Positions 1-64,000 of a stretch of 64,000 bases of DNA are shown here, one piece after another (positions within the stretch are counted from its first letter, which is position 1; each line of letters begins with the position of its first letter). This DNA comes from Piezodorus guildinii (taxonomy: Eukaryota > Arthropoda > Insecta > Hemiptera > Pentatomidae), in assembly GCA_023052935.1 (NCBI GenBank), contig CM041293.1:148126968-148190967 (forward strand), given 5' to 3'. A program made the translations under genes and the position numbers. Below the pieces are notes generated by a model that was given only the letters and a program-made list of their open reading frames with translations, was not told the origin of the DNA and did no database searches.

Positions 1-34
1 TTTTGGTAACAAGAAATTGCAAATGAAATGAGGG

Positions 35-165
35 TCTCCCTACCTCAGCATTGTCCCACAGCTGAAATAAAAGAATAAATAATTATTTTGCCACAGCCGA
101 GGTCGAACCTAGTACCTTTAGAGCATTAGTCCAGTGCCCTGTCAACTTGACAAGATTGCTCCTTT
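35..165 (-). mobile_element. tRNA-derived SINE fragment (family D)
   Basis: Read on the minus strand, the segment has a tRNA-like head with a B-box-like GGTTCGACCTC near 93. It also has an A-box-like stretch that includes the TTGACAGGGCACTGGACT phrase. A (TAAA)-type run lies next to it at 70-80. It is in the first visible intron of diaphanous. No target duplication was found, so the limits are approximate. A real tRNA is unlikely because the acceptor stem does not close. Confidence 0.5.
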
Positions 166-299
166 GGAAAAACGCACCTGAAGAAGTTCCTACCTCACTG
201 GCGTCCCTAGTGCTATTTATACAAGACCCTTATTTAGTCCATTTTAATTTTTGGATTTGAGAAAAGGACCCTCGCTAGTTAAGAGAAAAAGGAAATCCT

Positions 300-575
300 A
301 ATATTTGATTGGAAGATCTCAAGAACAATTATTTGTAGCGGTCAGGATCTGAGAAAGCTGGAGGCAGAGGACAAATTGAGAAAGTCAAACTCTATGGCAA
401 GGCAGATATAAGGAAATTTTTTAAACTAAGAAAACTGCGGTGAACTAGATGGGAAGCTCACAAACACAATTGGTGAAGGGTAGCACCAGACCAAACCAGC
501 TGGCGAAGACTTGTTGAGGAAACCAAGGATCAGACCGGTCTGTAGCCCAATGGATGGATGGCTCCTTTAAAAAAA
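300..575 (+). mobile_element. 3' fragment of an RTE-like LINE
   Basis: Conceptual translation gives the phrase KVKLYGKADIRKFFKLRKLR, then after a stop a TSWRRLVEETKDQTGL-like stretch. This resembles the extreme C-terminus of RTE-type reverse transcriptases, downstream of the polymerase domain. The fragment ends in a GGATGGATGG tail. Stops break the frame, so it is a relic within a diaphanous intron. Confidence 0.45.
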
Positions 576-918
576 TATGCAATAAATACAATTTGTTCTT
601 TTTGGCTATCTAAATCTACTATTATGAATTTAGAAAATATTACATTATATTTTAATGTGCGCTAGTGTTTGTCATGATCCTTTATTTGTAGTCAGACAGC
701 TGATGGTTTTATATTTGACTTTTTTTTTACAAAGATGTGTTCCTAAATAGGTTTAAAGAAAATTAGACATAAAAAATAAATATCACGTAATTGTAGATTT
801 GCAAATAATCTGAATAAATGAAAAGTTGTTCACCGCTTATTATAAGTTTGTTAAAATCTAAATTCATGATTGCATAAGTATTAATGTGTTATAATTCTGT
901 TGTTTTTTCTTATTTTAG

Positions 919-9315
<8,397 letters not shown>

Positions 9316-11600
9316 ATCAACGAATTAAGTGTCATAGAACAATTTTGAATTTTATCTACAATTGGTATCCAATTGATTGTAAAATAAGTTAGCATTAAAT
9401 GATTTTTATAGAATTTTCTACTTAATGTGCTTTTCTTTAATTTTTAAAATTTTCTTTTTCTATAATGACATTCATTTTAACACGATTTTTTGTAATTTAT
9501 GTAAAAAGAAAAAAAGTGATGTCTAACCATGGCAGTAGGGTTAGGGTTATTTAATATTTATTGTTATTTGTATTTATTGTAAATAAGATGTTGATAAATA
9601 TACATAGTATTAAAAAATATTTATATATCTAAGAAAAAGAGTATGAAATAAATATTTATTTATTATAAATTGTTAATAAGAAGATGTTATATATTTGTTT
9701 TATATAATTATACGATGTAAATGTGATGTTATATTTTGTAATTGTAGAAATTTATAGTAACTTAATTCAGGAAAGCTCTGTCTACCAAGACCGTGATTGT
9801 ACATGTATTTTATTTTTTATAAATTTTTAAGTATCAATAAGATTTAATGAGTAATAATATATTGGGCATAATTTACAATTATTTAATAACTAAAACAAAA
9901 ATATTTGGTCTGAAGGTAATCAAATAATTTATGACCTACCTTTATTTACTATATTTATTTTGGGCAACATAGTATAAATAAACAACTTGAGGGAGAACTT
10001 CATGTCTCTAACTATAACTCTTTGTTATAGAAATAGAAATAAATTTATGTAATAACATAAATTCTAATAAGAAATGGTGGATGCGAATAGTGAAAGAGTG
10101 TAAAACAAATTAAAACATCAAATAAAATTGAAGATGTCACCTTTCTCCCGTATTTTGTTTAGCAATAAATGTTGATATATTCTATACGTCAACTAACCAA
10201 TTGGTTTGTTAATCATCCAACTATAAGAGCTATTACTTTTTTTTTAAAGGTATTAATCATGTTGCCATTTTAAAAGTTGTATCTCAAAATTAATATTTTT
10301 AAATATATCATATTCTGTGCTAATTATATATCCTCAGGGCAATAAAAATTATATCTTTAATGAATGTTTATATTCTGATATTAAATAAAATATCACTTAT
10401 CTTAAAATATCACAATATCTTTTAAAATGCTCATGCTCTTAAGCACAAAAATCAAATTTTAAATTGCTCAAGGTATTATAAATGTTTTTATGTGAATAGC
10501 TTTTCTGATTTATTTTTTTAATTATTTCTAAACCTCTGTAAATGTGATGATCGCATTGTAAACGAAATATTAATAAATTATAAATTAATTTTTTAAAGAC
10601 TTCTTTATTATTTAAATCATCTTTCCTTTCTCTATATTTTAATTATTGAGCATCTTTCAAGTTGATAAACCAGTATTTCAAAATGGATGGAGGATTTAAG
10701 AAAGATAAAGCCAGTCTTTCATTAATCCCTTTATCTTATTTACTTGGTTTGTTTTTACAGTTTTATCTTGAACATTTTAAAACCTATTATTACCTTTTCA
10801 GTAAAGGTCAGAGCCTTATCATAATTTGAATTGATATTATTTAAATTAGATCAATTTTTAATCCTATTTGTTAACTTAACCTATATTTTTATATTTCCCT
10901 TATTATTTGAAATTCGGAAAAAAATCAACTTGTTTGTAGTGAAACATTTTAATAAAAAACATAGAACCAGGGACATGACCTTGTTTATAGAAATGGCAAT
11001 GCAGTTAGCATGAAGGGGACAAGAAATTTATTAAATTAAATTTATTTGTTAATTCATTTCTTCTTCATGGTTCCAATCATTAACCTTTTGTTTTATTTTC
11101 TTCCATTTATTTGCCCTCAGGTCAAAAACTAAGTTTTAAATACATCTGAAGTTAAATTCAACTGTCCTTATTGCAATTTTTCTTTCTAAGTTACCATATA
11201 CTGTACCATGTACAAAATTTTTCGGTAAGATGAACGAGAGTACTAATTAAATAATCATTATAACCTTAGACGACTATCAAAGAGAAAGGTACTGGTACAA
11301 AGAAGGGCTCAATTCAGTTTGCCTCAATGAATTTACCCTATTTTAAAAAATAATTGTAGGAGGAGTAGAATCAAAATAATTTCAATGTTTTACACAAAAT
11401 CAACTACATTCAAATACCTAAATTTTTAATATTTAGGCTGTTAAGTAATAAGTAACATTCAGGTTAGTTTTTCAAATGTAAGTATTTTGGATTGGATGAA
11501 CATCATTATTAAATTATTTTTTTAATGGATTTTATTGATATTTTTTATAAAAAAATCAAAAACACATATTTAATATAAATCACATATAGAAAAAATAATT
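9316..11600. other. intergenic region and probable diaphanous 3' UTR
   Basis: It follows the diaphanous stop codon. The sequence is very AT-rich with several AATAAA motifs (for example near 9646 and 10022), so the transcript end cannot be fixed. No protein homology, RNA gene or recognisable repeat was seen. Confidence 0.5.
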
Positions 11601-11815
11601 ACATCATAATTTGTATTTCAATATAGAGGCACAGTTGATCCTCTCCCTCTCTAGTCTTGCCAGTGCCTGAAAAGACAGAAAATTCAAATTCCAAAGATAT
11701 CTAAAATTAATGACTAAGATGTTGATTACATAAAATATATGACTACAGAAGTTATGAGATTGCACAGTAATAAGATTATAGAATCCCAGGACTGATGGAA
11801 TATACTCCAAGGGTG

Positions 11816-11906
11816 CTCTGCTGACGGAGTAATCCAAAGCAAGAATGTTTTTATTTTGTATTTATAGAAAAAAAAAATGTATTATATTAATAAACATTAT
11901 TATTAT
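11816..11906 (+). mobile_element. 91-bp retro-insertion with 13-bp target duplication
   Basis: TACTCCAAGGGTG occurs at 11803-11815 and again at 11907-11919. The 91 bp between them contain an AATAAA and end in an (ATT)n run, which is the signature of a severely 5'-truncated LINE/SINE-type insertion. The parent family cannot be named from so short a piece. Confidence 0.6.
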
Positions 11907-12090
11907 TACTCCAAGGGTGTGTACCTAATGTTATTTAGAGTACAATTTTTTTTTTTTTTTTTGTTTTATTTAGGGTCATGAATTGATAAAAATTGCGATA
12001 TTATGGTTTAAAGGTTTTGACATCAAGTTTTAAACAAAGGGCTTACTTGAAATATCAAACAGACCGCTGAAAGATCATTAGTAAATTCAT

Positions 12091-13551
12091 TTATTCGCCC
12101 TTAAGTCTTTGAGAAAATAATGGATCAAGGGTTCTCAGAATGCCTTTTTCAAATTCCTCTTCAGAGAATCTATCTACAGATGACCTGAAATTAAAAAAAA
12201 AAAAAAAAAAAAAAAGTCTATTTTTACTATGATCAATGAAACCTGATGAAAATAAAAGAGTAACATGCCGAAATTTATACCTAGCAGCTTCTCTAATTTT
12301 ATTCCTTGCTTGGGGTGACATTTTAATAATAGCTGCCAAAGCCCTAGCATATTCGTTTTCATCAGCTGCTAAGAAACCATTTCTACTTCCTTCAGATTCC
12401 TCAATGATATCAGCCTTAGGACCACCAGACCTATGTGCTACCATGATTTGTCCTGCTGCCATGCACTCTACAACTCCTAAAATACTTTGTTTATAAAAAT
12501 AAACATAATATTTTTATTATCTTATTGTTTATAGAAAAACAAAAACACCTGAGGTTATCAAATCATTATCACTAAGGAATTTTTAAGATCCAAGTAATTC
12601 ATACTTTTCTATCCCAAACTCAGGTATTCCTTATGATCATTCTGACTAGTACAATGGTAAAAGTCCACTCTATATGGATGTATGTACACTCACTCAAAAA
12701 AGTTTCCATACAGCACGCTTATATTTTGCATAGCTGTTTATTTTCAAATGAACAATTTCCTAATTTATACTCGTACATTATTAATACTAATATTAGATTA
12801 AAAAAAAATAGATACATATATTTTCATTTCATCTTTAATATAAAATGAAGTAGAATGTCATTTGTTAATGATAGGTCAAAAAAGTTTCCATACACTTTCT
12901 ATATTAATCCTATTTGTTTTACTATGACATTCTTTCCAGAGTTATATTTAGAAATCTTATCTCGATAATCAAATCTTAGTTCATTATTAGCGTTACTTGG
13001 GCTTGGGAGACTGATTTCTTTTCAATAAGTTCTCTTCTTGTGATTTGAGAGAGTTATGGTCCGCAGGGCTTATCTATAAGAAAAATTGCATTTCTGTTGA
13101 ATAAAGCACATGCTACTGTACAGTATATACTAAAAAGACATAGAGAGTTAAAATCTTTGGAGGATAGACTATGTTCTTAAAGACAGTAGACCGGAGAATC
13201 CTTGCTGAAACGTTTGCAAATCCTCACATTACCGACACCTCAATGACATCAGAACTAATAGTTACTATGGAATTCAAGTCCACCCAGAAACAGTAAAAAA
13301 AAATACAGTGGTCGAGTCGCAAGAAGAAAGCCTGGAAAGAAATTAAACAAGAAGAAGCGGCAGTGATTTGCTAGGGAGTTTGAAAATAAACCTAAAAATT
13401 TCTGGGAAAGGGTCATATTCTCTTAGGAATCCAAATTTAATATTTTTGGGCCAGATGGAAGGTCAAAAGTGTGGAGGAAATCAACCTCAGCTTTCAAAAC
13501 TAAGAATTTATTTATGGGTGTATGGACACTTTTTTGAGCGAGTGTATGTAG

Positions 13552-13582
<31 letters not shown>

Positions 13583-16500
13583 TATATTATATATATATTA
13601 ATATATATATATATAATAAATATATATATTATATACTATATATATATATATATAAACAGTAAAAAAAAATACAGTGTCAGTCAAGATAAAGCTAAATAAT
13701 ATTAACAGAAGAACATATTTGCTAGGATTTGAAAATAAATAAAAATTTCATGAAAGGTCATATCTCTTATAATCAAATTAATATTTTTCATAATCATAAA
13801 TTAGAATAACCTCACTTCAAAATAAGATTATTTATGGTGTATAATTTTTAATTATTAATATATATATAAATAAAAGCCATTTCTTACCTATTCCAAAATG
13901 TTCATTCCACATTGCATGAAGACCAATTACACTGGATAATAACTCCTTTTTAAGTTCATCATAAGGAATATTGACCTGTAAGAGATTTTTAATTCAATAA
14001 TTTAAAAGTGACAGGGCTAAATTACAAAATGTGATAAATAAAAGAATGTGAACACTCCAGATTAATTAACTATATGGTAAAGAAAAAAACAACTGATATT
14101 TAATGAGTGGATCTAGTCAGGCAATCATTATTGTGTTTGAATTAATTTATTCTACACAGAATTTCATATTTAACATGGTGAAAACATGTTATATTCTTGA
14201 AAAACAAAACTTTCTGACAGAAAAAATTAAAATGAAATTGAAAAAAAAAAAAAACTTTATAAATTTAGTTCAACAAATCCTAAATTAGTAAAATTTAATA
14301 GGTATGTATAAAAAGTTTGTTTTTTTATATTTGATTATATGTTAGTTACAGCTAAAATAATAACTATGTTAAATCAGAAAATAAATTAAAACCTATTTAA
14401 GTCAGCATATATTCAAAAAGACTTCATAATAACATTAAAATACAAATGAATTCTGACTAAATACAAAAGGTACCAAATTACCTTAAATACAACATTATTT
14501 TCAAGAGAAAGGTGTTTGCACAGATCTTGCATATCTTTCACAAGAATGTGATCCTCATTGTGTCGACAGGAACCAATAAACACCAATTTTACCTAAAAAT
14601 ATAACAGATTTTACAACAGTTTCATGTGGGAAAAAAAAATCAGGATTATTATTAATTTGTTGGCACTGCACACACTAATCTGCTAGTTTTTTAGCTTAAT
14701 AAAATTTTAGCAACTCCTTAATTTAGTAATTGATTTTATTTTTATTTAAACAGATGGAATTAATTGTTAAAAAAATCTTGATTGCATTACCTACTATAAT
14801 ATTATTCCTAATTATGAAAGCAAACAGAAATTAAAATAAAATAATACCAAAATTATATAATAATATTCTTAGTTATCCGAATAACAATAATAATCAGTAT
14901 ATAACCGTAAAAGTAAGCTAATAATGGAAACATACAGTTTTAAATTCTTTATTTATTGAGATAGATAATACATTCTGCCACATAAGGTTAATAGGTATTA
15001 GAGCAGTAGGAATTTATTCAATTTATACAATCAAATGAAATAGAAAAAAAATTAAATAAATAGAAAAAAATATGTTCAGAAAGAGGACAAAAATGATTAG
15101 AAAAATAAGTAAATAAAATAGATAATAAATAGAAAAATAATACTACAGTAATGAAAATAAAATAGAAAAAACAGAGAAAAATCTACTATATAATTCTTAA
15201 ACAGACATACAAAATAATTTTAAACTGGAATCGTAAAACCATCAAGTAGCCTATATTGCCATACTCGGCTTATTAACTATTTATATTATTAATTAATCAT
15301 AAAATAGAAAATAAATGAAAAATAACAAAATACATTTATTGATATAACCTTCTAAAAAAAAATTCGTAGCAGTTACTGATACAGCCTACCTTTTCGAATA
15401 TTTTTTCAGGAAGAAGATTTCTTAACTCATATATTGCCTGGAGTTGAAGAGGATGATCTTTTTCAGGACGATATTGACCAACTGATACAATTTTGATTTC
15501 ACCCCCTTCACCTAGATTTGAATAAAGAAGGCTAATATTATATAAGGTAAAACTTTTTCATTAGATCGTGAAGATGGATTTGAAAGAAGATAAAAGTGTA
15601 GCAATAAAGGTAATACTCACTAATATCAGGAGCCATGGGAGATGATTTTAGAGACACAGTATCACAAGGAGGATAAATTCGATGGGTGGATAAACTACAA
15701 TTCCATAAACTATTTATATGATCTTCAGTCCAAGATGAATTCACTATTACTGTATCAGCAAAACTTCCACAAAAACTATAAAGCTGAAATTCCAATATTA
15801 ATTCATAACAAATTCAAATAGGAAAATACAATCAATTATATACTTATTATATATTAATATAATTTATAAAAATTATAAAGGAAATAGAAATTTGTATAAC
15901 ACTTTTTTATTCTTAGTAATATAATAGTAAAGTCACGCATAAGTATTGTACCTAAAAAAGATTAAATCAAATTTAAGAAGTAAGAATCGTTTAAATTAAA
16001 GCATAAATAGCAACTGACAATAATAAAATTTGTATTATTAAAAAAAAGAAAAACATTTCAAAAACTAAATGTGTTACGCATTACTGTTTTATTTTCAAAT
16101 CCCAGATTTCTTCCATATTCAAATATTTGTCAGTTTATATTAAAATCTTAATAACAATGTCATAATATAAGTAAGTACATATGAAAAAAAAATTGATAAG
16201 CACATTAAATCAATAAATAGAGAATTTTCCATAAAAGTACAGAAATGAGTGGTGTATATAACATACCCAAGAAAATATCTTGTAGTAAATTAATTTAGCA
16301 GAAGATAAAAATGGACTTCGAGCAATAGTAGTATTGTTATTGTGAGCCATGTTTCTTAAAGTCACACGTTTAATCATATCTTTTGTAATAGTTGGGTAAT
16401 GAATATAGCAGGCGGTAGTACATTTACCAATATAAGAGAACAGGAATAGAGTAAAAGAGTAACCCATACTATCGATGTAAATATCTAAAACCAATAACTT

Positions 16501-17219
16501 TGTTATTCAATCAGAAAATATATAAAAACAATAGCAAGTAATTAAAGGAAAATCTATGTATATCTTTCAACTCTTAAAGCCAAAAAATAATTCACCTGGA
16601 AGATAAGCAAATAGAGCTTCAATACCAAGTATGAAAGATCCTATTGACTGCCCTAATATAGTGAAGTATGGATATCTCTGGGCCTCAACCCAATGCCGTT
16701 TGTGAAGATAAATAAATTCAATATCCTTCTTCAACGTAATATTGAAAGTTTTAGAAACTTTATTTAAAATTTCAATTGGAGAAGCAATAAGATCACCTGT
16801 ATATACAGCAACTTTGGCATTTGGGTACCTATAATTTTCAAAACATTGAGAAGTTAAATGATGATGAGATGTTTAATGATATTGGTAATTAAGCTTATGG
16901 TGACAATAAGCGATCTGTATATTTCACCTATTCTGAATGGCACGTATAGCACACCATAGGACCCTTTCACCTCCTCCACCAGCATTGCAATATGGGTGAA
17001 AAAAGGCAACCCTTAGGGAATCATCATCATTTTTTATCTGTTTCCTCTTATTGATGCAGTGCTGAAATTTAAATGCAGTAACTACTTTATAATTAACTCT
17101 TGAAAATATCTATATATTTTTAAAGAGAACAGACTAAATATCACCTTTCTTGAAACATATATTAATAAAATTGGAATAATACCAATTAACAAAAGCAAAC
17201 CCATAAAAAGCCAAACCAT
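12091..17219 (-). CDS. Alg11: ALG11 alpha-1,2-mannosyltransferase, complete, 10 exons
   Basis: ALG11 adds the fourth and fifth mannoses (alpha-1,2) to the dolichol-linked N-glycan precursor on the cytosolic face of the ER. Exons: 17219-17145 (ATG), 17061-16928, 16828-16596, 16484-16267, 15783-15621, 15511-15390, 14592-14482, 13975-13888, 12476-12281 and 12184-12091 (stop). Splice sites and phases all agree, giving 477 residues against about 490 in vertebrates. A hydrophobic N-terminal anchor spans residues 2-21. Then come [12 protein letters not shown] (47-58), [22 protein letters not shown] and the GT4-type E-X7-E pair, Glu377 and Glu385, within [15 protein letters not shown]. The start codon is followed directly by the membrane anchor, as expected. 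The intron between the 13975 and 12476 exons holds a Tc1-like relic and its error-like duplicate. The gene converges on diaphanous. Confidence 0.95.
12687..13544 (+). mobile_element. deleted Tc1-like transposon with TA target site
   Basis: The ends are inverted repeats, CACTCACTCAAAAAAGTTTC on the left and its near complement ending at 13544. TA dinucleotides lie immediately outside (12685-12686 and 13545-13546). A second copy of the AAAAAAGTTTCCATACA motif at 12879-12895 gives the left end an IR/DR layout. Internal sequence matches the Tc1 transposase: a helix-turn-helix region, then [21 protein letters not shown] and [17 protein letters not shown]. Stops interrupt it, and the catalytic C-terminal half is absent. 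It lies in an ALG11 intron. Confidence 0.85.
13551..13653. repeat. AT dinucleotide microsatellite
   Basis: Interrupted (AT)n runs of about 100 bp separate the right end of the Tc1-like element from a corrupted copy of part of it. Confidence 0.9.
13654..13850 (+). repeat. corrupted duplicate of 13287-13525
   Basis: It begins with a 23-bp identity to 13287-13309 (AAACAGTAAAAAAAAATACA onward). It then follows the same sequence with many single-base deletions, mostly shortened homopolymers (GGGAGTTT to GATTT, GGGAAAGGG to GAAAGG), up to the GGTGTATA end. The pattern looks more like uncorrected long-read error next to a microsatellite than like evolutionary decay. Confidence 0.6.
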
Positions 17220-18004
17220 CTTCCACTGAATTATTTAAATAAGAGATCAAACCAAATAATATAAATTTAAGGGGAAAACATTGAAAGGAGTTAGATGATA
17301 AATGTTTCTAGAATTTGAAATTTTCTTATCAATAGATTGACATCAACTCCAACTGTATCATAACCACTACAAGCAGCTGCAACCTATCACGTTATCAAAA
17401 CATTACAAGGAGTTCTAAAATATTAAAGTTTCTCTTTGCAAAAGTTGAGGAACCCATCTTTTTTGACATTTTAGGGTTGGCATTTATTATTAAGAGGAAA
17501 AATGAAGAGAAAAAAATAATAATTTGTTTTTTTCACTTAATAAAAATGAAATATATTCATAAGACTACTATTATTTTCGAAACTTTTTTTTAAGGTAATA
17601 AGGAAACCATATTCCATGCTTTCTTACCATGAAATATATTTGATTCAGAATACAAATGAACAAGTTAGTTTGTTTCCACTGACGGATCTGGAGATGGGCA
17701 AGGTGCTTTTTTAAAGTTCTGTGCTCCTCTACAAACTGAATGCCTGAAAAGTCAAAGTATCATATTCTGAACAATACTGGGTAAAATCTCAGCATTGCTT
17801 GTTCATATGTATTTTAGTGTTGAATATAGTTGCAGTTAATACTGAGATTGTTTAAGACTAAAATTACTGTGACTATAAAATCTATAAGTAATTTGAAATA
17901 TTGATCAAAATTAGTGGTATTGAACACCAATCTAATAGTAATCAAAATCAATTCAATTAAATTCACTTTTAAGTCTTTTATGTACAAGTTTACTGGTTTG
18001 AACA
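17220..18004. other. ALG11 upstream region
   Basis: This stretch lies between the ALG11 start codon and the BEL/Pao relic. It should hold the ALG11 promoter and 5' UTR on the minus strand, but no convincing TATA box or initiator could be chosen. No repeat or coding exon was recognised. Confidence 0.4.
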
Positions 18005-19165
18005 CGGGAGATGGAAATAGGATTTTTTAAAGGGAATAAAAACAAAATTTGGCTATGCCGTCTGTTCCCTAGCTCGGACGAAGTAATTGCATTCGTCAGA
18101 CGAAGGTTGATGGTGTGCAAATTATCCCTCGAACTGCAATTGCAGCCTAAATCCGATGTTCAGACCAAATCCGTACGCAGTACTAAGCGCGGCGTCTCGT
18201 TACTCGCCAGCGACAAAAACTGGAAATATTCTTCATCTTCAGACTCTTCACGGTCCCCGCCGAGACACAAACCTCCGGCTAGGTGCCAACAAAGTAATTC
18301 GATAAATCGTAAAACACATAGGGGTTCTCCCAGTAACGGTTCGGTTTCTTCTAGCAAGGAGACCTGTCCCCATTGCGACCGGCGCCATCCTTCAGCCCGG
18401 TGTTTCCGATTTTAAATGAGTTATGAAAACTAGGGAGCGTTCCGAATTCGTCAGGGATTCGGAACTTTGTGGAAACTACCTGAAGCCGGGACACGTCTTA
18501 TCGCAGTGCCGGTTGACGTTTAATGGCACTTTTTGCTGCTCGAAACACCACGGCGTGTTGCATGTGGCGAAGACTTCCGACGCGAGCCCCCACTTCTAAC
18601 TCGAAAGATACCGGCAATTTTTTTGGTCACGCAATTACGTATCCCGCCCTGGTACACGCTCTGAGTCGATGTTAAGCACCGCATGAGCCGTGGTTGACGG
18701 TTTTAAAAAATCCACCCCCGTACGACTATTATGGACTTGAAGTCAATATTCTTTTATAACTTCGGAACTCGCGTCCAAAATCGGCAGTCTTTGGTTTAGG
18801 TGATACCGCTGTGACCAATGTCAAGGGATAGATCACTTTGCATCTTTGCTCAATGTTGGACGACGACACTAACTTCAGGGTGCGCGCCCTGGTGGTCGAC
18901 AGCATCACTTCCGAGATCCCTAGACGACCTATCTCTGCCAGGATTGTCAATCGGCTTTCACATTTCGTAATGGCTGACCCTTCCCTTGGTGTCCCAGGGT
19001 CTATCGACTTGTTGATCGGAGTCGACCTATATTCACGCCTAATTACTGGTGCTCCCACCAGGACGTTCGACCAGCTTCACCTCGTGCCCACAGTTTTTGG
19101 TAACGTGGTTATGGGGACTTTGCACCGATATCGCTGGCCTTTTCCTTCGTTCGGGATCGTGAGTA
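18005..19165 (+). pseudogene. BEL/Pao LTR retrotransposon relic (gag zinc knuckles and protease)
   Basis: The first frame (18011-18415) ends in a Ser/Arg-rich stretch and a zinc knuckle, CPHCDRRHPSARCFRF. After a stop a second knuckle follows (CGNYLKPGHVLSQC), then CCSKHHGVLH. A later frame (18838 on) carries the aspartic-protease-type region with IDLLIGVDLYSRLI and VPTVFGNVVMGT. This order and the knuckle spacing are typical of BEL/Pao. Reverse transcriptase and integrase are missing, several stops are present and no LTR pair was found, so the copy is dead and truncated. It is more GC-rich than its surroundings. Confidence 0.8.
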
Positions 19166-19376
19166 CATCGATCTTTTTCAACGATTGTTGCAAATTCTTG
19201 TTTCTCTATGTCTTTTTCGTTTTCGCTTCCGATCTTTTCGCTTTCCGAGTCGCCATTCGATTCAGAATACTAAATTCTTCTCCTTTTTCACAAAGTTTGG
19301 GTTTTTCATGGTGGGCGGCCCTAATTCAATACACCCGATGTTTTTTAAATTATATGCTGTCTGCACATTCAAGAAG

Positions 19377-19671
19377 AGGGAGCTCGTGGCTGAGTGGCTA
19401 GCGCGCTAGTCTCTCATGCTAAAGGTTGTGAGTTCGAATCCCAGTCCCGTCGGGACTTTTACAAGGATTTAATTAAATGGGGATTCAGTCACAGCCTCTC
19501 CCCCCGGTAAGTGAGACCCGTCAGCCAAATGGTGGCCACTCACAAAATTAGGCATAGGGAGTGATGACCCTACACTACAAAATGCATCGAGAAACGTGAG
19601 TGTAATCTCCCAGGAGATTATACCGCGAGGTCCAGGGCCTACACGGCTTGTTGCGCCACTGGAAGAAGAAG
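19377..19671 (+). mobile_element. tRNA-derived SINE (family C) with 12-bp target duplication
   Basis: ACATTCAAGAAG lies at 19365-19376 and again at 19672-19683. The head reads like a serine-type tRNA: GTGGCTGAGTGGCTAGCGCG as A-box region and GAGTTCGAATCCCAG as B-box. A roughly 220-bp unrelated body with CTCCCAGGAGATTATACCGC follows. The perfect target duplication and good internal promoter suggest a young copy. It is not a functional tRNA because it runs straight into the SINE body. Confidence 0.9.
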
Positions 19672-19689
19672 ACATTCAAGAAGGTTGAA

Positions 19690-20118
19690 TTATTTAATTT
19701 AAGCTTAGTTATTCCACTAAACTATCAAACTCCTCCTGCATCCAATCCAAAATCCTTCGAAAATCCTCAATGCTCCTTACTTTGTAACTAATAAACTCAT
19801 CCACAGAGACCTAAATATCCCACTGGTTGCTGACTTGGCCCGCGATAGATACACCTCCTTTAATTCCAAACTACCTGCCCACTCAAACCCGCTTGTCCGT
19901 AACCTCTTATCTACTTCTATTCCCGGTAATCCTCCGAGGCACCTGAAAAGACGGTGGCCTCGAGACTGCTCATGAAATAAACTTTGAAGTACTACCACTG
20001 GGTAGATTCTTTACATGTCTATTCATGCCTGTTATTGTAATTCAGCCATTTTACTTATTGTATTTGTATATACATTTGTAAAAAAAAATAAAATATACTA
20101 TTAAAAAAAAAAAAAAAA
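19690..20118 (+). mobile_element. 5'-truncated Jockey-like LINE, C-terminus and poly(A)
   Basis: Translation gives KLSNSSCIQSKILRK, then DLARDRYTSFNSKL and the closing NPPRHLKRRWPRD. This is the usual end of Jockey/CR1-type reverse transcriptase proteins. It is followed by AATAAA and a 17-base A tract at 20102-20118. A copy of the same family lies at 57349-57990 on the other strand. Frames are broken. Confidence 0.75.
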
Positions 20119-20690
20119 AAGCTTATTTATAAGTATTTAACTGTTATGAATGATGGAGGACGTTTTTCTTTATTTTCATTAAATTTTCTTTCAGAGACTG
20201 CATTCAGTTTTATGTTTGTAAATCTGGCTAAGCCAAAGTTAGGTAGGCGGTATGTTGGATTTAAACCTCCTCCAAGGATTATTTTGCCCAAGTTATATTT
20301 TGCAATGTTTAAGGCAACCCGGGTCAGGGTCTCTGTTTCCCTACAGAACCTGCGAGTAAGTACGCTCCAGAAGGCATTAGCCCCACTACTCACAGAATTT
20401 ACTTCATAGGGGCTCTCCACGGCTTCCTCCTTCCTCGTCTAGCAGCCGGCCTATACGGATATGCATCCTGAACCAGAATATACAGCATCCGCTGTACCTC
20501 TGCACCGGTAGAGACCTGTCAACTCTGAGCGAGGATCGAAGACACCAGGGACGACGAGGATGAACACTCCGCCTACCGAACAGATAAGACAAATTATTAC
20601 TAGAAACCTTGACCCTCTCATTATGGTTGTATTAATGCCAAAATAAAATAATTAACTCACGCATATTCATTGTTCTTATTATGAAACAAT
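20119..20690. other. unassigned, GC-richer block
   Basis: An 87-codon frame (20146-20409, +) has no recognisable domain. AGGTAGGCGGTATGTTGG at 20240-20257 resembles a polypurine tract followed by a BEL-type LTR start. It could be a remnant of the nearby BEL/Pao element, but no second LTR was found. The rest is unassigned. Confidence 0.3.
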
Positions 20691-20900
20691 AAAGGGCTCC
20701 CGGTGGTAAAGCACTTACTGGGCCCCGGTATTGTATACCGTCCTTCGAAGAAGACGTAAAATGGTGATTTCGAGCATGTACAATGACAGGTACTCATTAA
20801 AGTTCCCCATTCTAATTGATCTTGTATAGGCAAAATTTAGAACTTCCACTGTAGCATCGTCCGATTAGCAACAGGGACATAAAAGTGACGTTAAATGAAC
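20691..20900 (+). mobile_element. SINE-A, copy 4
   Basis: The head GGTGGTAAAGCACTTACTGG is tRNA-like. The body has diverged landmarks (CCGTCCTTCGAAGAAGACG, CAGGTACTCATTAAAG, GTATAGGCAAAATTTAGAAC) and ends GTGACGTTAAATGAAC. It is more diverged than the copies at 5884 and 38756. Confidence 0.7.
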
Positions 20901-22050
20901 TCACTTTTTTTTTTCTTTTCGATTTGTTCTCCCCTACCTCTTCTTTTTAGGCTATACAAGGGTTTTCTCGAGCAAAGGATGGGTGAGGAGTGGGGAATTA
21001 ATGCCAGATTTAAAAGCTCCTCTCCCGTAACTGATACGCGTGCTTGTAATTATTTTACTTCAATTTCGGTCACCAGGTCGTCAGACAAGGTGTAGTGATG
21101 TGCACGCGCGTAAGCCCACTCCGCTTCCCCTCTTTTCTTTATATTTTCATATTTGTTTCTCCGATTGTTTGATGTTCTTATTTGGACATTTGGGTGGCTA
21201 TTGAACTCTTTTTCTACTTTTTCTATCAACATAGAAACTGTTGGAATAACATTCCAATAGTTAATTTTTTGTTTTGATGTGGCTGTGTCTGTCCTATTAT
21301 TCTCTACAATATTGCCATATTTTTAACTAGGTTGAATAAGATTTCTTCTTCATTAGGGCAAAAATTAGGTGTCCTTTTGTTCATTCAGTAACTAAATTAC
21401 GGCACACAATACATCATAGATGGAATCAAAAGATCTTATCAAGTTTAAATTACCCAATTTTCCGAATTAACAACAATGAAATGATGGAATGACTGTCTTT
21501 TTGGAACCAGATCACATTAAAACAAATAATTTAGGAAAAATATACTATTTGATTGATATTGGGAATCTTGTACATGGTAATCTTATATATGGAAACGTAT
21601 TTAAAATGAAAATTAACTGTATTAATCCCTTAATCGCAAAAACTTACACAATCACAATTTATTATTCACAATGTTATCTATACTTCCTAAAGTATATTAA
21701 TAATTTTATAGAATTAAAAAACGGACTTTGACGTTGTTGGCCGTGAAACAGTACGAATTTTATAGATACTAAACCCAGTACGGGTTGTAGAGGTTTTTTT
21801 GTTTCACTTATAAACTCGGATTGATAGTATCTGCTATGATTTAGATGATTGATATAGCATGTAAATTGATGTAGTACCTATTAGGGGTTTCAACTTATTT
21901 TCTCCCATCTCAAGAACGTAACGAACAATCGAACCAGATATTCACCTTTGACAATGATGCTCACCTTTTTTTTTCTTTTTTTTTTTTTTAATTTGTATTG
22001 GATAATTAAAAGTAACGTATGACTTAAATACTGAAGCTTTATATAAAAAA
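20901..22050. other. intergenic stretch without recognised features
   Basis: No coding exon, RNA gene or known repeat was seen between SINE-A copy 4 and M1 copy 4. A T-rich tract lies at 21966-21990. Confidence 0.4.
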
Positions 22051-22308
22051 ATGGGTGCGGGCAACACACGACTTTCACTTACCTCGACTGTTAAAAGCAA
22101 TTTAAAAACTTCAATTCGAAAAATATTTTATGTTGATTTTAATAAAACGCGTATTCATTTTTGTTGGAAACATGATTTAGATTAAATAATATAACTATAT
22201 TAAATTGTTAATCATTTGACAACTTTGTCTATCCAATAATTTTTTGTAAAAATTTTCTCTTTCCAACGGTATATTATACCGTATTATAGTTTATATTATA
22301 TATTACAT

Positions 22309-22368
<60 letters not shown>

Positions 22369-22973
22369 TATATATTATATATTATAGTATATTACTGTTC
22401 TTATTATAAAAAAAAACAAAATTACATTTTAAAATAGTTTTGTTCTTTTATCCTTTAGTTGGTCATCAAATTCGTCCTACTTGTATATGTAGCCGTCCTT
22501 TATCAATGCCATTCAGATGATATGGTCAATTTCATAATATCTACAAAATTAAAGGTACTTTAGAGGAAGAAATTTTGAAATATCGGCATTTAAGACCTGT
22601 CAGACTATCTCAATAAGAATAAAATCTATATGATATTAAAGCCCATCCAATTTTATAGCGACATAGTGAGTTTAATCAAAATCGTTACAGCCGTTTTTTG
22701 AAAAAAATGTAAAAAGGTGCAAAATGCATAGAATAAAGTGGCTCTTCTCGTTAGCTGATTTCAAAGAAATAGTTGCTGTAACATCTCGGGCGTATAGTTG
22801 TCTTAAATATTAAATTTAAGTTTCGTAAACACCCAGACCTTCTTGCGGGACTTGGTCATTTGGACTCAGGGGACCCTAAAACATGTTTTTTAGTTAAAAA
22901 CTAAAATTCAAAAATTTTCATGATCGCAATACTTTCCCTTACTATATATTCTATTTATAGGTAAGTGAAAGTA
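22051..22973 (+). mobile_element. repeat M1, copy 4 (both ends present)
   Basis: It starts ATGGGTGCGGGCAACACACG with ACTTTCACTTACCT close behind, and ends AGGTAAGTGAAAGTA, so the inverted ends (14 bp) are intact. An (AT)n microsatellite at 22308-22372 has expanded inside it. It lies just upstream of the VWC gene start. Confidence 0.85.
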
Positions 22974-23161
22974 ATAAATTTGTTTATTATCAGATTTGCT
23001 TCACTATATACTCTTTGGATTGCAGTAGATAAGACTGCATTGAGCTGCGTATATTTCAGTTACTACTTTATTTGCAGATTCATACATTTTATGTTATTGG
23101 CAATGACCGTTTCCTTTGTTAATTTATAATAAACCCAATATTCTACTAATACATTTAAATA

Positions 23162-26100
23162 ATGTTTTCATTAATGTATTATGTTTTAATCCTTGGAATT
23201 TTTAATCACTTTATTCCAACAAGTAAGTATTTATTATTGAAAAGAGTTTAAAGAAAAGGCTTTGCTTTAGTTTCCCAGACCATGGAGAATATTATTTTTT
23301 TTCAAAATTAGGCTATTCAGTTATGTCTGAAGTTTATTGTTAGCTAGTCTTATTTTCACTCAATATACAGATGCTGAAGAAGAAAATTGCACAGACTTTC
23401 TGGGGAATGTAATCTCCCATGGATTGTTATATGTACCTGGCCCAAATGTGTGCTCATTGTGTGTATGTTATCACAAAGAACCCAAATGGTGCAAAACTAT
23501 TTATTGTGATGGTCCACCCTATGTGAGTTTTAATCTTCATCTGCTTGTTTGTAATTCTGTTATAATGTAATTCTGACCAGCCATATCATTATCATTAAAC
23601 TGTATCATATATTACTTGATAGTTGAGTATTGTTACATTTATAATTGCTTATGGATATGTTTATGCAATATCTCAGCAAACAAAAAAAAAAAAATAACAC
23701 CTTGATTGGCTATACAATTTTTTTCTCTTATGATTAAATTTATTTTATCTTTCTTATTCTTGCTGTACAGGTGATCGGTTGTACATTTTTATTTTATAGT
23801 TGTAGGCCATTTTTTTTTTTCTAACAATTGATTTATATTATCACTGGTAGTTAATTTTTATTTTCTGTTTATTAACTGTTTCATTATAACAGCACCCCAA
23901 TTTTAAATTTTATGAATATTTTTCTATTCACTACATTAAATTTTTAGTGTGCTTGTTTTGCAATTTCAGATTTTTTTAATTGAATTATGTAAGTAGTGAG
24001 GCAGTATTACTGTTTTTAAGTACTTTTGAAGAATGTTGTCCTGCATTCTTATAATTTTAATTTCTTGTACAAATGCTGCTTTTCTTCACAAACATATGTA
24101 TGAATGCCTTTTAACGACTAAGATAGATTATTAAATTTGCATGGATTGCTGATGGATCCAATTTCATTAAAATGGGAAGTGTTTAAACTTCTGTCGGACA
24201 TAGTATGAAATATTTTTAATGGACATTATAATTTCATTACATAATAGTGGCTGTTATGAATTTCTAATTTTTATAAATGATTTGCTATGAAATAAGAATA
24301 ATAGTTACTCTATTATAATATTTTTAGTGATGATTAATAAATTGTCTTTTAATATTTTAATTTATTTTGTTGGGAATTTTTATTTCCTTCTCAATAGAAC
24401 TACAGGATCTCAGATGCCAAGTTTTTTGTTTCAGTGTTGGTGTACAGTCTTAATCTGAAGTTATTTTTTTTTATGTGTATTTAGTCTTGTGTTCTGGGTT
24501 TGTGTAGTACTGTTTCTGATATAAAAGTTGATAAGATTGTATTAAAAAAAAATACTTGCAAGATTTTTATGAACTTTGCTAAGTTTTTTATGAGGTTAGA
24601 AATGAGATATGTGGTCAAAAATATTTAACACTTATTGTATATTGTTAAAAGCCATGGGTCTGAAGGTAATCCAATAATATACTTAGCATTAGATTTTAAT
24701 GTACTGAGAAAACTTTGTTTTTAAAATGTATTTTTAAGTATCAACTTTATCTGAGTTCAGTTATAACTTTCAGTAGTTATTTGCAATAGATAGATTTTGA
24801 TTTACTCTGTAGGTTTGAAAGAAAATTAATGTTCATAATCATGGATCACAATTGAAACAGTTTCTACTTGTTTGATGAACATATTTGAGTGTAGGTCTGA
24901 AACACTCCATTTCAAAATTGATGCCTTTTAGTGGTATTGTGAATTAAATAATTCTTTTAGTGTGATTGGGTGTTAAATAGTTATACTTGACCATATGATC
25001 TTGGTCATTTGGACTTAGGTATACATTTTTTTTTTTTTATTCTCCATACTTTTTATGAAATCTCTAGCATTTCTTTAGCATCAGAATTCCTATAATTATC
25101 AGTGTTACCATCAAATAAGAAATCATCTATGAACTTTTATACCACCACTTCACGTTTATTATCTTTAAGAAATTTATAAGTATAGTTATTATTCCATATT
25201 TTTACTTTCACTTACCTATATATGAAATATAAAGTAAGGGAAAGTATTGTGATAGTGAAAATTTTCGAATTCCAGTTTTCAACGGAAATACACGTTACAA
25301 GGTTCCCTGAGTCCAAATGACCAAGTCCCGCAAAAAGGTCTGTGTGTGATAACTTTAGTGCAAAAACGAAAAGTCGTACGGAACTGAAATTTCATATTTA
25401 AGACTACTGTACGCCCGAGATGTTACAGCAACTTTTTTAATAAATTGGGCTGAACGGAAGTGCTACTTTATACCATGCATTTTGCATCTTTTTATATTTT
25501 TATAAAATTAAATGGGCTTTAATATGATGTAGGTTTCATTCTCATTGAAATAGTATGATAAGGCTTAAATGCCGATATTTAAAATTTTCTTCATCTAAAG
25601 TACCTTTAATTCTACAGATTCTTTAAAAATAACTATATTATCTTGTTACCATTGATAATTAACAGCTAAAAATGCACGTTGAGCGAATTTGATAAATAAC
25701 TAAAGGGGAAAACTGAACAAATATTTGTTTATGCATTTTTGTGTTTTTGAACACAACAATAGTAATATAGATGTATAATATACCATTGGATAGCTAAAGA
25801 TTTTAGAAAAAATATTATCTGATACACGGGATTGTAAAGGATAGTGGAGTGTGATGAAAAGCCGATAAAACTAACTGTTGTTTAGGTTCCCGTAAAGGGT
25901 AATTCATGTTGACCGTGCTGCAACCTGGCCTCTTGTCAATGAAGCACAGCGTGCCAATTTTGTCTTTGAACATAAGAACAGTAATACAGACGTGTAATAT
26001 ACCGTTTGAAAAAGAAAGACTTTAGAAAATATATTATCTTATACACAAGCTTGTAAAATTGAATAAAGAGTGATAAAAAGCCGATAAAACTAACTGATTA

Positions 26101-28812
26101 TTTTGGATAATAATATAATACAGTTTTTAATAAAACACATGTTTCTATATTAATTCAATTTAATTAATTCTTTAATGGTTTCAATCGTTTTTATATCTAA
26201 CTGTATTTGGAAATTCTTTAATTGATTTTAAAAACGGAGGTAAGTGAAAGTCGTGTGTGCCCGCATCAGATTTTTAGATTATTACAATCTTGTTTTATTT
26301 TATTTTTTTATTCAAAATTGTGGCTCGTGGATTTCTCATATTATTTAAATGTTTTCTTAGAAAGGTCATTTATTATTGTAGTATCATCTATATTTGTCGC
26401 TGTCATTATTTATGCATGTTTTGTCACTATGTGTCACACACATAGATATATATTGATAAGTACTGATTTGGTATTTATTATATGTTTGAGTAGTACTTGT
26501 ACCTTTAGATTTCTCAATTAGATATGTTGTTAGACAACTGATGTATTATAAATTTTTTTAATCAGTGTTTTTTTTTAATTGGGATGTAAAGTTTTAAATA
26601 TATCCGAATAAGATTTTTACTTATTATGTTTGTATAAATTAATACTGATGACTGGCAAATGGATTATTATATTATGTGATATTGATAAGTATTATTTCAA
26701 ATGGGAAATGCTCTTCAAAATTTAGAAATAGATTTAGAGAATATAAGTAGTGGTGTGGTGCTTGGACAGAACCTTAAAGAATTTTTTTTTTGGCACTTCT
26801 TTGCTTTATCATACACTTAGCATGGTATTAGTTTAGCTTGCAAATAAGAAATATTGCATTATTTAATCGGATTTAGTCACACAATGTTTCAAAGTAACAA
26901 TTATATTTGAATAACCTGGTATCGGCCATTCATGGCATTATCTTTCCTAAGCAAATGTGGTATTTAGTTAATAAAAAAGTTAATTATATACATTATGTTA
27001 TGTAAAAAGACCTTTAGATTAGAAAATTAGGCTTTTATCATCTTGATTATAGTTAACATAAAAGAGAAAACTTAACACACTAAAGAAAGTTATTGTAACA
27101 CATGATTAAACTAATGAACAGGTTATGATATTAATATAAGGTTATAATAAAGATAATGAGCAGGTTAATATAACACATGATATTATGACACATTATTAAT
27201 ATAATTTAAATTTTGAATAAATAAGCCCTGAAGCTTGTTAGCATTGGTAAAATAAATTTAAAAAAAGGCTGCATAACACTTTCACAATTTAATGAGGGTC
27301 TAATTGTGTCCCTTTTTTATGATTGTGTGTTAAGGGAGCAGAATCATTTGAGTGAGTTTTAGAAATGAACAGGATTTCTCAAAGAGGCATTTTGAGCTTT
27401 GGAAGTATTTTTAAAAGTTTCTACTATTACTTTTTTGTTTGTACATACCAACATTTGTTTCAGTTAATTATTTCTTACTATCTCAAACATTCTATTTTTA
27501 CATATCATACTGGAAATTTTCATTGTTCTTAAACAAATTAATGTAAATAGTTATTATTAAAATGACTATATTAATTGTGGATGTAATTAGTTGACCGTTG
27601 AGATTTACTGGAAGGAATTAGTCCGGGTCGCGGTCATTAAATGAAACAACTAAATAGTTTCAACTATTTATTGTTTGCCAACGTTTCGACCCCCTTTGTT
27701 GGTCATCATCAGGTGCAGCAGTCATGGGTCATCATCAGCATGGTGGGAGAATGGAAACTGAAAACTCAGTTTCCACTGAAAACTCAGTTTCCATTCTCCC
27801 ACCATGCGCCCTGATGATGACCCACAAAGGGGGTCTAAACGTTGGCAAACAATAAATAGTTGAAACTATTTAGTTGTTTCATTTAATGACCCCCATCCGG
27901 ACTAATTCCTTCCAGACTATATTAATTATTTGTTGTTTAGTTAAAATTAAGATTAAAACCCAGTTTTACTGTATTAAAGTGATCTTGAAACAATTATGGG
28001 CACTTCATGACCACATACCAGTTAACTTTAAAATTTCAATGTATTATCATGCATTATTTTTCCTCCAGTTTCAAAAGTATTATTCCCCACCATAAAACAG
28101 TATAATGCATCCCAATTATTCAAGAAATTAATATTCCATTTATTGTACAATGGTATCCCTATAATTCCACTAAATTTTTATAAATCTCTATGTGCTCTCT
28201 GCTTTTAATTAAAAAACTAAATTTAAGATACAAGTTTTATCTTTAGTGTTGTGTTGCTTAAAGTTTAATATCAAGTGAAGCATTGATTATAAAAATTAAC
28301 TACTTACAGCTTTTAATATTGTAATTTTTGGGTCTTATAACTTTCATGTAAATGCTTCATTAATCAATTCTGCATTCTCATTTATCTAATACTGAATGTT
28401 ACATTTACTCTTAATTTCATTTTAAAAATAATTATAGCATTTTTGAAATTTCGGAAGAGAGATGTGCGTGATTATAGTTTTTTCATCCATTATTATATAT
28501 TTTATTACATTTAAACATTTTTTATATTTTGTGAAGAATCCAACTTCATTTTTACAACATATTTAAACTAACATTTTAGATAAAGATACAAATAAAACTC
28601 CACATTGAAGTATTGATAATATTTAATCTGTTTTGTAGAAAAAATGCTCAAAATTCCTGTCAGGTGTAAGGTGCTGTGAATTTGAATGTATTGATGAAAC
28701 AGAAGAATGGGATGAATTTGTTAATGGGTTCAACTTCAATGCAAGTGAAAGAGTTACTTCAGAACTTCTGTTTGGATTTTTGGCATTGGCCGCTATTTTT
28801 TACTTTCACTGA
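23162..28812 (+). CDS. small secreted or anchored VWC-domain protein (DGCR2/IDD-like), 3 exons
   Basis: Exons: 23162-23222, 23371-23522 and 28639-28812 (stop). Junction phases agree (1, then 0) and all sites are GT-AG, giving 128 residues. Residues 1-20 form a signal peptide, [20 protein letters not shown]. The mature part is one von Willebrand factor C domain with ten cysteines, including [26 protein letters not shown] and [10 protein letters not shown]. This closely resembles the VWC module of insect proteins annotated DGCR2/IDD-like, whose ligand I do not know. The last 15 residues are hydrophobic ([14 protein letters not shown]) and only one residue follows them. So there is no cytoplasmic tail, unlike the relatives I recall, and a GPI-anchor signal is possible. 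The 5.1-kb second intron carries M1 copy 5 and a foldback insertion. Confidence 0.85.
25201..26275 (-). mobile_element. repeat M1, copy 5, with internal duplication
   Basis: On the minus strand it runs from TCTGATGCGGGCACACACGA, with ACTTTCACTTACCT, to AGGTAAGTGAAAGTA. A segment of about 130 bp (GTAATATACCAT... to GCCGATAAAACTAACTG) occurs twice, at 25740-25880 and 25965-26100. About 85 bp of unrelated, GC-richer sequence lies between the two. It lies in the large intron of the VWC gene. Confidence 0.8.
26276..27563. other. intronic stretch of the VWC gene without recognised features
   Basis: AT-rich intron sequence. The 99-codon frame at 26222-26521 begins inside M1 copy 5 and has no domain signature. 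No repeat or RNA gene was recognised. Confidence 0.4.
27577..27914. mobile_element. foldback insertion 1 (Penelope-like?), 13-bp target duplication
   Basis: GACTATATTAATT occurs at 27564-27576 and 27915-27927. Inside, 27610-27913 is a nearly perfect inverted repeat with arms of about 145 bp, and a 33-bp extension lies on the left side only. Each arm carries a hammerhead-like core: on the minus strand at 27712-27683 CTGATGATGACC, a loop, then GGTCGAAAC; on the plus strand at 27811-27840 the same with GAAA changed to TAAA. The one-sided extension, inverted arms, target duplication and core together resemble Penelope-type elements. No open reading frame is present. Confidence 0.6.
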
Positions 28813-31800
28813 ACATGTTTTTTTCTTTACTTTTTTTTTTCTTTTACGAATTTTAGACAATTTATTCTTAAGACATAACATTCCTTCCTTAAAAATTTGA
28901 ATAATGAATTTAAAGTAAGAAGGTGATTGGAAATGAGTTGAATGTTTGTTGACCATTTTCATTTTCCTTTTTTTTTTAATGCATAGAATGTTGCCTTATT
29001 AGTGCCTATATAAGCTTTCTAGCACTATTTTTGTCTTAGTTCTTTTCGGATAATTTTTTTATGATTTGATAAACTTCACTTCTAATTGTTCCGATATATT
29101 ATCAATTAAACAGTTATGATTTCCTTGAATGTGTGTCTAAAATTCAAAGTTTGATCCCCTAAATAAAATTTTTTATTTCAATTTCCCGATGTTTTTTGAT
29201 TTAATATTAAATGATTTATTTTTGGTTTCTTATCGAGTGCTGATTATACTGAAACGCACTAGACAGTGAAGTAGTCTGTTTAAGACAATAATTAGTGTTT
29301 GTGATGTTTTGTTAAGACATGTTTCAAAGGATAGAAGTTTTTTACTGTGGGATCAATAAAATTGTTATGCTCGTGGCCTCTTTGTTTTTTCGTTAATGTG
29401 AATTTGGCATTGAATGAAAATGTTTTGTGATATTTTTCTCTCTTATATCTTCCATTGAATATTATAGTAGGTAATGTAATATTTAATTTTGTGATAATGA
29501 TATTATAGATTGTCAGGTATTGAGTCTGAATGACTTTAAAAAACAAAACAAAGAATTAAGTTTTTATCACATGCAATATTTTTTACGCGTACCATAAAAT
29601 GTAGAATATTGCATTGAAAATGTGATTAAGGATCAGTTTGAGCCTAAATGTAATAATTATAATGTATTGTTTTTCGATCTTACCCTGGCTCTAGCTGGTA
29701 ATTATCTTGTAATAAACACTCAACTGTTTGTTTTGCTTTTGAAAGTCCTATTGAATGACAATCTATATTTCTGTAACACCTATTTATACAGTAACTCCCT
29801 ATCGTCTTTAGGTTAGTCGTTTAGAATAAGTTATAAAGTGATTAGATGACACTGGGATTAGGGCTTCATTCATCAAATACTAAAAATATAATCTGATGAG
29901 GTATTGTAGATATTAGTGAAGTTACAAGTAAATATTAACTACACCATATTATATAGATTTAATATACTTCTACTGTGGTAAAGTATTTATTTTTAATAGT
30001 TTTAACAGCCTTTAGATTCAAAATGTAAATGTAATTTAGTTGGTTTTGTTTTTATAATAATAGCACTGTTACTGATAGTGAGTAATGATTTTATTTTCTT
30101 GAAACGTGTAGCCGTATAGATCACTATAAGTCATAAGTCCAAAGTATTTTAATGTGTAAGTGCACTTCGCAATAATATTTATCAATAAAAAAACTAAATG
30201 AAATCCTTGGCCAGTTATAAATTTAGAGTTGTAACATTTATTAGTGTTTTAACTTATTGAGCTTCATGTTTTCTGGTTTTTGTAGTTTTTTTTAAACATT
30301 CAATAATTATTGATAACAAATGGTACTAAAGAAGTTATGAATTATTAATATTTAGGTAGTAATGGTAAGTTTTTTTGGGGTTTTATTGACTTCATGTACT
30401 TAAAATAAATTATAGTTTCTCTGTTTATTAAGAGTGAATGTTGTGATTCACTGTTTGGGTTTTCATAAAATGGGAGTTAATTTCACTAATTATTCTTTTT
30501 CTTCTCTAGTCATTCGAAAATGTAAGTTAGTGGCATGGTTGCCTGTTATATTATTTTTATTTCAAGGCCTAAAAATAATGTTAATATTTTTACTTAAATT
30601 TTATTGACACCACTTACTAACTTCACAACCAAGAATATGGTACTAAAGTTGACACTACCACCTACGTTCACTTAGTTTACTCCTACGTGTGTCGCACAAA
30701 AAATCTGACAGTTACCTTAAAGAAAAGCCTCGAGTAAATGTATTTAATTTTTTATTTATAAACAGATGGGACCATTCGAAATACTGATGGTGACGAATGG
30801 GACCATTTCAATATTGGGATGGGGAATATGTTCCCAGCATTCCAGTCGGCAATGACACCCATGATTTATAGTTACCTCTCTTTATGTTGCATCTAGTCGA
30901 GTTAGTTTAATTATTTATGAAAGTGATACTTCCCCAAAGACATGTAATTATTTTTTATTTAATATAAATACAATTTAATACAGGAATACAATTTAATATG
31001 CACAAAAAGGACTAATATTACTATTTCGAGGGACATGTCCGATGTTCATATTTTAAGGACTGTTTTCTTTTTTATTCTAAGCCAAAGTCGCCATTCTCGT
31101 CGAAAGTATTGTTAACAATTGACATATCTTGTAACTAGATACTATTCAAAATGGAAGAGAACCACCATTTTTGACTCAAGTCTCCTTTTAAAAGGACACA
31201 AATCAAAATTATTCACTGGTAACTAGGATTACCTCACTAAAAAGAACACATTTGTTTTGTACTTGTTATTCAATTACAGTTTGCTTTGATTTTAATTAAT
31301 GTTGATTGAGATCTTTTTTTTCTGAATCCGAAAATTGGATAAAAGTTAAAATTTTGAAAAGTTCATTTTGATTAAATATTCTGTATTTCTTACACTTTTG
31401 TGGTATAATTACTTTGTGTAAAATGTACATAAAAATCTATATTATGATTAATATCTGAATTGAAATTTTGGTTCTCAAAAAAAATTCATTTACTTGATTC
31501 CCAAATCAAATAATTTGGCAGCTTGATTTTGAGGAATTTGAAATCCAGATAATACACATTACCATCATGGTTACAGTAAATTTTATTGAGTTAATTATTA
31601 ATAATTTTCATTATTATTTAGTTAATTCTTGGAGTCGGTTGAATAGTAGCTTTGAGACTTGTTTTAAAAAATCTTTAAACCCTAATTGCGTCAATGCTGT
31701 CCTTTGATAAGTTTCCAATGGGTTTTTTTTTATAAATATTGGTTTGACACAGATTTTATTTTGTCTTCCCATTATAGTTTTCTTGATGTGGTTGAAATAT

Positions 31801-33960
31801 TAACCGGAGTATGTGGTATTATAAAATTGGCTTATTTATTTCATTAAAACTGTATAGACTTGTTTTCTTTTCATGTATGTAATTGTGTAAATTGAGTCTT
31901 CTTTTTTTTTTTTAAATTGAGATTACTGATAAATTAAATCCTAATTAAGACAGGTTTTTTGTTTTACAAAAGTTTTGAAATGATAAATCTGTGGAAGGTT
32001 GAAACGTCCTCTTGCTGAAATTGTGATTTACTCGTAAGCATAGGTTTTGAATTAAAATATAAACACTTTAAGCAATATCTATTATTAAAGTAATTGCTTC
32101 TTCAACCTGACGTTCGACCTATTCATGACACGGATGACTAGGATTTTGAATTTAATTAAAAGACCATTGAAACTTAAAAATTTTCTTTTATTTCTCAGAT
32201 GTATTTTAATATATGTCGATGAATTATGAATACACATCCAAGTTATTCAAGTATTTTTGAATGCCTTATGTATGTTTCGTACACAGACATTAGAGCAATT
32301 TTACCATTTAGGATTGTAATCATAAATATATTTATAGTGTTTTTATTGACTCTGTTATCTTAGAACATCTGTATTTATACTGTTCTAAAAAAATAGCCTA
32401 TGCCAACATATTTTGGTATACTTCATAATACCTGTACATTTATTTTATGAGAATACTGTTTTTTTTTTTTTTTTTTATATCTGGTTAGTTAAATAGTTAT
32501 TTTGAATGAATATTTCTCCAGATATGTGTGTTTTTTGTTTTTTTTTAAGTTGTTACTTATTATAAATTAAAAAATATTTATTTATTGTTTTTTATGAATT
32601 AAAGCAGAAAAATTTATATTGCAGCCTACCTAAAATTCTCTTTGTTTCACCATGCAGCGAAAAATATAAAATTAATGTGGATTTTTAATGAACAAAAAAA
32701 TTTTTTTTAAAAATAATTAAAGGTTCATCTTATAGTGAACCATATACTATAAAATTGTTTATGCTTCAGATTAAGTGACATGTTCCATCATATAAGTTTC
32801 ACTATTATGCATGATCTAAAAGAGTTATTCTCAAAAAATGAATTCTATAATTGTTAATTGGGCGACTCCTCTTAGTGTAGAAAATAAAAAATTTTTTTTT
32901 TTTGTTATTTCATTTAAATTTTATATTTTTAATTACTGAGGATGATATTAAAATGCCTCTTAAGAAAAAACGTTTTGTCATTTGACTCATGTCATCTATG
33001 GTAATATATTTTATTAATGGTTTTATAGGTAATAAAATTGTAAAAGGTGCTTAATTTAAATAAAAAGATTAGCAACATGTTGTGAGCTGTCAACATTTTT
33101 GATGGAAATCAATATATTATAACCATTAATTTAAATATTTTGTTATCTAAAGTATATGTAGATCATATTTTTTTAATATAAATATACAAATTTATAATTA
33201 TATTATTATTAATATATACTTGATAATGTGATAGATTATGCTTTACTAACAATTAAATGAATGAATCATTTGTTATTGTTTTTTCTTCTTCCTTTACAAT
33301 ATTCAACCTCATCCTGATTTTAATTTATCAACCAGATGATGACATAATCCATTAAATTTTAGTATTCATATGTATTTTATGATTCTATTCTATTGAATTG
33401 GTTGTACATGTCTGGTCTCCTGGCTTCTTAGACAAGCATCAATATAAAATAAAATATATAAAAAAAGTTATTAAAATGTAATACTTTAATCAGAATTATT
33501 ATTTTATTAAGGTCTTAATTTAGAATATTCTATAAATTTTGGTTTTATTGTTAACATTTTAAAATTAACGTGTTTCAAAGTAGACAAGATGTAAGTTAAG
33601 TCTATGCTGGAATATTAAATTATCCAAAATTGTGTTGTTTCTTAATCGGTCTTTGCATCAATGTTGAGAAAATGTACGAGTAGGGTATATTTTTTATCTA
33701 ATTACAATTTAAAAAACCTAGATAATGCAATATGCAAAGGAATTTTTGATCTATTTGAAATAATTATTTTGTTTATTAACAGAATATTAGTTTAAGTTTA
33801 CATAATGGAAATCCTGTAGTTAGTTTTTCTTTTTTTAATATACCGATAGGCATTCATGGCTAATGTTATGATTCAGTAATTTGATAGAAAGGAAACTGTT
33901 GAAACGTTTAAAATATAAAAATCACTTATAATAGACATAAATAAAGACATTTAAAAGAAT
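28813..33960. other. 5.1-kb gene-free stretch
   Basis: It lies between the VWC stop codon and the SPS2 polyadenylation site, so the two genes converge on it. Its start may be VWC 3' UTR. It is AT-rich with poly(T) tracts (for example 32460-32476). No exon, RNA gene or dispersed repeat was recognised, although the short frames at 29292-29546 and 29622-29816 were checked. Confidence 0.5.
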
Positions 33961-33967
33961 AAATAAT

Positions 33968-33977
33968 TTTATTTATT
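33968..33977 (-). terminator. SPS2 polyadenylation signals
   Basis: Two overlapping AATAAA hexamers are present on the minus strand. They lie about 55 bases past the SECIS-like hairpin and about 445 bases past the stop codon. That places the hairpin inside the 3' UTR. Confidence 0.6.
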
Positions 33978-34030
33978 CAGGTACAGATATGTTTTAATTC
34001 TGTCTACAATCTAAAACCAACAGTAAAATG

Positions 34031-34104
34031 GTAACAAAAATAACATCATCGATACAATGACCATTAATAAGGCTTTCATGTATCGAGTCATAGAGTATTG
34101 TTAC
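34031..34104 (-). promoter_or_regulatory. SECIS element in the SPS2 3' UTR
   Basis: In mRNA sense, helix I is GTAACAA (34104-34098) paired with TTGTTAC (34037-34031), 7 of 7. After a small internal loop comes the core ATGA (34091-34088), and UGAU on the opposite side (34048-34045) supplies the partner GA. Helix II pairs TCGATACATGA (34086-34076) with its complement ending at 34049, 11 bp with one bulged U. The apical loop (34075-34061) begins with AA. The spacing from ATGA to AA is 12 nt. All hallmarks of eukaryotic SECIS elements, which recruit the factors that decode UGA as selenocysteine, are present. Seen by eye only; no folding energy was computed. Confidence 0.85.
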
Positions 34105-34419
34105 ACGTTCAAAGATCCAATTAATTTACAATCCAATTCAAACGATTGTTGAAATAGCAAAAAAAAAAAAAAAAAAAATGATTTAATTATTAAATATGGT
34201 GTTAGTTTTAATAATAATTAAAATCAATTAATCCCTGGTTCATTTATATAATAATGAGTGTCTTACATTTTATAAATTTGATTTACTACACTGGATTAAC
34301 ACAACAAAGAATTTCATTAACCTTTTACGACTAATCCAACTATCATTAATATGTAAAATAATTAATTTCAAAAATTAACTGTTTGCTGAAACATTTAAAT
34401 TATTTAGCGAAAAATAAAT

Positions 34420-35577
34420 TCAATCTTCAACATTAATTATAGTTGGATTCTCACTTATCAAAGCTGTTTTATCACCTTCTACCACTGTTCCAACAACCCA
34501 AGCATTACAACCTAATAAATTTTTAAATTTTTCACAAAATGCATTAGCGGCTTGGAAAGGTAAGCATATCAGTAAGCCACCTGAAGTTTCAATGTTTTTA
34601 CCGTCTTCTAAATGGAATTGGTTATTAAGCAATCGATCGACTTCAAGCATTTTATTTATAATTGGAAGGGAGTGAATTTTAAATTGAACAAGATTCTTCT
34701 GATGTCTTGCCAAGTTTTTAGCATGACCCAGTAAACCAAAACCTGTAACATCTGTCGCTGCATGGGCTTTGAATTCGTGCATTAAACCTGCAGCAATTTT
34801 ATTCAGCTGAACCATCGATTTTACAGCCCTTTGGAAAGCCCATTTTGCTTCATCCTTCGTAATAACGGAACAAATATTTCTCCACTTGTTTTCGTTTTCA
34901 AGCCACGAATAAATCATAGTTGCTGCTTGCGTTCCTAGAGGTTTTGTTAAAACTATAGCATCACCAACCATCGCATTATCAGGCATTATTATTTCTGAAA
35001 TTTCACATACAGATGTCGCTGTTCCTCCAATTATACAACAAGCACTAATTCTGGTATCTCCTCCTGAAACTTTACTATCTGCTTCTTGTGCTGAATATTT
35101 AAACCCTTCAACAATTAATGGAATCAAGGCTTCTCTTTCTTGCTCTTCCATATTATCAGGTACACCAAGAATCATCATCATGTTATCACAGCATTGAACA
35201 CCAATGGCATATAAATCACTTAAGACATTAGCACAAGCAATCTGGCCCATAATGAATGGGTCATCGATTAAAGGGTAAAAAAAATCAGTTGTCTGAACCA
35301 AGGCTAAATTGTTTCTTATAGGAATTATAGATGAATCTAAGCCCACACCAATTTTATGAAAACTTGGATGTTTGGATCCTGATTTCTTGCCCCTGCACTC
35401 TTCTTCACTGCATTCTTGTGATTTAAGTCCCATCAAGATGTTGTCTAGAACAACTTGTGGGACTTTGCAACCTCATCCTCGGAGAGTTGAATATTTAGTT
35501 AACTGAAACTTTGGAGCTGTAGTTGGATCCAACACCATTGCTAAACCTTCATTCAGGCTCTCCCTTGGATTAGACAT
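34420..35577 (-). CDS. SPS2: selenophosphate synthetase 2, selenocysteine-containing, single coding exon
   Basis: The enzyme makes selenophosphate from selenide and ATP, the selenium donor for Sec-tRNA. From the ATG at 35577 the frame is open for 385 codons apart from TGA at 35475-35473 (codon 35). This sits in the nucleotide-binding active-site loop STLRG-U-GCKVPQ, where the family has Sec, Cys or, in insect SPS1, Arg. The next residues include the catalytic Lys (Lys38). AIR-synthase-type blocks follow: VQTTDFFYPLIDDP, GQIACANVLSDLYA, LTKPLGTQ, DVTGFGLLGHA and ETSGGLLICLP. The usual GGQ(T/S)-NPW stretch reads GGDTRISACC instead. The coding region has no intron, though an acceptor-like site (TTTAG) lies 3 bases before the ATG. 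Length matches the family (about 390). A SECIS lies downstream. A start at the ATG near 35436 would lose the active site. Confidence 0.93.
35473..35475 (-). other. in-frame UGA selenocysteine codon
   Basis: Codon 35 of SPS2 reads TGA, followed by GGT TGC AAA. Coding conservation continues on both sides: LDPTTAPKFQLTKYSTLRG before and GCKVPQVVLDNIL after. A stop here would remove only the first 34 residues of an otherwise intact enzyme, which fits recoding rather than decay. Confidence 0.9.
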
Positions 35578-35807
35578 GATCTAAATCATTAAATAGAAAT
35601 TACTACAAGTAATAGGTAAAAATAACATAAATATAGATGAATAATGTAGATAACCTGAATGCAGAAAAAGTTTTTTATTTTTTACAAATTAATAACTTTT
35701 AAATTATTTATAGAAGTTATTCAATGGAAATGTTTTACGATTTGGAATTAAATTAAATATGTACCTATACTTAAAAAAGAACAGAAAATTTCAATTTTAA
35801 TTGGGAT

Positions 35808-36124
35808 CAGCATGGTCTATCTAGTGGATAGAGCACTAGTCTACTGTTCTCCGGGTCCTGGGTTTTAATTTTGGCTGTAGCAGAATATTATTTACTCTGT
35901 TGAATCAGTCGGAGGGGGGGAGGACTCTAGGTTATAGAGATTCTCCTGGGACAGACCCAGCCTCTATAAAGTGGGTACCCGAAAAATTGGGAAAAAAGCC
36001 TGGCGGCTGAGCGTGATCAAGGCCTAATCACCTAATTGCACAGCCGTTGGTCTATAAACAGTACTAATCTCTATATGTACTGAGCCCAAGACCCTTCATG
36101 GGTTGTAGAGATACAGGAAGGAAC
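35808..36124 (+). mobile_element. tRNA-derived SINE (family B), copy 1
   Basis: The head is tRNA-like: GGTCTATCTAGTGGATAGAG as A-box region, then CCGGGTCCTGGGTTTTAATT as B-box. The body ends CCCTTCATGGGTTGTAGAGA, matching the copy at 62257-62509 on the other strand. It lies in the probable 5' intron of SPS2. Confidence 0.8.
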
Positions 36125-37070
36125 TTTGAAGCATTAGTTGGATCCAACGCCAAAACAACCCAGAAAACGTAGATAGATGTGAATGGTTGTGAAATAAAAT
36201 AGATGAACACAAAGGGAAGTTAAGGTGAGCTCATTTAAGTGTTAATATTAAGAAAAACTTCCAGAAACATTAAAAAAGAAAAGAAAAGAATTTTTTTATA
36301 ATAACTTGAAATCAGTGTTTTAATTCTAACATTAGCTCTCCGTAAAAACATTTTACTAATCGTACAATACACTCATTTTAAAAGTAATATCTTATACAGA
36401 ATATCTCTACTAATAATATGGCAAAAACAAAATGAAAAACCACGTTGTCCAACAAAAATGTTGTTACAAGGTTTTACATTCAAATGACAGCCCATTCCCA
36501 TAAATTAATATTACACTTTATAAAAATTACTTTCTACAGGATTCCTTCAATAACCTGTGAAATCAGTTGCAAGATTGCCAAAAGCTCTAAATCATAAAAA
36601 TGGCTTCCAACTGAGTGCCTAACAATTATTAATTTAAGTTTATATTATGAAATAAAGCGGCTTGTAAATTTATAACTTTCCACCCATATGATTAAAGATA
36701 TGGAGTAATATTCATTTGAAATAAGATAATTGCAGGCCTTAAATGAAACTGGATCTACAATGACCCTTCAATAAAAACTATGAGAAGTAATTATCAGGAA
36801 ACATACATCCTAACAACAGTATTAAAAAAAGGTTTTTAAACTTTGAAAACTTTAAAAATTAGGTATAAAAATTACAAGAATGTTGGAAATAACATGTTAT
36901 TTTAAACAGCATTGAGTATTAACACTTATTTAAAAACAAATTAATATTATTTATAGGGATCTTTGTTTTATGTGAGTAAAAAATATAATCTTAACAGTAA
37001 ATTATCAAACAATTTGAAAAATATCTAATTTTAATTATTAAAATATCTAATTTAATTAAGTGAAACTAAC

Positions 37071-37230
37071 CTTAGAAACAAAGAGAATGAGTTCAAAATA
37101 CAACCAAATTCCAAAAATTCTATTATCAAGTGGCAGACTCCTAGGTCTAATGACAGAAGTGAAAGCTGTTAGAAGCTCAACAGGTTACTGATAAGAGTGG
37201 GGTGCTCTGTGAAATTCAACGTAACTTTCT
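37071..37230 (-). promoter_or_regulatory. candidate SPS2 5' UTR exon and promoter zone
   Basis: A donor-like TCTAAG|GTTAGT on the minus strand at 37071/37070 could splice to the acceptor-like TTTAG just before the SPS2 ATG. The exon start is not visible. The P-type transposon begins about 150 bp further upstream, so its insertion may have trimmed or donated regulatory sequence. Inferred from splice motifs alone. Confidence 0.3.
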
Positions 37231-37376
37231 GAAATATTTGTAACAAAATTAGTTAATTTAAGCAACATTCTGATAAATTTTAATTGTTTAAATGACTCAA
37301 AAAATATTAATCAGTCCTGATTAGATCCAAAGCAGTGATAACAGATCATAATAGGGTCATTACATGTCAAAATCAT

Positions 37377-37408
37377 GGTAATTATTCCGAAGTGTCACTT
37401 CTGTTGAC
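37377..37408 (+). repeat. left terminal inverted repeat of the P-type transposon
   Basis: It pairs with 45401-45432. The first 26 bases match with two differences, and similarity fades by about 31 bp, the usual P-element repeat length. Confidence 0.85.
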
Positions 37409-37517
37409 AAGTGGGCGTGGCCCTACTTATCCCTTGTGCACAGCTATGGTTACCTTACACTGCCCGCCTTTTTACGGAGGGGTATCGTTACCCCCACCAC
37501 ACTACCCATTTCCCCTA

Positions 37518-37815
37518 CTTTTTGAATTTCCCGCAATTATACGTTCACCCCGAGCCTCCTATTGTTTGAATTACCCGCGTCTCCCCACCTCTCAACTTAT
37601 TCCACTTCCTTGCGTAATTTACTTTTTGAATTTCCCGCGATTATACGTCCACACCAAACATCCTATTTTTTGAATTACCCGCGTCTCCCCACCACTGAAC
37701 TTACTGGACTTCATTTCCCAATTTCCTTTTTGAATTTCCCGCTAATAGATCATCTCCCACTGCACAATTTTTTAAATAACCCGCGTCTACCCACTATTCA
37801 ACTAATACTTCCTTT
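37518..37815 (+). repeat. left subterminal tandem repeats, about 105 bp x 2.8
   Basis: Each unit begins CTTTTTGAATTTCCCGC (37518, 37622, 37727) and has TTTGAATTACCCGCGTCTCC about 50 bp later. The array is GC-richer than its surroundings and lies 140 bp inside the transposon end, a likely place for transposase-binding sites. The frames running through it (37335-37673, 37562-37831) are by-products of the repeat. Confidence 0.75.
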
Positions 37816-37829
37816 CATCTTCCTTCCCT

Positions 37830-38755
37830 AATTTAACTTCTGTAAACTCTTAATATACCTTGCTATAAATATTACTAAAAAAAATATTGCTATAATTTTA
37901 ATTAAAAATACTGGTGCTACATTACTGACATTAGTGGCTTTTTACATAAATTGATCTATATAAGTAATAAATCAATGCATATTTAACAATCAATTAATTA
38001 ATTGACCATATAAAGATTTAATTATTCATTAAATGGTTGGTAAATAAATATGAAGAATCAGATGGTCGGGTGGCAGTCATAAAATACTATAAATAGAGAA
38101 AAAAAAAATTTATTATTCTGGATAGGTGTGAATAGTTTTAAACAAAATATTTTCTTATGTTCTACGACCGCCATTTCAACCATCTTATACTTCATACATG
38201 TAATTACTCCATATAAACTTAATATTTATTACCTAATATTTTCACCAAAAACCATTATTTATAATTGGCTAAGCTGTAACCAGAAAATTTCCATGCGCAA
38301 TAAAATATGTGAAAGTCCATAGTGGGTCGGAATGACAATTAGACTATTACATTTTAAAAGGTACTCGCCAGGGATTAAAGAATGTGTGTGTTGACATAAT
38401 ATAAAGGTAATAAATGTTAAATTTCGGTAAGAGTAATTTCCTAAGCCTATGAAAAAATGTATAAAACCTATGAAATGGAATATGGAAAATGCCATATAAC
38501 TGCAAGTTGAAATATCTGTTTGGTGAGCCAAATATAGTGGCCATCCTAAGGGAAAGAAGACTGGATTAACTTGGGCCCAACCCAAGTAGGGGTGCAAGAT
38601 GAGAGGCAATCAAAGTGAACCTGAAAGAAGGATAAACAGAACAACGTGTAACAGGTGAAAACAAAAACATCCATCAACCAGTTTGGGGCGTAATTAATTA
38701 GAACTGACGAATAATTTAGCTGTTTATTGCAATAAACAATAAGAAATGTTTTGTT
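37830..38755. other. transposon interior without recognised genes
   Basis: AT-rich interior of the P-type element up to SINE-A copy 5. The minus frame at 38259-38609 (116 codons) has no domain signature. It is treated as chance or unrecognised transposon sequence. Confidence 0.35.
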
Positions 38756-38914
38756 TAACGTTAAAAGGTGGTCCCGAGCCTCTGCAATGTCAGGTACTCG
38801 TTAAAGATCCCTATCCTAATAAAACCTGGATAGGCAAAATTTAGGACTCCCACTGTAGCATCGTCCGATTAGCCATAGCAGCATAAAGTGACGTTAAATA
38901 AATAAACAATAAAC
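38756..38914 (+). mobile_element. SINE-A, copy 5, with 11-bp target duplication
   Basis: AATGTTTTGTT lies at 38745-38755 and again at 38915-38925. The body is 5'-truncated, starting inside the family at AACGTTAAAAGGTGGTCCCG, and ends in TAAATAAATAAAC. It is nested in the P-type transposon. Confidence 0.85.
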
Positions 38915-39232
38915 AATGTTTTGTTCAATTATTTTCAAAAATGAATCTCTGCAATAGACGAAAAATTGAGGGCTTACGTTTCAACATACGTAGAAACCGA
39001 ATAACAAAAAAATAATAATTAAGTTATCCAAATTAATCAATAACGAAAATGAGTTAATTGTCTCTAACCAGCTAACTCAGCTATAATCATATTCAATAGT
39101 CTCGAAGTTTTATTCGCTTTTCATCACTCTCTGTTATATTATGTACATCTTTGTAAATTAGATTTTATTTAATTCTTAAAATCTTTAACTTTGCAACAGT
39201 ATATTATACATTATACTACTGCTCTTCTTGGT

Positions 39233-39660
39233 GTTCCTCTTCTATGGAGGGTTGGAAATGAGCATGTCAATAGGATGTATGTTCCTGGCTGCTCTCAATA
39301 GCTCCTTGCTACTGTAGTCCAACCAATCATTTATTGATTTCGAATCCGGTTCAGCCATGACCTTCCTCTGTCTTTCTTTCCTTGTAAGATGCGCTATACC
39401 ATTCCATGTTTCTCTCCTCTTAAAAGTTGTTCAAAATACTGCAACTTCCTTGATTTGGTGGTTTTGATGATCCAATAAACTTTTCCCATTCTTCTTAATA
39501 CTTCAATCTTGGACACTTTACCATCAAAGGATATGTTTAGTGCCCTGCGGTTAACCACATCTCAAATGCACTGATGTTGATGATATGAGCTTCCCTCATC
39601 ATCCAGGTTTCCATGTTATACAACAAATTAGAAAATACGTTAAAATTAACATTCTGGTTT
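39233..39660 (-). mobile_element. RTE-like LINE 3' fragment, minus copy
   Basis: Minus-strand translation gives NMETWMMREAHIINISAFEM, in which the METW-(8)-L-AFEMW pattern marks the C-terminal region of RTE/BovB-type reverse transcriptases. Stops interrupt it. Its upstream end matches 40630-40800 in opposite orientation. Confidence 0.6.
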
Positions 39661-39960
39661 GAAGTTTCAATGATTGATTTCTGTTGCAGAAATGTATCTT
39701 CATTTTGAAATAGTCCGACCTTGCGATTCTAAATTGGATTTCCTTTAAAGTATACTCCATTTCTATTAATCTACATTCCTAGGCATTTATACTTATGGAC
39801 TCGTTCTACAGTAGTATTATTGATTGGCAGTTTTTGTTTTAAAAATGGTCAGATTTATCAATGATCAATCATGAATTTGGTCTTTTTTTCTTCAAATCGT
39901 ATAACTTGCATCCTTGGCAGACCTTTCTCATGGTTCTTTGTAGACACTGCAATGTACTAG

Positions 39961-40112
39961 ACCAGTGGTTTCCAACTAGTTGTCAGAGGGCTCTTAGGGG
40001 TCCGCGAGATGTCATTCGATAATTATTTTAAATTACTTCAACATAAAATATTTGTGAAGCCCCGGCTTTCCATATGGATATCACGCTCTGCGCTGACAAA
40101 TTTAACATTCTA
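39961..40112 (+). mobile_element. hAT-type MITE-like repeat, copy 2
   Basis: It begins CAGTGGTTTCCAACTAGTTG, contains GTCCGCGAGATGTCATTCG and ends GACAAATTTAACATTCTA. It matches 6545-6698 inverted. Confidence 0.5.
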
Positions 40113-40184
40113 AGAGATATAATTGCTTGTGTTTATTGACATGTGCCTGCTATCATACAATCACAACCTTTATATTATCACAAA

Positions 40185-40830
40185 ATCTTCTTCTCATTGA
40201 CTCTAGCGTTAACCTCCAATAAGCTCTGATAGAATGGGAAGCAGTATTGGAACTTTATATTAGTGCCAGAAAAAGCGAAATTCAACATGTGGGGCGACAG
40301 CCCAAACAAATCCACATTATGTGCAAATAGGAGGAGCTTGAAGTGGTAAATGAGTTCTCCTACCTTGGAACTGTGATCAGCGGAAATGGAAAAGTACAAC
40401 CTGAAATACCCCACAGGATAGGAAAAGCGAATAATATATACTATTCCACCAGCTAAACAATAGCAGGAAAGAGAGAGAGGTCAAGCTCCATATATTTAAA
40501 TCCGAATATATGCCTGCTCTACTGTATGGAGCAGAGAGCTGGGTACTGTCGGATAAAGATGTAGTCATATAACAGCAGCAGAAATGAAACAATAAGTAAT
40601 CTTATATAATATAATAAAGTAATATAAATCTATCATTGAAACTTCAAGCCAGAATGTTGATTTTAACTTATTGATGAGGGAAGCTCATATTATTTGTCAT
40701 TTTTATATCATATCAGTGCATTTGAGATGTGGTTAACCAGAGGATACTAAACATGCCCTTGGGTGATGGGTGTCCACCATTGAAGTATCAAGAAAAATCA
40801 CTTTCCTTCTGTGACCTAATTAAAAAGGCC
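40185..40830 (+). mobile_element. RTE-like LINE 3' fragment, plus copy
   Basis: The translation contains EVVNEFSYLGTVISGNGK and YMPALLYGAESWVLSDKD, the usual C-terminal landmarks of RTE-type reverse transcriptase (FxYLG, LLYGxExW). The catalytic core is absent and frames are broken. The last 170 bp repeat the minus fragment at 39500-39660. Confidence 0.7.
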
Positions 40831-41425
40831 TGCCATTATACTTACCTTGCCTCTTATCTTTCACCCCCTATCATTAATTCAATGGTAACATAAAAATGAA
40901 GTTCAAGAAGCCGGATAAATCTTTCACATGATATGGTTTCAACAAAGGCAGGATACAAAAGTATCATCATACCATCAGCCATATAACACTGAAATGGGGA
41001 AATGAAAAAATAAGTTTAAAACCTATAAATCAACCTAATATACTGGAAGCCAGAGGCAGGCAGGCAGGCACTGAAATATAACAAAAGGTGCAGAAACATC
41101 CAGAGAATAACTTGCAAAACAAGAAGGGATAGTATAAGGAATCAGATAATACCAGGAAGAATTTACTTTAAGGAAAATCACTGAATAGAAACAGTTTATG
41201 TCATATACAGACTGTAAATAATAAAAATATGTTTAAATACAGGAACATTACAGAATAAATTACAAAGAAAATTCAATGTGATATATATACAATAAATTAA
41301 CCAATTATACATGAATTTGTTATAAAGAATAACAATACAAATCAAAGCATATTGAACAAAACTACTTATAGTTATTATAGAGTAGCATATTACAAATGAC
41401 GTGATATATATATATATAAAGAAGG

Positions 41426-42622
41426 TTCTCCCTAAAATATTACACATTTTATCAAGAAAAAAATAAATATCTCTCTTGAACAATAATCAATAATGCCTGA
41501 GTATAAAAATAAAAAATGAAATTCCAGACCTCACAGTGAAAATGATACACTTCAATAAAATTCAATTTCAAAGTAATTTTATATAACTTTAATATCTTGT
41601 TGGAAGTCCTTTGTTGTTGATTACTTCTCTTAAGCGGTTTGGCATGGATTCCACAAGTTTTTGGGTAAAATCCGGGGTAATTTTCTCCCATTCTTCCAAG
41701 AGTGCCTTTTTTAGATTTTCTTTGTTTGTAATATTATGTTTTCAAATTTGTCTCCAATTTTGCCCACAAATGTTCAATGATATTTAAATAGGGTGACCGC
41801 AGGTGTCCCAGGCTTTCACTATCAACGAAGAATGCTTGGGGTCATTATCTTGGTAAAAGTAAAAATACCTTTTAATCCAAGTTTTTCAGCACTTACCTTC
41901 AGATTTTGCCTTGATATGTCCACATATAAATGTTCATCCATTATACCTTCTATGAAATGCAGATTTCCCACACCAGAGGCTGCCATGCATCCCCACATCA
42001 CACTTCCACCTCCATGTTTCACAGTCGGTAAGAGATTTTGCTTGGAAAATGCTTCTCCAGGTTTTCTCCTAATGTATCCACATCCATCCGACCCAAAAAT
42101 GTTAAATTTGCTTTCATAAGCAAAAATAAACTTTTTCCAAAACTCAAATTCTTTGGAAATGTGCTCATTTGCAAATTTTAGCCGGTCTTTTTTTATTTTG
42201 TTTTACTAATGAACAGCTTTTACCTAGCAACTCTACCATGAAAATTGTGTTTCCTTAGGACGCGACACACACAGTTTCCGCACTAGCAATGTTCTTTAAA
42301 TAATTTTCCACTTCACTTGCAATTTTTGGTGCACTCATTCTTGGGTTTATTTTTTCCATATTTCAGAATCCACCTTTCGTCAGCATCGGAAAGTATCTTT
42401 TTCTACTGTTGCATGACTTTTCTGAAAAAGTTTGCCAATTTCTCTATACGATTTTCTTTTGTTGAACTGTTGTATAATGAGTTCTCTTTCTCTTACCGTT
42501 GTGTACCGACTCCAATGAAAATTCAACCCCCCTTCAACTACTTATTTCTATTGTTTATTCAATAAAATATTCTATATATTTAATAGGATGCTCCTAAATT
42601 TTTATTTTAAGGGAAGAATTTA
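41426..42622 (-). pseudogene. Tc1-like transposon, degenerate transposase
   Basis: On the minus strand the frame pieces are, in order, an N-terminal region (about 42540-42200) with broken helix-turn-helix similarity, KHGGGSVMWGCMAASGVG (42022 on), YQDNDPKHSS with a DDE-type catalytic Asp, and the ending EEWEKITPDFTQKLVESMP, stopping near 41590. Frameshifts separate them, so no active enzyme is made. Imperfect end repeats (TTCTCCCTAAAATA at 41426 and its approximate complement near 42622) suggest the limits. It is nested in the P-type element. Confidence 0.8.
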
Positions 42623-42976
42623 AATTAATAAACCATTGGTAAGATTCTCAATACTTGTGTTACTTTAAGGATCAAGGATACCATTGAAAAATGCTAATCA
42701 ATTTTTTCAAAACTAGAATCTTTTCTCATGAAAATAATTAGAAAAGTCTTTATAAAACTTTTATTTTAAAATTCTGATAAATCAGTCCATTTAAACAAAA
42801 AATCAAACCCTGCCTACAAGTAATATCTCATGGACGATGAGGCATTATTCCTTGCATAGGTAGCTCCTCAATTTACATGTCATGTTAGGAAGAAATGTTA
42901 TTTATGGATGGAATTAAAAATGCTAATCAATAAAAATGTTTGGAATAGACAATCTTTTATTTCACAAATAATACAT

Positions 42977-45075
42977 TCAAGTCTTCTTCTTGGAGCCTCC
43001 TGGCAAGCCTCCACATCCAGCAATCATTCCAGTGGGTTGTTCTGAGAAATAAAATAAATTAATATGCATAATATAAACTATACACATAATCATAATAATA
43101 GTTTTATAGTTAATGCAAAAATATATGGGATATAAAATACAAAAAAAATAAAACAATAAAATGGATATATACATAATATAAAATAATGAAACGGCTAATT
43201 AGTTATAATAAAAAGCATGTTTCATGAAAAATATATTAACTATTATTAAAGAAATGGAAACTTCTTAATTGCCTCTAAACAAGGTAATTTTGTTGTTGAA
43301 CTGCCTTACACTCACCCCTTGGGCCACTTCAGATATACTTTTGTAAGAGTAGTACATTCATATAATATTTAATAATTACTTTAATAAGGTGGTACATATG
43401 ACTATAATCAACGCTCTGATTTAATATGTGCGGTGAACGACAGCTGAAAGCTTGCTGGTCAAGGCTTTTTTGGAAAATTGATATCGTTAAAGCCTTCTCT
43501 GAATAGGTGCTCCAATGATGCAAGCCTCTTACTTTTGTAAATCCACACAGAGCTTACTCTGTGTTTCTACAAACTATGAACACTTCCTGGTTTGTATAAA
43601 GTAAACCACCCTTATCTTTAATATGTATCAAACCAGATGAAAGGGGCACATTGCTCCATAAAGGTGGATAAACACACCGTACAATGAATGCTTTTCTCAA
43701 TTTTTTTAACTACAAAGCCATATATATATTTTATAACTTGCTAACTATAGTGGCTGAGGTCAAATGATATGTAATCATGATCAGATGGTAATTGGTTCTC
43801 GAGGTTTTCTACCCTCAACATACTTGAACTCGAACATGTCAAAATAGTCATGTTCTCAATGGGCTGACAACTGCCACCTACTGGTGCATGCAGCTCCTTT
43901 TGCACTAGTATTTTTTTCATTAATTTAGTCAATTGAAAGGCTGCTGGGTTATTGTTATACCCAAACTTTGAACTTATATGTCCGAAAAAAATCTCGAGGT
44001 GGTCTTGGCTTGACTTATAAAATGGAATGTACTTTACAAGTTTCTCTTAAATGACTAATTTGTCACATAAATATTGAGCATTTTCAATGACAACTATAAA
44101 GCCTGTAAAACCAATTCTCCTTTTTTCATCAATGACATGGAGATGTTTGTTGTTGCTTTTATTAAGTTAAAATTTTATTATATACACCTGCTGGAGTAAA
44201 GAAGATGGAGCTACCTCGTGCACAGCTGTATCAGCAGGTATTGCGTCCTTTTCATTATTATTACAATCAAGCTTCTTCCTAGTTGTCCGTTTTGCAGGAG
44301 ACTTTCTTTTCTAAAATTAATTTTTAACACTTGACTTACTAAAAATTTGAGTTTTCAATCTTTCATATGAATATTTATTTCATAATTGCCACTCACCACT
44401 ACAATCATTAGTTTCAAATGGTCAGGATAGGCCTCAAACACATTTGGTATTGATCCGGGTTTAAGCCGTGGTCTACTAATGTAAGTTGTCTCAACTTGAT
44501 CAGCAATGAAATGTTAACTATTACTATCATATTTTGCAGGAACCCAATTGACTCTTTTTACAGCATTTATCCAGGCTTATCTTCTTTCTGGTTCCTTTAG
44601 ACCAGGAAACCTACAAAATATATCATTAAAATACAACAACATTACTTAAATGTACAAGTCAAGTACCAGAAAAAATCAACATTCTTTATTTTAGATAGTT
44701 TATATTTAACCAATCATGTTATATAAAATTACATACTCTACCTAATCTAGAATAAAAAACATCAAAAGTATTCAAGGTAAATGCAAAACAGTAAACAGAC
44801 ACCTGGGAAAAAAATTAGATAATTTGATACCTTTCAACAGTATTAGACCTGTTTACATATTATTCTTTACATTCGAAACCAATTATTAATTTATTTCACT
44901 TTGTCAGTACATATAAACTTGTATTTCACGATTTGCCAGCAAAAATTATAGGTTTCAGGATAAATCAAAAAGTTATGCTCAAAAAATTGTATAAACATAC
45001 GTATATCTAATTAAAGATGAAACACTTACCTAAAAAAGCTCAGTTTCTTTATAAGATTATCCTTGCCAGAATTAT
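42977..45075 (-). pseudogene. THAP9/P-element-type transposase, broken and internally deleted
   Basis: Minus-strand order: an end-of-exon NNSGKDNLIKKLSFFR (to 45030), a THAP exon 44610-44397 (FPGLKEPERR, AWINAVKRVNWVP, then HF) with two in-frame stops, and a Lys/Arg-rich exon 44310-44188. Then comes the C-terminal P-type region 44150-43320, containing IGFTGFIVVIENAQYL, SQDHLEIFFGHISSKFG, NNNPAAFQ and KDKGGLLYTNQEV. A possible last exon lies at 42977-43041 (QPTGMIAGCGGLPGG, then KKKT and stop), with AATAAA downstream. The THAP domain binds transposon ends and the rest should hold the RNase-H-like nuclease, most of which is missing. At least four stops show that it is inactive. Confidence 0.8.
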
Positions 45076-45232
45076 TACGTAGTTGGAAATTATGTATATA
45101 GATAGAAGACGAATAAAGTAAGTGACAACTGACAGCAATAGCAATACGCAAACAATGGCGGCTATGCAGGTATTAGTTACTTAAATTGCCCTCCATACTA
45201 TAACAAACTCCTTGGGTTTTAATAAGTATTTT

Positions 45233-45357
45233 GAATTTGGCGCCATAAGTCGGGTGGAAGACACCTAGGATAAATATACTAACCTTTATTTCTAAAGACG
45301 TGGGTAGTATGGTGGGGGTGATAGAATTTAGCGCCCAAAGCCGGGTGGAAGACAACT
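45233..45357 (+). repeat. right subterminal repeats of the P-type transposon
   Basis: AATTTGGCGCCATAAGTCGG (45235) and AATTTAGCGCCCAAAGCCGG (45327) are followed by GTGGAAGACA in both cases, 93 bp apart. They lie 75-200 bp inside the right end and mirror the position of the left array. Confidence 0.65.
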
Positions 45358-45400
45358 AAGCTCAACAATATCACTCTGGATAATCATAAAAAGGGCTACT

Positions 45401-45432
45401 GATAAGAGAAGTGACACTTCGGAACAGTTACC
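45401..45432 (-). repeat. right terminal inverted repeat of the P-type transposon
   Basis: It is the inverted partner of 37377-37408. CAAATCAT follows at 45433-45440 and matches the left flank AAAATCAT. Confidence 0.85.
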
Positions 45433-45799
45433 CAAATCATCACTAAATTCCACCTCTCAGAATGTTCTACAATTTTTTTGTGTACTAATAGTATAGACGT
45501 GAAAAAATATGAAATTTTACTGAGACATCAGCTCGTTTATTACTAATTGTAGTTAATTTATGTTGAAATCCTTTACACTATTATGTTCCAGGGTCAAAAG
45601 ATATACAACAGTTATATATTTAATAACTGTAAAACCGTTTCGGATTTAGCTATTTCTGGGATTGGTGTTATTTAACAGGATACCTTACATACTATGTTAT
45701 AAAACACCATAAATTCTCAAAATCAAATATAAAATTTGCATTTTTTTTTTTTAAATTACGTATTTAAAATTTTCATATTTATTCTTGAATAGCGGAAGT

Positions 45800-46030
45800 G
45801 AGATGGTCCACTGAATAGGGCATAAGATTAATAATATCTGGGGGTTGTTTTCGAACCCCGCTGAGCAAGGATAATTATTAATTCTGTTATTTTAGGGGCA
45901 TAGCGATGACAGTCATAATATTACAGCCAGTAATAAATCGGCCCCTAAAATTTTAATTTTATTTTTAATTTACGGATTTGAACCCGTGACCTTTGGAATA
46001 GGAGACTGTTATGCTAGCCACCTAGCTACC
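45800..46030. mobile_element. two tRNA-like SINE heads (family E)
   Basis: A plus-strand head spans about 45800-45885, with GGTTGTTTTCGAACCCCGC as B-box. A minus-strand head spans about 46030-45970, with GGTAGCTAGGTGGCTAGC and GGGTTCAAATCC as A- and B-box. They may be one rearranged SINE or two independent insertions. Confidence 0.5.
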
Positions 46031-46313
46031 AGTGATCCCTAACTAACTTTGTGTACTAACACTATGGTGAAATGGAAAAACTTAGTTTTCTAAACCTAAT
46101 TTTGAAATAGGTTGACATGGCTAGTTCTTTACATAACAGATTCCTGAAACCTATCCTCTCTGATCGGTACTCTCTGAATACCGTATTTATCATTTCATTC
46201 TGATCTTAGTGAAATTTTTGGAATAGGAGACTGTTATGCTAGCCACCAAGCTACCAGTGATCCCTAGCTAACTTCGTGTACTAACACTATGGTGAAATGG
46301 AAAAACTTAGTTT
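45992..46313 (+). repeat. 97-bp direct duplication, 225 bp apart
   Basis: 45992-46088 and 46217-46313 match almost base for base, from TTTGGAATAGGAGACTGTTA to GGAAAAACTTAGTTT. The repeat includes the minus-strand tRNA-like head. Confidence 0.8.
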
Positions 46314-46559
46314 CTTAGTTAAAAATATGTTTGAAGTAAGTGTGATGCTATTCCTAAATCAGCTTGTAAATTAAAGGAGGAGAGGAAACGTGGTAGGAAA
46401 ATGATTTAAATCCTTTCTTAATTGAGTAACTTTCATTTCGTTGAAAAATTAAGAAGTATTGTATTTGCAAAAGACTCAGTAATTGAAAGGGGTAATCACG
46501 ATTACTTAAGACGTAAGGATATTGTTATTGATATTCACGATTACTTTTCCTCTTCCAGT

Positions 46560-46612
46560 AATTGCGGGGAAAAACTAATATTTAACTGAAATATTAGTTT
46601 TTCCCCGCAATT
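46560..46612. repeat. perfect 24-bp inverted repeat with 5-nt loop
   Basis: Arms AATTGCGGGGAAAAACTAAT plus ATTT (46560-46583) and the exact complement (46589-46612) flank the loop AACTG. No gene context is seen. It could form a cruciform or an RNA hairpin on either strand. Confidence 0.85.
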
Positions 46613-46903
46613 TCAATAAATTTAAATACAGTCATTCTTAATTGAAATGTTTATCTGGATGTCACAGAAATAAAATAACAATTACAAATAATTGTAATTT
46701 TATTTCTGGAATTCACAAATTATCTAACAGATAAGTCAACCTAATTATAATAGAAACTATCTTTTTTTTAGAACCGCCGGAACCCATTATTGAGAATATA
46801 TTTCGTTAATTGAACGACCCTGCTTTGGGATACAGGAAAATCCAATGCTTGAAAATTATAACTACTTCCATCTTTTTTTCCCTCTATTATTTGTTGACTA
46901 GGG

Positions 46904-47055
46904 CCTGGTTGCACCACCAACATGTGTTAAAGTTAACTTTTTCTGTTAACTAATCCATGTTTAAACGTAATCATGATTAAAGTTTCAGTCTAGTTGCACC
47001 AAGAAATTTTTAATCCGAGTTAGTTAACATGGGTTACGTGGGACGTCATCTCATT
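46904..47055 (+). mobile_element. MITE-like fragment with GGCCTGGTTGCACCA end
   Basis: It starts GGGCCTGGTTGCACCACCAA and has a related AGTCTAGTTGCACCAAGAAA at about 46990. GGTTGCACCA-type termini are common in short non-autonomous DNA transposons of insects. No complete inverted pair or target duplication was seen. Confidence 0.4.
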
Positions 47056-47344
47056 CTTGACCCTCTAGACGGTTAGGTTATGTTGAAATGATATTTTTAC
47101 ACTGCCAAAGAATATATATATTAATATCCTTTAAGACAATTTAACGAAAACCCCCAATAACATAGTTATTTCTGAATTATTTTAACATAATATGTTGTCT
47201 ATAAAAGAAGCTGGGTTGTATTATGAAACCTTCCAACCCTGGTAGCTAACTACAAAAGGTAAATACTCTCCTTAAACACTTCGGCAAATTACCTAGGGAA
47301 AATAATTACAGCTTTTGCGTATACCTGTGTATTTTTAGTGTTGG

Positions 47345-50050
47345 CGTAGGAAAGTGGCGACCCCATCGCCCGGTCATTGTACCGCAGTCAGCCACTGGTC
47401 CTCCAGGTTGGGGGAACAGTACACTGACACTCAAACATATAAACTAAATCCGGCACTCTACACACAAGGTCGCATACAGTATACAACCTAGGGCCACCTT
47501 CCCTAGATGTAGGTCTGCATGCATTGAGATGGCAGCCCCGTCAGCAGACTAGGGTACGGAGAGAGGGTTGATAGCCCCACTACCTGAAATAGCAATTATC
47601 GTGAACCTACACCAGCCTCGGATCTGATCAGTCTTAAAGATAAACGACCCGGCACCCCTCATAGGATTTTCAACTTTGGATACAGGAATGCATTGTCTCT
47701 ATATAGACCCGGAGCATTAAAGTTGCTACTAGAACAACTTGACAGGATAAGATTGACATAAGCGCTGTCCAGGAGATCAGATGGACTGGTCAAGGAATTC
47801 TTGAAAAAATGCACCACTCCGTCTACTACAGCTGTCATGAGAGTCGCCATGAATTCAGCACAGGATTTGTTGTGAGGGGAATGTATAGGCAGATGATAAT
47901 TGGATTTAAACCAGTGAGTCCACGAATTTGTCTCATAAGAATAACTACAGTTTGTTAAGTGTACATGCCCCTACAGAGGTGTCAAATGAAGAAGAAAAGG
48001 ATACTTTCTATGAACTTTTGGAAAGGACTCTGGACGCCTGCTCTAGGTATGACATAAAAGTAATCGCTGGAGATTTCAATGCAAAGTTGGGAAAAGAAGC
48101 AATGTACCAGCGAATCATAGGAAAACACAGCCTTCATGACACAACCAACGACAATGGACAAAGGCTCATTAACTTCGCTGAATCCAGGAATCTCGTGGTA
48201 GGAAATACACTGTATCCGCACAAGAATATACACAAGGGCACATGGCCGTCACCGGACCGGTCAGTTGTCAATCAGATCGATCATATTTTGATAGGTAGAC
48301 GCCATAGAAGCAATCTAAGAAATGTTAGAACATTCAGAGGAGCAAATGTCGATTCGGACCACTACTTGAGCATAGCACATGTGACGGCGAAGATCTGCTC
48401 AGTGAGGAAATTAAAAGCTGCCGAGAAGCCCCGACGTTTTAATCTAAAAAAAACTGAAAGACCCGCAAATCCAGCATAAATACACTAAAGAACTTGACAT
48501 TAAAGTGCGCCAGAGAAGCAGCGATGCTGAGCTGGACATTGAAAAGTTCTGGTCGCACTGTTACGGAGCGATAATGGAAACAGCTGATGAAGTACTAGGG
48601 CCATATGAGAAGAAACCAAGGTCACCCTGGTTCGATGAAGGATGCAGTATAGCCACGAATCGGAAAAACAGTGCGTACCAAAGAATGATTAGGGCAACCA
48701 CAAGGAGATCTGTTGATGAATATCGACAGAGAAGAAAAGAAGAGAAGCATTTACACCGGAAGAAGAAACGACAAAAAAGAGAGCGAGGAACTGAAAACAA
48801 TTGAAATGCTCCACTGCAGCAAAGAAAGTAGGGATTTCTTCAGATTGGTCAATAAGGGAAGAAAGCAATACCTTAGTAAAGTGATGTCTTGTAAGGATAA
48901 ACATGGAAACTTGTAGACCAACAAGTCTGAAGTTCTTGACGAATGGAGGGATTATTTCAATGACCTTCTCAATCCAAGAGAAGGAGACTCTCATAATGAA
49001 CTAGATAATCAAGAGGCAGAAGAAATCAACATAATACAAGTGGGAGAACAAGAGATAGATATTGAACCTCCTGATGAAGAAGAGGTTATCAGCAAACTGA
49101 AAAATAACAAAACCCCTGGCATTGACGCACTCTCTGCTGAACTCTTGAAATACGGTGGAAATGAGCTCAACAAAGCATTACAAGATCTTCTCCTTGTGAT
49201 ATGGACAGATGAGGTGATGCCCTCCGATTGGAACTGATCAGTTATCTGCCCTATACATAAAAAGGGTGACAGGTTACTTTGCAGCAATTATCGAGGCATC
49301 TCACTACTATCCTGCGCCTATAAAATACTATCTAATATTCTTTTTAGACGTTTCTTACCATTTGCTGAGCGTGAACTCGGTCCCTACCAGAATGGATTCA
49401 GGAAAGGAAGATCCACCTCAGACCAGATGTTCTGTGTGCGAACAATTCTTGAAAGAGGCATGAGTACAAAACCAAAACTCACCATCTTTTCATAGATTTC
49501 AAAGCAGCGTATGACACATAATACGAGAAGAGCTGTAGATTGCCCTCAGAGAATTTAATATACCTGAGAAACTTATACGCTTGATAAAGCTTACCATGAA
49601 GAGGTGAGATGTATGGTAAGAGTAAATGGTGACAGGTCCAAGAATTTCGTGCAGATAAAGACCGACAAGGATGCACTAGACTGTTTGCTGTTAATCTAGC
49701 ACTGAGAAGCCGTAAGAGATGCTGGTTTGCGCGAAAGAGAAGGAATATATTTACCAGACTTGTCCAGCTGTTCGCTTAGGCAACGACATAGACATTGTGG
49801 ACGCTCTCTACAGTCGTAACTGATGCCTTTCTGGCTCTGATGGGTCCTGCAGCAGACTTGGACTGAACGTTAATGAGTCCAAAACAAAATATATGGTAGT
49901 AGAAGAAAACCCAATGCTAGGCGAGACAGTCACTATCGGGGTTAATAAGTTCGAGAAGGTCTCAGAGTTCACATACCTGGGATCAGTGGTCACCCAAGAT
50001 AATAACTCCGATATTGATATAAGAAGAAGAATAACTGCAGCTAACAAATG
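47345..50050 (+). pseudogene. RTE-clade LINE with endonuclease and reverse transcriptase relics
   Basis: The endonuclease begins near 47660 in shifted frames, then 47928-48479 reads HAPTEVSNEEEKDTFYELLE, AGDFNAKLGKEAM and IDHILIGRRHRSN, the apurinic-type endonuclease of RTE/CFDP2-like proteins. A linker follows (48505-48804), then the reverse transcriptase: EEEVISKLKNNKTPGIDAL, NYRGISLLSCAYKILS and GFRKGRSTSDQ. The catalytic YADD is decayed to a LGND-like form near 49780, and EFTYLGSVVTQDNNS marks the C-terminal part. At least five frameshifts or stops make it inactive. The 3' end is cut off near 50050. Confidence 0.85.
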
Positions 50051-50288
50051 ATAAGAAAATTAATTTTCTTCAACGATGGTTGGTAAAAGCTTTTATGCTA
50101 ATTTTTACCGTCGTATCCCTGTTTCCACCTCGGATTGGATTGTCTCTTATTCTTCTCGTAATTCTCTGGACGAATAGGCGCAGATCTCCATGTTTTAGAA
50201 ATCATATTCATTAAATCCACGTTCCCCATGGAATGTGCAGTTGTATAATATCCTCCATCGCTCAGTACATTCAGTAGTATTGTATAGC

Positions 50289-50446
50289 ATTTCCAAGTCA
50301 ATTGTAACCTTTTCCAAGTCAAATGTAACCCTTTCCATTTCAAATGTCACCTTTTCCAAGTCAAATGTAACCATTTCCATTTCAAATGTCACCTTTTCCA
50401 TTTCAAATGTTACCTTTTCCAAGTCAAATGTCACCTTTTTCTTCAC
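50289..50446 (+). repeat. 21-bp tandem array, left arm
   Basis: About 7.5 units of TTTTCCAAGTCAAATGTAAC type alternate with a TTTCCATTTCAAATGTCACC variant. Because 21 is a multiple of three, both strands stay open and produce spurious frames. The inverted counterpart is 53457-53650. Confidence 0.85.
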
Positions 50447-50689
50447 TTCTAGCCTTAAATATTCCGTTTTATTTATTTATTTATTGAAAAATAATTAGTT
50501 TAATTAAAATTATGACTTTTTTAATAATTTTGGCATATCATATCACTGTTTTTTTGTTGCTTTTTTAGATATTAGATATCAAGTTCTGTTTTTTACGAAC
50601 TAATATTTTTAAAATATTTAGTTTTAAAATAGTTGTTGATTTTGAATTATTAGAGGGGAGGGATGGTTTTTGGGAATAATTAATGTGTT

Positions 50690-52000
50690 TTCGGGTATTA
50701 TAATTACGTTTTTCGAGATGTCTTTTTTATCGCTCGCGTGCATATTAACCTCCGAGAGAAGAAGCAGGAGCTGAAGGGATTGTCATCGAGGAGAGACCAG
50801 ATAAAAAAGCTGGGAAGAGAAGAAAAACAGAAACTCAAGATTACTACTGGTAGCATCTCATTCATGGCTACCGACGCCCGTATTGCCATATGGCAAGGCA
50901 GGAAGACCTAAATAAATAAATAAAACTCGCATTTACTTTTAATGTTTTTTATTGATAAGGGATTAATTAATGTGTTTTCGGGTATTATAATTACGTTTTT
51001 CGAGCTGTATTTTTTATTGCTCATCGGTATTTCAACTCGCATTTACTTTTTATGTTTTTTATTGATATAGGGATGAATTATCATGCATTCGGGTGGTTAA
51101 GATTACGTTTTTTGAGCTCTTCCTTATATCGCTTTAAGTATTTCAACTTGCATTTACTGTTAATGTTTTTTATTGATATATAGGTTATTAATTGTCTTTG
51201 CGGGTCTTGTAATTACGTTTTTCAAGCTTTAGTTTTTATCGCTCATGCGTATTTCAACTCGCATTTACTTTTAATGTTTTTTATTGATATAGGGATTAAT
51301 TGATGTGCTTTCGGGTGGTTATGATTACGTTTTTTGAGCTCTATCTTTTATAGCTCATGCGTGTTTCAACTTACATTTACTGTTAATGTTTTTTATTGAT
51401 ATAGTGATTAATTATTGTGCATTCGGTTGGTTATGATTAAGTTTTTTGAGCTCTATCTTTTATCGCTCTTGGATATTTCAACTCGCATTTACTGTTAACG
51501 TATTTTATTGATATAGGGATTAATTAATGTGCTTTCGGGTGGTTATGATTACGTTTTTCGAGCTTTATTTTTTATGTCTCATGCGTATTTCAACTCGCAG
51601 TTACTTTAATGTTTTTTATTGATATAGGGATGAATTATTGTGCATTCTAGTGGTTATGATTAAGTTTTTTGAGCTCTATCTTTTATCGCTTTAAGTATTT
51701 CAACTTGCATTTACTGTTAATGTTTTTTATTGATATGGGCATTAATTGTTGTGCTTTCGGGTGGTTATGATTACGTTTTTCGAGCTTTATTTTTTATGTC
51801 TCATGCGTATTTTAACTCGCATTTACTTTTAATGTTTTTTATTGATATATAGGTTATTAATTGTCTTTGCGGGTCTTGTAATTACGTTTTTTGAGCTGTA
51901 TTTATTGTCGCTTGTTCGCATTTCAACTTGCATTTACTTCTAATCTTTTTATTGTTATAGGTATCTATACTTTGTGTTTTTGGGTGGTTATGAAAAAACT
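50690..52000 (+). repeat. 112-bp tandem array, left arm of the foldback
   Basis: Eleven units are marked by ATTACGTTTTTCGAGCT-type phrases at 50704, 50990, 51101, 51211, 51324, 51437, 51549, 51659, 51770, 51882 and about 51990. The spacing is 110-113 bp except for the first gap, which holds an insertion. Confidence 0.85.
50745..50935 (+). mobile_element. insertion inside the first 112-bp unit
   Basis: About 190 bp unrelated to the array interrupt the unit between ATATTAAC and AACTCGC. It has an open frame ending ITTGSISFMATDARIAIWQG, then a short basic end and a stop. It finishes in an (AAAT)n tail, as expected for the 3' end of a retroelement. The family was not recognised. Confidence 0.5.
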
Positions 52001-52689
52001 TTTTTTGGACTGCTTATTCTATAGCGCGCGCGCCTTTAAACTTAGTGCTAATATCATTTTATATTTTTATAGAGTGGTCTTTCTTTGTTTATGTTTAGGG
52101 GATTCTGATTACGTGTTTTGAATATTATTCTTTTATGCGCTTGGGAATTTCTACATACCGTAGATATTATGTTATAATTTGAAGTAAAAATTATTTGTTG
52201 TGTATTTGCTCGTTTTGATTCCATTTTTTTACTGGATGTTACATCGCAATTGCGCATTGTTCTAGATCACTTTTTATTTAAGTTAAAATGTGCACTAGCT
52301 ATAAAAAAATGTCATAAACTCAATTAGTATTCCCCGAAACACTACAAACGATCCATCTATCAAATATTTATGAAATAAAAACAGTAACTTAAAATGAGTA
52401 AAAGCGATAACAAATAAGGTTCAAATAATGTTATAAGAACACCCGAAAATAGAATAAACGATTCCTCAATTAAATTATCAAATAATTGTAAGAACAAGTG
52501 AGGAAGTGAGTCCATTATAAAATATTTAGTTGAAAAAACTTACTCAGGATGCTAAAAAAGGAACTATAACTGATCCTTTTATAAAAAAATAATAATAACA
52601 ATTTTTAATAAAAATAAATAAATAAAAAAACTAAATAATGTATATTCCAGCAACGTTATAATGAGAACTAAAAACAAAAAAATCAATCC

Positions 52690-53400
52690 CAATATCAATC
52701 AAAAACTTAATCATGACACCCGAAAACACAATAATTAATCCCTATATCAATAAAAAAAATAAAAAGTAAATACGAGTTGAAATATCCATGAGCGATAAAA
52801 AATACAGCTCGAAAAACGTAATCATAACCACCCGAAAGCACATTAATTAATCCCTATTCAATAAAAAACATTAAAAGTAAATGCGAGTTAATATGCACGC
52901 GAGCGATAAAAAAGACATATCGAAAAACGTAATCATAACCACCCGAAAGCACATTAGTAATTTCCTATATCAATAAAAAACATAAAAAGTAAATGCGAGT
53001 TGAAATACCCATGAGCGATAAAAAATACAGTTCGAAAAACGTAATAATAAACACCCGAAAGCACAACAATTAATGCCCATATCAATAAAAAACATTAACA
53101 GTAAATGCAAGTTGAAATACTTAAAGCGATAAAAGATAGAGCTCAAAAAACGTAATCATAACCACCCGAATGCATGATAATTCATCCCTATATCAATAAA
53201 AAACATAAAAAGTAAATGCGATTGGAAATACCCATGAGCGATAAAAAATACAGCTCGAAAAACGTAATTATAATACCCGAAAACACATTAATTAATCCCT
53301 ATATCAATAAAAAACATTAAAAGTAAATGCGAGTTAATATGCACGCGAGCGATAAAAAAGACATCTCGAAAAACGTAATTAATATTTTATATTAAACTAA
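52690..53400 (-). repeat. 112-bp tandem array, right arm of the foldback
   Basis: It is the reverse complement of the left array, with AAAAACGTAAT marks at 52814, 52927, 53034, 53147, 53263 and 53370. The outermost unit matches the outermost left unit best (GACATCTCGAAAAACG versus its complement at 50704), so the arms are symmetric from the outside inward. Confidence 0.85.
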
Positions 53401-53456
53401 TTATTTTTCAAATAAATAAATAAATAAAACGGAATATTTAAGGATAGAAGTGAAGA

Positions 53457-53650
53457 AAAAGGTGACATTTTGATTGGAAAAGGTAACATTTGAAATGGAA
53501 AAAGGTGACATTTGAAAATGGAAAATGGTTACATTTGACTTGGAAAAGGTGATACTTGAAATGGAAAGGGTTACATTTGACTTGGAAAAGGTTATATTTG
53601 ACTTGGAAAAAGTTTACATTTGACTTGGAAAAGGTTACAATTGACTTGGA
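53457..53650 (-). repeat. 21-bp tandem array, right arm
   Basis: It is the reverse complement of 50289-50446, with about nine units of the GGTTACATTTGACTTGGAAA type. Confidence 0.85.
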
Positions 53651-53959
53651 AATGCTATATAATTTGTAAATGTTTTGTAAGGCTCGCCAGCATCTATTCA
53701 AAAGTTATGCAATATTAAACTTAACCTAACCAGGTTCACGACTGTATAAGTATCAGATCCCAAACTTGAGGCCAGCCAAGTGCCTAATAGGGCTTATCTG
53801 CACATGCGAATCGTGGCATTAACATTCTCTGAGGGAAAACATAACTTAAATAAAATTAATATTGCCCGTTGTTACGGCCAGAAAAGTTATTATTTGACAT
53901 TTTTTTCTAACCGATACAAATCACGGAAGCGTTTAATATAACAACCATCTAAGCTCAAA

Positions 53960-54180
53960 GCCTCGGTTTCAAACCCGGCAGATGGATCTAGGATGTTTTA
54001 AAGGGAGTAAAAATCCTTGGAGAGGGAACGTAAAATGGTGGCTCCGAGCCTTTGCGATGTCAGGCACTCGTTAAAGATCCATATTCTAATTAAACCTGGA
54101 CAGGCAAAATTTTGGATTCAACTATAGCACCTTCCGATAAGCCACAGTAGCATAACAGGGACGTCAAATGAATAAACTAA
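53960..54180 (+). mobile_element. SINE-A, copy 6, with tRNA-like head
   Basis: The head shows a clear B-box, GGTTTCAAACCCGGC. The body follows the family (GATGTCAGGCACTCGTTAAA, AACCTGGACAGGCAAAATTT) and ends GACGTCAAATGAATAAAC. This copy and copy 1 identify the family as tRNA-derived. Confidence 0.75.
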
Positions 54181-55447
54181 CAAACCTCGGATAATAATTA
54201 TAATATGAAAATATTTGTACATCTGTTTAATATTCCCATGGCTGGTATATTAAATTTTCTAAGACATGATTACAAAAACATTACATTACACAAGAAACCA
54301 AACATAAAAACACAATACACATGTAAGTCTAATTTTTATAATTATTTTTTGTTTGTAACTAATCACTAAGCATAATTATTCTCATAAGATCATTAAAAAA
54401 ATTGGAAGTAACTTAAGAAATACAAATTTTAAAGGAAGATGTTTAAATAAATCAAAAAGTAATTTATACTTATTGTTTACAACCATAAAAAAAATGTTTT
54501 TTTAATTTTAAGTGCGTGACTAGAATCTAAGAATAAAGTTTTTGAATATTATGCTCTCAAAATTAAAATATCACGTAACTACACTTATGCTCATCCCCGC
54601 CATTAATAGTGAGACACAGACTTTAACGATAAAGCTATCATTTTAGTTAGAGATAGTTTAAGAATTGATTTAGAGTGTGATTTAACAATAAGATATAATT
54701 GAATAATAGTAAGGATTAGTGAAAGTATAAATTAGTTAAAGTTATAAGTTATAAGCACACGGCTGTCAACATCGCAGTTATTGATAACCTAGGCAGAGTC
54801 GTGAATGTTTACAGGGGAAGGTTAGCAATAAAAATAATAATTAGCAAAAGGTTTATTTTGTTATTTTATTGTAAATATACTATATGTCTGATTGCTTAGC
54901 ATTTATAAGCATTAACTACTCAACGTTCAATGGAGGATTTATTGTTATCTATTCAAACACGTTTACATGGGCACTTCTTGATTTGGCATCGCTTTCACGC
55001 TGAATAGGAATCATTTCGAGGGTCGTTTAGGTCTTGGACTTAATAAGCGTATAGAATTCCAACTATCTTCTACAGTTATAATAAAACTTTAATAAAAAAA
55101 AACAACAAAAAAAACTAGATAACCTTACAGTAAAATCTATCTGAGCTTTGCCTATAATCTGAGTTTAAAATAATCTCGAAAAATGATCTGATTCAACTGC
55201 CGATGGAAGATGAAAAATATTAGAATCCTTTTTATATCCTCGATATTCTGACGTCAATTATAATTATTTGCACTTATTACACTTTAATCATCCAAGAATA
55301 CATAATAAATGAAGGTTACGTATCAGAAAAGGTTACCCAATCTAATCTAACCAAGGTCAATGAATTTCAAACCATCTAGACTAGTCGGTACCAGCCATGT
55401 GGTTTTTGTTGTCAATACACCTTTGCTCCATGGATTACTAATGATAT
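54181..55447. other. intergenic stretch without recognised features
   Basis: No exon, RNA gene or known repeat was seen between SINE-A copy 6 and M1 copy 6. Confidence 0.4.
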
Positions 55448-56040
55448 TACTTTATAAAATAGGAGAAAGTATTTCGATCGTGAAAATTCTCGAATTCCAG
55501 TTATCAAAGGAAATACAGGTTTTAAGGTCCCCTGAGTCGAAATGGCCACGTCTCGCAAAAAGGTCTGTGTGTCTGTGTGCCCCCTCACAAAAACGAAAAG
55601 AATTAAGGTTGATTTTGGGCTGAATAATTCTTCCATTAATACTCATTCTTTTATTTCATGACGTTTCGGGATATTCTCCCATCTTCAGAAGTCTCGTTAT
55701 ATATTCATAATCCCAACATTTTCACTAATCACACATTGAGCCAGGTAAAAAAGTAAAACGAAGTCAATATCTAAATACATCAGATCTGAGCAAGAGTATT
55801 GCTCAGATCTTTGTCCTCAACTCAATTCAGCCCAAAATCAACCTTAATAATTAAATGAGCTCTTCCTTGTTTAGAATATATTGATAAAACGAAAATAAGT
55901 ACGAAACTGAAATTTTATATTTAATACAACTATAATCCCGAGATATAACAGCAAACTTTTCTTCAAAATCGGCGAACCAGAAGGGTCACTTTCTATCGTG
56001 CATTTTGCACCTTTTTATGATTTTAATAAATCTTTCTTTC
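55448..56040 (-). mobile_element. repeat M1, copy 6 (partial), split by a foldback insertion
   Basis: The M1 3' portion on the minus strand is recognisable from GTGCAAAATGCACGATAGAA and GACGTGGCCATTTCGACTCA. It is interrupted at 55600-55885 by foldback insertion 2. The joined flanks restore the M1 order. Confidence 0.75.
55600..55885. mobile_element. foldback insertion 2 (Penelope-like?), 10-bp target duplication
   Basis: AAAACGAAAA occurs at 55590-55599 and 55886-55895, and the flanks are contiguous in M1. The arms AATTAAGGTTGATTTTGGGC (55601) and its complement near 55835-55855 enclose the insert. A 33-bp extension lies on the right side only. The minus strand at 55688-55663 reads CTGAAGATGGGA, a loop, then TCCCGAAAC, a one-base variant of the hammerhead core seen in insertion 1. 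Confidence 0.6.
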
Positions 56041-56462
56041 TTTTACTCGATTTGCTCATCCGAACAATATACTCTATCAGATCCTAGTCAGTAAAGATTT
56101 TTAAAATAACACGTGAATGGTATTTTGGATCAATGGTGAGATAATGATTTAAAATAGTCGAATGAAGGAAAAAAATGCTTGGACTACGCAGATTTCAAAA
56201 GTTTCAACTTGGTCATTTAGTTGAAGATTAGCCTAATTAAGACGTAGATAAGATGCTGATAACATGAAGTAACAAAATAAATGACGCCTGGTGGTTTCAT
56301 CAGCGGCCTAACTAAGAATAGATGAAATAGCCATCTTCGTTTTTCTTACTGTTCTTACTAACTCAACAGAACAGTTCTGAAAAATAATTTTAATTCGTTT
56401 GGAAGATAATTTTCATAATATTTTATTTTTATGGCCATTCTCCAGGATATAGTTTTCTGGTT

Positions 56463-56540
56463 TGTTTATCCATTTAACGCCACTTGATACTACTGTAGCA
56501 AAGTGGACGATGCTACAGCGGGACTCCTAAAATTTAACTA
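56463..56540 (-). mobile_element. SINE-A, copy 7 (tail fragment)
   Basis: On the minus strand it reads from AAATTTTAGGAGTCCCGCTG through TAGCATCGTCCAC to AGTGGCGTTAAATGG, i.e. the last 80 bp of the family. Confidence 0.65.
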
Positions 56541-56780
56541 GTTTTCTAAATTTCGCCCCTTACAGAACATGTATCTTATTCTTTCGCATCTTTTGTAATA
56601 GCAGGCATTGCTTTATCTGAACTTTTGCCTCAGATAGAGGAGTTAGAGATTATTGGAGAGGAAACATAACATCAAATAAAAATAATTGCAGAAATATAAA
56701 TGGTTGACAAGTATGTAAATTTTTCTTTTCTTTTTTAATTTTTTTTTTGTTTTTTTTTTTGGAATTTTTTCTTAATATAA

Positions 56781-57155
56781 ACACTTAAAATAGCACACAT
56801 TGACTTCCATTTGTCACTTAATTCCTTTTTTTCATAAGCCTTTCATATCTGTCGACGTTTCGGGGCTGTTTCCCCATTATTTTTTTCATTATATAAATGC
56901 TTTTTCACTGCTATTTGTCCTTATGGGTGTTCATATAGAATAATAATAGAAACAGTGAGCCAATGAACACCCATAAGGACAAATAGCAGTATGCTATGAA
57001 ATAAAATGATGGGTTATAAATGAAAAAGCATTTATATAATGAAAAAAATGTCTTGAAAATGGGGAAACAGCCCCGAAACGTCGACAGATATGAAAGGCTT
57101 ATGAAATAAAGTAATTAAGTGACAAATGGAAGTCAATGTGTGCTCTTTTAAGTGT
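56781..57155. mobile_element. foldback insertion 3 (same motif class)
   Basis: The arms of about 165 bp are inverted copies beginning ACACTTAAAA on the left and ending in its complement at 57155. The right arm (57052-57079) has CTTGAAAATGGGG, a short loop, then CCCCGAAAC. This is the same stem-II-plus-GAAAC layout as insertions 1 and 2, with the CUGANGA box decayed. A target duplication is not clear. Confidence 0.6.
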
Positions 57156-57348
57156 AAATTTTTCGTTGGGAATCAACAAAATTATTTGTAACGAAAATAC
57201 TGAACGATCTACAAGCTATAAAGGGTTCTGGGTCCCCTGTTACTATTCCGAGACCAATAGATTTGCAAGAAAGTGATTTAATCAAAGTTACTCACGGTTT
57301 GGTGTAACATGTTTAAATCCTGAGGCTTGAGGCCACATGTAAAACAAA

Positions 57349-57990
57349 ATCTTTTTTTTTTTTTTAATTTAATTTTTTGAAATTTACAATTGTATATTTT
57401 CATATAACAAGTAAAGATGCTACAATGATAAAACACATGAAAAACAAACGGGAAGAGAAACTGCCCATTGGCAGCACTCTAGTATTAAATCTAAACAAGA
57501 TGGTCTCGATACCATCTTCTTTTCAGACGCCTCGGCGGATTGTCAGGAATTGAAGTGGAAGCAAGGATTGAAAATAGTGGATTGGAGTGGGAGTGGAGTT
57601 TATCATGGAAGGAGTGATACCTGGTACACGCCAAATCAGTAACATATGGTACATTAAGGTCTTTATGGATGATTTTATTCGTGACAAAGTAAGGAGTGTT
57701 AAGGATTTTGCGAAGAATTTTGGATTATAAGGATTGGATACGGGAAGAGTGTGATTGTTTAGTAGAACTCCAAAGCTCAACTCCGTAAGACCAGATAGGC
57801 CTTATGATTGTCATGTAAATGGGTCTTTTGTAGATAAGTGAAAAGTTAGAGCGTCTGTCAAGTAAATGTTGAAGTAACCGAAATCGGCGAGCAGTTTCTT
57901 GTCTTTTCAGTCTTGTATGCAGATTCCATGTAAGACGTTTGTCAAGCAGGAAGCCTAAATAACGGATGTGTATAACAGGGAGAAGGAAAA
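57349..57990 (-). mobile_element. Jockey-like LINE, C-terminal part and poly(A), minus strand
   Basis: Minus-strand frames give LLDKRLTWNLHTRLKRQ, PIYMTIIRPIWSYGVELW and the closing NPPRRLKRRWYRD, typical of the C-terminus of Jockey-type reverse transcriptases. The T tract at 57350-57364 is the poly(A) tail. It is related to 19690-20118 and is 5'-truncated, with a frame break near 57725. Confidence 0.8.
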
Positions 57991-58354
57991 TAGATATTAA
58001 AAAAAAAGAAAAACGTTACTAACGGTATTGCTATATGAGATCTAGGATGTCCTCTTGATCCTCGATCTATTACTGATATGACGGATATCTGACGGATTTA
58101 GGGACGGGCATATGTAGAATGGTTAAATTCAGGGAGGGAATTTCCATTTCCCTAGGCACACGTACTTCAGTTTTTCAGGATGAAGTAAAGGCAATAAAGA
58201 TCTGTGACCAAACCTAATCTCAGAAGAGGTGAGATACAGACTTATATACCGATAGACAAGCTGATATTGGAACCCTGAGTGGCAAAATGACGCGGGCTGA
58301 GTTAGTAGGCGAGCAAAAAGGAAATGTTAATAAAAATATTAGGAAGTAGCAGAA

Positions 58355-59020
58355 CTTTTGGAAATGAAAAAGTACAAATGTTTTCAAGAAGTTTTTTGCC
58401 TTGATACAAATGGGTCTACGAGATTTGTGGACATCCTGGCATTTACTGCCACAAAAGATGAAGCACTGATAGTGGATCCCACTATCAGATATGAAACAAA
58501 TGACCAGGAACACGAAATGTACTCCATACCTGAAAGAAACATTTCTTGAGGAGTTCGGCGAAAGGGGATTTACAGTCGTGGGAATTTGGTTCGAAAGCAG
58601 AGGGACCATCCCAGTAGCCACTAGATCATTTTTGGAGAATTATGGACTCTAAAGAAGTCAGTTGCAAAAGATAACGGAGACCATAATCTTGGACTTATTG
58701 GGAATCCTGCATCACCATATATATTGAGGCTAGTCTGGATTTTTATATGTCCATGATTGATTTCGAAATCAGTAAAGTCTGTATATTTTATTTGGCAGAA
58801 TCTCCCTCTATATTTTTTCTTTGAAATTGTCTTTTAGATTTATCCGGTATGCTGTGTACTCATAGCAACTCAGAGAAGTTGAGCAGCAGATCCAAATTGG
58901 AATTTCCTCCTGTCCCTGTGGAACAAGCTCTGAACACGGTGGGTACAATGTTCACTCCGACATTCTAGGTAATGAGAGAGTTGATAGCCTAGCAAGGAAG
59001 GCTCTGCCTATTTTGTGATA
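58355..59020 (+). mobile_element. non-LTR retrotransposon relics
   Basis: 58400-58500 reads GSTRFVDILAFTATKDEALI and VDPTIRYETND; after a frame change come VVGIWFESRGTIPVATRSF. This resembles the C-terminal region of R2/R4-like retroelement proteins. 58960-59020 reads HSDILGNERVDSLARKA, an RNase H end of Jockey/R1 type, so two different relics may lie side by side. Assigned from motif memory; limits are approximate. Confidence 0.45.
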
Positions 59021-59637
59021 TGCGGGTGTAAAGAAATATGATAGCTTATATATAGTTTTACCATTTTGGCAATGGACTTATTTCAGATCCTAAGCTCTTT
59101 CAACTGATCGATCCTTAAAGTTTGGTGAAATTTGAAAATAATTATCCTGTCATAGATGGGTTCTAATCGTTTTTTAAAGATAATTAGTGCAGGCCTTTAC
59201 CCTCTGAACCATCTCCATTTAATTATTAAAGATAATTTAGATATTTAAAGAAGAATCTGAACATTCATATTTGTGATTAGAACTCAAAACAGAATATGGA
59301 ATTTATTCATTATTCTAAAACATTATTTAGAAATTAGTGAAATGCAAATGCTTATCTGTTTAAAGGGAATTTCACTTTACTTATTGTAGGACTAAGCTGA
59401 AGTATGTAGATCAATAAAATATTGAATACAAACATCTCGAAAAGATGTGAAGTATATTGGTACTTATCATTATAATTTTATTACTTATCCAAATGTTTTG
59501 CAATTATTATAATGCGTCAATATCTTTTCATGTATGTCAAAATGCCTCCCCTTTTTTTTTAGATAACAGATGCCACAGATACAATATAAAACAAACTAAT
59601 AGTAATAACAAACTGGGAAAAAAGAAAAGTTGAAAAC

Positions 59638-60792
59638 ATGGCTCAAGTAAGTGACATTTTACTGATTAAATGTTATTTTGTATTTTAACTGTAGCATTTT
59701 ATTTTTCAAAATACATGTAATTATTATATTAATATAAATAATGATTCAGCAATCGGAATCCGTTACTGATACGGAACCGGTATGCAAGGACTGCAATCTT
59801 GGTTTCGAAGACCGTGACTGGAATAGGTTGCCGTTAAAATATGTTCCATGCCATAAGAGGAAGTACAGTTTCCCGAAGTCCGAAAGGTTCCAGCTGAATC
59901 CGTAAGAGTGCAACTTTCCTATGATCTAATATTCCTAATATGATGACAATGCTTATGCACGCTTGTACAGAGAATAGATAGATGGTTTTTAAATATGTTT
60001 TTCTTTTGCAGGGGCAACATTCAAGCTGGAAAACCCGGGGATCCGAGCAAAATAGCAAACTGTGTGATGGTTGCGCCATGTACAAACGAACCATTGATTC
60101 TACCTCCAGAACAACAGTATGCTACATACAATCCTATATTTTGTTTACTTCTTAATTGTATCTCCTACTGTTCGTCAGTGTAGATGATCCGGCTTATTCA
60201 AGCACCTCCTATCCTAGGCCAGTGATCAGCTACCACTCGTGCCTCTCCTCAAAAACCTTCCTATGTTATTTCTGCATCTTCTTGTTGCCCTTTTTCTTTT
60301 ATTCCAATTAATTCTTTACTTACAGATAAAAAGATCTTTTTTGATTTTTTATTTTATTATTAGGATTTGTTCGTTCGAAATTTCCAGAATAATTTGTCGA
60401 GGTTATTAATAATTAGGGGTCACAGAAGGCCTTGACAATGCGTATGCACGCTTGTACAGAGAATAGATAGAGTGAGGTACACACCGAGGTGTGTGCTCGA
60501 TTATAAACCAGATAAGGGCCTCACGTGTCGTTATCGACCGTGACCTAAGGTACCCTGTGGTGGAGGGGGCAAACCCGCATATAACGACTAGCAGAGGGGA
60601 CTAGCAAAAGGACGGATTGCCTCCTGAGGTAGAAGCTGTCTGTAGTCGAGAGGCCACTCGATAGGTGTACAAGAGTTGATGGAGGATGGACGGAGAAATT
60701 TCTGAAGAAAGTAGGAATTAGAAGAAGGTGTATGCATGCTCCGGTTAGAATAAAGTGGAGGAAGGTGATATATGTAAAAGACCCAGATACTT

Positions 60793-60848
<56 letters not shown>

Positions 60849-63800
60849 ATATATTGTATTTTTTAAACTTATTTTCTAAAATTTCATATTACTTCTTGGC
60901 ACGTCTTAAAAATTTAAACTTACACCTCAAAAATGTTTTAATTTTTTTTTTTTTTTTAATGAATTTTTTATTACTTTCTAAGTTTATCATAATTCTATTT
61001 TTAATCATTTTTAATATTTACAAATTACTATTAATTGCTTACAGGTACATCAGGGAATTCTTAACAAAGGTAGCCAAAGTGATACCGAGTAAAGTAGCAA
61101 AAGAGATGATGGTTAAAGAATTTGGATTGTTTGATTAGTAAGTGATATATTTAAAAATATTGTATGATACATTTATTAAAATGTTTTTTACTTTCACTTA
61201 CCTATACTACACACCTGAATAAAATTGGACTAAACCTAAATATTTCAACAGTACTGGGATATAGAGAGGAAACCATTAAATTAGTTTTTGATTTTCTTAG
61301 GGAGCAATCATTATTATCGAAATTATAAAGACTATAATCTTAATTAACTATTAAGTTATACATGCCTAGTAAGTTTTTAATCAATAATTTTTTTCCATGT
61401 ATTAAGTTGTTTTAAGTATTATTATTATTTTTTTTAAACTATTGTTAACATAATAATCATTTTTTTCTCTTTCAATTACTCATTACCTAATAGTTCTTTC
61501 TTATAAAAGTTAAATATACATATAGTATCTAGGTGTTGATGACCTTAGGGTTTTACGCCTTAAAACCAAAACAAACAAACAAACAAACGCGATGATCAAA
61601 GAGAAAAAAAATGGTCAAGCTACAACTTATGAGATGTGATTCCCTGATAACTCGTTTATTCATTGATAATGAAGGTGTTCTGCGGTCAGGAAATTTTATT
61701 AGTATTATTTGAATGAAAATCGAAAGAAAAGAAAATGAAATAGTAACGCAGTCCTGTATAAATGCTTTTGGTTTATTATTTTCAATAATCAACCTTTGTA
61801 ATCGATAAAAAAAAAAAAATAAATAAAAAAATAAAATAGCCCTGCTCAAAATTTGAGAGCTTACGTTTCAAGATGCGTACAATCCGAATAACGAATAAAA
61901 ATCCGTTTGTCCTAATAATAGATAAATAAATACCAATTTCGCTCTTAGTGGCATTTGATAGAGTATTAAATTTTCGACAAAATGAATGGCGTTGATGAAT
62001 GAGACATGGCGTTTTGAAATCAGTGGTAGTGATATGATATCATCCATTGAATTATTGCTTTTCATATTACTTAATCAATACCTATATAAACAGTTATACC
62101 CTAATATTGTTATTTTTGAAATAATAAATCATTTTGTAATAATTTTCGGCGTTTTTTTCACATCTATGAAAAGCAGTGCATTTTCTGTAAAATAAGCAAT
62201 AAATAAACAGTATGCGAGACAACATCCTCCGGTATCTCTTCCGTTGAATTATTTAAAAAAAAACACAAAAAAAACCTCTACCTCTACAACCCATGAAGGG
62301 TCTTGGGCTCAGCACATATAGAGATTCGTGTTATTTCTAGGCCAACGGCTGTACAATGAGGTGATTAGGCCTTCAACACGCTCCCTACTCTAGGGCCACC
62401 CCCAGGCTGAATCAACAGAATAAATAAAATTCCGCCAGAGCCGGGATTCGTACCCAGGACCCGGATAATAGTAGACTAGTGTTCTATCCACTAGACCACG
62501 CCGCTCTCCTGAATTATTTAATCTGAAAAAAAAATTATAGGTCTCTCAGCCAATCTTCTCTTGACATTGTCAGGCATGCAGGTAGTTTCCATTTTTAAGC
62601 TGTGTAACTTGTTATGGAATGGAGTGTATACGGACTGCATGTATTCGCTGACTGCTGAACAAGTATGTAGAGGAATTGTATGGGAAACTTACCGATGTGC
62701 TTAAGTAGTAATGAATTTCAATAATTTGAAGATTTAAGAAGTCATGGTATGTAAATAAATAAATACGTTTCTTAATTCTGTTTTATGAAAAGGTCAGTTA
62801 ATAATTTATTGAAAATATTTATTAAGGTTCATAGAAACAAAAAGTGATTTAAGACTTGAAGTCATTTGATGAAAATAAAACCATTTAGGTGAAATTTGAA
62901 TACATGTATAATTTGATCTATATTTCCATACTCGGGGAAACGATTTTTTTTTGTTTGTATATTTATAAAACCTACCTCTCACTGTTAATATCATTATCTT
63001 ACTTTTTCTTTTCTAATTTTTATCTTTTTAAAATATTGTTCATAATAAGTTTATTTTATTTTATTTTTTCAGTGAAGCTGACAGACTTATAAAAAAGCTA
63101 AGAACTTCTCCAAAAAAGGTTGCCACTTTAAATTTGGATGCAAGAGAATGCTGGTTGGAGGAATACAAGAGATTAATGAGCGTGAAACTTACAGATTATT
63201 TAGCCACGGTAATGTCTGCCAGGCGTACAAAGAGGACTCGCCATATTGCCGCAACATTACTCAACCACTTTTGCGATTTAACAGGTGAATATTGTAACTT
63301 GAATAATCCGCGAAATAGAGTGCAGCGAATTCAAGTATATATAGCCGACAGAATTGCAATTTGGTTAGCAGACATAATGGCAAAGATAGATAAAGAAATG
63401 TGTAAGGATTATATTGAAAAAGTCCAAAATGATTTGGATTCAGAAGAAAATAAAATAGATGAGAGTCAAGAAGAAAGTAAGGAAGAAAGTGAGAAAGACA
63501 AGAAACCGGCTAAAAAAACCAAAACAAAACCTTCTAATAAAAGTAAAAAAGACGCTGAAAAAAAGAAGAAAAAAGAAGAGGAAGACAAAGTTAAGAAAAA
63601 AGAAGCTGACAAGAAAAAAGAAGACGAGAAAAAGAAAAAAGAAGCGGATAAAAAGAAAAAAGAAGCCGAAAAAAAGAAAAAAGAAGCCGATGCAAAGAAA
63701 GAAGCGGATGAGAAAAAGAAAGAAGCTGAAAATAAGAAGAAAGAATCCGAAAAAAAGAAGAAAGAAGGCGAGAAAAAAAAAGAGGCTGCAAAGAAGAAAG

Positions 63801-64000
63801 AAGAAAAAGAAAAAGACGAGGAGAAAAAGAAACAAGAGGAAGAGAAGAAGAAAAAAGAATCGGAGAAAATTAAAGAACAGAAGAAAAAAGAAGAGGAAAA
63901 GAAAAAAGAGGAGAAGAAGAAAGAAGAAAAAGAAGAGAAAAAGAAGGAAAAAGAAGAAGAAAAGAAAGAAGAGGAAAAGAAAGAAAAAACAGAGAAAAAG
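59638..64000 (+). CDS. unrecognised protein with Lys/Glu-rich tail, partial (3' end outside)
   Basis: Exons: 59638-59646 (ATG), 59750-59901, 60012-60116, 61045-61137 and 63073 to the window edge. All sites are GT-AG with matching phases, giving 429 residues so far. The N-terminus has several Cys (VCKDCNLGF, YVPCHKRK). A middle region is rich in basic and hydrophobic residues (YIREFLTKVAKVIPSKVAKE; TKRTRHIAATLLNHFCDLTG; VYIADRIAIWLADIMAKIDK) and looks helical. From about residue 260 the sequence is almost only K and E, with repeats of KKKKEAD/KKKKEAE, a KEKE-type, probably extended charged helix. I do not recognise the family and assign no function. An upstream acceptor-like T-run plus AG at 59553-59562 suggests a spliced 5' UTR. 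Confidence 0.75.
59944..60471 (+). repeat. 39-bp direct repeat around an exon
   Basis: TGACAATGCTTATGCACGCT... at 59944-59982 recurs at 60433-60471 with one mismatch (GCTTATG/GCGTATG). The repeats lie in the introns on either side of exon 60012-60116. The sequence after the second copy (60472-60790) is GC-richer and looks like an unclassified repeat. Confidence 0.8.
60797..60850. repeat. AT microsatellite
   Basis: An uninterrupted (AT)n run in the third intron of the KEKE-tail gene. Confidence 0.9.
61188..61208 (-). repeat. solitary M1 terminal motif
   Basis: TTACTTTCACTTACCTATA matches the terminal repeat of M1, but no M1 body follows. It is either an end fragment or a chance match of about 18 bp. 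Confidence 0.4.
62257..62509 (-). mobile_element. tRNA-derived SINE (family B), copy 2, with 12-bp target duplication
   Basis: TGAATTATTTAA lies at 62245-62256 and 62510-62521. On the minus strand the head reads GCGTGGTCTAGTGGATAGAA, then a B-box GGTACGAATCCCGGC. The body ends CCCTTCATGGGTTGTAGAGG followed by an A-rich tail. It lies in the fourth intron of the KEKE-tail gene. Confidence 0.9.

Follow-up and report, generated by a model that had tools for sequence, protein, structure and literature searches.

The window (the whole 64,000-nucleotide stretch of Piezodorus guildinii DNA that we analyzed) contains, on its reverse strand, a gene that we are confident encodes a Sec-containing selenophosphate synthetase (SPS2, also known as SEPHS2), with the UGA at codon 35 most likely decoded by means of a SECIS element in the 3' UTR and a stem-loop in the coding sequence. 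The genome also contains a second selenophosphate synthetase, which has its own in-frame TGA, as well as genes for tRNA-Sec, SepSecS, and eEFSec.

The coding sequence (34420 to 35577, reverse strand) is intronless and has 385 codons plus a stop, from the ATG at 35577-35575 to the TGA at 34422-34420. The TGA at 35475-35473 is its sole internal stop: translation and alignment place this codon at the active-site position, LRG-U-GCKVPQ. This agrees with the initial annotation, which had described a single TGA at the active site of an otherwise intact 385-codon selenophosphate synthetase. The protein contains both domains of a SelD-type synthetase (Pfam AIRS, 4.4e-12, and AIRS_C, 3.4e-19) and matches TIGR00476 (selD) from NCBIfam at 236.8 bits (the cut-off is 125), and its best match in PDB is human SPS1 (3fd5, 1.7e-118). 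The GC content at the three codon positions is 47, 37, and 26% in a window that is 31% GC overall, which is the pattern expected of coding DNA. Among full-length relatives, the residue that aligns with the TGA codon is arginine in the insect SPS1-Arg rows, threonine in two mammalian SPS1 rows, and cysteine in two mites, where it could be Sec that was written as C by the tool; glycine and other residues also occur. An in-frame TAG lies two codons upstream of the ATG, so the 5' UTR may contain an intron. At the other end of the gene, the terminal stop (34420-34422) is also a UGA and lies upstream of the SECIS-like hairpin described below; if this codon were read through, the protein would gain 15 residues, counting the one at the UGA and 14 after it, before a TAA.

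We also considered whether the gene might be a processed pseudogene of SPS2, as the coding part lacks introns and the SPS1 paralogue in the same genome is split into at least seven pieces. We dropped this reading, which we consider extremely improbable, because the ORF has no second stop and there is a strong fold beside the UGA. The 385 codons are also free of frameshifts, the protein is 84-86% identical to its three closest relatives, and, of the six SPS matches in the assembly, this gene is the only SPS2-like one (the other five lie within the SPS1 locus).

The nearest proteins in the databases (P0001 to P0005; 86, 84, 86, 63, and 62% identical to the window's SPS2) include proteins from Nezara viridula and Halyomorpha halys, and three are unnamed. 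These identities suggest that the DNA comes from a pentatomid-like bug. All five begin at a methionine that matches codon 49, which is 14 codons past the UGA position. In the window's gene, a downstream start would be the TTG at 35436 or the ATG at 35433. The initial annotation had predicted just this: gene models would start near 35436 and lose the active site. We infer that the genes for these five proteins contain the UGA as well. The proteins from N. viridula (P0001) and H. halys (P0003), both 86% identical to the window's SPS2, are probable orthologues, and both models start past the UGA position and are missing the active-site segment that the window's ORF spans. P0003 is even named "inactive selenide, water dikinase-like protein," a name that it shares with several SPS1 entries. 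Thus, the database versions of SPS2 from the closest relatives lack the catalytic segment.

Elsewhere in the window, two other genes are represented by fragments: a formin (FH2) at 878-3837 (forward strand) and ALG11 at 12094-16872 (reverse strand). By eye, we also saw what resembles a foldback-type element at 50290-53652, where tandem arrays (about 21 and 111 bp) on the left side appear to recur in mirrored, reverse-complement form on the other side.

Downstream of the SPS2 stop, a SECIS-like hairpin extends from 34104 to 34031 (reverse strand). Eukaryotic SECIS elements have a non-Watson-Crick core formed by AUGA and GA, with 9-13 nucleotides from the core to an AA, and with helices I and II. 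By our own descriptor and folding, the hairpin has all of these parts. Helix I has 7 base pairs (34104-34098 with 34037-34031); the core is formed by ATGA at 34091-34088 and the opposing GA at 34047-34046; helix II has 11 pairs and one bulge; and the AA (34075-34074) is 12 nucleotides past the ATGA. This is the anatomy that had been reported in the initial annotation. A short helix III lies over an 8-nucleotide loop, which gives the hairpin the shape of form II. Two overlapping AATAAA polyadenylation signals (33968-33977, at 33977 and 33973 on the reverse strand) lie downstream of the hairpin. Two ATTAAA signals (34182-34212) lie between the stop and the hairpin, so shorter mRNAs that lack the SECIS are conceivable.

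How often would such a hairpin arise by chance? A loose descriptor that includes helix I matches two places in the window (34091 on the reverse strand and 24277 on the forward strand), as compared to a mean of 0.475 in 40 first-order Markov copies. Without helix I, the descriptor matches three places, as compared to a mean of 2.975 in random copies, so that form of the descriptor is no evidence by itself, and the weight falls on helix I. Just 83 of 20,000 Markov-1 copies of the 520-nucleotide 3' stretch match the loose descriptor with helix I. A strict descriptor has 34091 as its only match in the window, with 1 match in 300 random windows and none in 20,000 3' stretches, but it was set to the candidate's own values, so this test is partly circular. 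The fold energy of the hairpin has a z-score of -2.55, and 2 of 200 shuffled sequences folded equally well. The SECIS call is made from one sequence, without covariation. Rfam yielded no matches in the whole window at the gathering threshold. The initial annotation had proposed a covariance-model match for the hairpin as a test, and this was not borne out: with E values of up to 10, there were four matches in 521 bases and two matches in 106 bases, none of them to a SECIS family (RF00031 in Rfam), in a search whose sensitivity for insect SECIS elements was uncontrolled.

A second structured element, which is new in the present analysis, lies within the coding sequence. A stem-loop of 16 pairs (35425-35465, reverse strand) begins 7 nucleotides past the TGA and is largely kept in the SPS1 paralogue. 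The stretch that contains it folds at -20.7 kcal/mol (z = -4.00; 1 of 200 shuffles was equally good) and is the most stable of the 366 57-nucleotide stretches in the coding sequence. The stem-loop is also stronger than the protein sequence requires: just 3 of 2,000 synonymous recodings matched its stability. A stem occupies the homologous place in the SPS1 gene, with 15 of the 16 pairs kept. Specifically, 10 pairs are the same, 3 differ at both positions but remain paired, 2 have one-sided changes, and 1 is lost. The same score was reached in 65 of 500 shuffles in this comparison of two sequences, and versions that were slid along the sequence came nowhere near it. A stable stem-loop a few nucleotides 3' of the Sec UGA is what is expected of a selenocysteine redefinition element (SRE), and the predicted element fits the SRE and HRE elements that are described for UGA-containing SPS genes in the available text of PMC4561486.

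The second SPS gene in the assembly is a multi-exon gene on contig C3. Its in-frame TGA is at 464-466 on the reverse strand of locus L008 (around 34019366 of the contig). This TGA is the codon homologous to the TGA of SPS2, and it is followed by GGGTGT; within 1,047 nucleotides past the stop, there is no match to the loose SECIS descriptor. The two proteins are 50% identical. According to the available text of PMC4561486, GGG-UG[C/U] immediately after the UGA is ultraconserved in SPS1-UGA genes and absent from insect SPS2. In the window's gene, the hexamer after the TGA (35467-35472, reverse strand) is GGTTGC. Thus, the pair of genes look like SPS2 and SPS1, and the gene on C3 has the marks of, and is predicted to be, a readthrough SPS1-UGA.

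These marks bear on another explanation for the window's gene, namely that it is itself an SPS1-UGA that undergoes readthrough without Sec, as in Hymenoptera, and that its hairpin arose by chance. An in-frame UGA with a strong coding stem-loop is the anatomy of SPS1-UGA genes as well (in the available text of PMC4561486), and the hairpin has no SECIS match in Rfam. However, SPS1-UGA genes lack a SECIS and carry GGG-UG[C/U], whereas the window's gene has the hairpin and a different hexamer; the genome's SPS1-UGA sits elsewhere; a chance hairpin of this kind is unlikely in the 3' stretch; and a phylogenetic tree places the two genes apart. We therefore consider this explanation very unlikely.

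We built trees with 44 and 24 rows, with the genome's own SPS1 included in just the 24-row tree. The window's gene groups with the proteins from Nezara and Halyomorpha (99/99), and these form, along with three unnamed proteins, a clade of six that is separated from all other rows (100/100). The genome's own SPS1 groups with the SPS1-Arg of Apolygus and one unnamed protein (85/87). The trees included no reference SPS2 from another order of insects, and the branch to the window's clade is long, with a warning of false joining by long branches, so the trees class the window's gene by its exclusion from SPS1. When we searched for heteropteran homologues of SPS1, there was no named SPS1 from a pentatomid among the best 120 of 7,324 matches.

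If the UGA of SPS2 is decoded as Sec, then the genome should encode the machinery for this, and the initial annotation had proposed searching for tRNA-Sec, SecS, and EFsec. All three are present in the window's own assembly (1.2 Gb), along with a PSTK-like gene. The tRNA-Sec family had 19 matches, of which 2 were above the cut-off (both 69.5 bits versus 47). These two are not identical, and ARAGORN reports each as tRNA-SeC (tca), with the anticodon TCA (L009:1501-1588, forward strand, and L010:1501-1586, reverse strand). The other 17 matches scored 42.9-44.2 bits, and both of the two that we checked are tRNA-Ser. Across 14 control genomes, all 14 had matches to this family, and 5 had matches above the cut-off. 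In the L010 copy, the nucleotide just before the anticodon is A instead of the U found in L009. U33, before the anticodon, is near-universal in tRNAs, and L010 may be a weakened or specialized copy.

SepSecS is present in two copies, of which the intronless one matches TIGR03531 at 605.2 bits (cut-off of 224.85). The intact intronless copy is on contig C6 (L017:1282-2847, forward strand), and the multi-exon copy is on C4 (L023-L025). The two copies are 35-86% identical, piece by piece. In one search, two of five pieces of the C4 copy each contained one TAA; the seven aligned pieces are open. For eEFSec, the search was aimed at the C-terminal part alone, which scored 96.9 bits (cut-off of 27), with matches in none of the 14 controls; the most similar structure is human eEFSec (1.7e-60). 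The PSTK-like gene scored 105.5 bits, which is far below the curated cut-off of 382.35, and its best match to a solved structure is PSTK (1.7e-14).

The genome probably encodes a second selenoprotein as well, judging from its sequence. An exon of a GPx gene (L030, C6:17318869-17318741, reverse strand) has a TGA at its catalytic site, in NVATF*GFTPHY. The last exon lies about 20 kb further on. The loose SECIS descriptor had no match in 9.9 and 29.9 kb of the gene's strand; with relaxed rules, the roughly 2.1 kb past the stop contains two weak matches about 1.5 kb on (-8.5 and -6.2 kcal/mol), which are unconvincing. Thus, the search for other selenoproteins that the initial annotation had proposed gave a GPx with a catalytic TGA, but no convincing SECIS near it. 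SelK had no match in the assembly or in any of the controls, so that search was uninformative. Overall, the tRNA-Sec, SepSecS, eEFSec, the PSTK-like gene, and the GPx support the earlier view that this animal still decodes UGA as Sec, and Sec is the most likely reading of codon 35.

For SPS2, the known pathway suggests how this would occur. When a ribosome arrives at the UGA at codon 35, the hairpin in the 3' UTR would recruit SBP2 and eEFSec with Sec-tRNA, while the stem-loop just past the UGA would disfavor termination. Sec would then be inserted at the catalytic site, and the enzyme would presumably make selenophosphate for the synthesis of Sec, including its own.

This genome adds a well-supported Sec-using true bug. 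Among the matches listed in our literature search, there was no paper on SPS2 from pentatomids; the supplements of these papers, like Figure 7 of PMC7376646 (on Paraneoptera), may include stink bugs. The same state is described for two other insects, Rhodnius prolixus and Pediculus humanus, which have an SPS2 with a SECIS and an SPS1-UGA without one (Mariotti et al. 2015, PMC4561486, available text), so the finding is expected for a true bug. As judged by their published description, these insects share with P. guildinii the UGA at the catalytic site, the SECIS, the Sec machinery, and a separate UGA-bearing SPS1; P. guildinii is another species, and the coding part of its SPS2 is intronless. 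In the SPS1-UGA genes of insects, which undergo readthrough and have an HRE, a UGA likewise occupies the homologous codon and is closely followed by a stem-loop, but the window's gene has the SECIS-like hairpin, lacks GGG-UG[C/U], and belongs to another clade. Mariotti et al. could not identify the residue that readthrough SPS1-UGA receives (PMC4561486, available text). Two UGA-bearing paralogues in one genome that have a stem-loop in common, but of which just one has a SECIS, provide a natural test of this.

An intronless SPS2 beside an intron-bearing SPS1 is less expected in a true bug, and, among the papers listed in our literature search, none reported this arrangement in bugs. Intronless SPS2 genes arose by retroposition in placental mammals and in some ascidians (PMC4561486, available text). 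A tentative and rather doubtful explanation is that the SPS2 of the bug lineage is a retrocopy that replaced, or arose from, an intron-bearing SPS with both functions, and that the old locus became the SPS1-UGA, with its UGA, introns, and stem-loop, much as was proposed for ascidians. As one copy of SepSecS is intronless too, genes for the use of Sec may have been repeatedly retroposed in the bug lineage. The ascidians, like P. guildinii, have an intronless Sec-encoding SPS2 beside an intron-bearing SPS1, and placental mammals have an intronless Sec-encoding SPS2 as well (PMC4561486, available text); both are lineages independent of the bugs.
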